Source: Chthonomonadaceae bacterium
Lineage (GTDB): Bacteria > Armatimonadota > Fimbriimonadia > Fimbriimonadales > Fimbriimonadaceae
Assembly: GCA_015709495.1 (NCBI GenBank)
Contig: CP054189.1
Coordinates: forward strand, 1,922,001 to 1,986,000
Length of the DNA: 64,000 nt
Reading direction: 5' to 3'
The position numbers and the translations under genes were made by a program. The first letter of the stretch is position 1, and the number at the start of each line of letters is the position of its first letter. The notes below the pieces were generated by a model that had not been told where the DNA came from, made no database searches, and saw only the letters and a list, made by a program, of their open reading frames with translations. Of the stretch, positions 1-64,000 are shown piece after piece.

Positions 1-1440
1 CGACGGGTCGTCAATGGTCCACGAGAACCCAAAATCGGGATCTCTCGCCATCCGAAGACGCATCGAGAGGCCCATCTTTTCGAGCTGCCGCTCGACCGGC
101 AATTCGCCCGGTTGCATCACCCATTTGTCGTAGGCTTCGCCCAGTTTTTCCCCGCCGAACCGCACCAATTCTCTACGTATGGACTCTTCCTCGAACCCAG
201 GCCGTCCGTCCTTGCACTGGTCGTAGAGGGCGCGCATGACGTCGTCCAACGAGCGCTTTCCTGACGTGGCAGTTCGGAGTTCGATGTCGAGGCAGAGTCC
301 CAGAAGCCACCCCGTGTTGTAGTAGTTCACGCCGAATCCGGAGCTATTCCCTCGGCCGTTGTTGGCCTCGCCGACTCGGTAGCTCGCGTCGAACGGGCTG
401 ACCTTGAGCCGCTCTTCGTTGGAACGCGTCCGATTGACGTTCGATTCGACTTGACGATAGAACTCGTCTCGGCCGAACCATCCGGTCCTCGTGGGCAACA
501 GGGAAGCGTAATAGTCGGTAACGCCTTCGAGCCACCACAGCGCGCCGGTTTTGGGTAGCTGGGTGTAGTCAAAGGGTCCGAGCAGGTAGGAGCGAATGCG
601 CTTCACGTTCCAAAGGTGAAAGAACTCATGGGCGCACAGGTACATCGTGCTTGGTCCGACGCCCACAGCGAGTCCGATTTGAGTGCTGGAGAGGTGTTCG
701 AGGCCACCGCCTCCGCTCATCGCTGGGCTCACGCTAAAGTGCCACACGTACTTGCTGTAGGGCAACCCCCCAAAGAACTCAGCTTGGCTCTCCGTCACCT
801 GCCTGCACATTCTCATCACGAACTCGCGGTCGATGTGCTGCTTGAGGCGTCCCCGATAGACGATGTAATGGGGCTTTCCTCGCGCCGAATAGGAGTCCAT
901 GAGAAAATCGCCCATCGTGACAGGGTTGTCGGCGAGGACATCGTAATCCTCAGCGCGATAGCTCCCGTCGCGTCGCTCGTCGATCCCGAGGACGGCGAGC
1001 CACCCGTGGGGCAAGTCGAACGTCAGAAGACAGGGCTCCGTTTTTCGATCGACGACGTACAAGTAGGTGGGCGGGCCACTGTAATGCATCGCTCCGTCAG
1101 CGGGGTTGTTGGCGACCCAATACTTCGCGGTCAGCGATTTCACGCTAGCTGTGTCGACGTTCCACGTGAACGCCTCGGGCTTGGTGAACGCGAGTTCCTT
1201 ACCGGCCTCTGAGGTGAATCGAATGTCCTTGATCCCTGCGGCAAAGTCGCGCAACACGTACGCTCCGGGCGACCAACTCGGGACTTGAAGCGCCGTCGTC
1301 GAGGAAGTCACGGGCACGGTCATGGTGACCTCGAGCCTTTGCTGCTCGGGAAGCGCTTTGACCTTGTAGCCGATGTCGGCCAGGCACAAGGCCGCGAAGG
1401 CCATCGCGGCCGACCCAATTAGGAGTCGTATCGTTCGCAT
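1..1440 (-). CDS. M61-family (glycyl aminopeptidase-like) secreted metallopeptidase, 3' end off window
   Basis: The frame reads 480 codons from an ATG at 1440 without a stop and leaves the window at base 1, so the C-terminus (often a PDZ domain in this family) is missing. The N-terminus has a signal peptide (MRTIRLLIGSAAMAFAALC). The first ~170 residues include the M61 N-terminal domain signature VPSWSPGAYVLRDFA. The zinc site is HEFFHLWNVKRIR, with the first His at about residue 271; a downstream WWLEGVTDYYASLL supplies the third-ligand Glu. It is probably an exported, zinc-dependent aminopeptidase for Gly/Ala peptides; the substrate is inferred from the family. It lies 29 bases after the M28 peptidase gene on the same strand, so the two are probably co-transcribed. 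Confidence 0.88.
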   Translation of the reverse strand, partial: MRTIRLLIGSAAMAFAALCLADIGYKVKALPEQQRLEVTMTVPVTSSTTALQVPSWSPGAYVLRDFAAGIKDIRFTSEAGKELAFTKPEAFTWNVDTASVKSLTAKYWVANNPADGAMHYSGPPTYLYVVDRKTEPCLLTFDLPHGWLAVLGIDERRDGSYRAEDYDVLADNPVTMGDFLMDSYSARGKPHYIVYRGRLKQHIDREFVMRMCRQVTESQAEFFGGLPYSKYVWHFSVSPAMSGGGGLEHLSSTQIGLAVGVGPSTMYLCAHEFFHLWNVKRIRSYLLGPFDYTQLPKTGALWWLEGVTDYYASLLPTRTGWFGRDEFYRQVESNVNRTRSNEERLKVSPFDASYRVGEANNGRGNSSGFGVNYYNTGWLLGLCLDIELRTATSGKRSLDDVMRALYDQCKDGRPGFEEESIRRELVRFGGEKLGEAYDKWVMQPGELPVERQLEKMGLSMRLRMARDPDFGFSWTIDDPS

Positions 1441-1469
1441 TGCGATTCAATTGTATCTGGCGGAGCCGC

Positions 1470-2942
1470 TTACGGGTTGCGTTTGAAGGGCCCATCCTTC
1501 ATCCCCGACTCGAACGCGGTCAGATAGAAGAGCCGCGCGGCGTTCACGATCTTGTCGAAATTGATCTTGTCGATCGTGTCGGAGGGCTGGTGGTAGTCAG
1601 GGTGGAACCCGGTGAACAGGAACGCGATCGGGATGCCCTTGGCGGCGAAGCTGTAGTGATCGCTCCGGGTATAAACGCCCTCTTCGTCGTATTCGAACTC
1701 AAACCCCACATGCTTGTTCTGTTCGAGGATCATCTCGTGCAATTCGTTGGAGATTCGTTTGCTTCCGACAAGGTGGATCGTGTTGAGGTTGTCGCTTGCG
1801 GCCTCCCCTTGCTTTTCCTCGTTGCGCCCGACCATGTCGAGCTGCAACTCGCAGACCATCTTCTCGTTTGGGATGATCGGATTGTCAGCGTAGTGTTTGG
1901 AGCCGATCAGCCCCATCTCTTCCCCGCAAAACCACATGACGAGGATGCTGCGCTTAGGTCGGACCGGATTCGTCGCAAGGGCTTTGGCGACGAGCATCAC
2001 CGCGGTGCTGCCCGAACCGTCGTCGTCAGCGCCCCAGTAGACGGTCCCATTCTGAACGCCAAGGTGATCGAGGTGGGCTCCGATGCCCACCACTTCGTTC
2101 TTCAGCACGGGGTCGCTTCCTTCGAGCAATCCCACCACGTTGGGCACCCCTACTTCCTCGGTTTGAACCTTCACGACGACCTTGGCGGAGGTTTCGGTGG
2201 TTTCGAGTCGGGCGGTCGCATCAGGAAGGTCGTCGAGCGAAACCAGCTTGGGATCGACCCTAACGGATTTCGCAAGCTCCTTGGCGACTTCGAGGCTGAT
2301 CTCCCCTCGGAAGCTCGCGCGGCTTGTGCGCGTCCCGCCCCGGGAAACCGACCATTGCGAGTCGGCGGTGCTCTTTACGACCGTTAGCACGGCTGCGGGG
2401 CGGGCGGTGAAGAGTTGCTGCCGGAGTCGCCTTCCGACTTGGGCGGCGGACACGACCACGATCTTCCCTTCGAGAGCGGAGGGATTGTCAAGCGAAGGGT
2501 CTGCGCCCGTGGCCCGAACAAAGGCTACGTTGCCCTCGACTTCGCCATCGGCGGACGATGCGAAGCGCAACGATTTGAACTGTTTGTCGCCGACTTGCAG
2601 GAGCGTCTCCTCCGGATTCGAGCGGCTTCGTTGGAAGGGCACGTTCTGAAAATAGGTGCCGTTGTCGCCGATCGCCTTGAAGCCCCATTCCTTAAGATGC
2701 TTGGCGATGTACTCCGCCGCCTTCTGATAGCCGTCCTGACCCGTTCCGCGGCCCTGACACTCAGGACCAGCGAGATAGCCGAGGTACTCCTTGGCGTCGG
2801 CGAGCGAAATCGACTCGAAGCCGGTCTTGACTCGTTCTGCAGGGGGGACTGCTCCAGCGAACTGGGCGGGCGCCCAAGCTGCAAGGCCCGCAAACAACGC
2901 GACGGAAAGCAAACGAGAAGGATGACCGCTCATGATTCCCAT
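1470..2942 (-). CDS. M28-family zinc aminopeptidase, secreted
   Basis: 490 residues. A signal peptide spans roughly residues 1-30; Met1 and Met4 are both possible starts. A PA-like inserted domain lies at about 100-250 (GKIVVVSAAQVG). The M28 co-catalytic zinc domain follows, with GAHLDHLG (His290, Asp292), the bridging Asp in YWGADDDGSG, the catalytic Glu pair in MWFCGEEMG, the Asp in DMVGRN and the last His in FHPDYHQPSD. These are the full ligand set of the family, so it should be active. It probably trims N-terminal residues from peptides outside the cytoplasm. It is the first gene of a likely two-gene unit with the M61 peptidase and is transcribed divergently from the glycosyltransferase at 3005. 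Confidence 0.93.
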   Translation of the reverse strand: MGIMSGHPSRLLSVALFAGLAAWAPAQFAGAVPPAERVKTGFESISLADAKEYLGYLAGPECQGRGTGQDGYQKAAEYIAKHLKEWGFKAIGDNGTYFQNVPFQRSRSNPEETLLQVGDKQFKSLRFASSADGEVEGNVAFVRATGADPSLDNPSALEGKIVVVSAAQVGRRLRQQLFTARPAAVLTVVKSTADSQWSVSRGGTRTSRASFRGEISLEVAKELAKSVRVDPKLVSLDDLPDATARLETTETSAKVVVKVQTEEVGVPNVVGLLEGSDPVLKNEVVGIGAHLDHLGVQNGTVYWGADDDGSGSTAVMLVAKALATNPVRPKRSILVMWFCGEEMGLIGSKHYADNPIIPNEKMVCELQLDMVGRNEEKQGEAASDNLNTIHLVGSKRISNELHEMILEQNKHVGFEFEYDEEGVYTRSDHYSFAAKGIPIAFLFTGFHPDYHQPSDTIDKINFDKIVNAARLFYLTAFESGMKDGPFKRNP

Positions 2943-3004
2943 TACTTCGCCAAGGGCCGCCAGGTTCCCTTCTTTGCGCGAATTCTCGCAGGTACGCTTG
3001 GCCC

Positions 3005-4120
3005 GTGCGGACCGGAATCACGCTGGCGATGATCGCCCGAAACGAGGAGCGTTGCTTGGCGCGATGCCTCAGTTCGGTGAAGGACCATGTCGAGAGCATC
3101 GTCGTCGTCGATACGGGTTCGACCGACCGCACGCCTGAAATCGCGCGTTCGTTCGGAGCGCGGGTCGAGGCTATCGAATGGCCCGGCGCATTCGACGAGG
3201 CTCGGAACGCATCCCTTGCCTTGGTCGAAACTGAGTGGGTCCTGTGGCTCGATGCTGACGAGTGGTTTGTCGAAGGGCACGCCTCTCAGCTTGCCGTGGC
3301 GAAAAGGCGCGAGGACGCGTTCGGCTACCTCCTTGTCCGGCGCGATCTATTCCCGTCAGGAGGATTCGGCGAACAGGTCCTGCTTCGGCTTTGGCGTCAT
3401 GATCCCTCGCTGAGGTTTGTGGGGGTGATTCATGAGCACTTGGACCCTGATGCACTCGAACGGGCGACAAGCCGACGGAAGGTCTTCGAATCAAGAATCG
3501 CGTTTTTTCACGACGGGTTCCGACCCGAGCCTTCCGAGGAGAAGCTGGCGCGAAACGTTCCTCTCTTGCGGAAGGAACTCGAATTGCGTCCGGGTCAAAT
3601 CTATTACGAGATCGAGCTTGCGAACAGCCTCGAACGGATGGGCGATCCTGAAGGGTTGGTTTGGCGAGAGAGACTCTTGAACAAGCTCTTGGCCATGGCC
3701 GACCTCGATGATCCGCCCGATAACACGGTGAGCCTTTTCTTCTGCAACTACCTTGCCGGCCTTGCCGACTCCGATCTCCGAAGCGCCGAGGCCGACGCCG
3801 TGATCCGGCTTGCGCGCGGGTGGTTCGCGCTTCACCCCACCGTGCTTTCGCTCGTGGCACAGACGGAAATCCGTCGGGGGAATCTGGTCGGCGCGTACGC
3901 CGCGCTCCGCGATGTCGAGCAATCGGCCGAGTCCGGCGCCTACGACCGGACCACCTCGACGAACCCGATCCTGCTGGGAGAAGGGCTCTATCTCAACCTT
4001 GGGATCGTGGCGCATCAGCTTGGGAAGCTGGACGTCGCCAAGCGGTCGTATCGTAAGCTGCTGCAAATCCACCCAGATCATCCGGTCGCCGAACAAAACC
4101 TTAGGCTACTGGGGAGCTAA
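3005..4120 (+). CDS. Family 2 glycosyltransferase with C-terminal TPR repeats
   Basis: 371 residues from a GTG start. Residues 1-230 form a GT-A fold family 2 domain: ITLAMIARNEE at the start, VVVDTGSTDRTPEIA as the nucleotide-binding segment and WVLWLDADEWF as the DxD-type metal site. The remainder is helical, and the end (LGIVAHQLGKLDVAKRSYRKL, LQIHPDHPVAEQNL) reads as TPR repeats. This architecture is common in glycosyltransferases that modify peptides, proteins or lipid-linked sugars, but the acceptor cannot be told. No membrane segment is seen, so it is probably cytoplasmic. Its stop codon overlaps that of the convergent acylphosphatase gene. Confidence 0.85.
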   Translation: MRTGITLAMIARNEERCLARCLSSVKDHVESIVVVDTGSTDRTPEIARSFGARVEAIEWPGAFDEARNASLALVETEWVLWLDADEWFVEGHASQLAVAKRREDAFGYLLVRRDLFPSGGFGEQVLLRLWRHDPSLRFVGVIHEHLDPDALERATSRRKVFESRIAFFHDGFRPEPSEEKLARNVPLLRKELELRPGQIYYEIELANSLERMGDPEGLVWRERLLNKLLAMADLDDPPDNTVSLFFCNYLAGLADSDLRSAEADAVIRLARGWFALHPTVLSLVAQTEIRRGNLVGAYAALRDVEQSAESGAYDRTTSTNPILLGEGLYLNLGIVAHQLGKLDVAKRSYRKLLQIHPDHPVAEQNLRLLGS

Positions 4121-4389
4121 TGAGTGGGGCCGATGTCGAAGTTGGAAGGGGGCTCGCCGACATGGCTGTCAACCTCTACGGAATCGATTCTGCCCGGCCC
4201 CTGCTGAAGTCTCACCACGAATGAATCAAGCGTCGAGGGCCCTTCGGCATACGCCACGATCTCTACTCCGCCGTCAGACCTGTTCCAGACCCTTCCCCGC
4301 AGACCCACATAGGTCGCTTCGCGATAGACAAAGGCGCGAAAGCCGACCCCTTGAACCTGGCCCCGGACCACGATTCGATACCCGGTCAC
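4117..4389 (-). CDS. Acylphosphatase
   Basis: 90 residues, the normal length for the family, which hydrolyses carboxyl-phosphate bonds such as those of acetyl or carbamoyl phosphate. The signature is complete: YRIVVRGQVQGVGFRAFVYR holds the phosphate-binding loop and catalytic Arg, and GLRGRVWNRSDGGVEI holds the catalytic Asn. It lies 12 bases after the Asp-box protein gene on the same strand, so it is probably translated from the same message. No functional link between the two is evident. Confidence 0.93.
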   Translation of the reverse strand: MTGYRIVVRGQVQGVGFRAFVYREATYVGLRGRVWNRSDGGVEIVAYAEGPSTLDSFVVRLQQGPGRIDSVEVDSHVGEPPSNFDIGPTH

Positions 4390-4401
4390 TCAACTCCTCG
4401 C

Positions 4402-7380
4402 CTACCCATCGGCATCGCCTCCCCTTCCGAAGCCTTGCCCCGGCTCGGGCGCAGCGAGCTTCAGGGTCGTCGTCGATTTGACCCCGGACAACTCAAATTC
4501 CATGGAGTAACTGCCGATCTTGAGGTACTCCGGCCGGGTCTGCGAAAAGGCGTCGGATAGGGCTTCTTCCAAGGTCTTCGGTTTTCGCTTCCTAGGGTCC
4601 TCGGTGGGGGCGCTCGATGACCTTAGCTTGAGGTCGATTTCGTATTGCTGGAGACCCTTCCGGAGATCGAGCTGTGTTTCGATGACGACCTTCTTATCGC
4701 CATCGACCACTCGTACGGTCGCCTTGCCGGCAGTCTGAGTCCAGACCCACCCGGTCGCCGTGAGTCGAGGGTCCTCGGGCTCGGCATAGGGGGTTCGCCT
4801 GCGCATTTCCAAGTTCGGATCGCGCCGCACGTCTGAGGCTGCAAAGAGGTGCAGGGGCTCCTCGCGCACCTCGTCGGTAAGTTCGTGGAGCGGTTTGATC
4901 TTGACGACGTACACGCTGCGGCCGTGGGTTCCTGCGACAAGGTCGAGGTCGCGGGGGTGAATGACGATGTCATGCACCGCGCATCGAGGAAGCCCGGTGA
5001 AGAGGGGTTCCCAGTGGTTTCCGCCATCGAAGCTCACGAAGACGCCCATCCCGGTGCCGACGTAGAGTAGTCTCTTATCTACCGGGTCCTCTCGAATGAC
5101 GTTGACGAACTCATGGGGAAGATCGCCTGCGATCGAGGTCCACGTCTTTCCGCGGTCGGTGGATTTCCAAACGTAGGGCCGGTAGTCGTCGTCCCGGTAT
5201 CCGCTCTGCGTGACGTAGACGGTATTGGCGTCCCATTTTGACGCGATCACCCGCGAGACCCATTTTTCGGGCTCCGGGGTGGACACATCGACCCATGTCT
5301 CGCCCATGTCGGGCGTCATCATGACTCTGCCGTCGTCGCAGCCCGCATAGAGAAGTCCGAACTTGAACGGACTCTCGTCGAGGACTTTGAGGGTGGAAAA
5401 AGGTACGTCCCCGTTGGGCTTGTTGCGAGTGATGTCGCCGCTGATGGCGGTCCATTTCTTGCCCATGTCGAGCGAGCGCCACACCCTTTGCGAACCCACG
5501 TAAACGACGTCGGGATGATGCGGCGAGACGATGAACGGTGAAACCCAGTTGAAGCGGTTGGGGTCCTCCCCGCGAGGGTTCGGCGGCCTCGTCGACCAGC
5601 GCTGGCCCGATGCCTGATCGATGGCGGAATGGGCCCCGAATTGGGAAGCGATGTAGACCACGTCGCCACCGTTGCGCGGATCGAGGGCCACCCAACTTCC
5701 GTCTCCGCCGCCGATCGCTTGCCACTGGTGGAGGGGGCTTCGCCCTGGGTTGTAGTTGCTCGGCCCCTTCATCGTGCCGTTGTCTTGAAGCCCGCCATAG
5801 ATGTTGTAGGGCGTCTTCATGTCGACGGCTATCGTCGTGAACTGCCCCACCGATACGTTATTGAGGTGCCGCCAATGCTCGCCATCGTCGCCCGTCTCAT
5901 AGAGCCCGCCGTCGTTGCCGACCAGTATCCGCTTCGGGTTGCGCGGGTCGTACCACACGTCATGAAAATCGACGTGCGCTTGGGGAGCTTCTCTCGCCCA
6001 CGTTTTTCCGCCGTTTCTCGACCGAAGCAGCGGCACCCCGGTGGTCATTACGTCGTTCGGGTTGTGGGGCGAAACGCGGATTTTGCCCCAGTAGTACCCT
6101 CCGTGATTGCCGAACCGATACTCATGCGAGCGCTTCCAGGTCCTGCCGAAGTCGTCGCTCCGGTAAATCTCGTGCTCCACATATCCAAGGCGAAGGGGGT
6201 TGGGATTGCGCTGAGCGATCTTTTCGTAGAGATCGGCCATTTTGAGGCTGCCCGACTTCACGCCCTCGATCGCGTTGGCGACGGTGAAGTCTTGGGGCAT
6301 GTACTGCCGGAAGAACCGATCCAGCAGATTCGTATCGAGTTTGAGGAACAACTCTTCGTCCAGCTTGAGGAACCTGCGGACCGTCAGCGTGCCCGGTCGA
6401 ATGTACTCATCCTCAAACAGCTCGTCCGGGTTGGGATTGAAGTTGTCGACGAAGGCGTAGACGACTCCGCTCTTCGAAGGAGTGGTAGCGAGCCCGATTC
6501 TCCCGAGCGCGCCTTGGGGAAGCCCGTCCGAGACTTTCTGCCACGTCTTTCCTGCGTCGGTGCTTCGGAAGACCCCTGAGCCGCGGCCCATGTCCCGAAA
6601 GTCCCACGCGCGCCGCTCGCGCTCCCATGCCGCCGCATACACGGTGTCGGGCCGGCCGGGGTCGATCTCCACATCGATCGCACCCGTCGTGGGGCCCAAC
6701 TTGAGGATCTGCTGCCACGTCTTTCCGCCGTCCGCGGTCTTGAATATCCCGCGCATGTCGTTATGGGTGTAGAGGTGGCCGATCGCGGCGACATAGGCCA
6801 CGCTTTCGTTTCGGGGGTCGAGTTTGATCCGGCCGATGTGGTTCGTATCGACGAGCCCAACGTTTTGCCAGGTCTTGCCCTCGTCGGCCGACTTGAAAAC
6901 TCCGGTGCCCTGGTAGCTGGTGCGTTGGCTGTTGGCCTCGCCTGACCCGACCCACAGGGTCTTTCCATCGCTCGAAACCGCGACCGCGCCGATTCCAAAG
7001 CTACTTTGGTCTTCAAACAGCGGGGTCCAACTGATCCCGCGGTCTTCGCTCCGCCAGAGTCCCCCCGTCGCATAGGCAACGTACAGCTTCTCCGGATCGC
7101 GTGCGGGGGCTGTGATCGCCACGACCCGGCCGCCTTGGATTTCGGGTCCTACGCTTCTCCACGCGAGCCCGCCGAGAAAGCCCTCCCGTTCCATTTGCAG
7201 GCGTCGCTCGTATCCGCGAACCCGTTCGGCGGAGTTCATGCCCGTTCGCGGCGCGTGATACTTCGAAATTTCGTCCTCGGGCGAGGACGGCGGTCTTAGG
7301 TAGGAGGGTAAATCTTGCGCCGGAATTGACGAGGACGATAGCCAAAACGCGACAAGAAAGAGGGGGCAGAATCGGTTCAC
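4402..7380 (-). CDS. Secreted Asp-box (BNR) beta-propeller protein, sortilin-like
   Basis: 992 residues from a GTG at 7380. I prefer this start because it puts a signal peptide (MNRFCPLFLVAFWLSSSS) at the N-terminus; the frame extends to another GTG at 7443, next to a terminator hairpin, and that one has no ribosome site. At least eleven Asp-box motifs of the form S-x-D-x-G-x-T-W are visible (SEDRGISW, SADEGKTW, TADGGKTW, STDAGKTW, SDDFGRTW, SLDMGKKW, STDRGKTW, SFDGGNHW among them). This implies one or two large beta propellers of the VPS10/sortilin or exo-glycosidase type. No catalytic residues can be assigned, so it may be a binding protein rather than an enzyme. A C-terminal domain after about residue 830 is unassigned. 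Confidence 0.88.
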   Translation of the reverse strand: MNRFCPLFLVAFWLSSSSIPAQDLPSYLRPPSSPEDEISKYHAPRTGMNSAERVRGYERRLQMEREGFLGGLAWRSVGPEIQGGRVVAITAPARDPEKLYVAYATGGLWRSEDRGISWTPLFEDQSSFGIGAVAVSSDGKTLWVGSGEANSQRTSYQGTGVFKSADEGKTWQNVGLVDTNHIGRIKLDPRNESVAYVAAIGHLYTHNDMRGIFKTADGGKTWQQILKLGPTTGAIDVEIDPGRPDTVYAAAWERERRAWDFRDMGRGSGVFRSTDAGKTWQKVSDGLPQGALGRIGLATTPSKSGVVYAFVDNFNPNPDELFEDEYIRPGTLTVRRFLKLDEELFLKLDTNLLDRFFRQYMPQDFTVANAIEGVKSGSLKMADLYEKIAQRNPNPLRLGYVEHEIYRSDDFGRTWKRSHEYRFGNHGGYYWGKIRVSPHNPNDVMTTGVPLLRSRNGGKTWAREAPQAHVDFHDVWYDPRNPKRILVGNDGGLYETGDDGEHWRHLNNVSVGQFTTIAVDMKTPYNIYGGLQDNGTMKGPSNYNPGRSPLHQWQAIGGGDGSWVALDPRNGGDVVYIASQFGAHSAIDQASGQRWSTRPPNPRGEDPNRFNWVSPFIVSPHHPDVVYVGSQRVWRSLDMGKKWTAISGDITRNKPNGDVPFSTLKVLDESPFKFGLLYAGCDDGRVMMTPDMGETWVDVSTPEPEKWVSRVIASKWDANTVYVTQSGYRDDDYRPYVWKSTDRGKTWTSIAGDLPHEFVNVIREDPVDKRLLYVGTGMGVFVSFDGGNHWEPLFTGLPRCAVHDIVIHPRDLDLVAGTHGRSVYVVKIKPLHELTDEVREEPLHLFAASDVRRDPNLEMRRRTPYAEPEDPRLTATGWVWTQTAGKATVRVVDGDKKVVIETQLDLRKGLQQYEIDLKLRSSSAPTEDPRKRKPKTLEEALSDAFSQTRPEYLKIGSYSMEFELSGVKSTTTLKLAAPEPGQGFGRGGDADG

Positions 7381-7444
7381 GGAAACGGAATTTCGACGAT
7401 AAGTGCCCGGTGTCCTTTCGAATCTCCAGAGGGGACGGCTCACC

Positions 7445-7477
7445 CAAAGAAAAGGGAGCGGGCCTCGGCTCGCTCCC
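7445..7477 (-). terminator. Rho-independent terminator after the small secreted protein gene
   Basis: On the minus strand a 7-bp perfect stem (GGGAGCG at 7477-7471 with CGCTCCC at 7460-7454) is followed by a T-rich run, TTTTCTTT. It sits 25 bases past the stop codon of the secreted protein gene at 7502 and should separate it from the Asp-box gene. Confidence 0.75.
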
Positions 7478-7501
7478 TGACAAGCTAACGTTCGAAGGGG
7501 T

Positions 7502-8206
7502 TCAGTCGACCTTTTCGACTTTGATCTTGCCGGTGATGGGTTCAGGCGCTCCAGGCGTAGGGAAGTTCTCCCAAGCGCTCTCCAACTTGATCATGTCAGA
7601 CGCCTTCGTATCCAGCCAGATCAGCCCCTTGGCGGTCGCGGGGATGGAGCCGCCCGTCTCCTTCACGGTGTAGGAGATCTTCGCGGTTTCGTACTTGCCG
7701 ACCGTTTCGACGGCCTCAAACTTGTAAGTCGCCGTGAACGGTTTGATTCCAAGCTTGTCATCTCCCTTGCCCTCGAACGTCCAGGAGTCCCCGACGTTGA
7801 TCGCCTTGCTGGGGTAGTAGAACGAGGTCAGCGCCGCGGCGCGATAGCTATCTTCTCCGGAATCGTCGCCGGTGATCGAGATCACCTCGCCGTTCGCCTT
7901 CATTTTGGAACGAGTCGGCGGGGACGGCGGCATCGGCATTTCCTGGCCGCCGAACGTGATGACCATGCTGGACTGCTCTTCCTCGACCGTGTAATCGCCG
8001 TTCGCATCGACCGAGACGATCTTGGACTTCAGCAGCGCCGAAAGTCCGACGGTCATCCCTTGCGCTTCGAATTCGCCGGTCAGTCGGTAGGTGGAAACGT
8101 CGCCAGCCTTTCCGCTGAACTTCAGCGTATGGCCCTGAAACGACGCGGTGGCTAAGATTGCAGAGGTCGCAAGCGACAACAAGAGCGCGGTGCGGATTGA
8201 TTTCAT
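7502..8206 (-). CDS. Secreted protein of unknown function, DUF6263-like
   Basis: 234 residues with a signal peptide (MKSIRTALLLSLATSAILA). The mature part is beta-rich and shows the pattern of small exported proteins resembling DUF6263: an early FSGKAGDVSTYRL segment, a middle YPSKAINVGDSWTFEGKG segment and a late YKFEAVETVGKYETAKISY segment. The resemblance is from memory and weak; I assign no function. There are no cysteines and no membrane segment after the signal. The gene follows glnA on the same strand and ends at a clear terminator. Confidence 0.8.
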   Translation of the reverse strand: MKSIRTALLLSLATSAILATASFQGHTLKFSGKAGDVSTYRLTGEFEAQGMTVGLSALLKSKIVSVDANGDYTVEEEQSSMVITFGGQEMPMPPSPPTRSKMKANGEVISITGDDSGEDSYRAAALTSFYYPSKAINVGDSWTFEGKGDDKLGIKPFTATYKFEAVETVGKYETAKISYTVKETGGSIPATAKGLIWLDTKASDMIKLESAWENFPTPGAPEPITGKIKVEKVD

Positions 8207-8279
8207 GTGCGGTTCATCTCCCTTTGAGGCGTCCCGTGCTGTCGGGACGGTTTGGTCTCCCCGCCATTTTAACGCCTGG

Positions 8280-8306
8280 GGGCCCGCATCGAGAGAAAAC
8301 GGGCCC
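8280..8306 (-). terminator. Possible terminator hairpin after glnA
   Basis: A perfect 7-bp inverted repeat, GGGCCCG (8280-8286) with CGGGCCC (8300-8306), lies 15 bases past the glnA stop on the minus strand. The run after it is not T-rich, so termination here is uncertain. Confidence 0.35.
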
Positions 8307-8321
8307 GATGGTCCCTATCGG

Positions 8322-9731
8322 CTACGCGTCGGCGTACAAGAAGAACTCGTACGGGTGCGGCCGAATCGCGATCTGGTCGCATTCGTGCTTGAGCTTATGG
8401 CTGACGTACGTCTCGATGAGGTCGCTCGTGAAGACGTCGCCCTTGAGCAGGAACTCGTGATCGTCCACGAGCGCTTCCAACGTCGCCCGAAGCGATCCCG
8501 GCGTTTGCGCGATCTGGGCCTTTTCCTCCGGAGGGAGTTCGTAGAGGTCCTTGTCCATCGGTTCCGGCGGCTCGATGCGGTTCTGGATGCCGTCGATCCC
8601 CGCCATCAGACAAGCGGAAAACGCGAGGTACGGGTTGGCGGTGGGGTCCGGCGCGCGAAACTCGACGCGCTTGGCTTTCGGCGAGAGGCTGTACATCGGA
8701 ATCCGGACGCAGGCGGACCGGTTTCGCTGAGAGTACATGAGGTTGATCGGCGCCTCGTAGCCGGGCACCAAGCGGCGGTAACTGTTTGTCGTCGGGGCGC
8801 AGAAAGCAAGCAAGGCCGGGGCATGTCGCAACAGCCCTCCCACAAAGAAGCGCGCCGACTCAGACAGTCCTGCATATCCGGTTTCGTCGTACATCTGAGT
8901 TTCGCCGTTCTTCCAGATCGACATGTGGATGTGCATCCCGCTGCCGTTGTCGCCAAGGAGGGGTTTGGGCATAAAACAAGCGATGAGCCCATGCTCATAC
9001 GCCGTTTGCCGAACGACGTACTTGTACTTCATCATGTTGTCGGCGGTCTTGATGAGCGGGGCGAAACGGACGTCGATCTCGCACTGGCCCGCGGACGCGA
9101 CCTCGTGATGGTGGACCTCGACGTCGATCCCCACTTCCATGAGCTTCATCACGATCTCCGATCGCACGTCTTGGAGCTTGTCGACCGGCGGGCAAGGGAA
9201 GTAGCCGCCCTTGGGTCGAATCGTCCAGCCCGGGTTGCCCTCTTTGCAGCTATTCCAATGCGCTTCGACGCTGTCGATCTCGTAGTACGACCTTCGAGGG
9301 TCGTTGTCATAGGCAAGAGAATCGAACAAGAAGAACTCGGCCTCGGGGCCGAAATACGCCGTGTCGCCGATCCCGCTCGCCTTCAGATAGGCCTCGCACT
9401 TCTCGGCGACGTATCTCGGATCGCGCGAGTAGGGCTGCCGAGTGATGGGATCTTCGATCTTGCAGATGATCGCCGCCGTCGGGTGGGCATAGAACGGGTC
9501 CATGAAGACCGTGCCCGGATCAGGGACGAGCAGCATGTCGGACTCATTGATGGCTTGGAATCCGCGAATGCTCGAGCCGTCGAATCCAATTCCGGCTTCG
9601 AAAAGCTCTTCCGAGAAATCTTCCGCGGACATGGAGAAGTGTTGCCACATCCCAAACAGGTCGGTGAAGCGAATGTCGACAAACCTCGCTTCGTTTGCAT
9701 GAACAAGTGAGACGGCGTCTTTCGGTGTCAT
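8322..9731 (-). CDS. glnA: Glutamine synthetase, type I
   Basis: 469 residues, the usual length of class I enzymes that make glutamine from glutamate, ammonia and ATP. Visible motifs are the N-terminal MWQHFSM and GFDGSSIRGF, the Glu-rich metal site YFGPEAEFFLFDS, the ATP loop KPLLGDNGSGMHIHMS, and the arginine segment near NRSACVRIP and RVEFRAPDPTANPYLAF. The segment DKDLYELPPEEKAQ carries a tyrosine at residue 397, the position adenylylated in the enterobacterial GSI-beta enzymes, so control by adenylylation is likely. No adenylyltransferase gene is in the window. Confidence 0.97.
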   Translation of the reverse strand: MTPKDAVSLVHANEARFVDIRFTDLFGMWQHFSMSAEDFSEELFEAGIGFDGSSIRGFQAINESDMLLVPDPGTVFMDPFYAHPTAAIICKIEDPITRQPYSRDPRYVAEKCEAYLKASGIGDTAYFGPEAEFFLFDSLAYDNDPRRSYYEIDSVEAHWNSCKEGNPGWTIRPKGGYFPCPPVDKLQDVRSEIVMKLMEVGIDVEVHHHEVASAGQCEIDVRFAPLIKTADNMMKYKYVVRQTAYEHGLIACFMPKPLLGDNGSGMHIHMSIWKNGETQMYDETGYAGLSESARFFVGGLLRHAPALLAFCAPTTNSYRRLVPGYEAPINLMYSQRNRSACVRIPMYSLSPKAKRVEFRAPDPTANPYLAFSACLMAGIDGIQNRIEPPEPMDKDLYELPPEEKAQIAQTPGSLRATLEALVDDHEFLLKGDVFTSDLIETYVSHKLKHECDQIAIRPHPYEFFLYADA

Positions 9732-9938
9732 AGAGTCGTTCGATCCTCCCAGGGTAGGTGCAAAAGGCCTGGCCTTCGAGCACGGCCGAACCCAACTTCG
9801 AGGTTCGCTAGCGACCCCTCAGGGGCGACTTCGGGAAGTTCAGACTTCGGGCTGCCCACAGGCCCAAACTTGGCAACGGCGCCAAATCAACGGACGGATT
9901 CGCCACTCCAAACGTTGCAGGCAATCTATTCGCCCGCG

Positions 9939-11525
9939 TCAAGGAACGGCGGAGAGAAGCGTACCCCGTTCGAGGGCGGCTTGGGCGATCTCGTCGTGTT
10001 GCGGGAGATCGACCTTCGGGCACTCCAACGAGTCCGGACGGGCACAGCGATAAGCTTCGACTGCCTTCGCCTGCAGCCATCCCAATGCGCTTGAATAAAG
10101 CATCTGGGCGCAGCCGCCCACCCGGTGCGCCCTGAGCCGGGCCGACTGCTCGGCGAAATGAAGGATCGCAAGGTCCGCCAGGGCGCCCAAGTAGATCTGG
10201 TCCTCTTGGGGGCTCGCGAGCAATTTCAGGGCGAGATCGTGCGCGAAGCTCTGGGGGGAGCGGCCCTTACAACTCGACGCCGACTTCAGCAGCCTGGACG
10301 CGATGCTCACTCGGTTGATTTCGTTCGTTCCTTCGTAAATCCGGCTGATCCTGGCGTCGCGGTAATGCCGGGCCACGGGGAACTCTTCGGTGAAGCCGTA
10401 CCCGCCGAACACCTGCAGCGCTTCGTCGACGATGAAGCCCTGAGCCTCAGAGGCGAATACCTTGCAGGCGCTGCATTCCAACGCGAACTCCGCGGCCGCC
10501 CGCTGGTTTCCCTCGACCGTTCCGCCCCACTTCTCAAACGCGAGGTCGATCAAGTGGCCCGTCCGGTAGATCATCGACTCCGCCAAGAAGTACCGGATCG
10601 CAGACTCGGCGATCTTCTTGCGGATCAGCCCGAAGTTGCAGATTGGCTGTCCGAACTGCCTTCGCTCTTGGGAATACCGCAACGAGTTCTCGAAGGCATC
10701 CCGCGCGGGACCCAACGACATCGAAGACAGCTTGAACCGGCCAAGGTTGAGCGCATTGAGGGCGACGTAGTGACCCTTTCCGGGTTCATGGAGCAGGTTG
10801 CTGAGAGGTACTTCGACGTTTTCGAGGGTCACTCGCGCTGTCGAAGAACCCTTCAAACCCATCTTGTGCTCTTCGCGTTCGATGCGCACGCCGGCATAGT
10901 CTCGGTCGACCAAGAATGCGGCGAGCCCTTCGCCCTCGATCCGCGCGACAACAAGGAAGAGGTTGGCCCATTTCGCGTTCGAAACCCACATTTTCGACCC
11001 GTTGAGAAGCCAATGACCTCCCTCCCGTTTGGCTTGCGAACTGGCCGCGAGCGCGTCCGTGCCGCTGTTGGGTTCGCTGAGGCAGTACGCGGCCACCCAC
11101 TCGCCAGATAGGACCTTCGGGAGGTACTTGTGTTTTTGCGGCTCCGTTCCATAGAGAGAAAGGCCGAGTTGACCGATTCCGCTGGTCACCCCCGCAGTAA
11201 CGCTGAAGGAGGCGTTCAGACTGAGCATCTCGATGATTCGAGCTGCGAGGTTCTTGCCCAGACCCAATCCTCCATATTCCTCGGCGGCGTCGATGCCCAA
11301 GAGCCCGAGTTGGCCCGCCTTTCGAATGAGGTCCGGCATCAAACCGTCTTCCTGCTTTTCGATCCTTTCGACCAGCGGGAGAACCTCTTTGCGGGAGAAT
11401 TGCTCGGCCGTCGCGACCATCATCGATTCATCGGAACTGAAGTCCTCGACAGAAAAGACCTGACTCGGCTCCTCATAAAAAAAGGACCCTCCCGACTCCA
11501 ATTGTTGAGATCGCTCTCCCAGCAT
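9939..11525 (-). CDS. Acyl-CoA dehydrogenase, long (VLCAD/ACAD9-like) form
   Basis: 528 residues against about 380 for short-chain enzymes; the extra C-terminal ~130 residues form a helical extension like that of very-long-chain acyl-CoA dehydrogenases. The FAD and substrate signatures are present: AAYCLSEPNSGTDALA, GSKMWVSNAKWANLF, QERRQFGQPICNFG, QVFGGYGFTEEFPVARHYRDA and RISRIYEGTNEINR, whose YEG glutamate is the usual catalytic base in this family. It should introduce the alpha-beta double bond in fatty acyl-CoA. It is followed by glnA 207 bases on; that gap shows no gene. Confidence 0.93.
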   Translation of the reverse strand: MLGERSQQLESGGSFFYEEPSQVFSVEDFSSDESMMVATAEQFSRKEVLPLVERIEKQEDGLMPDLIRKAGQLGLLGIDAAEEYGGLGLGKNLAARIIEMLSLNASFSVTAGVTSGIGQLGLSLYGTEPQKHKYLPKVLSGEWVAAYCLSEPNSGTDALAASSQAKREGGHWLLNGSKMWVSNAKWANLFLVVARIEGEGLAAFLVDRDYAGVRIEREEHKMGLKGSSTARVTLENVEVPLSNLLHEPGKGHYVALNALNLGRFKLSSMSLGPARDAFENSLRYSQERRQFGQPICNFGLIRKKIAESAIRYFLAESMIYRTGHLIDLAFEKWGGTVEGNQRAAAEFALECSACKVFASEAQGFIVDEALQVFGGYGFTEEFPVARHYRDARISRIYEGTNEINRVSIASRLLKSASSCKGRSPQSFAHDLALKLLASPQEDQIYLGALADLAILHFAEQSARLRAHRVGGCAQMLYSSALGWLQAKAVEAYRCARPDSLECPKVDLPQHDEIAQAALERGTLLSAVP

Positions 11526-11618
11526 GATTTCGAATACTCCGTAGAGGAAGACAGGCGCGGACGGCTTCCGTCTCGCCGATTGTAGCCTACCGGAGCCGGT
11601 ACGGAGAAGTCCGGAAGG

Positions 11619-11624
11619 TATTAT
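11619..11624 (+). promoter_or_regulatory. -10 element of the tRNA promoter
   Basis: TATTAT, one base off the sigma-70 consensus, ends ten bases before the tRNA. No convincing -35 box is seen at the expected distance. Confidence 0.45.
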
Positions 11625-11633
11625 CCGCCGCAG

Positions 11634-11709
11634 GGGCCTGTAGCTCAGAGGTTAGAGCGTGCGGCTCATAACCGCTTGGTCTCGGGTTCGAATCCCGACG
11701 GGCCCACCA
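11634..11709 (+). tRNA. tRNA with CAT anticodon, probably tRNA-Ile2 (lysidine-modified)
   Basis: A 76-base cloverleaf with encoded CCA. The acceptor stem is GGGCCTG with CGGGCCC, the D arm is GCTC/GAGC, the anticodon loop is CTCATAA and the T arm is TCGGG/CCCGA around TTCGAAT. The discriminator base is A. The normal G1-C72 pair argues against initiator tRNA. C4-G69 and C5-G68 are the acceptor pairs TilS uses to select Ile2, and the stem-variable segment CGCTTGGTC matches E. coli Ile2 rather than elongator Met. The first anticodon-stem pair is a T-T mismatch. Confidence 0.9.
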
Positions 11710-11779
11710 CCCCGCCCCGATGTCTTAACGGTCTCTTCGCCTAGCGAAGCGTTGCCACTTAGGTATACAGTTCCCTTTA

Positions 11780-13354
11780 ATGAAGGGTCTTCACCTGATT
11801 GGGGTTTTCGTTTCCTTCGTCCTTGGACTCGCGCTTGGGTTCGCTCAGGAGTTCACCCTGACCGTGCTGCACACGAACGACATGCATGCTCGATTCGAGC
11901 CGTCGAAGGTGGGCGGCCAGATGCTGGGTGGCTATTCGAGGCTGGCCACGCTGATCGATCGGCATCGAAAGTTCGACCCTAATGCCATCGTGCTGAACGC
12001 AGGGGACACCTTTCAAGGGACGCTGTACTTCAACGTTTACGAGGGACTCGCCGACGCCGCGTTCATGAATTACGTTCGTTTCGATTCGATGGCGGCGGGC
12101 AACCATGAGTTCGACCGCGGCCCCGAGGTCTTCGCTCGATTCCTCGATCGCGTGTCGTTTCCGGTTCTTGCCGCGAACTTGGACGTATCGAACGAGCCAG
12201 CCCTTTTTGGGAAACTGATGCCGAGCACGATTCTCGAAGTGGGAGGCGAGAAGGTCGGCGTCGTGGGGGCTGTCACTCCCGATTTGCCTTCGATTAGTTC
12301 GCCCGGTCCCAACGTGAAGCTCAAACCACTCGTGCCCAGCGTCCAGACGGAAATCGACCAGCTCGCCGCCAAAGGCATCGACAAGGTGATCGTGCTGTCC
12401 CACGTTGGGTATTCGGACGAGCAGCAACTCGCGCGCGATCTGCGGGGCGCGGACATGATCGTGGGCGGGCACAGCCACTCCTTATTGGGTTCGTTTGAAG
12501 GGTTCGATCTGCCTAAGCCTTTGGGGCCTTATCCGACCGTCGTCACCCACTCGAACGGCGAGCGCGTTCTAGTCGTTCAGGCTTGGGAATGGGGCAAGGT
12601 ATTGGGGCGGATTCAAGTGGTTTTCGACGCTTCCGGAAAGGTTGCGCGGTGGAGCGGCGGCGATCCGATCCCGGTCGTGGAGTCGGTTGCGGAGGACCCC
12701 TTCATCGCGAGCTTCATCGCCGCCCTGAAGAAGCCGATCGAGGCGATGCAATCGGAGGTCGTCGGCGAGCTTTCTTCCGACGCGGGCTTCCCCCAAGGCA
12801 CCGCCCGGACCGGCGAAAACAGCATGGGCAACCTCATCGCTGACGCTTATCTGAGGGCAGTGAAGAACTCCGGCGCAAAGGCTGGATTTGCCAACGGAGG
12901 TGGGGTGAGAGCGCCGCTCGAGAAGGGGCCAGTGACCTATGGCCAGGCGATCACCGTCGTGCCGTTCAACAACACGCTCGTCCTCTTGGACCTTACGGGA
13001 GCGGAGATCCGAGCGATGCTGGAACACGGCGTGTCGAAGCACCCCGAAGGATCGGGAGCCTTGATTCACCCTTCGTCGGGAACGCGGTATGCCGCCGATG
13101 TTCGCAAACCTGCGGGCCAGAGGGTTACCGAAGTCTGGATCGACGGCGAGCGGCTCGAGCTCCAAGCGACGTACCGGGTTGTGGTCAACAGCTTCATGGC
13201 CTCAGGCGGGGATGCCCATGAGGTCCTGAAACTCGCTCAAGGTCGCCGACTTGATACTGGGATCGTCGATATCGACGCGCTCGTCGAGTACCTGAAAGCC
13301 CACCGTCCGCTGGAAGCGAAGCTGGAGGGGCGAATCCGGGTCCTGGGTTTGTAG
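11780..13354 (+). CDS. Secreted 5'-nucleotidase/2',3'-cyclic phosphodiesterase family (UshA-like)
   Basis: 524 residues with a signal peptide (MKGLHLIGVFVSFVLGLALG). The N-terminal metallophosphatase domain shows LHTNDMHA, NAGDTFQGT, AAGNHEFD, LSHVGYSDE and VGGHSHS, the five dinuclear metal motifs. The C-terminal nucleotide-binding domain shows the ENSMGNLIADAYL, FANGGGVRAP and VVNSFMASGGD segments of the 5_nucleotid_C family. It probably releases phosphate and nucleosides from extracellular nucleotides. The ATG lies just after TATACA, a possible -10 box, and no clear ribosome site is visible, so the leader may be very short. It converges with lepB. Confidence 0.93.
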   Translation: MKGLHLIGVFVSFVLGLALGFAQEFTLTVLHTNDMHARFEPSKVGGQMLGGYSRLATLIDRHRKFDPNAIVLNAGDTFQGTLYFNVYEGLADAAFMNYVRFDSMAAGNHEFDRGPEVFARFLDRVSFPVLAANLDVSNEPALFGKLMPSTILEVGGEKVGVVGAVTPDLPSISSPGPNVKLKPLVPSVQTEIDQLAAKGIDKVIVLSHVGYSDEQQLARDLRGADMIVGGHSHSLLGSFEGFDLPKPLGPYPTVVTHSNGERVLVVQAWEWGKVLGRIQVVFDASGKVARWSGGDPIPVVESVAEDPFIASFIAALKKPIEAMQSEVVGELSSDAGFPQGTARTGENSMGNLIADAYLRAVKNSGAKAGFANGGGVRAPLEKGPVTYGQAITVVPFNNTLVLLDLTGAEIRAMLEHGVSKHPEGSGALIHPSSGTRYAADVRKPAGQRVTEVWIDGERLELQATYRVVVNSFMASGGDAHEVLKLAQGRRLDTGIVDIDALVEYLKAHRPLEAKLEGRIRVLGL

Positions 13355-13359
13355 CTCGC

Positions 13360-14310
13360 CTACCGCGTCTTTCCGATCCGCTTGATCGGCAGCCAGATGA
13401 ACTCGCTTCGTCCGATGATGTCCTGTTCTCGCACGAGACCCCAAAAACGACCGTCGAACGACTCCTGGCGGTTGTCGCCGATCATCAAGTAGTGCCCCGG
13501 CGGGATTCGAGCCGGTGGCGCGCTCTCGAGTTCGTCGATAAGCCGCCTTTCCTGTTCCGAGAGTTCGTCCGGACTCTTCCAATCGGATCCGATCGGTTCG
13601 TTCGGGTTGGCTCCGGCACCGAGGCCGACCGCGAACGGTTTGGCGATGGGGCTCCGGTAGTTGGGCATCCCATGAAAGTCGTTGATGACCGGGATGAACT
13701 TGCCCTTCCAAGCCTCATAAGTGCCGTCGTACTGCACGAGTTTGAAGTCGAACGTGTTCTCGCCTCGACGGTAGCTCTCTTGCGCGGGCTCGCCGTTGCG
13801 ATACAGCGTCCCTGCCCGGATCTCGATCAGGTCACCACCGACTCCGATGCACCTCTTGATGAAGTCCACCTTAGGCTCGCCGTCTTCGTCGATCTGGTTG
13901 GGTTGGCAAGCGAAGGCGGGCGGCCGAAACACGACGATGTCGCCCGATTTCGGACTCGTATATCGATAGACCGCTTTGTTGGCGATGATGAAGTCGTTTT
14001 CGAGAAGCGTGTCCTTCATCGATCCGGAGGGGATGCGAAACGCCTGAATCCCAAAAGGCCGGATGAGGAGAAAGACGACGACCGCGGCGTAGATGAGCGC
14101 GTCCAGCCCCTCGTTGAAGAACCGCGCGGCCCGATAAGCTCCACCCCGGCGATGAGGCTCGGTCTTCGTGAGATAGGGGAACACTGCCAGCCGCAGGACC
14201 GTACAAACGCCGACAAACAAGACAACCTTGCTCAGGGGAGTGCGCGCCAGGTTGTCGATGAAGACTTCGAACCCGCCAGGTTCGCCCAACTGGGCCAGCA
14301 ACGCGTTCAC
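13360..14310 (-). CDS. lepB: Signal peptidase I
   Basis: 316 residues from a GTG, with AAGG of the ribosome site inside the end of rplS, 3 bases after the rplS stop. Two hydrophobic segments lie at about 28-48 and 70-90, followed by the catalytic Ser97 in IPSGSMKDTL and the catalytic Lys152 in FIKRCIGVGGD. The late box GHYLMIGDNRQESFDGRFWG is also present. It removes signal peptides from exported proteins at the outer face of the membrane, and the window codes for many such substrates. It forms the trmD-rplS-lepB unit with the two genes before it. Confidence 0.95.
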   Translation of the reverse strand: MNALLAQLGEPGGFEVFIDNLARTPLSKVVLFVGVCTVLRLAVFPYLTKTEPHRRGGAYRAARFFNEGLDALIYAAVVVFLLIRPFGIQAFRIPSGSMKDTLLENDFIIANKAVYRYTSPKSGDIVVFRPPAFACQPNQIDEDGEPKVDFIKRCIGVGGDLIEIRAGTLYRNGEPAQESYRRGENTFDFKLVQYDGTYEAWKGKFIPVINDFHGMPNYRSPIAKPFAVGLGAGANPNEPIGSDWKSPDELSEQERRLIDELESAPPARIPPGHYLMIGDNRQESFDGRFWGLVREQDIIGRSEFIWLPIKRIGKTR

Positions 14311-14313
14311 GGC

Positions 14314-14664
14314 TTACCTTTTCTCGCGGATTCGAGCTTCCTTGCCCACCTTATCGCGCAAGTAGAACAGCTTAGCCCTTCGAACTCGGCCTCGCCGAAC
14401 GATCTCGAACTTCGCGAAATTGGGCGAGTGGACCGGAAAGCTCCGCTCGACGCCCACCCCGTTGCTCATCTTCCGCAGCAAGATGGTCTTGGCCACTCCA
14501 CCGTTCTTGACGGCGATGCAGGTTCCCTCGAAAATCTGAATGCGTTCCTTGCCGCCTTCCCGTACCTTTACGTGAGCGCGGACGGTGTCGCCGGGTCGGA
14601 AGTCGGGTAGCTCGGGCTTGAGGCAGGGCTCAGCAATACTCGTTACAATCGCTTGTTTGGACAT
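14314..14664 (-). CDS. rplS: Ribosomal protein L19
   Basis: 116 residues, the normal length. Family signatures are [26 protein letters not shown] and [13 protein letters not shown], followed by the basic end [24 protein letters not shown]19 sits at the 30S-50S interface of the ribosome. The gene lies between trmD and lepB, an order shared with many bacteria, although rpsP and rimM, the usual genes before trmD, are absent here. Confidence 0.97.
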
Positions 14665-14712
14665 CTTAGAACACTCCGCTCACCCTAACCGGGGACGGCA
14701 AGACTCTCGAAC

Positions 14713-15429
14713 TCAGGAGGATAGCATATCGAGGTCGCCCTTCGCTATGGGCGCTCGGCAGAATAGGTCGGGCCGTTGCGACCGCGTCAGGATCAAGGAT
14801 TGCCGACGCCGCCAGAGTCGCACGGCCTCATGATTCCCTGAGTAGAGAACCTCGGGCACGTTTCTACCTTCGAACTCCCGAGGTCCGGAATACTGCGGGG
14901 CCGACAGCAAGCCGTCGCTATGAGTGTCCTGGAGGAGGCTTTCAGGCGAGCCGAGAACTCCCTCTACGAGGCGCGAAACAGCGTCGATTACGATCAGCGC
15001 AGGCAGTTCGCCTCCCGTCAAGACGTAATCGCCCACCGAGAGGACGTGCGTCGCCCACTTGTCGATGACGCGTTGGTCGATGCCCTCGTAGCGGCCACAG
15101 ACGAGAACGATATGGTCCTTCGAGGCAAGCTCGCTCGCGACGCTCTGGGTGAAGGGTCGTCCGCGCGGGTCGAGAAATACGACTGCCGCTTCCGGGCTGG
15201 GGCCGCAGGAGCGAATCGCTCGGTCGATCGGTTCCGGAAGCATGACCATTCCGGCCCCTCCTCCGATCGGCTTGTCGTCGACGGTCTTGCGGGCGTCGTC
15301 GGCGAAGTCTCGCGGGTTTGCGGTCCCCACCTGAATGAGCTCGGCCGCCTGCGCGCGCTGCAAGATGGACTCGCCGAGGACCGAGTGAATCATCTGGGGG
15401 AAAAGGGTAACAATATCGAATCGGATCAT
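14713..15429 (-). CDS. trmD: tRNA (guanine-37-N1)-methyltransferase
   Basis: 238 residues from the ATG at 15429. The frame stays open to 15540, but the family begins at MIRFDIVTLFPQMI, and the longer form would overlap the start of gcvH on the other strand. SPOUT-fold signatures are FADDARKTVDDKPIGGGAGMV, LVCGRYEGIDQRV, the knot segment SVGDYVLTGGELPALVxxD (here with I) and LLSAPQYSGPREFEG. It methylates G37 beside the anticodon to prevent frameshifting. It is first in the trmD-rplS-lepB unit and divergent from gcvH. Confidence 0.95.
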   Translation of the reverse strand: MIRFDIVTLFPQMIHSVLGESILQRAQAAELIQVGTANPRDFADDARKTVDDKPIGGGAGMVMLPEPIDRAIRSCGPSPEAAVVFLDPRGRPFTQSVASELASKDHIVLVCGRYEGIDQRVIDKWATHVLSVGDYVLTGGELPALIVIDAVSRLVEGVLGSPESLLQDTHSDGLLSAPQYSGPREFEGRNVPEVLYSGNHEAVRLWRRRQSLILTRSQRPDLFCRAPIAKGDLDMLSS

Positions 15430-15501
15430 CGGAACCGCCTGGTTGCGCAGCCGCTGGCGAAGGGTAGAATCGACTCGTGATCCCCGCTTTGAGGAGCGAA
15501 T

Positions 15502-15882
15502 GTGAACGTCCCAGACCATCTCAAGTACGCTAAGACCCACGAATGGGTGTTGTTCGAAGGCGACATCGCCACCGTCGGCATTACTGATTATGCTCAGTCC
15601 GAACTCGGAGACGTCGTTTATGTCGACCTGCCGTCCCCTGGCAAGATCGTGGCGAAGGGCGATACGCTCGGTTCGGTGGAAAGCGTCAAGACGGTTTCCG
15701 ACATTTATGCGCCGCTCGGAGGCGAGGTTGTCGAGGTGAACGAATCCTTGGGTGCGCAGAGCGAGCTCGTCAACACCGATCCTTATGGAAACGGTTGGAT
15801 GGTCAAGGTTCGCCTCGGGGACGGGGGCGACGCCGCCGAACTCCTCGACGCGGAATCGTACAAGGCGATTGTAGAGGGCTGA
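15502..15882 (+). CDS. gcvH: Glycine cleavage system H protein
   Basis: 126 residues from a GTG with a strong ribosome site, GAGGAG, five bases upstream; an ATG overlapping it by two bases is immediately followed by a stop. The lipoyl domain shows THEWV, VGITDYAQSELGDVVYVDLP and the lipoylated lysine, Lys63, in VESVKTVSDIYAP. H protein carries the aminomethyl group between the P, T and L proteins. gcvPA starts four bases later. The partner gene gcvPB and a likely lipoyl-attachment enzyme lie at 34-36 kb. Confidence 0.97.
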   Translation: MNVPDHLKYAKTHEWVLFEGDIATVGITDYAQSELGDVVYVDLPSPGKIVAKGDTLGSVESVKTVSDIYAPLGGEVVEVNESLGAQSELVNTDPYGNGWMVKVRLGDGGDAAELLDAESYKAIVEG

Positions 15883-15886
15883 TCGA

Positions 15887-17236
15887 GTGCACCCTTACAT
15901 CCCGCATACGGACGCCGACCGCGACGAGATGCTCGAAGTGATCGGCGCGAAGTCCATCGAAGAACTGTTTGCCGCCATTCCCCCCGAGCTTCGCATCCAG
16001 GGAGATTTGAACGTTCCCGAAGGGCTCGACGAGCACCGGCTCCTCGCCCATGTGTTCGGGCTTTCTCGGAAGAATAAGAGCCTCTTGACCGACCTCGTTT
16101 GCTTCCTTGGCGCGGGCATTTACGACCGGTACATTCCTGCGACAATCGGGGCGATTCTGAGTCGAGGCGAGTTCCTCACAGCCTACACGCCCTACCAACC
16201 TGAACTGTCGCAAGGGTACTTGCAGACCATTTACGAGTTTCAAACCATGGTCGCGGAACTCTATGGGATGGAGGTCGCGAACGCCTCGATGTACGATGGT
16301 TCGACCGCGATGGCCGAGGCCGCGATCCTCGCCCACGGGGTCACTGGCCGCGATCGAGTGTTGATTGCCGAGTCGGTCCATCCGCACTACCGCGAGGTGA
16401 TGCGTACCTACGGTTGGTCCGCGGGTCTCGAAATCGTAGAGGCGCCGATCGACATGCGGCGGGGTCGAATCGACAGTGGGGCGCTCTCGTCCGCCGACTC
16501 CAACCCGGCTTGCATCGTCGTGCAGTCTCCCAACTTCTTTGGAGGGATCGAAGACCTCGCGGCGTTGGGCGCTATCGCCAAGGAGTCGGGAGCGCTGTTC
16601 ATCGTAGTCGCAGACCCGATTTCGTGCGCGCTGCTTCCCCCGCCGGCCGAATTCGGGGCCGACATCGTTGTGGGCGAGGGCCAGCCGTTGGGAATCGCAA
16701 TGGGATTTGGCGGCCCCGCTTTGGGTCTCTTCGCCTGCAAAGCCGAGCACGTTCGCCGGATTCCAGGGCGAATCGTTGGCCGCACCGAGGATCACGACGG
16801 CAATCCTGGCTTCGTGATGACGCTACGGACCCGCGAACAGGACATTCGACGAGAAAGGGCGACCTCCAACATCTGCACCAACGAGGCGCTGATGGCTCTT
16901 GCGGCCACGGTGTACATGAGCGCTCTCGGCAAGAACGGGATGAGGAAGGTGGCCGAATCGACGGTTCGGAACACCCAGTATGCCATCGAGCGGCTTTGTC
17001 GAGCGGGCGGAAAGCTCCGCTTCGAAACCAAGGTGTTCGGCGAGTTTGTTCTCGAACTGCCCAAGGACGCCACTGAAGTGCAGGAAGCGTTGCTCGACAA
17101 GGGCATTCTCGCGGGCCTGCCTCTTGGGCCCATCAAGCCAGAACTCTCCAACTGCCTTCTCGTTGCCGTAACGGAAACACGCACGCGACGGGAAATCGAT
17201 CAATACGCCGATCGGCTGGCTGAGGCGCTCGCTTGA
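15887..17236 (+). CDS. gcvPA: Glycine dehydrogenase (decarboxylating) subunit 1
   Basis: 449 residues from a GTG, four bases after gcvH. It is the N-terminal half of the split P protein: YIPHTDADRDEML at the start, FLGAGIYDRYIPATI, TAYTPYQPELSQGYLQTIYEFQTM and NASMYDGSTAMAEA in the body. It pairs with GcvPB (34000-35538), which holds the PLP lysine, to decarboxylate glycine. A two-subunit P protein is the norm in many Gram-positive and deep-branching bacteria. The pair is unlinked here, with 17 kb between the genes. Confidence 0.96.
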   Translation: MHPYIPHTDADRDEMLEVIGAKSIEELFAAIPPELRIQGDLNVPEGLDEHRLLAHVFGLSRKNKSLLTDLVCFLGAGIYDRYIPATIGAILSRGEFLTAYTPYQPELSQGYLQTIYEFQTMVAELYGMEVANASMYDGSTAMAEAAILAHGVTGRDRVLIAESVHPHYREVMRTYGWSAGLEIVEAPIDMRRGRIDSGALSSADSNPACIVVQSPNFFGGIEDLAALGAIAKESGALFIVVADPISCALLPPPAEFGADIVVGEGQPLGIAMGFGGPALGLFACKAEHVRRIPGRIVGRTEDHDGNPGFVMTLRTREQDIRRERATSNICTNEALMALAATVYMSALGKNGMRKVAESTVRNTQYAIERLCRAGGKLRFETKVFGEFVLELPKDATEVQEALLDKGILAGLPLGPIKPELSNCLLVAVTETRTRREIDQYADRLAEALA

Positions 17237-17253
17237 CCGGGCGATGAGATGCC

Positions 17254-18144
17254 ATGAAGGTCTGGGTGATCGGCCGAGGTCTGCTGGGCTCCGATCTCGT
17301 TGCTGAGCTTGCCGCGCGCGGGCATGTCGTCACCGCTCCATCCAGACGCGACTTCGACATCGCGAACCCGGTCTCCGTCGCACAAATCACCGCGCTCGGA
17401 GATTCGGACCGACCTGACTGGCTCGTGAACTGCGCCGCGTATACGAAGGTCGACCAAGCGGAGTCCGATCGCGACGCCGCCTTCGAGCTGAACGCCTATG
17501 CCCCCGGACTCTTGGCGCAGGCTTGCGCGATGGGGGGGATTCGACTGCTCCACCTCAGCACCGACTTCGTTTTCGACGGGGCGAAGAACGAGCCTTACCT
17601 CGAAACGGACTCAACCGGTCCCCTATGCGCGTACGGTGATTCGAAGCTGCAAGGGGAGCACGCGGTGCTTTCTGCTTCGCCTCATGCCCTCGTCGTACGA
17701 ACGGCATGGCTCTTCGGTGCCAACGGCCCCTGCTTTCCCAAGAGCATCCTCAGTGCCTGGACCGCTCGAAAAGCTCTCCGAGTTGTGGCCGACCAGGTCG
17801 GCTCGCCGACGTACACGCGGCATCTTTCCGCATTGCTTGAAGAGTTGATGAAGATCGGCCCACCGGGAGGGATTCTGCACTGCGCCGGTCCGGAAGCGGC
17901 CAGTTGGCATGAGCTTGCCGTTCGGACGTTGCGGGCCTATGCCCGCTTCTTGGGCGAAGAGAGCGAAGAAGTCAATGTGGAGGCGATCTCTTCGTCGGAT
18001 TGGCCCACCGCTGCCCGGCGGCCAGCGTATAGCGTCCTTTCGAATGAAAAGTGCTGCGCTTTGGGCGTCCCGCCCATGCCTCCCCTCGAACAGGCCCTCG
18101 ATGAATTCATCGAGGACCTTTCGAAGCGGAATTCGGGCGATTAG
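17254..18144 (+). CDS. rfbD: dTDP-4-dehydrorhamnose reductase-like (RmlD) protein
   Basis: 296 residues, typical for RmlD. The nucleotide site is VIGRGLLGSDL at the N-terminus. NCAAYTKVDQAESD, LHLSTDFVFDG and the catalytic YGDSK (Tyr-x-x-x-Lys) follow, and RTAWLFG and SPTYTRHL match the substrate end. It reduces dTDP-4-keto-L-rhamnose to dTDP-rhamnose, or a related sugar nucleotide. No other rml gene is next to it, so the exact substrate is uncertain. It starts 17 bases after gcvPA and may be on the same transcript. Confidence 0.85.
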   Translation: MKVWVIGRGLLGSDLVAELAARGHVVTAPSRRDFDIANPVSVAQITALGDSDRPDWLVNCAAYTKVDQAESDRDAAFELNAYAPGLLAQACAMGGIRLLHLSTDFVFDGAKNEPYLETDSTGPLCAYGDSKLQGEHAVLSASPHALVVRTAWLFGANGPCFPKSILSAWTARKALRVVADQVGSPTYTRHLSALLEELMKIGPPGGILHCAGPEAASWHELAVRTLRAYARFLGEESEEVNVEAISSSDWPTAARRPAYSVLSNEKCCALGVPPMPPLEQALDEFIEDLSKRNSGD

Positions 18145-18725
18145 CCCTTCGGAGCGGTCATGGGCTTGGGCGTCTGAATCTTGTCCTTGACGCCTGCCGC
18201 GTACTTCGCAGGGTCTGCGCTCAACGGGCCGAGACACCCGGCGCAGCAAACGTAGTAGCGAACGCCTTCAAAGTCGACGTAGCCTCCGGCCGAAGCGTAG
18301 TCCTTGACGACCTCTTTTTGCACCGGGCAGAAGAGGACTTCCTTCTTGGGCTGAGTTGCGTACGTCTTCGGGCTCGCCTTGAACTTCGTCAGGTTCTCCC
18401 CGCTGAGGAACAGGTACCGGACGCCGCCGAAATCCATCGACGCCTTGGAATTCTTCTCAACGATCGGCTTTCGGGCGACCGGGTCGAAAAGCGAGACGCC
18501 TAAGACCTTGCCCTTGTTCGATTCCTTGGCCAAAGCCTTTGCGGGATCGCCTTCGAACGTGCCCTTGCACCCTGGGCAGCAGTACCGATATCGGACTCCG
18601 TTGTAATCCGTCGCTGCGCTATCGGCAGAGATGGGCGAACCCATGATGGGGCAAATGACCGGTTCTTCGGCGATGGCCGGCATCAGAACCGCGACGAACG
18701 CGGCGACAGTGCTTGTAAGTATCAT
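18141..18725 (-). CDS. Exported protein with three YHS-like modules
   Basis: 194 residues with a signal peptide (residues 1-20). Three modules of about 50 residues repeat the pattern hydrophobic-C-P-[IV]-x(n)-G-V-R-Y-x-x-C-C-x-G-C-x(6-9)-D-P-A-K. Module 1 holds Cys25, Cys49, Cys50 and Cys53. Module 2 (about 76-122) keeps the fold pattern GGVRYLFLSGEN but has no cysteine. Module 3 holds Cys133, Cys160, Cys161 and Cys164. YHS-type modules are often found in metal-handling proteins, so an envelope role with copper or another soft metal is possible but unproven. The gene ends against rfbD with a 4-base overlap. Confidence 0.8.
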   Translation of the reverse strand: MILTSTVAAFVAVLMPAIAEEPVICPIMGSPISADSAATDYNGVRYRYCCPGCKGTFEGDPAKALAKESNKGKVLGVSLFDPVARKPIVEKNSKASMDFGGVRYLFLSGENLTKFKASPKTYATQPKKEVLFCPVQKEVVKDYASAGGYVDFEGVRYYVCCAGCLGPLSADPAKYAAGVKDKIQTPKPMTAPKG

Positions 18726-18841
18726 GTTGAATTCTCCTAACGGTTTCGGCGAAGAAAAGCTCCTTGCCGTTCTATCCTGACAATGCTACCGAATCAACGC
18801 TAGTTCCCGGAACTACCGGCTCCGCGCATCGCAACGGCGGC

Positions 18842-19840
18842 TCAGGCTCGGAATTGCCCGAGGAACCGGAGGTCGTTTTCTAAGAAGAACCGAAGGTCTT
18901 CGACGCCGTAATCCATCATGGGGATTCGTTCCACCCCGAGACCAAACGCCCACCCTGAGTACCGCTCGGTGTCGATCCCGAACGACTCCAGAATCTTGGG
19001 GTGAATGAGCCCTGCGCCGCCGAGTTCGAGCCATGCGCCTCCGAACAGCTTGGGAGTCGAGATCGCGTAATCGACTCCTGGTTCGACGAACGGGAAAAAG
19101 TCAGGTCGAAAGCGAATCTCGACCTCATCGCCGAACATGGCCCTCGTGAAGACGCCAAGGGTTCCTTTGAGGTGAGCCATCGAAACTCCCTCATCGACCA
19201 TGAACGCGTCCACCTGGTGAAAGGTGTGGCTGTGTGTGCGGTCCACGGCCTCGTTGCGGAAGGTACGACCGACCGTGAAGAATCGCAGCGGAGGCTGAAA
19301 CCGCTCGAACACCCTGCCTTGAATGGCCGTGCATTGAGTTCGAAGGACCTTGTCGTCCGCAAGATAGAACGTGTCTTGTTCGTCGATGGCCGGGTGGTCG
19401 GGAGGATAGTTGAGAACGTCGAAGTTGTAGCGGAAATCCTCTAACTCCGGGCCTTCGAAGTACTGGAACCCCATCCCTCCGAGCACCTCTCGAATCCGGT
19501 TCTCGGTCTGCTGGAGCACATGCTCGTAGCCTCTCGGAAGGGGGCGGGAGGGAAGGGTGACATCGATGCGCTCGCTCTCAAACCTCTTTTCGTGCTCCGC
19601 AGCTTTGATTTGGGGCTCGCGCTCGGCGAGGAGCGATTCGATGCGGCTGCGAGCCTCGTTGACGCGCTGCCCAAACTTGGGCCGCTCCTCTGGTGACAGC
19701 CCTCCAATCCCCCGCATCAGGCCCGTAATCAGGCCCGACTTGCCCAAGTAGCGGATTTCAGCGTCCCTCAGGTCTGAGGTGGAAGTCGCCGACTGAATCG
19801 TCCGCTCGGCCTCCGAAACGAGGTTCTGGATGTCGTCCAT
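18842..19840 (-). CDS. pheS: Phenylalanyl-tRNA synthetase alpha subunit
   Basis: 332 residues from the ATG at 19840; the frame is open to 19999, but the upstream part has no family match and overlaps the start of the transhydrogenase gene. The N-terminal coiled coil (about 1-80) is followed by class II motif 2 in FRNEAVDRTHSHTFHQVDAFMVD and motif 3 in GWAFGLGVERIPMMDYGVEDLRFF. It charges tRNA-Phe as part of an alpha2-beta2 enzyme. pheT, normally next to it, is not adjacent: the next gene is the YHS protein. Confidence 0.95.
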   Translation of the reverse strand: MDDIQNLVSEAERTIQSATSTSDLRDAEIRYLGKSGLITGLMRGIGGLSPEERPKFGQRVNEARSRIESLLAEREPQIKAAEHEKRFESERIDVTLPSRPLPRGYEHVLQQTENRIREVLGGMGFQYFEGPELEDFRYNFDVLNYPPDHPAIDEQDTFYLADDKVLRTQCTAIQGRVFERFQPPLRFFTVGRTFRNEAVDRTHSHTFHQVDAFMVDEGVSMAHLKGTLGVFTRAMFGDEVEIRFRPDFFPFVEPGVDYAISTPKLFGGAWLELGGAGLIHPKILESFGIDTERYSGWAFGLGVERIPMMDYGVEDLRFFLENDLRFLGQFRA

Positions 19841-19980
19841 GAAGGGAATAGGTATGGCGCAATTGCCGTTCGGATTGCAAGTGCGGGTTTTTGGACAATT
19901 CCGACAGCGAGGTAAACAATCCTGGCTCCTCGAACCCGGTATCCTTGAGCCACGCGCACCGAGCAGAGGGAAGATAAGGA

Positions 19981-21135
19981 TTGAACATAGGAGTTCCAAG
20001 AGAAACCGCGCCTGGCGAGGGACGGGTCGCGCTGGTGCCTGATGGCGTCAAGTCGCTCACGGCCCAAGGGCTCACGGTCTTCGTTGAAAAGGGCGCTGGT
20101 TTGGCGTCGCTCGTCTCGGACCCCGAGTACGAAGCAGCGGGAGCAAAGGTCGTTTCCGCGCAAGAGGTGTATTCCCAATCGGAAATGCTCCTCAAGGTTC
20201 TCGGACCCACAGACGGCCGCGCTGGGAGCGAGATCGACCAGATCCGCGAAGGCGCTGCCGTAATCGCGAGCCTGTCGCCGCTGTCGAACCCAGAAACCGT
20301 TCAGCGCTTTATGGGCAAGAAGGTCGTCTCGTTCGCCATGGAGTTGATCCCGCGGATTTCGCGCGCTCAGAGCATGGACGCATTGAGTTCGATGAGTACG
20401 ATCGCGGGCTATCGGGCCGCGTTGCTGACGGCCACGAATCTTCCCAGGTTCTTCCCGATGCTCATGACCGCCTTCGGGACTTTGCCGGCGGCGCGGGTGC
20501 TGGTCATCGGAGCGGGTGTGGCGGGCCTTCAGGCGATCGCCACATGCCGAAGACTCGGCGCGATCGTGGAAGCCTTCGACGTGCGTCCTGCGGTCAAGGA
20601 GCAGATCGAAAGCCTTGGCGCGAAGTTCATTGGACTCTCGCTCCTGACGGAGGAAGCGGAAGATCAAGGGGGCTACGCGAAGGAGGTTTCAGTCGATACT
20701 CATGTGCGGGAGCTGGAGCTCATCGGATCGAGGCTTTCCAAAGTCGATGCGGTGATCACCACGGCGCTCATCCCCGGCAAGCCCGCGCCGGTCCTCATCA
20801 CGCGGGATATGCTCAAGCTGATGCGGCCCGGTTCGGTGATCGTCGACCTCGCTGCGATCAACGGAGGCAACTGCGAGGCCACCGTTCCCGGCGAAACGGT
20901 GGACCTGGACGGGATTCGGATCATTGGCCGCACGGACTTGCTTTCGACGATGGCCGCAGACGCGAGCAAGATGTACTCCAAGAACATCACTTCGTTCCTC
21001 GCCCTGCTCATTCGCGAGGGCAACTTGAACATCGATCTGGAGGATGAGATCGTTCGCTCGACGCTCGTGACTCTGGAAGGAAAGGTTATGCACGAACCGA
21101 CTCGACTGATGCTGGAGCGAGGGGGCAATCCATGA
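19981..21135 (+). CDS. pntA: NAD(P) transhydrogenase alpha subunit 1 (NAD-binding)
   Basis: 384 residues from a TTG preceded by AAGGA. It begins IGVPRETAPGEGRVALVPDGV and holds the dinucleotide loop VIGAGVAGLQAIATCRRLGA, followed by VEAFDVRP and VITTALIPGKPAP. This is domain I of the proton-translocating transhydrogenase, which moves hydride between NADH and NADP+. The alternative, alanine dehydrogenase, is unlikely because the two membrane subunits follow directly. Its TGA overlaps the ATG of the next gene by four bases. Confidence 0.95.
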   Translation: MNIGVPRETAPGEGRVALVPDGVKSLTAQGLTVFVEKGAGLASLVSDPEYEAAGAKVVSAQEVYSQSEMLLKVLGPTDGRAGSEIDQIREGAAVIASLSPLSNPETVQRFMGKKVVSFAMELIPRISRAQSMDALSSMSTIAGYRAALLTATNLPRFFPMLMTAFGTLPAARVLVIGAGVAGLQAIATCRRLGAIVEAFDVRPAVKEQIESLGAKFIGLSLLTEEAEDQGGYAKEVSVDTHVRELELIGSRLSKVDAVITTALIPGKPAPVLITRDMLKLMRPGSVIVDLAAINGGNCEATVPGETVDLDGIRIIGRTDLLSTMAADASKMYSKNITSFLALLIREGNLNIDLEDEIVRSTLVTLEGKVMHEPTRLMLERGGNP

Positions 21136-21446
21136 CCCTGATCGCCGTCATTACCATTTTCATCCTGGCAGTTTTCGTGGGGTTGGAGGTCATCTCCAAG
21201 GTTCCCCAGACGCTGCACACGCCGCTGATGTCGGCAACGAACGCGATTCATGGAGTCATCCTCGTAGGGGGCATCGTCGTCTTGGGACACGCTCATTCGA
21301 CAGCCACGCTCGCGGTCGGATTCGTCGCAGTGGTGTTTGGGACATTGAACGTGCTCGGCGGGTTCGTCGTGACCGACAGGATGTTGGAAATGTTCAAAGG
21401 CAAGCGCAAGAAGGAGGCCAAGGCCGATGTCGCCCGAGCAGACTAA
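21132..21446 (+). CDS. pntAB: NAD(P) transhydrogenase alpha subunit 2 (membrane)
   Basis: 104 residues with three hydrophobic segments (about 3-20, 38-58, 62-84) and the family motif SATNAIHGVILVGG. It supplies part of the membrane proton channel of the split-subunit transhydrogenase. It overlaps its neighbours on both sides (four and 20 bases), which suggests translational coupling. Confidence 0.94.
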   Translation: MTLIAVITIFILAVFVGLEVISKVPQTLHTPLMSATNAIHGVILVGGIVVLGHAHSTATLAVGFVAVVFGTLNVLGGFVVTDRMLEMFKGKRKKEAKADVARAD

Positions 21447-22827
21447 GCAGCTCATTGAAGTCGGCTACTTGGTGGCCGCCGTGTGCTTCATCCTTTCGCT
21501 GAAGCTCCTCAATTCGCCGCTGACGGCTCGGAAGGGCAACGCGTTGGCGGCGGTCGGGATGGCGATTGCTTTGGGCGTGACCTTCGCGCTTCCGGGAATC
21601 AGCAATTGGGGGCTGATTCTGGGTGGGTTCGCAATCGGTTCGGTTCTGGGTGTGGTTTCGGCGCGCAGGGTCGCGATGACCGCGATGCCGCAAATGGTCG
21701 CCTTGCTCAACGGGCTGGGCGGCGGCGCGGTCGCTCTTGTCGCGCTGGTCGAGTTTCTCGAAAGCAACCAAGGCGCGGGCTTGGATTCCATCGGGCTTGT
21801 GACGGCGGTGCTGAGCGCGATCATCGGAAGTGTGAGTTTCTCGGGCAGCGTCATCGCTTTCGGCAAGCTCCAGGAGTTGATCACGAGCCGCGCTGTGACC
21901 GGAGTTCTCCTCAAGGTTGCGACGTTCATCGCACTGGCCGGGATCATCGGAATCGCGCTGTCGCTTACCCTCGGTACGCCCCGCATCGAGGCGTTTCTCC
22001 TTCTGCTCGGCCTTTCGGTCGCGTTGGGCGTGCTTGGCGTCATCCCGATCGGCGGGGCAGACATGCCCGTCGTCATCTCGCTGTTGAACTCCTTTACGGG
22101 TTGCGCAGCCGGGCTTGCGGGCTTTGTTCTCGGCAACACGGCGCTGCTGATCGGAGGCGGCCTTGTCGGTGCGAGCGGCCTGATCCTCACGCTTCAGATG
22201 TGCAGCGCCATGAACCGCTCGCTCGAAAACGTGCTTTTTGGAGCTTTTGGAGCGACGACCTCCTCGGCAATGGGGGGCTCTGGGGCGACTGGGACCGTTC
22301 GCAACTACTCAGTCGAGGACGCGGCGATCATGTTCTCGAACGCCTCAAGCGTGGTGATCGTGCCTGGATATGGCCTTGCCGTCGCCCAGGCGCAGCACGT
22401 CGTCAAGGAGCTTGCCAACAAACTTGCAGGGATGGGAATCGACGTGAAGTTCGCCGTACACTCAGTCGCGGGACGGATGCCAGGGCATATGAACGTTCTC
22501 CTCGCGGAGGCCGACGTGCCCTACGATCAGCTCTACGATATCGATCAGATCAACCCGCTGTTTCCTGAGACCGATGTTGCGCTCGTCGTCGGCGCTAACG
22601 ACGTCGTCAATCCGTCGGCGCGTTACGATAAGGCCAGCCCGGTCTACGGAATGCCGATCCTCGACGTCGACAAGGCGCAGAACTGCATCGTCATCAAGCG
22701 AAGCATGAAGCCGGGGTTTGCAGGGATCGACAACGAGCTGTTCGTGATGCCGAATACGTCGATGGTGTTCGGCGACGCCAAGCAGGTGATCACCAAGATG
22801 GTCGCGGCGCTCGAACCCTACGCGTAG
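21427..22827 (+). CDS. pntB: NAD(P) transhydrogenase beta subunit
   Basis: 466 residues. The first ~290 form about nine membrane helices, with the channel segment MVALLNGLGGGAVALVA and PVVISLLNSFTGCAAGLAGF. The last ~170 are the NADP-binding domain III: VVIVPGYGLAVAQAQHVVKE, the VHSVAGRMPGHMNVLLAEA loop, and VALVVGANDVVNPSAR. It completes the pnt operon, which uses the proton gradient to make NADPH. Confidence 0.97.
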   Translation: MSPEQTKQLIEVGYLVAAVCFILSLKLLNSPLTARKGNALAAVGMAIALGVTFALPGISNWGLILGGFAIGSVLGVVSARRVAMTAMPQMVALLNGLGGGAVALVALVEFLESNQGAGLDSIGLVTAVLSAIIGSVSFSGSVIAFGKLQELITSRAVTGVLLKVATFIALAGIIGIALSLTLGTPRIEAFLLLLGLSVALGVLGVIPIGGADMPVVISLLNSFTGCAAGLAGFVLGNTALLIGGGLVGASGLILTLQMCSAMNRSLENVLFGAFGATTSSAMGGSGATGTVRNYSVEDAAIMFSNASSVVIVPGYGLAVAQAQHVVKELANKLAGMGIDVKFAVHSVAGRMPGHMNVLLAEADVPYDQLYDIDQINPLFPETDVALVVGANDVVNPSARYDKASPVYGMPILDVDKAQNCIVIKRSMKPGFAGIDNELFVMPNTSMVFGDAKQVITKMVAALEPYA

Positions 22828-22828
22828 G

Positions 22829-24250
22829 CTACTTGTCGGACACCCACTTTGCGTGGCCATCGGCAAACACGACGGCGCGACCTCCAGGGCCGACCACGTA
22901 TCCCATTTCGGTATCGGCCGGGTTCTGAATCGAGGCCATGTCTCCGCCCCCGAACGTATAGACGAACCCCTTGAGGACCTCTCGATTCTTGACATACGGC
23001 GACAGCAAGTCTTCCACGTTGTCGGTCTTCGAAGGAAAGCGCTCGTCGTTGTCGGTGGCATACATGATCAGCGCCACCCCAGCCATCTTCGCTTTCATTA
23101 GAACTTCGTTACGCAGTTGCTGTTCGAGCTTCTCGATGAACTCGTCGATGGGCGCGGGGGTGATCGGGCGGATAAGGGCGACGCCCCGCGAAACCACGAG
23201 CACTTCTTCTCCAGTGGGCGACAGAGAAGCGGAACTCGCATCGAATTCGATCAGCGCGGCGTTCCCGTATTGGGCAGGGACCTTAGGATTCCTGGGTGGC
23301 GCAGGCGCCTGCCCTCGCACTTCCTCACCTGGCGCAACTTGGGGGACGAGCATAGCGGTGTTGGGCAATCCAGCGGCGTTGCCCCCCAGCGCAACCCTCA
23401 ACGGGCCGTCGAGGCGTTCACGTTCATAAAACACGTTGCCTCTTGGGCCTGGAAGGGGGGAGACCCTTCCCGTGGTGGCGTCAAGTTCGTACCAAGCTTG
23501 CGAGGCCTTGCCTTGGGAGAATTCCGTGGTCCAAACCACGAGCTTGTTGGGTGCGACGGACCAAGCCGCGTCCGCCATACCGGAAGGTAGCGGGATCGCG
23601 GGGCCGAGGCCCGACCTGGGGTCGTAAACGTGAGCGGAATTCTCCGTGGCGCTCAGACTGGAAAGGTCAGTCGTTGGCTGGCTCAGCCGGCTCAACGCGA
23701 TGAGAGCTTGCGGGCCCTTGGTCACGACGCGAATTCGAGGACCTGTACCCGCTTTCGATTCCGGTGAGTCCCAAAGGAGGCGAGCCGTTCCCGAAGACTC
23801 GCTGACTTCGAAGAGGAGGACCTTGGAAACGCCGCCAACGCCGTCCGCTCGATACAGCATGACCTCGGCCAATGCGAAGCCGGAGTCGCCCAGGTTATGG
23901 ACTTCGCCCGAGGCTGAATGCCAGGAGCCTAGGTTCAGAGTCGACTGCTTCGAGCGGCTCTTCCGGTCCCAAACCGAGAGTTCGAAGCGGAACGGTTCGG
24001 GAAGCTTGCCGGACTTCTGGGCGGCGGCCTCCATTTCGTTGGGAAACGACGCCCCGGGTGCCCTCAACACGATCACCTTCTTGCCGCTTCCTACCCAGCC
24101 GCAGTAGCTCACCAACGAATCCGCCACAACGACCGAAGGAGAAACGAGCCCGTAGGCGCGTTCACCGACGACTACCCACTGATTGGGGTCGAAGCGCTGC
24201 GCGGGCGCGAGGGCTGAGAGGAAGACGAGCCCGCTCACAAGAGACTTCAT
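22829..24250 (-). CDS. Secreted protein with H-X9-DG type (DUF1559-like) C-terminus
   Basis: 473 residues from the ATG at 24250, which gives a signal peptide (MKSLVSGLVFLSALAPAQ); the frame is open further upstream. Residues 20-330 look like a beta-rich WD/propeller-like region with no motif I recognise. The last ~110 residues (EVLMKAKMAGVALIMYATDNDERFP through VVFADGHAKWV) match the H-X9-DG end of prepilin-like proteins of Planctomycetes and Armatimonadota, but the N-terminal pilin helix is missing. It is last in a four-gene unit, 29 bases after the M14 peptidase gene. Confidence 0.8.
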   Translation of the reverse strand: MKSLVSGLVFLSALAPAQRFDPNQWVVVGERAYGLVSPSVVVADSLVSYCGWVGSGKKVIVLRAPGASFPNEMEAAAQKSGKLPEPFRFELSVWDRKSRSKQSTLNLGSWHSASGEVHNLGDSGFALAEVMLYRADGVGGVSKVLLFEVSESSGTARLLWDSPESKAGTGPRIRVVTKGPQALIALSRLSQPTTDLSSLSATENSAHVYDPRSGLGPAIPLPSGMADAAWSVAPNKLVVWTTEFSQGKASQAWYELDATTGRVSPLPGPRGNVFYERERLDGPLRVALGGNAAGLPNTAMLVPQVAPGEEVRGQAPAPPRNPKVPAQYGNAALIEFDASSASLSPTGEEVLVVSRGVALIRPITPAPIDEFIEKLEQQLRNEVLMKAKMAGVALIMYATDNDERFPSKTDNVEDLLSPYVKNREVLKGFVYTFGGGDMASIQNPADTEMGYVVGPGGRAVVFADGHAKWVSDK

Positions 24251-24279
24251 ACGGATAGCATACGACATCATGCTCGGGC

Positions 24280-26964
24280 TCACTTGGAACCTTGAGGTGC
24301 TTTGGGGGAGAACAGCGAGTTGAAGACGAACTTGAACGAACCGTGGGTCTGCCCTCGGAAGAGAACCTCAGGCCCAAGAAGCAGCAATCGCCCTTTGCCG
24401 ACGCTTATCGAGAGGGCCGCGATTGCGTCTTTCAGTTGGCCTTGGCCCCACGCCCAACCGCTCCGCAAGGGGGTCTCAGAGTCGAACCACGCCAACTTCC
24501 GGATCATAGAGGGATCGGCATCCGCGCGAATTGCAAACGCCGGACTGTTGTCGAACATCACATCGACTGTGGCCGGCAGTCCGTAGCACTCCGGCTCCGA
24601 ATCCTCGACCCTCACGCGTAGAACCGAACCCGGAACGAAGAACTTGTCGCGGCCCAGCGGACGTGGGGAAGGCCCAGATCGGTCGACCAGAGCACTCTCC
24701 ACGGGAAGGCCCAGCCTTTGGGCGATTCCGGTAGCCGAGCCTATCGCGACCACCGTCCCACCCGCCTCCAGGAATTGCCGCACTTGAGGGAGCGATTCGC
24801 CGAGGGTGAGGTTGCCCATTCGCCCCTTCCATTCTAAGGGAATCGTTGGGTCGTCGGGCGTCCGCGCCTGAGGGCCGCCCCCACCCGAAGACCCGAAGGT
24901 CGCTCCGTCGGGCAGAATGAGGACGTCGTACTTGGCGAGCGCCCCCGCGTCGATCTCCGGCGGAAACGCCACATCGAAATCGAACTCGAACTGCTCCAGT
25001 ATCCACCGAGTCCATCCCGAAGTCATCGAACCTCCATATCGATCCCAGAGCGCTATCCTGTTTCGAGACACGGGCACGTGCGTCCCACGTGGGCGCCCCG
25101 CAACCCCTCGGAACCTTACACCCACTTCGTTGGCGATCTTTGCGATCTTCGGCCTTAGGCCCTCGGCTTCAGGTACGTAGAAGGAGCCTCCGAGAACAGG
25201 AACCTCGCCCTGTGCTTCGGAGCCGGAGACACGAAACACCGAAACCCCGTCTCTCAGCAACCGGTTCACGGCGACGAAGCTGTCGTTGACTCGCGGGTCG
25301 AGAACGTACCCAGCCGGTAGGCCCCGAGGGGAGCTCACCATTCCGGTCGGTTTGGCCGCACGGCCCGAAATGGCCGTCGCGTCGAATCTCGGGGGGTCGA
25401 GGACTCTCAGAAAGTCGATGCCGAAGGTGAAGGCGGGCGTCCAGCCTGCGCTGTCATAAGGTGGGGTTGGCGGTCCACCTTGGTAAGCGAAGTCGTCCGG
25501 GTGAACTTGCGGTTCGAACATGCTGAGGATATGCGGGCGATAGGCCTGGGCAAGGCGGACCAAGTACGAACCGGCCGGGACCAGGCGTCCGTCGATCTGG
25601 ACGGCCTGCCTCGTGCGCTCGATTTCGATCCCCGTATCGATCAGCATGTTGACGAACTTCACTGCTGTGCCGAAGTCGGGTTGATCGCTGGGGATCAAAT
25701 AAAGCTTGGCGTCCCGATCTTCCGGGCGCCTGATCTCCTGGAGGGAGTTCGCCGCAGCGATCCGCCGGGGATGGGGCGTCCATGTGTCGGATAGCCCTTT
25801 CTCTATGGAGTTTCGGCCCATTCTCCATACGTTCAGGAGGAGCGACTCCCGATACCGCGACGCGTAGTCGAGAATCGCGTAGTTCGCCGTAATCGAATAC
25901 TCGACGGATTGGCGCAGCCTCCACGTTTGGGGCTCGATGGGAAAAGGCAGGTCCATCGAAGGAAGCTGGCGCTCCCGTCGGAAGGGCACCTGGATCGGAT
26001 TGGGACTGCCGATGGTTTCGGTGAGGATCCCGACCATATTGTGGTAGTAGGTCGTGGTGCGCAAGCCCCCATTCCACCAAGCGGAGTAGGAAGCTCCGGA
26101 GCGCATGGTGACGCCGGGCTTGTTCTCCGCGATGAAGCGTTGGTGCATCGCCGCGCTGACGGCATCGAGTGTGACGCGGCACAGCGGGTCGCATTCATAA
26201 GGGAACGGGTCGCGGAAGGGCGGAGCGAACATGACCGTCCCTGCCGGTCCGGTCTGGTGGTGGTTGTAGACGATTTGGGGATACCACTCGTGATACAAGA
26301 CCCGATTCATGTTTCTGGTTTCGGGTTGGGTCGAGGCGTAGAAATCGCGGTTGTTGTCGTGCCCGATGTACTTCTGGTAAAGCCTGGGGACGCCTCCAGC
26401 CGACCGCGTTTCGGGCGGAGACTTCCTCATGTACCAGTTGGCCACGAGGTCATGACCGTCGGGGTTGGCGTGTACGAGGAGGATGATGCAGTCATCAAGA
26501 ATGCGCCGGGTCTCAGGGTCGTCACGCTGGACGAGCACGTAGGCCATTTCGGCGAGGGCTTGCGCGCAAAGGACCTCGGTGGCATGGAGCCCGCCGTCGA
26601 TCCAGACGACCGATTTGCCCTCTCTTGCCAGTTCGCGAGCCGCCTTTTCATCGGCGTCCTTCGCCCGTGAAAGTCGGCCGGAGATCTCTCGGAACCTATC
26701 GAGCCGACGCGCATTTTCGGGGGAGGTCACGACCGCCATGAACTGATCCCGACCCTCTGCGGTCTTGCCGACGATGACCAGTTGCAGCCGGCTCGACTCG
26801 GCGTCGAGCTTCTTCAAATAGGCCACATATTGCTCGTAATTGATGAGGTGGTAGTCAGCGCCGAGTGGGTGTCCGAAAAACGACTCAGGCGGGGTCACGC
26901 GCAACTGGCAGAGGACCGCAGCCGGGAGGAAAGCTAACCAAAAGAACGACAGTCGTGAGTTCAT
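24280..26964 (-). CDS. Secreted M14-family zinc carboxypeptidase
   Basis: 894 residues from the ATG at 26964, which opens with a signal peptide (MNSRLSFFWLAFLPAAVLCQ). The frame continues upstream to 27510 but there overlaps the DUF2207 gene. Residues 40-400 are the carboxypeptidase domain: the His127-x-x-Glu130 zinc pair in DGGLHATEVL, the substrate Arg region NPDGHDLVANWYMRKSP, HDNNRDFY, and a His pair in VYNHHQTGP for the third ligand. The remaining 450 residues are unassigned; YDVLILPDGATFG and VAIGSATGIAQRLGLP near residues 690-760 resemble a class I amidotransferase-like fold. It lies 47 bases after DUF2207. Confidence 0.9.
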   Translation of the reverse strand: MNSRLSFFWLAFLPAAVLCQLRVTPPESFFGHPLGADYHLINYEQYVAYLKKLDAESSRLQLVIVGKTAEGRDQFMAVVTSPENARRLDRFREISGRLSRAKDADEKAARELAREGKSVVWIDGGLHATEVLCAQALAEMAYVLVQRDDPETRRILDDCIILLVHANPDGHDLVANWYMRKSPPETRSAGGVPRLYQKYIGHDNNRDFYASTQPETRNMNRVLYHEWYPQIVYNHHQTGPAGTVMFAPPFRDPFPYECDPLCRVTLDAVSAAMHQRFIAENKPGVTMRSGASYSAWWNGGLRTTTYYHNMVGILTETIGSPNPIQVPFRRERQLPSMDLPFPIEPQTWRLRQSVEYSITANYAILDYASRYRESLLLNVWRMGRNSIEKGLSDTWTPHPRRIAAANSLQEIRRPEDRDAKLYLIPSDQPDFGTAVKFVNMLIDTGIEIERTRQAVQIDGRLVPAGSYLVRLAQAYRPHILSMFEPQVHPDDFAYQGGPPTPPYDSAGWTPAFTFGIDFLRVLDPPRFDATAISGRAAKPTGMVSSPRGLPAGYVLDPRVNDSFVAVNRLLRDGVSVFRVSGSEAQGEVPVLGGSFYVPEAEGLRPKIAKIANEVGVRFRGVAGRPRGTHVPVSRNRIALWDRYGGSMTSGWTRWILEQFEFDFDVAFPPEIDAGALAKYDVLILPDGATFGSSGGGGPQARTPDDPTIPLEWKGRMGNLTLGESLPQVRQFLEAGGTVVAIGSATGIAQRLGLPVESALVDRSGPSPRPLGRDKFFVPGSVLRVRVEDSEPECYGLPATVDVMFDNSPAFAIRADADPSMIRKLAWFDSETPLRSGWAWGQGQLKDAIAALSISVGKGRLLLLGPEVLFRGQTHGSFKFVFNSLFSPKAPQGSK

Positions 26965-27011
26965 GGGATGTATCCGCTTTCGATGGCCGAGCTTGGGAGT
27001 CCTGCTCGATC

Positions 27012-28838
27012 CTACCAACTCCCTCCACCTCCTCCACCAAATCCACCGCCCGAGAATCCTCCTCCGCTGCTGAACCCCGAGCCTCCGCCGCTCGCTCCGC
27101 TGGATCGGGGAGGGGTCGACGCAGAGGCCGCGAGCGATTCGCCCATATCGGAAAGGTCGCTCGCGAACATCGTTGCGTTGAACTGGCCTGCGTACGCTCC
27201 CCGGTACCAACTCGGAGCTTGCTTCACGATATCCTGGAACGTCTGCCCCCAGTGGTAAACGAGTCCAAAAGAGATCGCATAGGGAAGCATCCGCTCGAAG
27301 AGCGCTTGATCGGGATGCTTTTCGGCCATCCAATTCATCTCGTTGCGGTGCGCGCGCGCGATGAACTCCGACAGCCCCAAGACTTGGTCCCGGGTGCGGT
27401 TGCCAAGAGGAAGCCGCCGCGGCATCTGGCGGCTGAAAGAATAGAGAATCGGAAGCGCCACGACTCCACCGATTGCGCCAGGCCAAAGGTTCCAAACTGG
27501 GGCGATCCAAGCCGCCAATAGAGCCAACGCAACGATCCCGAGCACGCCCACGGTCATCCAGCCCACGCGGACGTTTTCGGGGCTACGAACGTAAAAGCCC
27601 CGGTCGACAAGGGTTTCGTAAATCTCCTGTCTCAGTTCACCGATTTGGGGCGCGACCTTGGTTTGGAGGTCCAGCTTGGTGACGACGTCCCCACAGGTCT
27701 TGAGCTTGGCGAGCAAGAGCGACTCGAACGGCGTTAGATCGAGTTCGGGTTTCTTGTCCGTAAACTTGAGCTCCGCTTCTTGCCGCTTGAAGAACATCCC
27801 GGTTTCGGTACTTTCGACGATGAGGTATCCCTTCGTGGCGAGGCTGATGATGCCCGCAGAAAGGTCCCTACGGTCCACGCGCTCGTCGATCAGCGCCCCA
27901 CATTCGGCCGGTCCGAGCCCTGAGGGAGGATCGAACGAGGTGGCAATGGGGCCGCTCTTTTCGTCGCGGCCGTGCTTGAGCCAAAGGAAGAACATACCGA
28001 GGAACACCCAGATCGGAATGGTCAGGCCGAGGTTGGGAAGCAGCAGCCAGCGAAGACGCTGCGCGAGAGTCGGCTCGGCGATCACGCCCTTGGGGAGCGC
28101 AAGGACGAGCGTCAAGCCGCTGTAAGAGGAAAGGGGCCACCTTCTTTCTCCCGAGAATTCGTCATCGGACAAGGACACTTCCACCAGGGTTACGTCCCCG
28201 AGGCGGCGGGTCGTTCGTCCCGCAACGATATCGTTGGTCGTAGACCCATACGGACCCGCAAACACCCTCCCTCGAATCGGCTTGTTTGAGGGTACTTCGG
28301 GATAGTGGACGGTAAAGCCTGACCTTAGGATTGTGGTGTCCCATTCGTCGCCGGTGACGTTCCAATAGAACTCAGCCGTATCCCCCCAGTCTCCGGCGTT
28401 AGGGCCGAAAAAATTGAGGACGTTTTCAGTCCGGTAGCTGATCAAATAGGACTTCTGCGTGCCTGGACTGAGCCAGACATCCTCGTCCCCGATGCGAATC
28501 TTGAGGTTGGCTCCCTCGCGTGTGACGAGCGTCGTGAGCTTGTTGCCCGCATCGTCGGTCACACGCACGTCCGTCAGGAGGATGTCCCTCCGCGTAGGGC
28601 CGCCAGTCTCGTAGGAAGTTGGAATGACGCGAAAGATGCCTCGGCGAGATTCGTAGAACGAAACCCGAATTTCCTCCAGGACCCGTACATTCCCGTTCTT
28701 CGCAATGTCGATCGTCGCGTGGAACGAGTCGATAACGTAAGGCTCGCCCGTGGGGGATTGCCGCGACTGGGGGGAGGCGAGGGCGACAAGAAACGACAAA
28801 GAACAAGCGGCAAGAACCGCACGTAACCGTCCGCGCAT
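27012..28838 (-). CDS. DUF2207 membrane protein
   Basis: 608 residues from the ATG at 28838, 19 bases after the M1 peptidase stop. A signal peptide (MRGRLRAVLAACSLSFLVALA) precedes an extracytoplasmic domain with IDSFHATIDIAKNGNVRVLEEI and RGIFRVIPTSY, the hallmarks of DUF2207. Membrane helices are at about 255-278 and a pair near 435-475. The C-terminus is glycine-rich, ending in repeated GGG and GGGGGSW, also typical of the family. The function is unknown. It sits inside an operon of exported peptidases. Confidence 0.9.
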   Translation of the reverse strand: MRGRLRAVLAACSLSFLVALASPQSRQSPTGEPYVIDSFHATIDIAKNGNVRVLEEIRVSFYESRRGIFRVIPTSYETGGPTRRDILLTDVRVTDDAGNKLTTLVTREGANLKIRIGDEDVWLSPGTQKSYLISYRTENVLNFFGPNAGDWGDTAEFYWNVTGDEWDTTILRSGFTVHYPEVPSNKPIRGRVFAGPYGSTTNDIVAGRTTRRLGDVTLVEVSLSDDEFSGERRWPLSSYSGLTLVLALPKGVIAEPTLAQRLRWLLLPNLGLTIPIWVFLGMFFLWLKHGRDEKSGPIATSFDPPSGLGPAECGALIDERVDRRDLSAGIISLATKGYLIVESTETGMFFKRQEAELKFTDKKPELDLTPFESLLLAKLKTCGDVVTKLDLQTKVAPQIGELRQEIYETLVDRGFYVRSPENVRVGWMTVGVLGIVALALLAAWIAPVWNLWPGAIGGVVALPILYSFSRQMPRRLPLGNRTRDQVLGLSEFIARAHRNEMNWMAEKHPDQALFERMLPYAISFGLVYHWGQTFQDIVKQAPSWYRGAYAGQFNATMFASDLSDMGESLAASASTPPRSSGASGGGSGFSSGGGFSGGGFGGGGGGSW

Positions 28839-28857
28839 GGTTAAACTGACCTCGAAG

Positions 28858-30720
28858 CTACTTTCGTATGGGGACTGCTTCGCCCGTTCTGGCGAGCGCA
28901 TAGCCCATCACATTTAGGGACGCGGACGTAGGCTCGAAATCGCTATCGATTCGAAAGAGTTCTGAGGCCTTCGACATCTCGACGATATTCTTCGTGGACT
29001 TCGTTCCGGCAGACAGAGTGACTTCGATTCGAAGACGGAAGGGCGTTGGAACTCCAGTTTGCCGAACCTGCACCCAAGTCCCCCAAGACCCATCTCGGAA
29101 GACCTTCTGAGCTTCGACGATTTGGAGCATGGGGAACGTGGCGTTTTCGATCCATTGACGCCAGAACCAAGCCAGGTCCTTGCCGCTCGCTTCCTCGAAG
29201 AACGGGCGAAGGTCGGCCCAAGTCGTATCCAAGCCCCGTCGCTTTGCAGCGAGCGCCTTTAGCCCGGCAAGCACAGCTTCAAGGCCGATCTCCGCTTCGA
29301 GGGCCTTCATCACGAACGCGCCTCGGAAGTAGGTGGCGGATCCGTCGAGGTGCGGAAGGGCCATTTGGCTGAGCGGCTTGGCTAGGTCAAGCGTCCGGAG
29401 TCCTCCCTGGAGGGTTCCGTCCCGATTGCCGTCGAAAAGCACGCTGTCCACGTACTGCGTGACGCCTTCGTTCCAGGTGTCCTTGGTATAAGAACAGGGC
29501 GCCATCCCGCCAAACCACGTATGCACCAGTTCGTGGACGGGAAACCGCGTGGAGATCGAGCGGTTGAGCAGCGTGTAGCTGTAGCTTTCGATCCCGTAAT
29601 AGGTGTCCGCTTCGAGCAGCGAATAGCTCGAATAGGGAAACGCTCCGAACCTGGCCTCCATGAACTCCATCCCTCGCCGGAGCAAGTCGACCTGTTGCTT
29701 GCCGCGGGCCGCATCGGGCGGGCCGAGGTGGTACGCCCGGATCGGCTTGCCGTTGGCTTCGGTTTCTGCAGCGAGTTGGTAAGGGCCGGCGACGACCTTC
29801 GGGAAACTGATGGGCAGATCGTTCTTGAAGGCGACTATCCGCATACCGGCCGGAGGATTGCGCGGGGGGAAACCGAGCTTTGCGGGGTCGGCGGGTTCGC
29901 CTTCGGAAAACGCGAGCCACTCCTCGGGGTGGGTGATGCGCGTTGTGGTCGTCATCGGCTGCCGGCCGAGGGTGGGAACCCAATTCGAAGTCACGTAAGC
30001 TGCGGCCGAGGTGACCTTTTCGGAGGCCGTTCCTGAAAGCTTCGCCACATACTCCAATTCGACGCTTCGGACCGGCGCAGAACTCCAGACGACTACGATT
30101 CCACCAGCCTGCACGACGTCGCCTTGCTTCAGTTCCGGAGCGGATTCGGATGATGCCACAACCAGGCGGGCGGGCTCGCCGTTGACGCTGGCTTTCGAGA
30201 GTACGTACGCGTCGTTGAGTCGAAACACTGGCGCTTTCTCACCGTTGAGCCGTTCAAGGTCGAGGCGAGCGCTGACTCGCACTTGATTCGTGCTGGGGAG
30301 CAACGTGACATCGAGCGAGGCATGGCGAACGCGAGACGACTGGGGAGCGGCTTCAGCGATCTCTCTCCCCACACGGGGTCCTTCGGCGGCACGAATCAGC
30401 GTGTGGAGCGGGTCGTGATCGCTTTGAATTCCGTGAAACGCATGAAACACCGCCCATCCGAGATCGTCATCCGGCCAACCTGGCGGCGTCGGGATCACCT
30501 TGACCCCTACGCGAGTCAATCCGCCTCGCCGACCCGCCATTTCGATCAAGTAGGCGGAATCTTGTGCGCGGGCGAACTCGGTTTGGAGGTTGCGTTCGAT
30601 TCCGGAACCGAGCGCGAGTCGAAGTTTGTGAAGAGCCTCAGCTCGGAGGTCCTGCGAGGTCGGCTGCCAGAACGAAACACCCAGCAGCAGAACGGGAGCT
30701 ACAGCAATGCGGTGGTTCAT
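28858..30720 (-). CDS. M1-family (gluzincin) aminopeptidase-like protein, exported
   Basis: 620 residues from the ATG at 30720; a GTG two codons earlier is also possible. Signal peptide MNHRIAVAPVLLLGVSFW. Residues 130-320 are a beta-rich domain with the M1 N-terminal pattern. The zinc site HELVHTWFGG lies at about residue 396, with the third ligand in WNEGVTQYVD 18 residues on. The usual GxMEN substrate motif is replaced by YYGIESYSY, so substrate preference may differ from standard aminopeptidases. It is first in the M1-DUF2207-M14-H-X9-DG unit and diverges from hrcA. Confidence 0.88.
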   Translation of the reverse strand: MNHRIAVAPVLLLGVSFWQPTSQDLRAEALHKLRLALGSGIERNLQTEFARAQDSAYLIEMAGRRGGLTRVGVKVIPTPPGWPDDDLGWAVFHAFHGIQSDHDPLHTLIRAAEGPRVGREIAEAAPQSSRVRHASLDVTLLPSTNQVRVSARLDLERLNGEKAPVFRLNDAYVLSKASVNGEPARLVVASSESAPELKQGDVVQAGGIVVVWSSAPVRSVELEYVAKLSGTASEKVTSAAAYVTSNWVPTLGRQPMTTTTRITHPEEWLAFSEGEPADPAKLGFPPRNPPAGMRIVAFKNDLPISFPKVVAGPYQLAAETEANGKPIRAYHLGPPDAARGKQQVDLLRRGMEFMEARFGAFPYSSYSLLEADTYYGIESYSYTLLNRSISTRFPVHELVHTWFGGMAPCSYTKDTWNEGVTQYVDSVLFDGNRDGTLQGGLRTLDLAKPLSQMALPHLDGSATYFRGAFVMKALEAEIGLEAVLAGLKALAAKRRGLDTTWADLRPFFEEASGKDLAWFWRQWIENATFPMLQIVEAQKVFRDGSWGTWVQVRQTGVPTPFRLRIEVTLSAGTKSTKNIVEMSKASELFRIDSDFEPTSASLNVMGYALARTGEAVPIRK

Positions 30721-30835
30721 CGTCACTACTCATAGACGCTTGAGGAGGCCAGAACGGAACCCGCGCAGGCGAGGGGCTGGCGCTCAGGGGTCGAGTCTGC
30801 CAAAATAGTGTTGGTTCTCGAACGCCGAATTACGA

Positions 30836-31903
30836 ATGAAAGAGCCCACTCCCAGCCACAAACCGGAAGCTACGGAAGAGTTGGAGCCTCGGAAACGTAC
30901 CTTACTCCGTGCCGTGGTGCTCGAATACGTCGACACCGCCGAGCCGATTGCCAGCGAGTACCTCGTCGAGAAGTACGATCTAGGCATCAAATCGGCGACC
31001 GTTCGGAACGAGTTGTCCGAGATGGCTGAACTCGGGTTCTTGGAGCAACCCCATACCAGCGCGGGCAGGATTCCCAGCGACAAGGGGTACCGGTACTTCG
31101 TCGATCATCTCTTGGTGCCAGCGGACCTCCGAGGGGCGCATCGGCAGACGATCAGCGAGACGCAGCGCGGAGGCGAGGCCCTGTTTGAACTGCTCAACGA
31201 AGCCACGTTGGCTCTGAGCCGCTGGACTCAACTGCTGAGCGTTGCCGCAATCCTTCGCGATGCGGACGTGCGCCTCAAAAACGTCATCGTAAGCGCGGTC
31301 GGACCGCACCAGGCGCTCTTGGTCGTGGTCTTGGGCAACGGGCATGTGGAGAGCCGGATGGTGGAGTGCCCCCCTGGGTTGACTCTGACCGATTTGGGCC
31401 AAGTGAACGAGGCGCTCCAGCAGAGCTTCGTTGGGGAGTCGCTCAAATCGCTGGCAAGATCGAAGGTCGGCGGTGGAACCGGCAAATCCAGCGTGGAAAA
31501 GCTTGAACTGGCGATCCGTTCGACCTTGAGGTCGATCGCGAAGGACTTGACGCGCGGGCGGCTGGTCTCGAAAGGGGAAGAGCTCTTGCTCGCCCAGCCG
31601 GAGTTCAAGCGGGATTCCGAGATGATTTCCGAACTGATCGAGACGCTGCAAACGACCGATCTTGTGTACGACGCATTGAGCGCGGGAAGCGAGGCGATCG
31701 AGAACGTTACGATAGGGAAGGAGAACCGGCGCTCTGAGCTATCCCGGCTCTCGATCGTTCGCCAAGTGTTCTTTGTAGGCGGCAAGGAGGCGGGAGTGAT
31801 CGGTATCGTCGGCCCTACGCGAATGGCGTATGAGTCGGGGCTTCCGCTCGTCAACTACACAGCCCGCGCCCTCTCCGACGCGCTCACCAAGTTCTTCGCC
31901 TGA
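30836..31903 (+). CDS. hrcA: Heat-inducible transcription repressor HrcA
   Basis: 355 residues. A winged-helix DNA-binding domain at about 15-95 holds LRAVVLEYVDTAEPIASEYL, IKSATVRNELSEMAELGFLEQPHTSAGRIPSDKGYRYFVD, the classic HrcA signature. The GAF-like dimer domain follows. HrcA binds CIRCE operators before groE and dnaK operons and needs GroEL to fold. It normally precedes grpE-dnaK-dnaJ, but here it stands alone, facing the decarboxylase gene. I see no CIRCE sequence in the 109 bases upstream. Confidence 0.96.
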   Translation: MKEPTPSHKPEATEELEPRKRTLLRAVVLEYVDTAEPIASEYLVEKYDLGIKSATVRNELSEMAELGFLEQPHTSAGRIPSDKGYRYFVDHLLVPADLRGAHRQTISETQRGGEALFELLNEATLALSRWTQLLSVAAILRDADVRLKNVIVSAVGPHQALLVVVLGNGHVESRMVECPPGLTLTDLGQVNEALQQSFVGESLKSLARSKVGGGTGKSSVEKLELAIRSTLRSIAKDLTRGRLVSKGEELLLAQPEFKRDSEMISELIETLQTTDLVYDALSAGSEAIENVTIGKENRRSELSRLSIVRQVFFVGGKEAGVIGIVGPTRMAYESGLPLVNYTARALSDALTKFFA

Positions 31904-31909
31904 GGGGAC

Positions 31910-33853
31910 CTAAGCCCCCCAGATTTCGTTCGCCAAGGCGTAAAGGTGCGAAACGAACTCGGAAACGAAGTATCGCCCTTTTCTTTTTGCCTCGGTCAGA
32001 AACGGGTTCATTAGCGTCGAGCGCAGTAAGAACACCCCGTTCTGATCGTAATCCTCTTGCGTGACTTCGAGCCTCTTCAGGAATTGAGCGACTGACGCCG
32101 GTCCGTAGCGGTTCGAGGAGAGGTGCGTTCGACTCACGAAATACTGTTGTTCATAGACCTTGGTTGAGGGTCCGGAGGGCAAGCTAAGCCGCGCAAAGAT
32201 CGCGCGGTTGCGCTGATTCAGTTCATGCAGTCCGACCGGGGTGTGGGCGCCGCGAAACGCGAAGCACGCGATGTTGCTCCCTGGGGGGCAAAGGCAAACG
32301 GCTTGAGTCGGCTGGGGCCCTGCGATTTCGGAATACCTCTCAAGGAGCGTGTGCAATTCGCAGGCGTTTCGGACGGTCTCTTGCATGAGGAGCCCGTGCC
32401 CTTGGTTGTCGAGTGGGATGCACTTGTGGCTCAACCACGTGCACGCGGCTGCGGCCCCTGGTTTGCTTCCTTCGAGGATGTACACCCCGATACTGGAGGA
32501 CTTTCGCTCGCTGGAGGGGCTCAAAGGGGCCTCTTCCAAGTACGGCGCGTGTTGGCGAGCGATGGGTTTCACGCGGTCGGACTTGTAACAAATCGCGCCC
32601 ACGGGATAGGGCACGTAACCCAGCTTGTGGGGGTCGATTGCGATCGAGTCGCACTCGCCGAGCCGTTCCAAGGCGTCGCATGTGCTGACTTGCGGGAACT
32701 CAAGGCGCAATGACCGAACCTCTTCGCCGACCTTGACTTGGACCTCGGGGTCCCCCAGGCCCAGACGCTGGGGAAAGACCATCGTTCGCAGATACCCGCC
32801 CCAGGCCGCATCCGCATGAATCCAGAACGAGGGCTGATCTGCCTGTTCGCGGCGAGCGCGGAGGTCGAGTATCTGATCGACGGGATCGACCGCGCCTTCT
32901 TCGGTTGAGCCTACGACGCAAACGACCGCGAGCACGTGGTCGCCCCGAGACTCCACTTCGTCAAGCTTGCGATCTAGGTCGATCACGTCCATCCGGAAGT
33001 TCGAATCGACGGCGACCGGAACCATGTTGTTTCTGCCGAGGCCCAGAAGGTCGAGCGCTTTCAGGAGGCAGTAGTGCTGGCTCTCGGGCGCGAGGAGGAC
33101 AGGTCTGCTGCCCAAGGCTTGCGTGATCGATCCGATTCCTGCTTGGGCAACGGTGAAGGGTGAGCCAAGGTACGCTTCGATCGCGCTTACGGTGGCCTCC
33201 CGAGGGTTTTTCGACTGCGCGACGTAGCTTTCGAACGACCGCTCGTACTCCCTTAGCGCTTCTGCAGGACTCAAGCGGAGAAGCTCCTTGTCGCTCCTCT
33301 TCTCCCACTCGCATTCGACCCCCAGCTTCTTGCACATATCGCGAGTCGCGTGCGGCAAGTACTTCACCGACCGGGCGACCCAAAGGGCCTCGAAGTTGGC
33401 GACCGTGCCGCCGCTCGTCAGGTGCGCCCAGGATTCGTGCCCATGCCCCAGCATCCGAGCAATCATCCCGGCGACCTCGAGTTCGAGCCGGGTCGTGACC
33501 GGCGCAGCCTCGGACGTCACGTTATTTGGGTTGAAGAGCATCCCAGCGAAGTAGCCCGCGATGCTGGGAAGGGTTTGCTCGGAGAGCATGTGGGCGAAGT
33601 ATCTGGGGCTGTAGAACGGAAAGTCGCCCTTGAGTAGCGCGAGGAGCTCCATGAGTCGGTCTTCGAAGGCGTCTTGAAACTCCTCGTGTCCCCGCTTGGC
33701 CGCTGAGTCGATGACGACTCCGTCCTCAGGGAAATAGTTTCTCCGCCAGTAATGGTAGTCCTCGAGGATGCGGCGAATCGTCGATTGGAACGCCTCGCCG
33801 TTCTCGGACTTTGGCCCAGCAAACCACGCGCAAAAAGGGTTGGACTCGCTCAT
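31910..33853 (-). CDS. PLP-dependent decarboxylase resembling bacterial tyrosine decarboxylase
   Basis: 647 residues, much longer than glutamate decarboxylase (~466) but close to bacterial tyrosine decarboxylases (~620). Family features are ENGEAF near the start, RYFAHMLSEQTLPSIAGYFAGMLFNPNNVTSEAAP, the cofactor-stacking segment IHADAAWGGYLR, and the PLP lysine Lys410 in DPHKLGYVPYPVG. GVYILEGSKPGAAAA and the late RSTLMNPFL also match the tyrosine decarboxylase layout as I remember it. The likely reaction is decarboxylation of an aromatic or other large amino acid. No amine/amino-acid antiporter gene is next to it, unlike typical acid-stress clusters. Confidence 0.85.
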   Translation of the reverse strand: MSESNPFCAWFAGPKSENGEAFQSTIRRILEDYHYWRRNYFPEDGVVIDSAAKRGHEEFQDAFEDRLMELLALLKGDFPFYSPRYFAHMLSEQTLPSIAGYFAGMLFNPNNVTSEAAPVTTRLELEVAGMIARMLGHGHESWAHLTSGGTVANFEALWVARSVKYLPHATRDMCKKLGVECEWEKRSDKELLRLSPAEALREYERSFESYVAQSKNPREATVSAIEAYLGSPFTVAQAGIGSITQALGSRPVLLAPESQHYCLLKALDLLGLGRNNMVPVAVDSNFRMDVIDLDRKLDEVESRGDHVLAVVCVVGSTEEGAVDPVDQILDLRARREQADQPSFWIHADAAWGGYLRTMVFPQRLGLGDPEVQVKVGEEVRSLRLEFPQVSTCDALERLGECDSIAIDPHKLGYVPYPVGAICYKSDRVKPIARQHAPYLEEAPLSPSSERKSSSIGVYILEGSKPGAAAACTWLSHKCIPLDNQGHGLLMQETVRNACELHTLLERYSEIAGPQPTQAVCLCPPGSNIACFAFRGAHTPVGLHELNQRNRAIFARLSLPSGPSTKVYEQQYFVSRTHLSSNRYGPASVAQFLKRLEVTQEDYDQNGVFLLRSTLMNPFLTEAKRKGRYFVSEFVSHLYALANEIWGA

Positions 33854-33999
33854 TTCGCCTCCCCGCGAGTTTGGCCGATTGGCAGGGCGAATTGTCGAGA
33901 GCGGGTCTACCCAGTCGCAGCTTCGTTTGAATCTGAATCCGACCCCGGTTTGTCATGATTGTTCGAAGGGGCTCGCAGGTACACTGACTCTCACCTCAG

Positions 34000-35538
34000 A
34001 TGCCCACCAAACGCGTTCATCGACCTCAATTGATCTTCGAAAAGTCCCGCGCCGGAAGAATCGGGTGCAATGTTCCTCAGTGCGACACGCCAGCGGTCGA
34101 ACTCAGCCAAGCGGTGGGGCGGACGCGGGAGCACCTCGACCTGCCGGAAGTCTCGGAACTCGAGGTGATCCGGCACTTCACGAACCTGAGCCAGATCAAC
34201 TACGGGATCGACACGGGGTTTTATCCGCTTGGTTCTTGTACGATGAAGTACAACCCCAGGATCAACGAGCGCACTGCTGGACTCGCGGGTTTTACGCACC
34301 TTCATCCGCTCCAGCCTCTCCGCACGGTACCGGGGATGTTGCGCGTGATCGCTGAGGTCCAGGACATTTTAGGCGAACTCACCGGCTTCCCGGCTCTTTC
34401 GATGCAGCCCGTAGCGGGCGCCCACGGCGAACAGACCTGCCTCATGGTTATCCGCGCGTACCACGAATCCCGAGGCGAGGGACAACAAAGGAGGGTCGTA
34501 CTCATCCCGGACAGCGCACACGGAACGAACCCCGCGTCCGCGGCAAGGTGCGGCTACGAGGTGCGCACGGTCCCCACCGATTCTGAGGGCATGGCCGACT
34601 TGGTGGCTCTCGAAGCTGCGCTGGACGAATCGGTCGCCGCGTTCATGGTCACCAACCCTTCGACCTTGGGGCTGTTCGAGAAGAACATTGCGAGGGTTTG
34701 TGAACTGGTCCATGCGGTGGGCGGGCAGGTGTTCTGCGACGGCGCGAACTTCAACGCGATGGTCGGAAAGAGTCGGCCCGGAGACCAAGGTTTCGACTGC
34801 ATGCACCTCAACCTCCACAAGACGTTTACCACTCCGCACGGAGGGGGAGGGCCCGGTTGCGGTGCGATCGGTGTGAAGGCGCACCTCGAACCGTTCTTGC
34901 CCGCGCCTTTCCTCCGCAGGGCCGCCCCTGGCGAATCTTCGAACGCCGGTAAGGAAGTCGTCGATGGAGTCGTCATCGATTCCCAAAGGCCTCATTCGAT
35001 CGGCCGCGTATCCAGCTTCTGGGGGCAGTCGCTGATGGCGGTCCGGGCCTACACCTACCTCCTCGCGATGGGGAAGCGGTCGTTGCCTGCGGTCGCCGAT
35101 TATGCGGTTCTCAACGCGAACTACGTCCAAGCCCGATTGAAAGAGGTCCTTCCTCCGGCGCACGACGTGTATTGCATGCACGAGTGCGTACTGACGGCAG
35201 AAAAGTACAAGCGAGCGCACGGCGTTCGAGCCCTCGACATCAGCAAGAGACTGATCGATTACGGCTTCCATCCCCCCACAAACTACTTCCCGCTCATCGT
35301 GCCGGAGTGCCTCATGATCGAGCCGACCGAGACCGAATCGAAGCAGACTCTGGACGCTTTTTGCGACGCCCTGATCCAAATCTGTCGAGAAGCGGAGACC
35401 GAGCCCGACCTTCTGCACGACGCTCCGACGAGCCAGATCGTGGGTCGCTTGGATGAAACCAGGGCCGTAAAGGACTTGGACGTGAGATGGAAGAGGGTGG
35501 CCAGCCCTTCGGCAGAACGTGAGCCGGCCCAAGTCTGA
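34000..35538 (+). CDS. gcvPB: Glycine dehydrogenase (decarboxylating) subunit 2
   Basis: 512 residues. PLP-binding lysine Lys274 in MHLNLHKTFTTPHGGGGPG. Other signatures are YPLGSCTMKYNPRINE, FTHLHPLQP, QPVAGAHGEQTCLM, DSAHGTNPASAA and TNPSTLGLFE. It is the catalytic half of the split P protein and should pair with GcvPA at 15887-17236. The next gene, a LipM-like ligase, overlaps its end by 20 bases, which fits the need of the H protein for lipoylation. Confidence 0.96.
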   Translation: MPTKRVHRPQLIFEKSRAGRIGCNVPQCDTPAVELSQAVGRTREHLDLPEVSELEVIRHFTNLSQINYGIDTGFYPLGSCTMKYNPRINERTAGLAGFTHLHPLQPLRTVPGMLRVIAEVQDILGELTGFPALSMQPVAGAHGEQTCLMVIRAYHESRGEGQQRRVVLIPDSAHGTNPASAARCGYEVRTVPTDSEGMADLVALEAALDESVAAFMVTNPSTLGLFEKNIARVCELVHAVGGQVFCDGANFNAMVGKSRPGDQGFDCMHLNLHKTFTTPHGGGGPGCGAIGVKAHLEPFLPAPFLRRAAPGESSNAGKEVVDGVVIDSQRPHSIGRVSSFWGQSLMAVRAYTYLLAMGKRSLPAVADYAVLNANYVQARLKEVLPPAHDVYCMHECVLTAEKYKRAHGVRALDISKRLIDYGFHPPTNYFPLIVPECLMIEPTETESKQTLDAFCDALIQICREAETEPDLLHDAPTSQIVGRLDETRAVKDLDVRWKRVASPSAEREPAQV

Positions 35539-36232
35539 CGGCGGCGCGGCCCGAGCCGATGGAAGCGCAGAAGTTCGGGTGATTCGGGACGGCGTCCATG
35601 ATGGGCCGGAGAACATGGAGCGCGACCGAGCGTTACTTCTGGAGCTTTCCCGTTGGGGTGTCGCAGCAAGGGTGTATGGCTGGGCTGCGCCTTGGGTGAG
35701 TCTTGGCCGCTTTCAGAATCCCCACCGAGACCTACAGGCGGACTGTTGCGTTCCTTGGGTCTTGAGGCCAACGGGTGGGAAGGCCGTTTTGCACGGACAC
35801 GATGTGACGGTGGGCCTCGCCGCGCGATTGGACTGGGTCGAGTCCATTTCAGGCTCACGGGGACTGCGGGCGAGCTATCGCACTCTCGCCAGACGCCTTG
35901 CGGGGGCGCTGACGAACTGCGGATTGCCCGCCATCTTGGCAGAAGACCGGGCATTGGGGGCATCGATAGGAGGCGGCGCGCCAAACATTGCTGACTGCTT
36001 CGCAGCTACTTCACCGAACGACATTACCGACCCTTCCACGGGATTGAAGGTATGCGGTTGCGCGCTCCGGCTGACGCAGGATGCGGTGCTCTTGCAGGCG
36101 AGCATTCCGTCCGGGCCGCCGCGCGTCGACCCGGCGCTCGTTTTCGAAGGCCCTACGACCTCCTACTACTCGGAGTGGGACAGCGTCCGGTTTGCAGATG
36201 CGCTCACAGAAACCCTCGCAGGGATTCTGTGA
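35519..36232 (+). CDS. Lipoate/octanoate transferase family protein, LipM-like
   Basis: 237 residues from a GTG inside the end of gcvPB. The BPL/LplA fold signature RPTGGKAVLHGHDVTVGLA spans about residues 83-101. GLKVCGCALRLTQDAVLLQAS carries Lys177, the position of the ligand lysine in LplA. Cys160 in NIADCFAATSPNDI lies where octanoyltransferases of the LipM type have their catalytic cysteine; LplA enzymes have none there. I therefore favour transfer of octanoyl from acyl carrier protein to GcvH, but lipoate ligase is not excluded. The operon position after gcvPB supports a role in glycine cleavage. Confidence 0.75.
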   Translation: MSRPKSDGGAARADGSAEVRVIRDGVHDGPENMERDRALLLELSRWGVAARVYGWAAPWVSLGRFQNPHRDLQADCCVPWVLRPTGGKAVLHGHDVTVGLAARLDWVESISGSRGLRASYRTLARRLAGALTNCGLPAILAEDRALGASIGGGAPNIADCFAATSPNDITDPSTGLKVCGCALRLTQDAVLLQASIPSGPPRVDPALVFEGPTTSYYSEWDSVRFADALTETLAGIL

Positions 36233-36724
36233 CTACATTTCGGCCCACCGATCGAGCGGAAACGGTGGCGCGGAGAGGGGCCGGACTGCGAGCGACAGAA
36301 GGACAAGGCCTGAGTCGTCAGCGGCAATGCGGTTCGACGAAAGGGAACCGCACTCCGTGCAGCGGTGAATGATTGCCCACTCGCCCCCGGACCGGACCCA
36401 GACGGCGATGGGTTCCATGAGCGCGCCGCAATCGGAAGATCGGTCCCCCGGAGTCGCGTCGAGGTGCATTGAATACAGGCATGCCGGGCAGTGGTTGCGG
36501 TGCCGTGTGCCTGCTCCCATCGGCTCTACGGCCTTCCCGCAATTCCCACATCGGAATCCTTCGGGCGCGGAGGAGCGGCCGAGTCGGCCTGGACGACGAG
36601 TTTTCTTGGCGATTGGCTGAGTGTGCGTATGCCTTGGTTTCAAGCGAATCTCTCTTGGACGATGCGCAGCAAACTGCGCGGCGAGGGCCCAAAAGGCGGG
36701 CCGAGCAGGAAGAGAGGGCGCCAA
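36233..36724 (-). CDS. RNHCP-domain zinc-ribbon protein
   Basis: 163 residues from the first start. Residues 57-150 match the RNHCP domain closely: FRCGNCGKAVEPMGAGTRHRNHCPACLYSMHLD, then PGDRSSDCGALMEPIAVWVR and IIHRCTECGSLSSNRIAADD. Eight cysteines in CxxC or spaced pairs imply two zinc sites. The function of the family is not established. The first ~27 residues look unlike coding for this family; a TTG at 36643 (then KPRHTHTQPIAKK) preceded by AAGAGAGA may be the true start. Its stop abuts the stop of the lipoate enzyme gene. Confidence 0.85.
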   Translation of the reverse strand: MAPSLPARPAFWALAAQFAAHRPREIRLKPRHTHTQPIAKKTRRPGRLGRSSAPEGFRCGNCGKAVEPMGAGTRHRNHCPACLYSMHLDATPGDRSSDCGALMEPIAVWVRSGGEWAIIHRCTECGSLSSNRIAADDSGLVLLSLAVRPLSAPPFPLDRWAEM

Positions 36725-36862
36725 CGAGCGCTACGAACTCGCTCGTATCCAACGCGTCGTCAGCCGACAGCGAGTTCGGAGGCTCGGGCGATCGGGAACG
36801 CAGCTTTCGTAGTCATCAAGCACCTCCGATGAGAATTCGCTGCAACGATACCCCATGAAACC

Positions 36863-36897
36863 GAAAGCGCCGCGATCCGTGAGACCGTGGCGCTTTC
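36863..36897 (-). terminator. Terminator-like hairpin after rpoD
   Basis: A perfect 9-bp inverted repeat, GAAAGCGCC (36863-36871) with GGCGCTTTC (36889-36897), lies 22 bases past the rpoD stop on the minus strand. The following bases include GGTTTC only, so the T tract is weak. Confidence 0.5.
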
Positions 36898-36919
36898 CAG
36901 CCCCTGTTTCGGAGCGGAA

Positions 36920-37993
36920 TTAGGTGTTGGGACTCGGGGTCAGGGTGAACCCCTGAGCCGCGAGTTCTTGCCCGATGTGACGGAGCTTCTTCATCGCCCT
37001 CAATTCGATTTGCCGAACTCGCTCCCGAGTGACGTTGAGTTCCGAACCGACCTCTTCAAGGGTGCGCGCTCGGCCGTCGTCGAGCCCAAACCGGAGCCTA
37101 ACAACGTCCCGCTCCCGGGAGGTGAGCCGCCCGAGGATGCCGTCGATCTCTTCCCGTCGAATCAGGTTCCACGTCACGTCGGTTGGCGTGGGCATGTTTT
37201 GCGACTGCACAAAGTCGCCGATCGAGGAATTATCCTTCTCACCAACGGGAGTTTCGAGCGAGATCGGCTCGATGGCCACGCGCATCATCTCACGAACTCG
37301 ATCGACCGAAAGCCCCACCTCGCGCGCGATCTCGTCCTCGGTTGCCTCGCGCTGATGCTCCTGCTGAAGTCGGCTCGCGGTCTTGACGACCTTGTTAATC
37401 AGCTCAGCGACGTACACCGGAATTCGAATCGTGCGCCCTTGGTTGATGATCGCCCTGGCGATGGCGCGGCGGATCCACCACGTCGCGTAAGTGCTGAAGC
37501 GGAATCCCTTGCGCCAATCGAACTTCTCGACGGCGCGAATGAGGCCGAGGTTGCCTTCTTGAATCAGGTCCGCCAATGGAATACCTCGGGCGTTGTACTT
37601 CTTCGCAATGCTGACGACGAGCCTCAGGTTGGACTCAATCAGAATACGCTTGGCAGTCATGTCGCCTTGCTGGACGCGGCGGGCGAGATCGACCTCCTGT
37701 TCTGGCGTCAGCAACTGGGCGCGGCGAGTTTGCCGCATCCACATCTCAAGCTCTTCGCTATCGTCGTGTTCCGGCTGCTCTTCGGCCTCCTCGGCTTCCT
37801 CGTCGCCGGCCTCGATATCGATCAGATCGTCATCGGCCGGTTCCGTCGAAAAGTCTTCGACAGCACGGCGCAGCCCGGGATCGGCATAGGTCGATCGACC
37901 GGGAGTCCTGACCGTGATTGCTCGCCCCCTCCGGGGCTGCGTTACTGCGCCATGTTCGGCAGGCATCCTGCTGGTTTTTTCCTCCAAGTTCAA
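36920..37993 (-). CDS. rpoD: Primary sigma factor (sigma-70, RpoD/SigA)
   Basis: 357 residues. An acidic N-terminal stretch (about 45-85) replaces region 1.1. Region 1.2 and 2 follow: [72 protein letters not shown]. Region 3 spans 210-280. Region 4.2 ends with [20 protein letters not shown], the -35 recognition helix-turn-helix. It is a short primary sigma without the large non-conserved region of proteobacteria. It stands alone, without dnaG or rpsU next to it. Confidence 0.95.
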
Positions 37994-38111
37994 TTTGCTC
38001 TAATAGACTCGATTTGTTTCTGCGGACTACTGATTTTGAAACCGGGCGCCTTGGGCCGAAACGAGCGATGTTTTCAGTCGGATCGGGGTAATCTCGCCAG
38101 GATTCCGCATT

Positions 38112-38140
38112 ACGGTAACATAGGCCGCCATTGTTGTCAA
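38112..38140 (-). promoter_or_regulatory. Candidate sigma-70 promoter of rpoD
   Basis: On the minus strand a perfect -35 TTGACA (38140-38135) is separated by 17 bases from TACCGT (38117-38112), which is preceded by TG one base upstream as in extended -10 promoters. The start of rpoD is 118 bases further on. The -10 match is weak. Confidence 0.5.
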
Positions 38141-38247
38141 GAGCGGGCGCGCGCTTTTTCGTTGCCGCTCGCAAGCTCTGGTGCGGAATTCGTTGTTGCC
38201 CGCACCCTATTACGGACGCGAAAAAAGACGGCTTCCGTTGCAAGTTT

Positions 38248-39327
38248 CTACAACGCAAGCTCGCGCAAAGTTCCTACAGACTCCTTTACTGCCAACCCGA
38301 GCGCCGCGGAAGCGTCGTCGGTATTCCGGCGACCAAAGCTGATCCGAATTGTACCTCGTGACCAAGCGGGATCCGAATGGAGCGCGGTAACGACCGACGG
38401 CTCCTCATGGGAACTCGACTTGCACGCTGAGGCCGCGCTGACGGCAAATCCCCTCCGATCTAAGTCCAAAACGAGCGTTTCACCCTCGACCCCCCAGAAG
38501 CTGAGGCTTAGAATGAATGGGGAGCAATCCTCGCCTCCATTGACCGTCAAATCCGGTACTTCGCTCAGTTGCTCTAGGACTATGTGCCTGAGGCGAAGGG
38601 CATGGTCTCGGTCCCTCGACATGCGCGCGCGGCACACTTCGGCGGCTCGTCCAAGGCCCACGATTCCCGGCACGTTGAGGGTACCGGAGCGGAACCCGCT
38701 TTCTTGTCCTCCCCCTTCGATGAGGGGCTCGAATTCCGATCCCGATCGCACGTAGAGCGCGCCGACGCCTTTAGGGCCATACATCTTATGCGAGCTGAAC
38801 GCCGCATATTCAAAGGCGGAATTCTGGAAGTCAGCGTCGAGCTTGCCGACAAGCTGCGTCGCGTCGCAATGAAGCGCCCCGCAGGACCTTCGCAACGGAG
38901 GCAAATCAAACACCGCGCCCATTTCGTTGTTCACGGCCATGCAAGCGATGGCGCGAACCCTGGACTCGGGAGGAACCAGCTTCGTCCCCTGGTTCGACAA
39001 CATACGCGCTCCTCGGTTGCAGGCGGGGACGCGAACGGAGCTATGCTCGAAGGGGCTGATGAACTCGGGGCGGAGGAAGCGGATGACCGTGTTGTTCGCT
39101 TCGGATGCGCCCGAGGTGAACACGATCTCGGAAGGGAACTCGGCGCCGACCAAGAGCGCGACTTGCTCACGCGCCGCTTCGACGGCCTTCCGCGCCTTCA
39201 GGCCAAGGGCATGAATCGAGTGCGCGTTGCCCGCCTCCTCTTGGAGAAACGGCAACATCGCCTCAAGCACAGCTGGGTCGACCGGCGTCGACGCGGCATG
39301 ATCGAAGTAGCGCTCTAACGGGTGCAT
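38248..39327 (-). CDS. Cysteine desulfurase (NifS/IscS family)
   Basis: 359 residues. The N-terminus YFDHAASTPVDP is typical. PLP lysine Lys181 lies in FSSHKMYGPKGVGALYV, and the persulfide cysteine Cys302 lies in SAASACKSSSHEEPS. GGGQESGFRSGTLNVPGI and GTIRISFG complete the set. It takes sulfur from cysteine for iron-sulfur clusters or tRNA thiolation. No iscU, sufU or mnmA is adjacent, so the IscS/NifS subtype is left open. It lies 69 bases after sucD on the same strand. Confidence 0.92.
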   Translation of the reverse strand: MHPLERYFDHAASTPVDPAVLEAMLPFLQEEAGNAHSIHALGLKARKAVEAAREQVALLVGAEFPSEIVFTSGASEANNTVIRFLRPEFISPFEHSSVRVPACNRGARMLSNQGTKLVPPESRVRAIACMAVNNEMGAVFDLPPLRRSCGALHCDATQLVGKLDADFQNSAFEYAAFSSHKMYGPKGVGALYVRSGSEFEPLIEGGGQESGFRSGTLNVPGIVGLGRAAEVCRARMSRDRDHALRLRHIVLEQLSEVPDLTVNGGEDCSPFILSLSFWGVEGETLVLDLDRRGFAVSAASACKSSSHEEPSVVTALHSDPAWSRGTIRISFGRRNTDDASAALGLAVKESVGTLRELAL

Positions 39328-39396
39328 GTCAATCTGTACGAAACTGTGGTTTCAGTTTAGCCAAACCCGCGCAGCTTTGCAAAGGCTCTTTAGGCC

Positions 39397-40284
39397 CTAC
39401 CGAACCGCCGCAGCGCCGCGAAGCGCCTCTTGCACCAATCCAGGCACTTCCGATGTGCGGTCCGCAACGGGGACTCCGGCTGATTGAAGCGCAGCCACTT
39501 TCGACTCTGGCGTTCCGCGGCCTTGCGATATGATCGCTCCGGCATGGCCCATTCGCTTTCCGGGCGGCGCCGTTCGGCCGCTGATGAACGCCACAACTGG
39601 CTTCGACATGGTCCTGATGAACTCGGCGGCAGCTTCCTCGTCCGAGCCGCCGATTTCGCCCACGAGTACGACGGCTTCCGTTTCAGGGTCGTTTTCGAAC
39701 GCCCCAAGGACATCGACGAAGCGAAGTCCGGGGACAGGGTCGCCGCCGATTCCGACGCACGTGGTTTGTCCCAGCCCTGCTCGGGTCAGTTCCCAGACGA
39801 TTTCGTAGGTGAGGGTGCCGCTCCGGCTGACGAGTCCTACCGGCCCCGGCTGAAAGATATTGCCGGGCATGATTCCGATCTTGCACTTGCCCGGAGAGAT
39901 AATGCCGGCGCAGTTGCCGCCAAGCAGGAGCGATCTCGACTCACGCTTCAGTTTCGCGTTGACGCGCACCATGTCGTGGGCGGGCACCCCTTCCGTGATG
40001 AGGGTGATGAAGGGGATCCCGGCGTCCGCGCATTCGATCACGGAATCCGCCGCGAAAGGGGCGGGAACGAAAATCACTGCGGAGTTTGCGTCAGTCGCAG
40101 AAACTGCGTCTCGCACCGTATCGAAGACGGGCAAGCCCAAGTGCTCAGAGCCCGCCTTGCCGGGTGTAACGCCCGCAACGACCTTGGTGCCGTATTCGAG
40201 CATTTGCTGAGTGTGAAAGGAGCCTTCGCGGCCCGTCATTCCGGCCACTACAACCCGTGTGGAATCGTCGACATAGATGGACAT
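39397..40284 (-). CDS. sucD: Succinyl-CoA synthetase alpha subunit
   Basis: 295 residues from the ATG at 40284; the open frame upstream has no family match. CoA-binding [19 protein letters not shown] opens the protein. [18 protein letters not shown] and the phosphohistidine His247 in [17 protein letters not shown] are the late signatures. It interconverts succinyl-CoA and succinate with nucleotide phosphorylation. The beta subunit sucC, nearly always next to sucD, is not in the window on either side. Confidence 0.95.
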
Positions 40285-40437
40285 GGCTGTTGGAGGACCC
40301 TTGGAGGAAGGAAACGCCCTGCTCTCGGACCCGTTCCATGATACTCGGGATTCGCGAGACGAGGTTGGCTCGGGCAAAGCGAGGAAACACGGCGAAAAAA
40401 GGCTTCGAGCGGGAACTCTTTGAGGGGCAAGTTCATC

Positions 40438-40443
40438 TATAAT
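40438..40443 (+). promoter_or_regulatory. -10 element of the riboswitch transcript
   Basis: A perfect TATAAT lies about seven bases before the predicted 5' end of the c-di-AMP riboswitch. The -35 region (around 40415-40421) is poor, so the promoter may need an activator or may be weak. Confidence 0.6.
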
Positions 40444-40449
40444 GGTAAG

Positions 40450-40585
40450 GCTGCAAAGCTAATCGTCGAGTCCGTCCAGCAGGGCGGAGCGGGGGACCCG
40501 GTCCATGGGGGTGAAAGGACGAGCTTAATTCGTCCAAGGGTAGCTCTTGGCCCGAACCCGACAGCTAACCCCGTAGACGCAGCGA
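40450..40585 (+). promoter_or_regulatory. Cyclic di-AMP riboswitch (ydaO-yuaA type)
   Basis: The highly conserved strings of this class appear in order: AAGCTAAT, GAGTCC, GGAGCGGGGGACCC, GGGGGTGAA, AGGGTAGCTCTTGGCCCG, then ACCCGACAGCTAACCCCG and AGACGC. A short P1 stem can form between CGTC (40464-40467) and GACG (40576-40579), and a hairpin forms from GGACGAG with TTCGTCC (around 40517-40535). The riboswitch is known to bind c-di-AMP and usually turns genes off by termination. The only co-directional genes downstream are the small membrane protein at 40947 and then rpoB-rpoC. Bases 40586-40768 fold into further hairpins and hold no convincing gene. Confidence 0.93.
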
Positions 40586-40768
40586 GAGTCGCGTAGATTC
40601 CGCAGGAGCGTCGACGGCGTGCGAATGCGCGCGCGTCGATGTAGGGGACGGAGCGGGGCTCGCATTTGTGGCCACAGGGAAGAGCGCGCCAAGGCGGTTG
40701 GATCGGGCAACGATGGTGTTGCAGATCGGGCCGGTCAGGCAAGCTCGACCCAGCACCTCCTGTAACAG

Positions 40769-40795
40769 GGGTCCCTCGTTTCTCCCGGGGGACCC
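40769..40795 (+). terminator. Terminator downstream of the c-di-AMP riboswitch
   Basis: A perfect 7-bp stem, GGGTCCC (40769-40775) with GGGACCC (40789-40795), precedes TTCTCTGCTT. It lies 184 bases past the aptamer, farther than in most riboswitch expression platforms, so whether the aptamer controls this hairpin is an inference. Confidence 0.55.
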
Positions 40796-40946
40796 TTCTC
40801 TGCTTCCTAAGCTTGGGAGGCTCCTCATCGGGTCTTTCGTCCAGAATCGAAGAGCGTTTGAATCCTGCGGCGCGACTTATCGTATCCTTATCGTTGCTGG
40901 AGGGCATTAGGACTTTTGGCGCCGACGCCCCCCTCAGGAATCAACC

Positions 40947-41252
40947 ATGGCCAACCTACACCTTGCCGCGTTCGGACCGGAGACACTCGCGCTTTTGATC
41001 CCGATCACCGCCCTGCTCATTCCGATCGTGGCGATCCTCGTTCGGCATCAGCAAAAGATGGCGGAGATCATTCATTCAAGCCCCAAGTTCGACCCCGGTC
41101 TGAACGCGCAAATCGACTCGCTCCGAAGAGAAATCCTCGAACTCAGGCAACTTGTGCATCAGCAGACCATCGACATGGACTCGCTCAAATCGTTAACCGG
41201 CGGGCGAAATGACGTTGTCCGGAGCGAAGAGACACGCGCGCCCAATGGGTAG
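40947..41252 (+). CDS. Small single-pass membrane protein with coiled coil
   Basis: 101 residues. A hydrophobic helix at about 13-33 (ETLALLIPITALLIPIVAIL) is followed by RHQQKMAEIIHSS and a charged helix (about 50-83) with heptad-like leucines, likely a coiled coil on the cytoplasmic side. The layout is like PspB and like small proteins of unknown function in Firmicutes and related phyla, but I cannot name a family. It is the first gene after the c-di-AMP riboswitch and 116 bases before rpoB. A weak ribosome site, CAGGAA, precedes the ATG. Confidence 0.75.
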   Translation: MANLHLAAFGPETLALLIPITALLIPIVAILVRHQQKMAEIIHSSPKFDPGLNAQIDSLRREILELRQLVHQQTIDMDSLKSLTGGRNDVVRSEETRAPNG

Positions 41253-41306
41253 GCGAGCGGGGGAGGGCGGAAGGGGCGAAATCGTCCCAAAATCCTTCGG
41301 TTTAGG

Positions 41307-41337
41307 TTGACAAAGGGAGGCAGTCAAAGGGTAGTAT
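41307..41337 (+). promoter_or_regulatory. Candidate promoter of rpoB
   Basis: A perfect -35 TTGACA (41307-41312) and TAGTAT (41332-41337, four of six bases) are separated by 19 bases, a little long. The rpoB ATG is 30 bases further, after the ribosome site GGAGG at 41358-41362. Confidence 0.5.
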
Positions 41338-41367
41338 CTCCGTTCGCGCAAACTTCCGGAGGCGTGG

Positions 41368-44300
41368 ATGACGATTATTCAGCCCACCTCGAAGCGAATC
41401 GGCAGATTCCTCGAGGTCCCCAATCTGATCGAACTTCAACTCAACAGTTACAGATGGTTTCTCGAAGAAGGTCTACCCGAGCTTTTCCAGACGTTCTCAC
41501 CGATTTGGGATTTCACTCAATCCAACTTCATCGAACTCGTTAGCTTCTCGCTCGGCGAGCCGAAATACTCGGTTGACGAGTGCCGCGACCGCGATATGAC
41601 GTTCGAGGCGCCGATCAAGGCGATCGTTCGCTTTGGCGGCCGCGAGCGGGAAATGATCGAGTCCGAGGTCTACCTGGGCGACCTGCCCCTGATGACCGAC
41701 CGCGGAACGTTCATCATCAACGGCCGCGAGCGAGTCATTGTATCTCAGCTTTCCCGTTCGCCCGGACTCTACTTCGAAGAAGGCGTTGACACGGCCATGC
41801 AGATGGTCATCAGCGCTCGCGTGATTCCCAACGAGGGCCCATGGCTCGAAATCGAGTCGGACTCCAACCATATCGTCCGGACTCAAATCAGCCAAACGAA
41901 GAAGCTGCCGCTGACGCAGTTGATCAAAGCCTTAGGGGCGTTCGATAAGGGAACTTCAACGGTTCACCTGCCCCTAAAGGAGGCCATTCACCGGAAACTT
42001 GTCGAGCCGCTTGCCGACCCGGAAACCGGTGAGGTCCTTATTAGCGCGGACGAGTGGATCACCCAGGAGGCCGTAGACGCGCTGCCTGCGGCGATTCAGG
42101 AGCAGTCTGTCAATGTCCACACGCCCGTCGATACCACTGACGACCTGATCCGAGTGTTTGGAAGGTACGAGACGCTCGCGTCTCCGACGGCTGACGACCT
42201 TACGGGAAGGCGGGTCTCGGAGGACGTGCTCGATGCCGACGGCAAGGTCGTCATCAAAGCGATGCAGCGAATTGAGCCTGAAACGGCCAAGAAGATTGAG
42301 TCGCTGGGACTGGAATCGTTGCGCACGTACACCCTGCCGAGCGTCGTCGAGGCCACGCTCAAAGAGGACCCGACTTCGAACTGGCGCGAGGCCATCCTCG
42401 ACATCTACAAGCGGCTCCGACCCGGTGAAGCTGCCAACGAAGACGCAGCGAAGCAACTCATCTACGGGCTGTTCTTCGACGTGAAGCGCTATGACCTGGG
42501 CAAAGTGGGGCGAAGATTCCTCAACAACAGGCTCGGGTTCGACGTGCCGATCGACCGACGCTGCCTCACGGCCGTCGACTTGGTCGGGATCATGTTCAAG
42601 CTCCAGGACTACATCGACCGCAAGGCCGAAAGAGACGACATCGACGACCTCAAGAACAAGAGGGTCCGTTCGGTGGGCGAGTTGTTGCAGAGCCAGCTTC
42701 GGCTGGGGTTTGTGAGGATGGAAAAGGTCGCTCGCGAGCGCATGACCAGCACCGACCAAGAGAACCTGCTGCCCGGCATTATCCTCTCGGTCAAACCTGT
42801 GAGCGCGGCGATCAAGAGCTTCTTTAGCTCCAACCAGCTCAGCACGTTCATGGATCAAACGAATCCGTTGAGCGAGTTGACCAACAAGCGGCGCCTTTCG
42901 AGTCTGGGGCCGGGGGGTCTGCAACGGACGAGCGCAAAGCTTGAAGTTCGCGACGTCCACCGTTCGCACTACGGCCGGATCTGCCCCATCGAGACCCCCG
43001 AAGGTCCGAATATCGGGCTGATCTCCCAGCTCACCACGCACGCAAGGGTCGATGAGTACGGGTTCATCATGACTCCGTACCGGCGCGTCGTCGATGGCCG
43101 CGTCACCGACGAGATCGTGTACCTGACCGCTCAGGAGGACTTCTCGAAGCTCATTGCGCCCGCAGACACTCTCACCGATGGTGAGGATCGGATCGTCGCA
43201 GATCGGCTGCAGGTGCGCTGCGCGGGAACGGAGTTCGGAGGCGCGAGCTATCCGCTCGTCCCGAGGGACCGGGTGACCCTGATGGACGTCTCACCGGTTC
43301 AAATCGTGTCCGTCGCGACGGCCCTGATTCCTTTCCTCGAAAACGACGACGCGAACCGGGCGCTTATGGGCGCGAACATGCAGCGCCAAGCTGTGCCGTG
43401 CCTAAGATCTGAGCGTCCTGTCGTTTGTACGGGCTACGAGCGAACGGCAGCCGTCGACTCTGGCGCGGCAGTCGTCGCCAGGCGAGGCGGCGTCGTGGTA
43501 TTGGCGACCGCGACCGAAGTGCGCGTCCAGACCGATAGCGGCGAGATCGACACTTACAGGCTGCAGCACATGCTGCAAAGCAACAAATCGACCTGCTTTA
43601 CGCAGCGACCCATCATCGAACTGGGCCAGCGGGTGCTGGAAGGCGATCCCCTCGCGGACGGTCCTTGCGTCGATCATGGCGAACTCGCTTTGGGCAAGAA
43701 CGTGCTGGTCTCGTTCATGCCTTGGGGCGGATACAACTACGAAGACGCGATCATCATCAGCGAGCGGCTGGTCAAGGATGACGTGTTCAGTTCGATCCAT
43801 ATCGAGCGGCACGAGACGGAAGCCGTCGACACCAAGTTGGGTCCTGAAGAGATCACGCGCGATATTCCGAACGTCGGAGAGGACGCCCTTAAGGACCTCG
43901 ATGAGAACGGCATCGTCCGCATCGGCGCGGAAGTCAGGCCCGAAGACATCCTGGTCGGAAAGGTCGCGCCTAAGGGGCAGGTCGAAATGACCGCCGAAGA
44001 GCGGCTGATCATCGCGATCTTCGGTAAGAAGGCCGAAGAGACGAGGGACGTTTCATTGCGGCTGCCGCACGGTGAGAAAGGCACGGTCGTCGACGTCAAG
44101 GTTTTCAGCAGGTTCAAGTACAAGTGTACGGCTTGCGGGCATGAATACAACGAGTCGAAAAAGCGGGAACGTCTTTTCTGCGACCGCTGCGAAGAAGCCA
44201 TCAATTCGCTGGGCGCGGACGAACTCCCCGCCGGAACGAATATGTCGGTCCAGGTCTACATCGCCCAGAAGCGGAAGCTGATGGTCGGCGACAAGATGGC

Positions 44301-45381
44301 CGGACGGCACGGGAACAAGGGCGTCATCTCGCGGGTCGTGCCCGTCGAAGACATGCCGTGTCTAATGGATGGCACGCCGGTGGACATCATCTTGAACCCG
44401 CTCGGCGTTCCGAGCCGAATGAACATCGGCCAGATTCTGGAGACCCACCTCGGTTACGCGGGCCGAAAGCTCGGAGTGCGGTACCGCTGCCCGGCCTTCG
44501 AAGGCGCGACCGAAGAAGAAGTCTTGGAAGAGATCGAGCGTTTGGCCGAAGCGATGCGGTGCGAGGCCCTATCGAAGTACGTCAACCGAGAACTGATGCT
44601 GGCCGTGGAGTTTGAAAAGGACGACTCGGTCGAAACGATGAAGGAGCGTGTCAACGGCGCCTTGAGGAAGTTGGATAGGCCTCGCCTCGAGAGAGCGAGC
44701 CGCATTCTGGGAGCAACCCCGGTTGCCGATGAGGCTGAACTGAGCGCGATCGACCCCGACGACTGGGAGCCGGACGAGCTGCAGAGCGCCGGTGAGCCGT
44801 ATTCCGCTCCGGCCTCCGTGTACGACGACATCACCGAGCGCGTGCTCGTCAATGCCTTCCGGCGGGGAGGCATCGACCCCGAATCCTGCAAGTCGTTGGT
44901 TCGGGACGGGCTGACCGGAGACGTGCTGCCGAACCCGCTGACCGTAGGGACGATCTACATGCTCAAGCTCGAGCACCTTGCGGAAGAGAAGATTCACGCC
45001 CGATCGATCGGGCCGTACTCGCTCGTCACCCAGCAGCCGTTGGGCGGTAAGGCGCAGTTCGGCGGTCAGAGATTTGGCGAGATGGAAGTGTGGGCGCTAG
45101 AAGCTTACGGTGCGGCCTACACGCTCCAAGAGTTGCTCACGATCAAGTCGGACGATGTCGCCGGACGCGTCAAGGCCTACGAGGCGATTGTCAAGGGCGA
45201 AGCCATCGCCGAACCCGGAATTCCGGAATCCTTCAAGATTCTGGTGAACGAGTTGCGCTCGCTGTGCCTCAAGGTCACGGTCGAAGACGCCGCGAACCGT
45301 GAGCTGGCCCTTCGCGACTTGGACGAACTCGGTCCGAGCGACGACGCTAGGCTCGCTCGGTCGGTGGGTTTGTTTAGCTAG
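41368..45381 (+). CDS. rpoB: DNA-directed RNA polymerase beta subunit
   Basis: 1337 residues. Conserved regions include [21 protein letters not shown], the fork/rifampicin region [68 protein letters not shown] and the C-terminal [24 protein letters not shown]. Two features are odd. A CxxC-x14-CxxC ribbon (Cys codons at 44125, 44134, 44179 and 44188) is inserted before the GDKMAGRHG segment. The position matching E. coli His526 is Asn506. A region of about 90 residues before the C-terminal domain is also longer than in T. thermophilus. Confidence 0.98.
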
Positions 45382-45726
45382 AAAACGATGAGGGCCGTAT
45401 GCGCAACGTCGCTGACGACAGCTTTCAGTACGACGGGTTTGGTCGTATGTGGCGGTCGAACAAGTAGCCGCCCTGCGAAGCGGGAGTCGTCTGGGGGCAT
45501 CTCCTTTGCGAAATGGACAAGCAACCGCGCTTTTTGTGGCAAACCGCGACCCTCAGAGGTGGAGCCAGAATTGTTTATGAGAGCGAGCAATCTTCGTTCA
45601 AGTGAGAAGCGAGATTTGCACCTTGGGCAAGGAACATCGTGGTCACGGGAATTGCTTCTTTCATGTGTCGTGTATCAGCTTTGTTAGCCAACACTGTTCC
45701 CCGATAACGCAAGCATAAGTGAACCT
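45382..45726 (+). other. 345-base rpoB-rpoC gap with an unassigned open frame
   Basis: rpoB and rpoC are usually separated by a few dozen bases. Here 345 bases intervene. An ATG seven bases past the rpoB stop opens a frame of 99 codons (45388-45687), and the opposite strand is open for 70 codons (45590-45378). Neither protein has a recognisable domain or a good ribosome site, and both are rich in Ser, Arg and Pro in a way unlike neighbouring genes. It may be a degraded insertion, a regulatory leader for rpoC or a genuine small gene; I cannot decide. Confidence 0.3.
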
Positions 45727-48700
45727 ATGGCAGACGTAAGTCAATTCAACAAAATCCGAATCGGCATCGCTAGCCCCACCGACATCCGAAGTTGGGCATT
45801 TCGTCACGGCGTACACCACGAGGTCAAAAAACCCGAAACGATCAATTATCGCACGTTCAAGCCGGAGCGTGACGGGCTGTTCTGCGAGAAGATTTTCGGG
45901 CCCGTCAAGGACTACGAATGTTCCTGCGGGCGCTACAAAAAGATCAAATACGCCGGCATCATCTGCGAACGGTGCGGCGTCGAAGTCACCAAGAGCCGCG
46001 TCCGGCGCGAGCGCATGGGGATCATCGAACTCGCCGCTCCCGTGTGCCACATTTGGTACTTGAAGGGAGTTCCCAGCCCCCTGGCGTTGATCCTCGACAT
46101 CTCGCCCCGGCTGCTCGAAAAGGTCATCTACTTCGCCAGCTTCATCATCATCGACATCGAAGCCGAGAAGATCGCCGAGCTGCTTCCGAAGGTGAAGGAG
46201 GCGGCGGAGCAGGAGAAGGCCACGATCATGCGGCACATGAGGGAACTCGAGGAAGACAGCTTCACGAGGTTCTTCGAAGAGCTTGACAGCAACAGCGATG
46301 AGTACGACGAAGGTTCGGTGAGGGAGCGCGCGAAGGCGATCAACGACCGCATTCGGGCCGAATACCGCGATGCCGACGACCGTCTCAAGGACCTCGACCT
46401 TGCGGTGGACATCCTCGGCAAGCTCGAGCGCAACCAACTCATCGACGAAGAGAAGTACCGCGCGGTCAGCAAGATGCTCGACGCCGTGGGCGCCAAGCTC
46501 GATTTGGAATTGCGCAACCTTGTCCGGGCCATCATCGGGGCCGAGGCGATCAAAGAGCTGTTGACCCGCGTCGACCTCGAAAAGCTCGCCCGTGAACTCC
46601 GGCAAGAGATCGTGTCGACGACCTCGCAGCGCCGAGCCCGCGCCATCAAGCGGCTCGAAATCGCGGAAGCGCTCATTTCCAGCAAGAGCCGCCCTGAGTG
46701 GATGATCCTCGATGTCATCCCTGTCATCAGCCCCGAACTGCGCCCGATGGTCCAACTCGACGGCGGACGTTTCGCAACGTCGGACCTGAACGACCTGTAT
46801 CGGCGAATCATCAACCGCAACAACCGGCTCAAGAAGATCATGGAGATTCACGCGCCGGAGTCGATCATCAACCACGAGAAGCGGCTGCTTCAAGAGGCGG
46901 TCGATGCGCTGGTCGATAACGGCCGTCGGTCGCGTCCCGTGGTGGGCTCCAACTCCCGCCCGCTCAAGTCGCTGAGCGATATGCTCAAAGGCAAGGAAGG
47001 GCGGTTCCGAAAGAACCTTCTTGGAAAGCGCGTGGACTACTCGGGCCGATCGGTAATCGTGGTTGGACCCCACTTGAAACTCCACCAGTGCGGACTTCCC
47101 AAGGAGATGGCGCTCGAGCTCTTCAAGCCGTTCGTGATGAAGACGCTGGTCGAAAAGAAGATCACCCAAAACATCAAGACGGCCAAGCGCATGATCGATC
47201 GGATGCACCCGGCCGTGTGGGATGGGTTGGAGGAGGTCATCAAGGAGCATCCGGTTCTTCTGAACCGCGCGCCGACACTGCACCGATTGGGAATCCAAGC
47301 GTTCGAGCCGATCCTAGTCGATGGCAAGGCGATTCAAATCCACCCGCTTGTTTGCCATGCCTACAACGCGGACTTCGACGGCGACCAGATGGCTGTCCAC
47401 GTCCCGCTTTCATTGCAGGCGCAGGCGGAAGCTCGGGTCTTGATGCTCAGCGCTCAGAACCTGTTCTCACCGGCGGATGGCCGCCCGATCATGTCGCCGA
47501 TCCAGGACATCGTCTTGGGGGCGTATGCGCTTACGTTCACGGACAAGGCGTCGCTGCAAAGCCTCGAGGAGGCCCTGGCAAAGCATGAGGCTGACCCTGA
47601 GAACAACCCGGCGCCCAAGGTCTACCGCGACCCTGCCGAAGTTACCTTCCATCTCGAATCGCCCAATGTCGAGAACCCGGTTCAACTCAACCAAGCCGTT
47701 CGCGTTCGAATCCGCCGCCCGGTCTTCCGACCCGACAGCGAGATCGATCACCGGGACCCTGCGACCGGCCAGGAATACCGGTACGAGACCACGAAGGGCG
47801 AAGACGACGAGGAGAAGCGAGAACTCAAGCCGCTCGAAACCGAGTTCGAGACTGTGGTCAGAGTCTCGACGGCCGGAAGGCTCCTGTTCAACGAGGCCTT
47901 GCCTTACCCGCTCAAGCATAGCGACGGGATGCTTCAAATCGAGCTAACCAAGAAGATGCTCGCCGAGTTGATTGTGCTGTGTCAGAGACAATGTGGCCTT
48001 GGTGGGACAATTCGCCTCCTAGACGATCTCAAGGACCTTGGGTTCCGGTGGGCGACGAAGTACGGCCTCTCCATCGCCATCACGGACATGGACCCGCCTG
48101 CGGGAAGGGAGGCCATTCTTCAGGAGGCGGACGACTCTTCGAACACGATCCTCACGCGATACCGCAGGGGGATGCTCAACTTCAACGAGATGCAGCGTAG
48201 GCTGGTCGACCTATGGTCGAAGACCTACGACAAGATCGGCCATGAGATTCAGGCGGGGATGCACCAATTCAACCCGCTTACGATTATCACCGACTCGGGC
48301 GCTCGCGGCTCGGTCAAGCAGCTCGCTCAGCTTGCGGGAATGCGCGGCCTGATGTTCAACCAGTTCAACGAGGTTATTTACGAACTCCCCGTCAAGAGCT
48401 CGTTCCAAAAGGGCCTTTCGATGCTGGAGTACTTCGTGACCACGCACGGCGCCCGCAAGGGTCTCGCCGACACGGCCCTGCGAACCGCCGACGCGGGATA
48501 CCTCACAAGGCGGCTCGTCGATGTCTCGCAAGACGTTATCATTCGGCGGGAAGACTGTGGCACGACCGAAGGAGTGCTTTGCCACCGCATCCTCAACGAT
48601 GAGGACGAGGTCATCGAGAAGGTCGGTGATCGCCTGATCGGCAGAGTCGCCCTGCGCGATTTGGTCGACCCGGAAACGAACCAACAACTCATGACTGCCG

Positions 48701-50454
48701 GCGAAGTCATCACCGTCGATCAGGCGAAGCGGATCAACGAGGTCGAGGTTCAGTTCACCGCTGTAGCTGAGGCGACGGATTCCGACCAGGCAAGGCAGAC
48801 CTTGGGCGATAAGATGATCGGCGCCGGGTTCGAAATCAACGAACACGGCCTGCTGTGCATTCCGATCCGGAGCCCTTTGACCTGCGACCTCGATCAAGGG
48901 ATTTGCAGCCATTGCTACGGAGTGGACCTTTCGACCAACAAGATAGTCGAAGTCGGGGTCGCGGTGGGGATCATCGCTGCCCAATCGATCGGTGAGCCGG
49001 GTACTCAGCTCACGATGAGGACGTTCCACACCGGAGGCGTTGCAGGTTCGGCGACGATTGCACGTACCAGCCAGTACAAGACCGGTAAGTTCATTCGTCA
49101 GTTCATGGCGGACCTTGAGGCCGCGATGGACACCGACATGAAGCAACTCGATCCGACGAAGTTGCTGGAGTCCCAAGAGGAAGCCGTCAAGGACCTCTTT
49201 ACGGACTCGGATCGTTTGACGATCAACGAGGCCGAAACCGGCAAGAGGAAGACCGAGCGGCAAACCAAGGCCGCGATCAAGGCCGCGGAAAAGATGGACA
49301 CCGAATCCCGCAAGATGTGGGAGAAGTCGCGGAAGACCTTCTTCTATGCTTGGACGGGCGAGTCCAGCGGCATCGTCCGCGTCGAAGAGATCTTCGAAGC
49401 GCGAAAGCAACCTCGTGGAAAGGCGATCATCTGCCCGGTCACGGGGGGCGTGCGGTCCATTCGTGATTCGAATTTCGGCCGCTGGGTGATCGTAGATTCG
49501 GTGGTCCCGGTCAAGGAAACCCTCAAGGACGCCTACATTGCCGACGTTCAGGAGTTCCTTGGCGGCAAGAAGACCGAGGCCGCTCTCGAGAAAATCGTCG
49601 GCCAGAAGTTCACGACCGCCACGCTCACCGTACTCAGGAAGCACGAAGTCGAGCACGTTCGCGTGTACTATCCGATCCTCGTTCCGCCGATCGGGAACTT
49701 GCCCGTGAAGGCCGGCTCCAAGGTGATTCAAGGCGACCCGTTGACTTACGGTCCTCGGGACCCTCATGAGATTCTGGAACTCGCCGGCGCGGGCGCGGTC
49801 TACGACTACTTCGTGGAAAACTTGCAGTCGGTCTATAAGGCTCAAGGCGTCGACATCAACGACAAGCACATCGAAGTCATCATTCGGCAGATGCTTCGCA
49901 AGAGGCAGATCAAGGAGCCAGGGGATACCCCGTTCCTGCCGGGCCAGATCGTGGACCGATTCCAACTCCGACGCGAGAACGAGAAGGTCCGTCAAGCCAT
50001 TCAGGCGGGCAAGATGATCAAGTACGTCGATCCGATGACGAGCGAAAACGTCGAGAGGGAGCCGCGCGAGGCCACGGCCAACTGGATTCTGTTGGGCATC
50101 ACCGAGGCGTCGCTCGCAACGGAGTCGTTCCTTTCGGCGGCTTCGTTCCAGAAGACCACCCGCGTCCTGACAGAGGCCGCGGTTCGAGGCAAGAAGGACA
50201 CCCTTGTCGGCCTGAAGGAAAACGTCATCATCGGGCGGCTGATTCCGGCCGGGACGGGCGTTTCCCAGTACCGGTCGCTTGCGGTCGACGTCGAGCGAGG
50301 ACCTGCATGGGCCCACCAGTCCCTCACCGCACTGGTGGAAGCGGAAGCTCCCGAGGAACTCCAACCCGACGCGGGGCTTGCGTTCCCGAGCCTTGTCGAA
50401 ATGGCTGCCGAAGAGGCGACTTCAGTTCCGGAAGAGCCGGAAGACGAGTCGTAA
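45727..50454 (+). CDS. rpoC: DNA-directed RNA polymerase beta' subunit
   Basis: 1575 residues against about 1400 in E. coli. The first zinc site is [20 protein letters not shown]; the catalytic loop is [17 protein letters not shown]; the second zinc site is in [14 protein letters not shown]; the trigger loop begins [22 protein letters not shown]. Right after this the chain carries about 105 extra, mostly charged residues (bases 49048-49374) before [13 protein letters not shown], where T. thermophilus has about ten. An additional charged coiled-coil-like segment lies in the N-terminal third (about residues 155-280). The start ATG has no strong ribosome site. Confidence 0.98.
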
Positions 50455-50481
50455 GAACAAGGCCTAAGGGCGAATCGCAGT

Positions 50482-50513
50482 CGAGGGGGACGTCGGAACA
50501 AGCGTCTCCCTCG
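50482..50513 (+). terminator. Terminator after rpoC
   Basis: An 11-bp stem with one G-T pair, CGAGGGGGACG (50482-50492) with CGTCTCCCTCG (50503-50513), lies 28 bases past the rpoC stop. The T tract after it is broken (ATCTGCATTT). It can also fold on the opposite strand, where it follows the convergent esterase gene. Confidence 0.6.
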
Positions 50514-50546
50514 ATCTGCATTTGGGGGAGGTTCTGCGCGCGAAGA

Positions 50547-51413
50547 TCAGCTCCTCGAGGAAACCGTTCGAACTTGCGCTGCGCCCACACTCGACGCCAG
50601 CTTCTTCTTGAGCCAGTTCAGCGCCTCGGTGAGGGCCGAAGTCACTGCAGGGTTTGTCATGTCAACCTCATGCTTCATCCCGTCGATCAGCCGCATTTGG
50701 TGCTCCACGCCTTTGGCCTTTAACGCTGCGTCGAGCCGTTCGGCTTGCTTCACGGGGACCAGGGGGTCAGCCTTTCCATGCAGAGTGAATACGGGCGCGG
50801 ACTTCTCGCCGATGTGGGTGACCGGGCTTGCGTTCTTCACAATCTCGGTAGCTTCGTTCTTGGGCTTTCCGAGCACGACGGCAAACATGAGGTCGAGGCT
50901 TTGGGGAAAGTCGTTCCCCAGATCGGTGGGGCCAAACAGGTTGAAGACGGCTTGCACCTGGCTTGAGAACCCCTTGTACTCGGCCAGGTCGCGAGTTGGC
51001 GAATCGGAGGCTCCCAAGAGGAGCGCCAAATGCCCTCCCGCGCTTGCGCCGGCCGCGCCCAAGCGGTTGGGATCGATCTTCAACTCCGCCGCGCGGCTTC
51101 GCAAATAACGAACGGCGGTCCGAACGTCCTCGACCATCGTGGGCCACTTGTGCTTGGGAGCAAGGCGGTAGCTCACGGTCGCCGCGAGGAACCCTTCCTG
51201 GGCGAGCGCTTCGCACATCGTCGCCATATCTTGCCTCTTGCCCGAGACCCATGCGCCTCCATGAATCACGAGGACGGCAGGCTTGGGCTCGCTGGAAAGC
51301 GTCTGGGGATGGTAGATGTCCATCTGCAACCTTTCGCCCCCAGGCTGCGAATACACTACGTCCCGATCGATGCCGCCCATCAAGAAGGTCAGTACAAGCG
51401 AACAGCTCCACAT
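50547..51413 (-). CDS. Alpha/beta hydrolase, carboxylesterase-like (BD-FAE/HSL-type)
   Basis: 288 residues. The oxyanion motif is VLVIHGGAWVSG; the nucleophile elbow is GAAGASAGGHLALLLG; Asp and His of the triad are in LHGKADPLVP and DGMKHEVDM. The N-terminus MWSCSLVLTFLMGG is hydrophobic and short, possibly a signal peptide, so export is plausible. It probably cleaves small esters, acetyl or feruloyl groups; the substrate is unknown. It converges with rpoC and diverges from the DUF418 gene. Confidence 0.88.
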   Translation of the reverse strand: MWSCSLVLTFLMGGIDRDVVYSQPGGERLQMDIYHPQTLSSEPKPAVLVIHGGAWVSGKRQDMATMCEALAQEGFLAATVSYRLAPKHKWPTMVEDVRTAVRYLRSRAAELKIDPNRLGAAGASAGGHLALLLGASDSPTRDLAEYKGFSSQVQAVFNLFGPTDLGNDFPQSLDLMFAVVLGKPKNEATEIVKNASPVTHIGEKSAPVFTLHGKADPLVPVKQAERLDAALKAKGVEHQMRLIDGMKHEVDMTNPAVTSALTEALNWLKKKLASSVGAAQVRTVSSRS

Positions 51414-51483
51414 GTCATTATTCTAACGCTCTAACCACTCGAGAGGTTGTGATCGATTCCATTCAAAGGCAGAAGGAACGACC

Positions 51484-52755
51484 GTGTTCGAGCTTCCATT
51501 AGCAAACCCGACTGAGCCCGCGCACCCCCAACCGAAGAGCACGGTCGAGCCGACGACGGCGGGCAGGTCTTTCGTGCTCGACGGGATTCGCGGAGTCGCC
51601 ATCTTAGGGATCCTCCTCGCCAATCTTCCATCTCTTGGAGCGCCTTCGCTGTATGAGTCGTTAGGTTCAGCGAGCGAGATGAGCGGCGTCGATCTTTGGG
51701 TCGATACGCTGACCGGCGTCTTTGTCACAGGGAAGTTCCGGTCACTGCTGGCGATCCTGTTTGGAATCGGGCTCTTCCTCCAGTACCGCAAGCGCTCGCT
51801 AGTTCCGGGCAACTGGCCTGGCGGCTACTTGAAACGCACGTTCTACCTCGCTCTCATCGGCCTCATTCACGGCTTTTTGATTTGGTTTGGCGATATCTTG
51901 TTCATCTACTCCGTTGCGGCGTTTTGCACGTGCTTCATCGTTACAGCTTCAGAGCGAGTTCGCAAGACCCTGTTCGGCGTTTTCATCGCCCTTGCCGTCG
52001 TCACTGGGTTGGGGTTTCTCACATTCATCTGGGTCGCCGAAGGACTTGGCGAAGGCTTAGGAACCAACTGGGGCGGCGAGTACTTCACCCTCGAATTCGA
52101 GCAACGCGTCTTTGGCGAAGGATCGTGGTGGGAGCAACTGGGAGCGCGGTCCCTGTATTTCGCCGCGATGGCGAGTTCGGCCTTCCTGTTCCTTGCTTGG
52201 CTGCTGCCGCTCTTCATGGTGGGAACCGACCTCGCTCGAAGGGGCTTTCCGTACGATCGGGAACGCTATGCGCCGTTCCTCAGGAAGCTCGCTTGGTTTG
52301 GCTTCGGTGTAGGGATTCCCCTCAACCTCTTGTGCCTGTTTTCGCTCAGTGCCATGCCGCCCTTGTTCGGTCAGATGCTTGCGGAGTTCTTTGGGGGGCC
52401 AGTTCTTTCGATGGGCTATCTGGCGCTCCTGGTGGCGCTCCTAACTTGCCCATCCCTCCAACCGCTGTTTCGCCCGATTGCGAGCGTAGGACGATGCGCG
52501 CTGACGTGCTATCTCATGCAATCGGTCTTGAGTTCGATCGTGTTCTACTCGTGGGGCCTGGGGTGGTTTGGGAGGCTCGACCGGCTCGAATTGCTTACGG
52601 TCGCGCCGCTGATTTGGCTCGCCAACGTCCTCTTTGCGACCCTGTGGCTGCGCAGATACAAGATGGGTCCGGTCGAGTGGGCTTGGCGGAGCCTAACGGA
52701 GGGCCGAGTTCTTTCGAACCTCAAGTCGAACGCCCCGGCGCTCGACGCCCTCTAG
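51484..52755 (+). CDS. DUF418-family membrane protein
   Basis: 423 residues from a GTG with AAGGA upstream. The N-terminal DGIRGVAILGILLANLPSL is the DUF418 signature. At least eight hydrophobic helices follow, with FRSLLAILFGIGLFLQYRKR, and the C-terminal domain has GPVEWAWRSLTEG, the conserved PxExxWR-like end. These integral membrane proteins resemble acyltransferase-3 family members in topology, but their function is not established. The end meets the hspR stop two bases away. Confidence 0.9.
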   Translation: MFELPLANPTEPAHPQPKSTVEPTTAGRSFVLDGIRGVAILGILLANLPSLGAPSLYESLGSASEMSGVDLWVDTLTGVFVTGKFRSLLAILFGIGLFLQYRKRSLVPGNWPGGYLKRTFYLALIGLIHGFLIWFGDILFIYSVAAFCTCFIVTASERVRKTLFGVFIALAVVTGLGFLTFIWVAEGLGEGLGTNWGGEYFTLEFEQRVFGEGSWWEQLGARSLYFAAMASSAFLFLAWLLPLFMVGTDLARRGFPYDRERYAPFLRKLAWFGFGVGIPLNLLCLFSLSAMPPLFGQMLAEFFGGPVLSMGYLALLVALLTCPSLQPLFRPIASVGRCALTCYLMQSVLSSIVFYSWGLGWFGRLDRLELLTVAPLIWLANVLFATLWLRRYKMGPVEWAWRSLTEGRVLSNLKSNAPALDAL

Positions 52756-52757
52756 GA

Positions 52758-53162
52758 TCACAGCTTTGGCTTGGGCTTGAGCTTGATATGAGGAACGGGG
52801 AGCAAGCTGCCATCCTTGCGAATCGGAACGTTCGAGCGGCTCATGAGGTCCTGGATTCGGCGCTCCGTTTTTTGGACGTAGTCGTAGACCTGCCGCTCGA
52901 AATCCTGGTGGAGGTCATCGATGTCGTTGAGGAGGCTGAGAATGATCTCGACCCCCGCCAAATTCACGCCCATTTGCTGCGTGAGACGCTGGATCTGGCG
53001 CACCTTCTCGATGTCCTGCTCGCTGTACAAACGGTTCTTTGCGCCCACTCGGGACGGGACGACGAGTCCCAGCCGCTCGTATTGTCTCAGAGTTTGCGGG
53101 TGAACCCCACAAAGCCTTGCCGCGACTCCGATCATGTAGACGGGCCGGTTCTCGTTCGTCAT
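52758..53162 (-). CDS. hspR: MerR-family heat-shock repressor HspR
   Basis: 134 residues from the ATG at 53162, which overlaps the dnaJ TGA by four bases; the frame is open further upstream inside dnaJ. The winged helix is [31 protein letters not shown], then [33 protein letters not shown], the standard HspR signature. A coiled coil at about 80-110 would dimerise it. HspR binds HAIR operators (CTTGAGT-N7-ACTCAAG) with DnaK as co-repressor in actinobacteria. A HAIR-like site lies just before the upstream dnaJ gene, so the operon is probably auto-repressed. Confidence 0.93.
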
Positions 53163-54109
53163 GCCTTCACGTTCTCCAACTCGGCGAGCTTTTCGATCAA
53201 CTCGCGCTCTTCCGAGGTTAGCTTTTTCGGGACGACGATCTTGGCGCGCGCAAAGAGGTCGCTCCGCCCTCCATTCATACGCGTGATGCCTTGCCCTCCA
53301 AGTCGAAACGTCTGGCCGCATTGCGTCCCCGCAGGAACGCGCATTTTGAGCTTGGACCGCAGGGTCGGCACCGACACTTCTCCGCCCAGGGCCGCGACCG
53401 TGAACGGCACATCGACATCGACTTCGAGACCGGTTTCAACCAGGCGAAAACTCGGATGATGAGCCCAGTGAACTGTTACGTAGAGGTCGCCGCTGCGTCC
53501 GTTGAGCCCGGCTGTGCCCATTTTCGGCACTCGGAGCTTCTTTCCGTGCTCGATACCTGCCGGGACAGTGAGCGTGACCTCCTTGTTCTTGGGAATCGTC
53601 CCTATCGCTCCGTTCGCAGTTCGCACTGCATCCATCGTCTGATACCTGAGGGTTCGCTTGCAGCCCATGTCGATCTCTTCCAACGGCACTTCGATCACCT
53701 TTTCGACGTCGCTGGGTTGTGCCTTGCGGAACTCCTCGAGGTCGAACTCCACTCGCCTACGGCCTTGGGGCCTACCTCCGCCGAAGCCGCCGAAGATGTG
53801 CGAAAACACCGACTCGAAGTCGCCGACACCTTCGCTGAAGTCGATATCGACTCCCTCTGCGCCGGGTCCTGCGCCGAACTTCTGGGCCGACTCCCAGTTG
53901 GCGCCGTACTGGTCATAGAGGCTGCGGCGCTGCTCATCGCCGATCACCTCATACGCTTCTTGGACCTCCTTGAATCGAGCCTCGGCCGAGGCGTCGTTCG
54001 GGTTTACGTCGGGGTGGTACTTGCGCGCGAGCTTGCGGTAGGACTCTTTGATCTCCTTGTTGGAGGCCCTCCGGGAAACGCCCAGCACTGCGTAGTAGTC
54101 TTTTGCCAT
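53159..54109 (-). CDS. dnaJ: DnaJ/CbpA-type co-chaperone without zinc finger
   Basis: 316 residues from the ATG at 54109 ([10 protein letters not shown]); five codons of open frame precede it. The J domain at 1-70 has the HPD motif at residues 32-34. A Gly-rich linker ([11 protein letters not shown]) and two C-terminal substrate-binding beta domains follow, e.g. [21 protein letters not shown] and [21 protein letters not shown]. The CxxCxGxG zinc domain of true DnaJ is absent, so it is a type II (CbpA-like) Hsp40. It is translationally coupled with hspR; dnaK and grpE are not nearby. Confidence 0.92.
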
Positions 54110-54131
54110 CGAAGTCCCTAACACTCAACTG

Positions 54132-54152
54132 TCTGAGTATATAACACTCAAA
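54132..54152 (-). promoter_or_regulatory. HAIR operator (HspR binding site) over the dnaJ-hspR promoter
   Basis: Plus-strand sequence TCTGAGT-N7-ACTCAAA; compared with the HAIR consensus CTTGAGT-N7-ACTCAAG it matches 5 of 7 and 6 of 7 bases with exact N7 spacing. A -10-like TATACT on the minus strand (54141-54136) lies inside it, so repressor binding would block the promoter. A second ACTCAA half-site (54123-54128) sits between this element and the start codon. Confidence 0.8.
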
Positions 54153-54193
54153 CGACCTATAGGCGTTTCACTCTAGGCGGTTGTTCCCACAGG

Positions 54194-54238
54194 CTTGAGT
54201 GGGCGGGACTTCGCAACCTCCACGGTCGTGGCTTGAGT
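54194..54238 (+). promoter_or_regulatory. Two CTTGAGT half-sites before the HDOD gene
   Basis: Exact HAIR left half-sites CTTGAGT occur at 54194-54200 and 54232-54238. The first is followed after seven bases by ACTTCGC, which shares only ACT with the right half. They may extend HspR control to the divergent HDOD gene; this is an inference. Confidence 0.4.
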
Positions 54239-54269
54239 TCGGCGAAGTTGCTGCCGATACTTAGGTCGT

Positions 54270-55130
54270 ATGGCTCTCGACGATGTCGCCGTGAAGATCG
54301 CGCGAAGCGAGAATCTCTCCATCTTGCCGGAGGTGGGCAGGCAGGTGATTCGCCTGATCGACGACCCTGATGCGAGCGTCGCGAAGCTCGAATCCCTGAT
54401 CGAACGGGACCCTGCGATGTCGGCCAAGATCGTTCGCGTCGCGAACTCGGCGTATTACGGCCACTCGAACATCGGTTCCATCGGGCGCGCCGTCACGGTC
54501 CTTGGAATGAACATCGTGCGCTCGCTGGTGACGACCATTGTTTACCAGCAGGTCGTCAAGGATTACGATGGGTTCAGCAAGGGGTTTGCCTACGGTCTTT
54601 GGCGGCACAGCCTCGCCACAGGCATCGTCGCTCGCATCCTCGCCAAGATCAAAATGCCGCTCAAGGCGGAGAACCTCTATGCGGCGTCGCTCATCCACAA
54701 CGTCGGACTCCTTTCGATGGGCAGGTTTTGCTCCGACCAGCTTGTGACGGTCATCGCTGAGGCCAGAAAGGGCGAGCGAAGCATCCTGGAAGTCGAGCAC
54801 GAACAACTCGGGTTCGATCATACGGAGGTCGGCGAATTGATCGGGCAAAAGTGGGGCCTACCGGAGTTCATGATCACAGCTCTTCGGTATCACCATAGCC
54901 CTCTCGAGGCCCCGGCGAATCAGGAAACGGCGACGATTGTGGCGGTTTCTCAACTCGCGGCGCAACGAGCGGGCTACACGTTCGAGTTCGTCGCCACCCC
55001 GGAGCCGATCCCGACCGAGTGGCTCGAAGCGATCGAACTCTCCGAGGATCAGATCCCCGCCGTCGAGTCCGTGCTGCACTCCGAGATGGAGAAGGTGCAA
55101 CAGCTCTTCAACGTCCCCGCGGCAGCCTAG
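54270..55130 (+). CDS. HDOD-domain signalling protein
   Basis: 286 residues. The HDOD core spans about 10-210: ILPEVGRQVIRLIDDPDASVAKLESLIERDPAMSAKIVRVANSAYYG, then IGRAVTVLGMNIVRSLV and LYAASLIHNVGLLSM. The His-Asp pair of true HD phosphohydrolases is His143-Asn144 here, which fits the non-catalytic HDOD family. Such proteins are often signalling adaptors linked to motility or second messengers; no partner domain is fused. It is divergent from the dnaJ-hspR operon and shares a 160-base control region with it. Confidence 0.9.
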   Translation: MALDDVAVKIARSENLSILPEVGRQVIRLIDDPDASVAKLESLIERDPAMSAKIVRVANSAYYGHSNIGSIGRAVTVLGMNIVRSLVTTIVYQQVVKDYDGFSKGFAYGLWRHSLATGIVARILAKIKMPLKAENLYAASLIHNVGLLSMGRFCSDQLVTVIAEARKGERSILEVEHEQLGFDHTEVGELIGQKWGLPEFMITALRYHHSPLEAPANQETATIVAVSQLAAQRAGYTFEFVATPEPIPTEWLEAIELSEDQIPAVESVLHSEMEKVQQLFNVPAAA

Positions 55131-57199
55131 TGATCGGTGGCTTCCGCAGCCTTGCGCTGCTCGAACTCCTTGATAAGAGCCTGCTGCTCAGGGAACGGCA
55201 ATTCGTCGTAGTGGGAGAACCGTTGGACAAACCGTCCTCGGCCCTTGGTGATCGACCTCAGATCGAGAGCATACCGGGTCATCGTCGCGACCGGCACTTG
55301 GGCGCGGACGCGAGTTTTACCAGGGGCGACTGGGTCCATCCCCGCAAGCCTCCCCCGCCTGCCATTTAGGTCGCCAACGACGTCTCCGACGCAATCATCC
55401 GGCACATCGACTTCGACGTTTACGATGGGTTCAAGGATGGTCGGGTCTGCTTTTTCGGCGGCCGCCCGAAACGCCAGCGCGCCTGCGATCTTAAAGGCCA
55501 TCTCGCTGGAGTCGACCTCGTGGTACGAGCCGTCGTAAACCGTCGCTCGGACGTCGACGACCTGGAATCCGGCCCGCAGTCCCCCTTCCAATGCCTCGCG
55601 GACGCCTTTCTCGACGGCGGGAATGTAGTTCTTAGGAATGGAGCCACCCACGACTTTGTTATCAAATTGGAACCCGGACCCTCGTTCGAGCGGCTCGAGC
55701 TCCAGCCAGCAGTCTCCGAACTGGCCTCGTCCTCCGGTCTGCCTCTTGTGGCGTCCTTGAGCCTTCGCCGAGCCTTTGACCGTTTCCTTGAACGGGACCT
55801 TCGCTTCGGCGGTTTCGACCGTGACGCCGAACCTCGATTTGAGCTTCTCGATGGCGGCGTCGAGGTGGATATCGCCCATCCCTTCGAGGATCTCCTGGTG
55901 AATGGTCGCGTCTCGTACGTACCGTAGAGTCGGGTCCTCTTCGAGCAGCTTGGTGAGGGCGGGCCCGAGCTTGTCTTCATCCGACTTGGTCGCGGGTCGA
56001 ATGGCGATTCGATAGATCGGCTCAGGGAATTCGATCGCCGGAATCATTACCTTGTCTTTGGCGGTGGTCAGGGTATCTCCCGTATGGGTGTCCTGCAACT
56101 TCGCGAGCGCGCAAATGTCCCCCGCGCCGACTTCGGTGGCCGCCTCTTGGCCCTTGCCGTGAGGGAAGTAAATGTTGTGGAGTCGTTCCTCTTGCTCGCG
56201 GTTGATGTTGAGCACGTGCGCGTCCGCTTTCAACGTGCCGCTGTAGACTCTGACGTAGTTGATTTTGCCGACGTAAGGGTCGGCCGTTGACTTGAACACG
56301 AATGCGGCCAACGGTCCCGCAGGTTCTGCCTTGAGCGTGAGTTCACCGAGGGTTTTCGGCTGTTCGCAGGGAGAAGGCAGTTCGCCGACGATGCGGTCCA
56401 ATAGGGTAGCGACGCCGATGCCGCTATGCGCCGAACCCAGCAGGATCGGAACGACTCGGCCCGACTCCGTGCCGACCATCAGTCCGTGCTCAATCTCTTC
56501 GTCGGTGAGCGCGCCCCCATCGAGATACTTCATCATCAGATCGTCGTCGCCTTCGGCGGCCGACTCCATCATCTGGACGCGCAGATCCTCCGCTTCTGAG
56601 ACATGACCGGAAGGAACGTCCTCGATTTGCTCGCCCCTATCCTTGCCCTTGTACACCTTCATGCTAAGAAGGTCCAGCACGCCGCTGAATGCCGCTTGGT
56701 GACCGATCGGGAGTTGGACCTGCACGACCTTGGTGCCATACAGCGCCTTGAGCGTGCGCATCAAGCCGTCAAAATCAGAGTTGTCGCGTTCGAGCTTGTT
56801 GACAAACACGCATTTCGAGAGCCCGTGCTGTTCGGCGACTTCCCAAGCGAGTTCGAATCCGACGTCGAGGTCGGCTTTCGCCTCACAAACGATGATCATC
56901 GCCTCGACCACTCTCGCTATCGCGTGGAGATCGCCGATGAAATCGGGATAACCGGGTACGTCGATGAGGTTGATCTTGTGTCCGTTCCATTCCAGCGGAT
57001 TGACGCTCGCGCTGATACTGATCTTGCGCCTGATTTCGAGCGGGTCGAAGTCGCTTTGGGTGTTGCCCGCATCGACCGAGCCTACGCGATCGACCGCGCC
57101 GGCGGTGAACAGCATGTGCTCGACCAGCATCGTCTTGCCGGACCCACCATGACCCACGATAGCGACGTTGCGAATCTTGTCAGGGGAATAGGACTTCAC
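55127..57199 (-). CDS. Elongation factor G-like GTPase (EF-G paralogue)
   Basis: 690 residues with all five EF-G domains. G1 is GHGGSGKT (16-23), G3 is DVPGYPDF (80-87) and G4 is NKLERD (134-139). In true EF-G the G3 motif is DTPGHVDF, whose His helps GTP hydrolysis; here it is Tyr84. The late domain IV segment GGRGQFGDCWLELEPLERGSGF and the C-terminal LDLRSITKGRGRFVQRFSHYDELP are conserved. A separate canonical fusA begins at 63910, so this is a paralogue, in the EF-G2 or 'EF-G-like' group, with an uncertain role. It ends with a four-base overlap against the HDOD gene. Confidence 0.92.
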   Translation of the reverse strand: MKSYSPDKIRNVAIVGHGGSGKTMLVEHMLFTAGAVDRVGSVDAGNTQSDFDPLEIRRKISISASVNPLEWNGHKINLIDVPGYPDFIGDLHAIARVVEAMIIVCEAKADLDVGFELAWEVAEQHGLSKCVFVNKLERDNSDFDGLMRTLKALYGTKVVQVQLPIGHQAAFSGVLDLLSMKVYKGKDRGEQIEDVPSGHVSEAEDLRVQMMESAAEGDDDLMMKYLDGGALTDEEIEHGLMVGTESGRVVPILLGSAHSGIGVATLLDRIVGELPSPCEQPKTLGELTLKAEPAGPLAAFVFKSTADPYVGKINYVRVYSGTLKADAHVLNINREQEERLHNIYFPHGKGQEAATEVGAGDICALAKLQDTHTGDTLTTAKDKVMIPAIEFPEPIYRIAIRPATKSDEDKLGPALTKLLEEDPTLRYVRDATIHQEILEGMGDIHLDAAIEKLKSRFGVTVETAEAKVPFKETVKGSAKAQGRHKRQTGGRGQFGDCWLELEPLERGSGFQFDNKVVGGSIPKNYIPAVEKGVREALEGGLRAGFQVVDVRATVYDGSYHEVDSSEMAFKIAGALAFRAAAEKADPTILEPIVNVEVDVPDDCVGDVVGDLNGRRGRLAGMDPVAPGKTRVRAQVPVATMTRYALDLRSITKGRGRFVQRFSHYDELPFPEQQALIKEFEQRKAAEATDH

Positions 57200-57230
57200 T
57201 GAGGGTATCTCCAGATATCAGATTTGCGCC

Positions 57231-57252
57231 AAGCGCCGCTGTGCGGCGGCTT
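57231..57252 (-). terminator. Strong hairpin between the Asp-box lipoprotein and EF-G-like genes
   Basis: AAG-CGCCGC-TGT-GCGGCG-CTT forms a nine-pair stem with one bulged G. It lies 76 bases past the lipoprotein stop and 32 bases before the EF-G-like start on the minus strand. No T tract follows, so it could be a weak terminator or a leader structure. Confidence 0.3.
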
Positions 57253-57327
57253 GATAAAGCGGTCGCCGACCGATTTCGGCCAGCGCAGTTTCAAGAATAG
57301 CACGTCCGAAGCGGAGTTCGCACAGGT

Positions 57328-60069
57328 TCAACGAACGGCGACCCAATACGCTTGGTCGATGCGAACGGACCAAGTTCCTGCGGTTTCGAACGCGTCCGGC
57401 GCCCAAGAGAGCCGCGCGATCATTCTTCGTGTCGCAGGGTCGATGAATCGGTTGGGGTTGTTCGTGACGACGACCTCCACAACGGAATCTGCGGTCGTCG
57501 CCGCTTGAACATGAACCCGCTCAAAGCGCCACTCGGAATAGTTCCAGAACTGAATCTCCTGGCCCAAACCGAGGCCCGTAGCTGACGCTTCGAGGCGGAA
57601 TCTCAGCTCGGATACGCTTGGGTACGGGCAGCGTGCGAGGAGTCCGAGATCGACGGGGAATCGCACGTCGGCGCTATTTAGGTCCGCCTGGACGACGACT
57701 CGCTTGTCATCGCTGAGATATAGCCACGGCAGGCCGCCCTGTTTGAGGATTCCAAAGTAGACGCTCAAGATGTCCGGCGAGATCGGGTCGACCGCCGGAG
57801 CGATCGTGGCCACGTAGATGCCTCTGCCGTGGGTCACTGCCAAGAGCCTCGAAGAGTCCACGAAGTGCAGTTCGTCGATCGGCACGGTCGCCGGCCCCTG
57901 CTGCAACGTGCTCCAGTTCTCGCCGTAGTCGACCGAGGTGAACAGTCCAATGTCAGTTCCCGCGTAGAGCCAACCGGGTTCCGTAGGGTGGACGGCGAGC
58001 GCGCTCACTGGCGCTTCGGGCAGTCGTACCAAACCGGAGCCAGAAGCGGACTGCCAAGTTGCGCCGTCGTCGAGGCTCTGCCAAACGTTGTCCGACTCCC
58101 ACCCCATGAACGCGACAAACACCCGATTGGGATTGTTGGGGTCGAAGCAAATCCTAGAGACCCACCGCTCCGGCATCGGCCCGCCAGCGTCGTCGACCCG
58201 TTGCCACGAAGGGCTCGTCGCCGTGGCGTTGGCCGACTTCCAGACTTGGCCGTTGTTATAGCCGACATAAACCCGGTCCGAGTTTGAGGGGTCGATCGCG
58301 ACGGTCGAGATGTTGTAAGGGTTGCTGCCCAGAAAGTGCGCGTTTGGCGGCTCGGGTCGAAGAGGTTCGATGGTCGGTTTGATGATCTCCCAACTCACTG
58401 CGGATGTCGTCGAAGCCTTTGCGTTGTTGGTTCTCCAGAGTCTTCGGCACCCAACGAGAATCCGGTTCGGGTTGTTGGGGTCCACAACGAAATGCGTAAT
58501 GAAGTTCGTGGTGCTGGTTCCTGCGTCGGTGATGGGATTGGACGAGTTGTAGATGTAGCTCGCCGATGAACCCCCGTTCGTACTTCGGAAGATGGCTCCC
58601 CACTGAATCTCGCCGTAAAAGTAGTTGGAGTTGGTCCGGTCGTAGGCGGTGTGGCCCCCATCGCCTCCAAAGGTGTTGGTCCAACCTTGCGGATTGCCGT
58701 TGAACCTCTTGGTGCCGTTGTCTTGAGTTCCGCCAACGATCACGCCCGTCGTCGGGTTCATGACCGCGCCATAGAACTGCGTGATTCCTAGATTGTTGTT
58801 AAGCGCCGTCGCCGAAGAGCCGTTCGAGTCCGTCGTTCGATAAACGCCGCCATCCGTCGCAAAGTACACGGTTCGGTTGGTCGAGCCGTTGAACCCGGGG
58901 TGGTGGACGATCCCGTGCATATCCGCATGGACGCCGGTGAACGTCCGATTGAGGGTCACCCCCGCATCCGTGCTGCGATACAGGTACACCCCTCCGACAA
59001 TGAGCGTATTGGGATTCGTAGGATCGACCCAGAGCGTATTGTTGTAGGCCGAGTACGTGGAAATCCCGCTTCCAGAGGTTCGTCGCGTGAACGATTGTCC
59101 CCCGTTCGTCGAGCGGTAAATGAGGATCCGATCGTTCTCGCTCACTGCGGCGAAGACCGTGCTCGGGTTCGAAATCGAATAGCAGAGCTCCGTTCTGTGG
59201 CCGCTGATGCCCGACGCGAGAGTCCACGTTTGCCCTCCGTTCGTCGAATAGGCCGCTCCGTCGTCATGAAGCCCGACCATAGCCTTGGTGCCGTCGGTCG
59301 GGTGAAACTTCACGTCGTAGGCGAATCCCGTGTACACCTTCGTCCAATTGGCCCCGCGGTTCGTTGAGCGAAACACCCCAGTTCCCGTGGCTATCAGTAG
59401 GACCTCAGGATTCTCTGGCGAGATGGCGATTCTATTGATAAACTCGAAGTCGGTTCCACTCGTGCTTGGCAAATGCTCCCAGTTTTGCCCGCCGTCGGTC
59501 GAGCGGTACATGCCAAGCCCGGTCAAGAACGCGGTGTTCGTTGTTCCCGCGGGCCATTCGGCAAAGCCTTCGCCAGTTCCGATGTACAGCGTGTCCGGTT
59601 CGGAAGGGTGCATGGCCATGCAGCCGATGTTGATCGCAGGTAGGAAATCCTCCAACGGGAGCCACGAGGCTCCGCCGTCGAGGGTCTTCCAGACGCCCCC
59701 AGTTACCGCGCCGGTCCACATGATGCTCGGGTTGGTCGGATGGATCACGATCGGGCGCACCCTTCCTCCCACGTTGCCTGGGCCCAGCCAGGTCCAACTC
59801 GCCGGAAACACGCCCGCATGAAGGGGGCGACGGCGAAGCAACTCTTCCCGCTGTAACAACGCTCGGGAAAGCGCGCCCTTCGGAACTGTCCCGTCCGAAC
59901 TGAGCCGCTGGGAGAACCTGTACGCCAGCGCCCGGATCGGCTGGTCGGGCATCAGCTCGCTCTTTGAAGCGGGCTGAGCCGGTTGGCAGCCTTGGGCAAG
60001 AAGGCAGCCGACGAGGGCCAAAGGGAACATTGCGTTGACGAAAAAGCGGCGGTGCAAGGGGATCATCAT
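57328..60069 (-). CDS. Asp-box (BNR) beta-propeller lipoprotein
   Basis: 913 residues. A lipoprotein signal, MMIPLHRRFFVNAMFPLALVGC, has a lipobox LVGC at Cys22; a second LAQGC is a poorer match. Like the protein at 4402-7380, it carries many Asp-box motifs (TLDGGASW, STDGGQNW, STNRGANW, STNGGQTW, SLDDGATW, SVDYGENW), giving one or two sortilin-like propellers. About 160 C-terminal residues after YVATIAPAVDPISPDIL form a separate domain of unknown type. It is probably anchored to the outer membrane or cell surface. No catalytic residues can be assigned. Confidence 0.88.
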   Translation of the reverse strand: MMIPLHRRFFVNAMFPLALVGCLLAQGCQPAQPASKSELMPDQPIRALAYRFSQRLSSDGTVPKGALSRALLQREELLRRRPLHAGVFPASWTWLGPGNVGGRVRPIVIHPTNPSIMWTGAVTGGVWKTLDGGASWLPLEDFLPAINIGCMAMHPSEPDTLYIGTGEGFAEWPAGTTNTAFLTGLGMYRSTDGGQNWEHLPSTSGTDFEFINRIAISPENPEVLLIATGTGVFRSTNRGANWTKVYTGFAYDVKFHPTDGTKAMVGLHDDGAAYSTNGGQTWTLASGISGHRTELCYSISNPSTVFAAVSENDRILIYRSTNGGQSFTRRTSGSGISTYSAYNNTLWVDPTNPNTLIVGGVYLYRSTDAGVTLNRTFTGVHADMHGIVHHPGFNGSTNRTVYFATDGGVYRTTDSNGSSATALNNNLGITQFYGAVMNPTTGVIVGGTQDNGTKRFNGNPQGWTNTFGGDGGHTAYDRTNSNYFYGEIQWGAIFRSTNGGSSASYIYNSSNPITDAGTSTTNFITHFVVDPNNPNRILVGCRRLWRTNNAKASTTSAVSWEIIKPTIEPLRPEPPNAHFLGSNPYNISTVAIDPSNSDRVYVGYNNGQVWKSANATATSPSWQRVDDAGGPMPERWVSRICFDPNNPNRVFVAFMGWESDNVWQSLDDGATWQSASGSGLVRLPEAPVSALAVHPTEPGWLYAGTDIGLFTSVDYGENWSTLQQGPATVPIDELHFVDSSRLLAVTHGRGIYVATIAPAVDPISPDILSVYFGILKQGGLPWLYLSDDKRVVVQADLNSADVRFPVDLGLLARCPYPSVSELRFRLEASATGLGLGQEIQFWNYSEWRFERVHVQAATTADSVVEVVVTNNPNRFIDPATRRMIARLSWAPDAFETAGTWSVRIDQAYWVAVR

Positions 60070-60242
60070 TGCATTGACCTAACTCAAGAGGTTTCTTTCA
60101 GACTACACCAGAATCCTGGAATTCGAACGAGGAAATCGCTCTGCGCCCGAGATCTCGCAGGAAGTTGCTCCCTTCAGAATCTTTGCTGCCCCGTTCCATC
60201 GTATAGGCTTTGCGGGGAGCCGCGCCTTCCCGGAGAATCGTT

Positions 60243-61106
60243 ATGAACAATGCACCGAACTCGTCGTTGGAAGCCCGTTTGAATCAGCTTGAGACCTCGC
60301 ATCGGGCGCTCGAAGGGCGCTATCGAAGAATGAAGCTGGCCCTCGGCCTTGCCGTCTCGCCTGTACTTCTAGGTGGACTTCTCGCCGCCTCAGGATGGAT
60401 GAACCCAGGGCAAGCTGCGGCCGAGGTCGCCGCAAAGAGATTCAGCCTGGTGGGTGACGACGGAAAGGAGCTGGCTGCGATGGAGTTGACGTCTGATGGG
60501 CTTCCTTCCGTGACGCTGCGCGACAAGTCGGGGGGCATCAAGGCACGGTTTGCGGTGGCTTCGAACGGGCTGGCGAACGTTTGGATGTTCGGTGAAGAAG
60601 GCAAGGTTCGCGCACAATTCGGCTTCGACACAAAGGGTCCCGCTATGTGGCTATTCGACAAGGAAGGTACGGGACGGTTGGTCGCAGGGTTCTCCGAAGG
60701 AGAGTTGCCCGGAATGTGGCTCGACGATAAGGAAGGGCAACCGGTCAGCAGATGGGTCCAGAATGCCTCCGGCTTTGCGTCGCTCGAAATGCTCGGAACC
60801 GGGGGGCTTCGGCAGTCGGCGCTGGGCTTGGACGACGAGAACCGGCCGATGCTTTGGCTTTACGACGAGCGGGGCGTAGGTAGGGCGATTTTGGGGTTCA
60901 CGCTCTACGGTAACCCTGGGCTGTGGCTCGACGACCCGCAGAAGAAGACGCGGGCTTCCTTGGCGATGGGCGTAACGGGCGACTGCTCATTCGACCTGCT
61001 CGATGCGAGCGGAACCTCCCGCGCAACGTTGTCGGGCGAAGAGGGCAAGGAGCAGCTCACGCTTCGCAACAAGAGCGGAGAGACGCTGTTTACGACCGTG
61101 AAGTGA
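60243..61106 (+). CDS. Membrane-anchored glycine-rich beta-repeat protein
   Basis: 287 residues from the ATG at 60243; earlier codons in frame lack a ribosome site. A short coiled coil (1-30) and one membrane helix (about 31-52, LALGLAVSPVLLGGLLAA) precede repeats of about 33 residues. Each repeat reads roughly [LF]-x-D-x-x-G-x-x-R-A-x(5-8)-G-x-[PA]-x-[ML]-[WL]-L-x-D: GIKARFAVASNGLANVWMFGEEG, KVRAQFGFDTKGPAMWLFDKEG, GRAILGFTLYGNPGLWLDD. I recognise no named family. The topology suggests a cytoplasmic N-terminus with a repeat domain outside. Confidence 0.8.
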   Translation: MNNAPNSSLEARLNQLETSHRALEGRYRRMKLALGLAVSPVLLGGLLAASGWMNPGQAAAEVAAKRFSLVGDDGKELAAMELTSDGLPSVTLRDKSGGIKARFAVASNGLANVWMFGEEGKVRAQFGFDTKGPAMWLFDKEGTGRLVAGFSEGELPGMWLDDKEGQPVSRWVQNASGFASLEMLGTGGLRQSALGLDDENRPMLWLYDERGVGRAILGFTLYGNPGLWLDDPQKKTRASLAMGVTGDCSFDLLDASGTSRATLSGEEGKEQLTLRNKSGETLFTTVK

Positions 61107-61116
61107 AGGTAAGGCG

Positions 61117-62694
61117 TCAGTCCTCGCCGCTGTTCCTCGACTCCGGTTTCATCATCGGGAAGAGCACGGCTTCACGGATGGAGTCCGCGCCGGTGAGGGT
61201 CATGACCAGCCGGTCGATCCCAATGCCGCAACCCCCGGTCGGAGGCATACCGCACTCCAGCGCGTAGATGTACTCCTCGTCCATCGGGTGCGATTCCTCG
61301 TCCCCACGCTCGGCTTGGCGTTGCTGCATCTCGAACCGCTCGCGCTGGTCGATCGGGTCGTTGATCTCTGAGAACGCGTTCGCGACCTCTCGTCCGCCGA
61401 TGTACGCTTCGAACCTCCGTGTCATTCGGGGATTGCGCGGGTCCTTCTTTGCGAGCGGGGAGGTTTCGATCGGATAGCCGACCACGAACGTGGGCTCGAT
61501 GAGGGTCGGCTCGACGAAAACTTCGAGGAGCTTCTCGATGAGTCCTCCCAGATGGTGCTCCTCGTCCGCGATGATCCTCTTTCCGTTTTGAGGGTTGACG
61601 ACCTTTCTATCCCCCAGCGCGGCCTTCGCCTTGTCCAGCGACGATAGGTCGGCTGCAGTAAGTCCCGTGTGCCGCTCGATTTCGGTGAGCAGGTCCACCC
61701 TCGACCAGGGTTTAGAGAAGTCCAGCAACTGGCCCTCCTCAGGATCGGCGCCAGTGGCGGGATGAGAACCACTAAACCGTGAGTTGCCAAACACCTCCTC
61801 CGCTACGAACCGAAACAGCCCCTCCACCTGCTTCATCACATCTTCGAGGTTGGCGTACGCCTCGTACCATTCCAGGAGCGTGAACTCGGGATTGTGGCGA
61901 TTCGAGACGCCCTCGTTCCTGAAGACCTTGCCAATCTCGAACACCTTCGGCAGATCGCCGCAGATCAACCGCTTCAAATAGAGTTCGAGCGAGATGCGGA
62001 GCTTGACGTCGATATCGTACGCGTTGTAATGCGTCAGAAACGGGCGCGCCGCCGCTCCACCCGCCACGATCTGGAGCATTGGAGTCTCGACCTCGACGTA
62101 CCCTTGTTTCTCAAAGTATTTGCGGACGGCCGAAACGATCTTGCTGCGAGCTACCAGCGTGTCGCGCACCGGTTTGTTGGCGATGAGGTCCAGGTGCCTA
62201 TGCCGGTAGCGCGCCTCGACGTCTTCGAGCGCATACCATTGCTGGCCGTCCTTCTCCTTGCCGATCGGCAGGGCGTGGAGGCACTTACTGAGTGGCTTGA
62301 GTTCACGGACATGAATCGACCGCTCGCCGGTGCGGGTTCGAAACAGAAAACCAAGCACGCCCACATGGTCGCCGATGTCGAGCAGGGTGTACGCCTCCCA
62401 CGCCTCCTCGCTGAGGTCATCCTTGCGGAAGTATGCCTGGATCTTTCCGTCTCCATCCGAAAGATGGGCGAATCCCGCCTTGCCCATCAGCCGATAGCTT
62501 ACGATCCTGCCGGCAAACGCGACGTCCGGTGCCTCGGATTCGGCAAAATCCCCCTCGGAAGGAAACAGTTGCAGAAGATCGTCGGCAGAGCCTGTTGAGT
62601 CAAACCGCTCGACCGCATACGGGTCGAGCCCCAACTCGCGAAGCCGCTCCAGCTTCTGAAGGCGAACGTCTCTCAAGGACAACTCTTCGGTCAT
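61117..62694 (-). CDS. lysS: Lysyl-tRNA synthetase, class II
   Basis: 525 residues from the ATG at 62694 (MTEELSLRDVRLQKLERLRELGLDPY); the frame is open to 62790 without family match. An OB-fold anticodon domain spans about 50-150. Motif 2 is FRNEGVSNRHNPEFTLLEWYEAY and motif 3 is GCGIGIDRLVMTLTGADSIREAVLFP. It attaches lysine to tRNA-Lys. The insert STGLTAADLSSLDKAKAALGDRK near residue 370 and a C-terminal tail PMMKPESRNSGED are slightly longer than usual. It is divergent from the rpsL promoter. Confidence 0.96.
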   Translation of the reverse strand: MTEELSLRDVRLQKLERLRELGLDPYAVERFDSTGSADDLLQLFPSEGDFAESEAPDVAFAGRIVSYRLMGKAGFAHLSDGDGKIQAYFRKDDLSEEAWEAYTLLDIGDHVGVLGFLFRTRTGERSIHVRELKPLSKCLHALPIGKEKDGQQWYALEDVEARYRHRHLDLIANKPVRDTLVARSKIVSAVRKYFEKQGYVEVETPMLQIVAGGAAARPFLTHYNAYDIDVKLRISLELYLKRLICGDLPKVFEIGKVFRNEGVSNRHNPEFTLLEWYEAYANLEDVMKQVEGLFRFVAEEVFGNSRFSGSHPATGADPEEGQLLDFSKPWSRVDLLTEIERHTGLTAADLSSLDKAKAALGDRKVVNPQNGKRIIADEEHHLGGLIEKLLEVFVEPTLIEPTFVVGYPIETSPLAKKDPRNPRMTRRFEAYIGGREVANAFSEINDPIDQRERFEMQQRQAERGDEESHPMDEEYIYALECGMPPTGGCGIGIDRLVMTLTGADSIREAVLFPMMKPESRNSGED

Positions 62695-62798
62695 TCGAAG
62701 TAAGCATTCTACTTGACTTCCTCGGGGGGCGGGCCTGAGTGACGGACTGCCGAGAGGGTCCAACGGCCCGCCTGGAGTCCGCGAAGTCAAAGGAACGC

Positions 62799-62828
62799 TT
62801 GACAGCTTGATACCGGGCGCGTCATACT
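62799..62828 (+). promoter_or_regulatory. Promoter of the rpsL-rpsG-fusA operon
   Basis: A perfect -35 TTGACA (62799-62804) and CATACT (62823-62828, four of six) are separated by 18 bases. rpsL starts about 200 bases downstream, so the transcript would have a long leader. Confidence 0.6.
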
Positions 62829-62859
62829 ACGCCCAGGCACAACGAGGCGAGGCCTTTGC

Positions 62860-62913
62860 GTGTCGAATATCGGTCGAGGAGGCTGGGAGCCGGAGGATTC
62901 TGAGAACGATTAA
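62860..62913 (+). CDS. Possible leader peptide of the rpsL operon
   Basis: A GTG-started frame of 17 codons (M-SNIGRGGWEPEDSEND) ends at TAA 62911-62913. A ribosome-site-like GAGGCGAGG (62844-62852) lies eight bases before it. It sits between the operon promoter and an attenuator-like hairpin, where leader peptides are often found. The coding potential of so short a frame cannot be judged alone. Confidence 0.25.
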   Translation: MSNIGRGGWEPEDSEND

Positions 62914-62938
62914 GGAGTCGGAATCGAGAAATGGGAGG

Positions 62939-62967
62939 CCCCCTGCCGGCAGGTAGCGGGTTTTTTT
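62939..62967 (+). terminator. Attenuator-like terminator in the rpsL leader
   Basis: CCC (62939-62941) pairs with GGG (62958-62960), and inside it CCTG (62942-62945) with CAGG (62950-62953), around a CCGG loop with a four-base bulge; seven T follow directly (62961-62967). No plus-strand gene ends just before it, since lysS runs the other way, so it would stop leader transcripts at about 135 bases. Confidence 0.6.
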
Positions 62968-63036
62968 GTTGTCTTCCCGCCAGCGCCGACCGCGTTCGAC
63001 GCAGGGTCCGCGTGCCGCAAAGGACAAGAGAATCGT

Positions 63037-63417
63037 ATGCCAACAGTCAATCAACTGGTGCGGAAAGGGCGCAGGACGCCCAAGGTGAAGTCGAAGTCGC
63101 CGGCGCTCAAGGGCAACCCCCAGCGCAGGGGCGTCTGCACGATCGTACGAACGATGACGCCCAAGAAGCCCAATTCGGCTCTCCGCAAGGTGGCGCGCGT
63201 CCGATTGACGAATGGCGTCGAAGTCACGGCGTATATCCCCGGAATCGGCCACAACCTTCAGGAGCACTCGGTGGTGCTCGTTCGAGGCGGCCGTGTGAAG
63301 GACCTTCCCGGCGTGCGATACCACATCGTCCGCGGTACACAGCAGACTGCCGGCACGAACAACCGAATGCAAGGTCGCAGCAAATACGGTGCCAAGCGGC
63401 CGAAGGCGGCGAAGTAA
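63037..63417 (+). CDS. rpsL: Ribosomal protein S12
   Basis: 126 residues. It begins [12 protein letters not shown] and contains [17 protein letters not shown] and [17 protein letters not shown], the decoding-site loops. Lys43/Lys44 and the PGVRYH loop carry the residues found in streptomycin-sensitive strains. It is first in the rpsL-rpsG-fusA operon and controls decoding accuracy in the 30S subunit. Confidence 0.98.
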
Positions 63418-63427
63418 GGAGCGAGCG

Positions 63428-63898
63428 ATGCCGAGAAAAGGTCCAGTTTCCAAGCGAAGAATTCTTCCCGATCCGGTGTACGGCAGCGAACTTGCGCAGC
63501 GGTTCATCAACCGGATGATGCTCGACGGCAAGAAGTCCGTGTCTGAAAGGATTTTCTACTCTGCGATGGCCAACCTCGAACAGAAGACCGGAGAATCCGC
63601 GATCGAGGTGTTCGAGCGCGCCATGCAGAACGTGATGCCGAATGTTGAAGTGCGCCCGCGACGCGTGGGCGGCCAGACGTACCAAGTCCCGATGGACGTA
63701 CGGCCTGAGCGCCGACGCGCCCTCGCATTGCGTTGGCTCATCGAGTCCGCTCGGAAGAGGTCGGGCAACACGATGGTCGACAGGCTGACGTCTGAACTGC
63801 TCGACGCCGCCAACGGCACGGGCGTTGCGGTCAAGAAGCGCGAGGACACCCATCGCATGGCCGATGCGAACAAGGCGTTCTCGCACTATAGGTTCTAA
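63428..63898 (+). CDS. rpsG: Ribosomal protein S7
   Basis: 156 residues from the ATG at 63428 ([20 protein letters not shown]), ten bases after the rpsL stop, with AAGGAGCGA as ribosome site. [41 protein letters not shown] and [20 protein letters not shown] match S7 over its full length. It binds the 3' domain of 16S rRNA and starts assembly of the 30S head. Confidence 0.98.
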
Positions 63899-63909
63899 GG
63901 AAGGAACTT

Positions 63910-64000
63910 ATGGCACGGACGCATCCCCTCGAACGCATACGCAACATCGGTATTGCCGCTCATATCGACGCGGGCAAGACCACGACGACCGAGCGGATCC
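63910..64000 (+). CDS. fusA: Elongation factor G, N-terminus only (runs off window)
   Basis: The ATG at 63910 follows AAGGAA and lies 11 bases after the rpsG stop. The 30 codons in the window read [18 protein letters not shown] followed by [11 protein letters not shown], the canonical EF-G P-loop. This is the housekeeping translocase, in its usual place after rpsG, and differs from the EF-G-like protein at 55127-57199. Confidence 0.95.

Follow-up and report, generated by a model that had tools for sequence, protein, structure and literature searches.

The region analyzed here (the window) is a 64,000-nucleotide stretch of the complete 2.9-Mb chromosome of a member of the Armatimonadota (G000:C1:1922001-1986000), in which a c-di-AMP riboswitch precedes a small membrane protein gene and rpoB-rpoC. 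A covariance search of the whole window with RF00379 gave a match at positions 40454 to 40593 (plus strand) with 80.7 bits versus a gathering score of 38 (E=3.6e-17), covering the model end to end (positions 1 to 134 of 134). The cmscan alignment had standard pairs at 25 of its 26 pairs, and all the core motifs were intact. This result bears out a preliminary description of the same DNA, which had recognized near-consensus ydaO motifs from the sequence alone: the element is a genuine c-di-AMP (ydaO/yuaA) riboswitch, and binding of the ligand is predicted from its sequence. It is the only RF00379 copy in the chromosome. Since the genome also carries a diadenylate cyclase gene (DAC domain, 136.5 bits, in an open frame of 295 residues), c-di-AMP is probably made by the host. 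No second known RNA family was found in the leader at an E value of ≤1.

The perfect TATAAT reported just before the riboswitch is present at 40438 to 40443 on the plus strand and, read directly from the sequence, is likely the −10 box of the riboswitch transcript. No good −35 box is visible before it, and a consensus scan called no sigma-70 promoter there; TANNNT-like boxes precede the aptamer at the same place in relatives. On the other side lies sucD (39397 to 40284, minus strand; Pfam CoA_binding and Ligase_CoA), a divergent neighbor that had been left out of the preliminary description and that keeps this orientation next to the riboswitch in 12 or more relatives. Downstream, the features described previously were all recovered on the same strand: a terminator-like hairpin (40767 to 40797), a 101-residue open reading frame encoding a small membrane protein as the first gene 3′ of the riboswitch (40947 to 41252), rpoB (41368 to 45381; Pfam RNA_pol_Rpb2 domains), and rpoC (45727 to 50454; Pfam RNA_pol_Rpb1 domains). 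With a −10 box at one end and a terminator at the other, the leader contains a candidate discrete transcript.

The hairpin has 12 pairs (−21.1 kcal/mol) and resembles an intrinsic terminator with a poor T-run (TTCTCTGCTTCC), and a simple terminator scan does not call it; most relatives have a hairpin at the same place. Its 5′ arm is complementary to the aptamer core strand GGAGCGGGGGACCC (40486 to 40499, plus strand), a predicted antiterminator whose duplex (−28.6 kcal/mol) was matched in strength by none of 300 shuffles and falls in the top 1% of leader windows. Along similar lines, the unliganded predicted fold of 40450 to 40815 has this strand paired with the terminator arm, at a free minimum of −173.9 kcal/mol versus −163.6 kcal/mol for aptamer plus terminator, so that forcing both costs ca. 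10 kcal/mol. Tight binding of the ligand, for which picomolar affinity has been reported in this riboswitch class (PMC7266159), could close a gap of this size. When the antiterminator test was applied to 27 loci, 10 had a P value of ≤0.05 (median, 0.08), a modest enrichment within which the complementarity of the window was the strongest. Because the shift is so modest, the exact pairing is not a conserved feature of the family, and we rejected conservation of the antiterminator across relatives. The full-length aptamer match and the predicted terminator-type expression platform are like those of Bacillus subtilis ydaO, and the published ydaO riboswitches are OFF switches that act by termination (PMC5575661). 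We infer that switching here would follow the same direction: without c-di-AMP, the strand at 40486 to 40499 would pair with the terminator arm and transcription would read through, and with c-di-AMP, the aptamer would hold that strand, the hairpin would form, and transcription would stop.

The question is then which gene such read-through would reach. The preliminary description had proposed that read-through into rpoB-rpoC could let c-di-AMP adjust the level of RNA polymerase, on the grounds that these genes lie on the same strand; the distance from the aptamer to rpoB is 775 nt, and the riboswitch does share one cluster with rpoB in several relatives too. Against this stands the promoter of rpoB itself, a candidate for which had been suggested at 41307: TTGACA (41307 to 41312) pairs with TAGTAT (41332 to 41337) across a 19-nt spacer (promoter at 41307 to 41337, plus strand), with the −10 box ca. 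30 nt from the start codon, which matches its position in relatives. Among 42 rpoB upstream regions, TATAAT-like boxes peak 28 to 32 nt before the start codon (10 versus 0 to 4 at other distances), and 32 regions have a Shine-Dalgarno-like site. In three genomes (G018, G020, and G060) the riboswitch is not next to rpoB, yet the promoter layout is the same. Many relatives separate the two altogether; the riboswitch is kept, with rpoB elsewhere, in G018, G026, G027, G032, G046, and G060. Within the window, the terminator, a gene, and a further promoter intervene. With rpoB served by its own promoter and Shine-Dalgarno site at conserved positions and the adjacency explained by the descent of the locus (see below), the proposal becomes very improbable, and the riboswitch probably does not control RNA polymerase here. 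Read-through may add something to rpoB, though nothing requires it.

The RF00379 riboswitch was sought in 100 relatives, some of them draft genomes, and was found in 63 (64 of 101 with the window genome); the neighborhoods of ca. 80 riboswitches were compared, with genes of the relatives called by a simple hexamer model. In 18 relatives, the riboswitch is followed, at a distance of 214 to 869 nt, by hisB or a HisB-like gene. Fifteen of these 18 have hisH and hisA behind hisB, and in most the small membrane protein comes next, in at least one copy, so that the usual order is divergent sucD, riboswitch, hisB-hisH-hisA, and small membrane protein(s), often then rpoB-rpoC. In 10 of the 18, rpoB closes this cluster or lies near its end, and rpoB comes next after the riboswitch-his cluster in G007, G009, G013, G028, G037, G043, G052, and G054; a count of nine includes, by extension, contigs of the G051/G036 type, which end too early to tell whether it follows. 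The riboswitch-hisB block occurs among other neighbors in G003, G026, G027, G032, G046, and G060, which means that the two are not linked merely through a single fixed gene order, and the adjacency of rpoB is less stable than the riboswitch-hisB link. The group also has divergent HisB-like proteins (94.8 to 137.4 bits to PF00475) that have lost the conserved FDH and/or HHxxED residues (L104, L107, L219, L220, L221, L223, L224, L225, and L226, in G003, G021, G017, G008, G042, G059, G025, G006, and G038, respectively); their genes often adjoin rpoB and the small membrane protein gene, hisG is absent from some of the host genomes, and the proteins have the look of pseudoenzymes retained for a different role.

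The targets usual for c-di-AMP riboswitches are K+ or osmolyte transport genes and cell wall hydrolases, a typical rather than defining association. Unlike these contexts, the locus described here has the small membrane protein and rpoBC, with hisBHA in relatives, and neither K+/osmolyte transport nor cell wall hydrolase genes. We found no link between c-di-AMP riboswitches and his genes in the open-access papers searched.

In the window genome (99.6% complete), a genome-wide search found none of hisB, hisG, hisA, and hisF; the hisA/hisF search gave one stray match of 24.6 bits. Separately, HisD has a partial match only (60.6 bits, positions 43 to 187, in a 407-residue open frame at G000:C1:2736438-2736908, L218). 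No hisB remnant was detected by tblastn between the riboswitch and the small gene. The same-genus relative G001 keeps hisBHA and hisG, and in the rpoB tree, G001 is the nearest neighbor of the window genome and G018 joins this pair next (supports of 97/88 and 100/96), the three being nested among riboswitch-his lineages; the loss of the his genes in the window lineage is therefore derived. On this comparison of gene orders, the riboswitch sits upstream of rpoB mainly because the intervening genes of an ancestral riboswitch-hisBHA-small protein-rpoB locus were lost, which left it adjoining the small gene and rpoB. Histidine control as a present function in this genome was rejected, as hisG, hisB, hisA, and hisF are all absent.

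Such a history raises the prospect that the riboswitch served the lost genes and that the leader, now functionless, is decaying, as the missing his genes and the weak T-run would suggest. However, the aptamer scores as is usual among relatives and has all its core motifs intact, no other locus tested had a stronger antiterminator complementarity, and the unique element before the terminator (see below) has been kept. The rpoB proteins of the window genome and its same-genus relative share 77% identity over 400 residues, which implies time enough to decay unless the loss was very recent. We consider a relic unlikely. Among the 18 hisB loci of relatives, 11 have, 3′ of the terminator, a TATAAT-like box 6 to 11 nt ahead of the hisB ATG, and only 1 has an SD-like site; given this leaderless-type promoter box of its own and the rarity of SD sites, read-through would not be needed for hisB and would be translated poorly.

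The gene that now follows the riboswitch (40947 to 41252, plus strand) encodes a 101-amino-acid protein with a single membrane pass and a coiled coil, belonging to a lineage-specific family present in 74 of 101 relatives. Proteins related to it are encoded by Armatimonadota, mainly Fimbriimonas and Fimbriimonadaceae, with two short Erythrobacter matches as the exceptions. It has no family match in Pfam or NCBIfam. PDB matches (the best to a rat RAP chain, then to NavAb channels) fall in the membrane helix/coiled-coil region and were discarded, as they look like composition. Because the gene has an AGGA Shine-Dalgarno-like site and no leaderless-type −10 box, a read-through transcript could serve for its translation. 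Between the terminator and the gene, at ca. 40882, lies TATCCT, a possible promoter box, so that the gene may be independent of the riboswitch, and in sister genomes it is not behind the riboswitch. c-di-AMP may tune the small membrane protein.

What follows the riboswitch varies between the window genome and the two nearest to it: the small membrane protein gene in the former, sucD in G001, and in G018 a reverse-strand MarR gene that separates the module from hisBHA. All three keep the full aptamer (79 to 81 bits), the CACCTCCTGT element, and the terminator. The G001 riboswitch (L138, G001:C18:1-6300) is orthologous-looking and points toward sucD rather than away from it; its position at a contig edge makes an assembly error possible. 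This persistence beside different genes suggests that the riboswitch works as a self-contained unit. Elsewhere, modules precede dnaK, a sigma factor gene, or an M24 peptidase gene.

The element in question, AGCACCTCCTGT (40752 to 40763, plus strand), sits ca. 4 nt before the terminator and is similar to the 16S anti-Shine-Dalgarno sequence; the window genome has a single copy of it, at the riboswitch. Exact matches of its family are nearly all at riboswitches (9 at riboswitches in the 41 genomes searched). A second design is common to many of these riboswitches, with the aptamer followed by a structured linker of 60 to 190 nt, a CACCTCCT element, and the terminator hairpin, and CACCTCCT recurs before terminators at riboswitches whose next genes are unrelated (dnaK, sigma factor, M24 peptidase, and hisB). 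The long structured linker with its conserved element distinguishes these modules from known RF00379 members. The linker also carries TTTGTGGCC (40665 to 40673, plus strand), a motif with similar counterparts in relatives: TTTGYGGYC-like motifs occur in 11 of 29 linkers versus 0.8 expected from shuffles. Otherwise, the linker sequence is poorly conserved, and RNAalifold on a MAFFT alignment gave nothing convincing as a shared structure.

As judged by its sequence, CACCTCCT could pair with many Shine-Dalgarno sequences. One can thus conceive of a standalone RNA of ca. 345 nt (riboswitch, linker, element, and terminator) acting in trans, for example by Shine-Dalgarno pairing, with c-di-AMP setting its shape or amount and the downstream gene being incidental. 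Rli55 in Listeria is a riboswitch-controlled noncoding RNA and, like it, the window riboswitch has its own terminator and may serve no directly adjacent gene; unlike Rli55, it has no known target or sequestered protein, and trans action is a hypothesis. The clade of G000, G001, and G018, in which the module is retained in front of different genes, the recurrence of CACCTCCT at unrelated loci, and the position of hisB's own promoter box 3′ of the terminator are all consistent with such an RNA. So are the modules without a co-directional gene, among them those followed by a convergent gene in G023, G010, and G059 (and in G006, with a weak gene call). However, the next gene is co-directional in 22 of 29 modules, conservation of the linker is poor, and the element is predicted to be only a little more accessible than average overall and no more than average in the window, where predicted folds do not support CACCTCCT as a clearly exposed element. 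We regard the standalone RNA as a tentative alternative, and its more specific version, a c-di-AMP-sensing RNA of the Fimbriimonadaceae that acts in trans on translation through an anti-Shine-Dalgarno-like CACCUCCU element and is kept while its neighbors change, as somewhat more doubtful still.

Other c-di-AMP riboswitches of the group were found in contexts of their own. Several (L131, L114, L211, L196, L185, L102, L186, and L213, in G012, G039, G024, G011, G058, G008, G018, and G048, respectively) precede, directly or after another small open reading frame, a 113-residue-type protein related to Thoeris anti-defense 1 (Tad1; PDB 8kbb, E=6e-8). Tad1 is a cyclic-nucleotide sponge family, and a cyclic-nucleotide riboswitch before a possible cyclic-nucleotide sponge merits its own study. 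Two families of ca. 95 to 117 residues with no strong Pfam match (L109, L200, L115, L119, L130, L189, L202, L187, and L128 for one; L214, L123, L132, L208, and L207 for the other) start 20 to 110 nt after c-di-AMP aptamers, some with a clear Shine-Dalgarno site, and are probable new targets of these riboswitches. An MFS transporter gene and then a small membrane protein gene follow the riboswitch at L113, L203, L206, and L130 (G011, G017, G016, and G018, respectively).

Taken together, these data lead us to favor, with a probability of roughly one-half, an OFF switch that works by termination within a self-contained leader, inherited from a his-containing locus and made up of a promoter, the aptamer, a structured linker, the CACCTCCTGT element, and the terminator. 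Read-through would likely reach one gene only, that of the small membrane protein, the sole target within easy reach, and most transcription of rpoB-rpoC would start at the conserved promoter that these genes have themselves. At present, the riboswitch most likely acts by termination to control the small membrane protein.

In the open-access papers searched, we found no precedent for c-di-AMP riboswitches before histidine genes, a context that comes from a little-studied phylum. The documented history of the locus replaces a striking but misleading story connecting a second messenger to RNA polymerase, and it cautions, more generally, against deriving riboswitch targets from the gene order of one genome instead of from many relatives. 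A module that outlives its neighbors also raises the testable question of whether a c-di-AMP riboswitch may act as an RNA alone.

Follow-up and report, generated by a model that had tools for sequence, protein, structure and literature searches.

The genes dnaJ and hspR, located in the 64,000-nucleotide stretch of DNA analysed here (the window), form what is probably a single operon encoding a self-regulating heat-shock pair of chaperone and repressor (Table 1). By homology with the HspR proteins of Streptomyces and Helicobacter, the repressor HspR would bind a HAIR operator covering the core promoter and repress dnaJ-hspR and, in the likely complete scheme, also dnaK and clpB, over promoters of the ECF type. 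Repression of dnaK and clpB in the same manner is very probable and would tie the supply of chaperones to that of the repressor, while heat-shock output at the three operons would need two events, an active ECF sigma factor and the release of HspR. An earlier note on this DNA had proposed an HspR-autoregulated dnaJ-hspR operon with a HAIR site at its promoter, a reading supported here by sequence comparison, with HAIR present also at dnaK and, more weakly, at clpB.

Table 1. Features of the dnaJ-hspR region and of related regulatory genes (window positions unless a contig is given).
Feature	Position	Strand	Remarks
hspR	52758..53162	-	134 aa; MerR-family repressor; 4-bp overlap with the dnaJ stop
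dnaJ	53159..54109	-	316 aa; J domain and DnaJ_C, without zinc finger
Third HspR-like half-site TTGAG	54124..54128	-	3 bp after HAIR
HAIR operator TTTGAGTGTTATATACTCAGA	54132..54152	-	N7 between arms; 22 bp before dnaJ; conserved in the family
TATACT, -10 box of the earlier note	54136..54141	-	no -35 partner found
TGTT, predicted ECF -10 inside HAIR	54143..54146	-	spacer 18 instead of 17 (imperfect)
GAAAC, predicted ECF -35	54165..54169	-	upstream of this genome's dnaJ
Isolated ACTCAAG half-site	54232..54238	-	further upstream of dnaJ; also in same-species genome G061
Second isolated ACTCAAG half-site	54194..54200	-	further upstream of dnaJ; also in G061
hrcA	30836..31903	+	other chaperone repressor; same window, outside the dnaJ-hspR operon
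Candidate ECF sigma gene	G000:C1:1909956-1910498		about 11.5 kb left of the window; orthologue of the L313 sigma

The genome containing the window (G000) is one contig (C1) of 2,897,187 bp, and was compared with genomes nearly all from different genera, of which G000-G036 belong to Fimbriimonadaceae (the window's family, Armatimonadota) and G037-G060 to other families of the order. Upstream regions were available for dnaK in 36 and for clpB in 29 of the 37 family genomes. The hspR loci come from 54 of the 55 genomes above the HspR cut-off (that of G035 lies at a contig end) and from G054 below it; exclusion of L029 and L039, in which dnaJ is cut by the contig end, and of 21 loci from other families leaves the 32 dnaJ upstream regions counted below. 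G034, which has no HAIR at dnaJ, stands outside the column counts and the association test (n = 31), and G022 outside the dnaK column counts.

The second gene of the dnaJ operon is hspR, as the earlier note had read it: its product scores 115.8 bits against the NCBIfam HspR model NF047375 (cut-off 105) and also matches Pfam MerR_1, and the hspR start codon overlaps the dnaJ stop codon in the sequence ATGA. The 160 bp between dnaJ and a divergent HDOD-domain gene (54270-55130) contain the HAIR element. Upstream of the operon, the HDOD gene has an elongation factor G paralogue (window 55127-57199) as its neighbour. All 61 relatives searched have an HspR match, 55 of them above the model cut-off, and dnaJ lies directly before hspR in each of the 55 loci examined (54 above the cut-off plus G054), while a dnaJ match, partial in some cases, is found upstream of hspR in 33/33 loci outside the phylum. 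The nearest named HspR relatives (57-70% identity) are from Fimbriimonadaceae and other Armatimonadota, followed mostly by those of Deferribacterota and Campylobacterota, and the Campylobacterota loci share the dnaJ-hspR order and a HAIR-like site.

In the other families of the order, dnaJ is mostly preceded by an apparent DnaK C-terminus, dnaK lying just upstream, so the arrangement there is dnaK-dnaJ-hspR and the split is a trait of Fimbriimonadaceae. The statement that dnaK and grpE are missing is correct for the operon and not for the genome, which encodes dnaK (C1:2602678-2604468) and grpE (C1:2709244-2709717) away from dnaJ-hspR; nor is their absence from the operon unusual, the cbpA-hspR operon described for Helicobacter being similar (PMC6102357). 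A further GrpE-like gene, adjacent to two DnaK-like genes, is located at C1:312384-316107. The DnaJ of this genome contains no CxxCxG motif, which occurs at least once at the same place in 21/32 family and 21/21 other-family DnaJ proteins; its zinc finger looks to have been lost within the family, perhaps more than once, and the protein does not look like a true CbpA.

The HAIR consensus is the inverted repeat CTTGAGT-N7-ACTCAAG, to which TTTGAGTGTTATATACTCAGA conforms at 11 of 14 positions (3 mismatches). Scans with this textbook consensus were rejected as evidence, as neither count exceeds its control: with 3 mismatches allowed, the window contains 4 sites (shuffle mean 1.98; 4 reached by 13 of 100 shuffles), and the genome has 98 per strand, fewer than the 227 of the reversed control pattern. 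Since such scans do no better than chance, a consensus match in a single genome is no evidence, whereas comparison with relatives is. Its conservation there shows the HAIR element before dnaJ-hspR to be real. The HAIR-like element with exact N7 spacing that the earlier note described is indeed read at 54152-54132, and a CTTGAGYGTTATATACTCATG-like element is kept 33-45 bp before dnaJ in 31/32 family genomes, the sole exception being G034, a 68% complete genome. In a leave-one-out profile of the 32 family genomes, the site of this genome scores 32.2, whereas the highest of 300 Markov controls is 5.3, and 31 family genomes score above all 300 controls. That the site resembles HAIR by chance and that hspR lacks autoregulation, as the consensus scans taken by themselves would allow, is extremely improbable given this conservation and a model blind to this genome that finds only dnaJ and dnaK.

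The tetranucleotide TTGA follows the 21-bp HAIR by exactly 3 bp in 22/31 family dnaJ sites, and by exactly 4 bp in 11/35 dnaK sites. This third half-site is probably bound by a second HspR dimer, which would join the first cooperatively after HAIR.

Other chaperone genes carry the operator too. The earlier note had named the lack of further HAIR sites at chaperone genes as counting against its reading; such sites are clear at dnaK and weak at clpB. With a profile built from dnaJ sites only, the site of this genome excluded, HAIR is found before dnaK in 34/36 family genomes, above all 100 dinucleotide shuffles, and the same profile, with the search ending at the start codon, finds it before clpB in 15/29. 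A profile of dnaJ and dnaK sites, with 9 coding bases included, raises the latter count to 27/29 at the 1% level. The clpB HAIR of this genome is degenerate, with 10.6 bits (reached by 1/300 controls), and is not recovered by the genome scan with the sequence model (E≤10). Motif model R1 contains neither sites of G000, G022, G033, G034, G035 and G036 nor weak clpB sites. The genome-wide HAIR scan proposed earlier has two outcomes: the textbook consensus stays at chance level, while a family model of 82 sites, none from this genome, identifies only two places in 2.9 Mb at E≤10, namely before dnaK (E 0.32) and before dnaJ (E 0.34). Neither E-value is significant singly, and the blind model counts as support because the two best places in the genome are both chaperone promoters.

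Among 81 family genomes, 70 have a match to the HAIR model at E≤0.3, and 29 of the best 30 loci precede dnaK, dnaJ or clpB; the remaining one, L313, precedes an ECF sigma gene. Of two weaker matches, one (L387) belongs to another dnaJ, and the other, a HAIR-like site in G030 (L388:1294-1316), is situated between hsp20-like and trypsin-like protease genes, named from their translations. Outside the family, 18 dnaK loci were read by eye and uncounted, most showing a HAIR-like repeat, and control by HspR/HAIR and ECF sigma may be older than Fimbriimonadaceae. The dnaK loci of family f2 (L084-L087, L089-L092, L094, L095 and L106) seem, by eye, to possess two successive promoters, the first with TTGACA/TATAAT-like sequences around HAIR and the second of the form GGAAC-N17-NGTA or similar.

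The upstream regions of the three operons share the pattern GRAAC-N17-CGTH, which is present at dnaK in 24/36, at clpB in 15/29 and at dnaJ in 18/32 (57/97 upstream regions in total). Counts of the same two words at each of the remaining ten spacers (12 to 22) are 0 to 3 per gene, the shuffle mean for N16 and N17 together is 0.25-0.42 per gene, and the reverse strand and the reversed sequence of the same regions contain no match. At dnaJ, the CGTH word usually falls within the left arm of HAIR (TTGAGCGTT). Where it does, GRAAC stands 22 bp upstream in 14/16 genomes, against 1/15 of those without such a CGTH (Fisher p 7e-6, a value that overstates independence, as relatives share ancestry). Three family genomes have the whole promoter 11 bp further upstream and a HAIR arm without CGTT. 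These regularities suggest that dnaK, clpB and dnaJ-hspR additionally depend for their activation on an ECF sigma factor specialised in stress. Binding of HspR and of RNA polymerase should be mutually exclusive at dnaJ, where the -10 falls in the left arm of HAIR.

The distance of HAIR from the -10 differs between the genes, being -6 in 15/19 dnaJ regions (+5 in three and +30 in one), spread from 1 to 14 at dnaK and mostly 22-27 at clpB (16/18). A Rayleigh test for helical phasing (period 10.5) gives p 0.05 for dnaK and lower values for dnaJ and clpB, whose distances are clustered, a lead only in view of shared ancestry. The dnaK (GAAAC-N17-CGTA) and clpB (GGAAC-N17-CGTA) promoters of this genome both fit the pattern, and no ECF promoter match occurs upstream of its grpE. 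The ECF reading is weakest at the window's own operon, where the predicted GAAAC-N18-TGTT has a spacer one base too long and T in place of C; GRAAC-N18-TGTT occurs in 3/32 dnaJ upstream regions, 14/32 have no strict GRAAC-N17-CGTH match, and G061, of the same species, has an identical sequence here. A scan for the pattern was discarded as a means of defining the regulon, as GRAAC-N17-CGTW occurs 107 times in this genome and 72 times in the reversed control, which is too unspecific.

The rival closest to the earlier note is an ordinary housekeeping promoter with TATACT as the -10 box under HAIR and HspR autoregulating its operon. The word itself is present (54141-54136), but its role as a -10 box is doubtful and finds no support: the best -35 for it in this genome reaches 2/6, a TTGACA-like -35 with at least 4/6 matches 16-18 bp upstream is found in 1/31 genomes (about 3.6 expected from control offsets), and a sigma-70 consensus scan of 53900-54400 detects no promoter. 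A TATAAT-like word inside an operator need not be a -10 box, and TA in the HAIR spacer is common at clpB too, where the usual distance of HAIR downstream of the -10 is 22-27 bp. A role for TATACT retains some plausibility through the preference at dnaJ for T at HAIR position 12 (26/31, against 10/35 at dnaK), next to which A at position 13 is found in 28/31 dnaJ sites. This preference, the imperfect ECF match at this dnaJ and the TTGACA/TATAAT-like sequences seen by eye around HAIR in the f2 dnaK operon all speak for a housekeeping promoter, which is nonetheless quite unlikely, as it also leaves the exact spacing of GRAAC-N17-CGTH unexplained. Two promoters at the same HAIR, with TATACT serving basal housekeeping expression and the ECF promoter serving stress, would accommodate both the dnaJ-specific TAnnnT preference and the ECF signal and would resemble the two promoters in succession in f2 (by eye), but the missing -35 weighs against this arrangement as well, and it is an unlikely one. 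The ECF-type promoter under HspR control is the reading preferred here.

The best candidate for the corresponding sigma factor is the gene listed in Table 1, whose own promoter carries the same motif. Its product contains the Sigma70_r2 and r4_2 domains only, scores 103 bits against TIGR02937 (cut-off 42.9), and is nearest to the SigE and SigW models, below their cut-offs. A close orthologue of the L313 sigma (E 2e-66 or better, the next paralogues being at about E 1e-43) is encoded in 32/37 family genomes; G009, G014, G025, G028 and G029 are those of the 37 without one. Upstream of this gene GGAAC-N17-[TCG]GTT is present in 25/32 genomes, this one included, with at most 4 at the other spacers from 10 to 24, and upstream of second-tier ECF paralogues it is present in 1/20. 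The shared motif points to an autoregulated sigma factor common with the chaperones, but another sigma, or a second one, may recognise these promoters.

It is a serious possibility, falling somewhat short of even, that the ECF promoter is real and that some other sigma factor, or more than one, acts on it. At E≤1e-15 the sigma query matches 8 times in this genome, the strict motif is retained before dnaK in three family genomes lacking a close orthologue (G009, G025 and G028), and the -10 word at the candidate's own gene is mostly TGTT (18/32), while that at the chaperones is mostly CGTT. The near absence of the motif from second-tier paralogues argues against this alternative, as do two genomes: in G019 the sigma gene carries both HAIR and the ECF promoter, and that of G012 is situated 120 bp upstream of hrcA. 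As a general feature, HAIR before the sigma gene was dropped, being found in 1/30 loci examined (G019). No anti-sigma gene was recognised by eye beside the candidate of this genome.

A more far-reaching scheme can be put forward tentatively, and is less probable than its opposite. In Fimbriimonadales, a dedicated autoregulated ECF sigma would be the heat-shock sigma for dnaK, clpB and dnaJ-hspR, gated by HspR through a left HAIR arm that is at once the -10; HspR would repress the sigma gene as well in at least one species, giving a double loop, and in some species promoter and operator would both have been kept while moving by roughly a helical turn.

As for the other chaperone repressor, a gene for HrcA is found in 57/61 relatives, a CIRCE-like site with 3 mismatches directly precedes groES (G000:C1:251958-251984), and groESL looks HrcA-controlled, apart from HspR, so that HrcA/CIRCE would handle groESL separately. 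At dnaJ no CIRCE was found, there being no exact half-site anywhere in the window.

In Streptomyces, hspR is part of the dnaK-grpE-dnaJ operon, unlike in Fimbriimonadaceae, where dnaK and clpB are separate from dnaJ-hspR. An ECF promoter is not known to be involved at cbpA-hspR of H. pylori, nor is a -10 embedded in a HAIR arm known from Corynebacterium glutamicum. The HspR targets described for Streptomyces coelicolor are the dnaK operon and clpB (PMC2687793, PMC6102357), its dnaK having three HAIR copies (PMC6102357), and HAIR is likewise found at dnaK and clpB here. The passages on H. pylori in PMC6102357 describe a cbpA-hspR operon (Pcbp) in which HAIR overlaps the promoter and HspR represses its own synthesis, covering about 70 bp through flanking contacts. 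The present locus is similar in that hspR shares an operon with a DnaJ relative and HAIR is at the promoter, and differs in that the additional site beside HAIR is a conserved third half-site, whereas the flanking determinants in H. pylori are of non-conserved sequence (PMC6102357).

Outside the actinobacteria, HspR is described from Deinococcus, Helicobacter and Campylobacter, and that of Deinococcus radiodurans controls dnaK, dnaJ, grpE, clpB and hsp20 (PMC2687793), which resembles the present case in the placing of HspR at chaperone genes, with no ECF part stated in the passages concerned. In C. glutamicum, according to PMC3489674, which cites Ehira (2009), the ECF sigma SigH and HspR act on shared heat-shock genes with HrcA in parallel, a logic that would recur here; SigH has the anti-sigma gene rshA adjacent, unlike the candidate described above, which belongs to a different phylum and has no recognised anti-sigma gene beside it. 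A report on HspR or heat-shock regulation in Armatimonadota, or on the pairing of an ECF sigma with HspR in this phylum, was not found in the open-access literature, and the main text of the class's first complete-genome paper (PMC4072686) makes no mention of HspR, heat or dnaJ.

HspR autoregulation at HAIR is established for Streptomyces and Helicobacter; novelty lies in the lineage, in a -10 that falls within the HAIR arm and has an alternative placement 11 bp away, and in the candidate sigma. The core of the system is ordinary and its promoter architecture moderately new. Heat-shock control by an ECF sigma together with HspR, as known from actinobacteria, would with this finding reach a deep phylum that has hardly been studied, and a clear, testable regulon of three operons and one candidate sigma factor is provided. 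That the promoter occupies two positions with respect to HAIR, 11 bp apart, constitutes a natural experiment on the register of operator and promoter.
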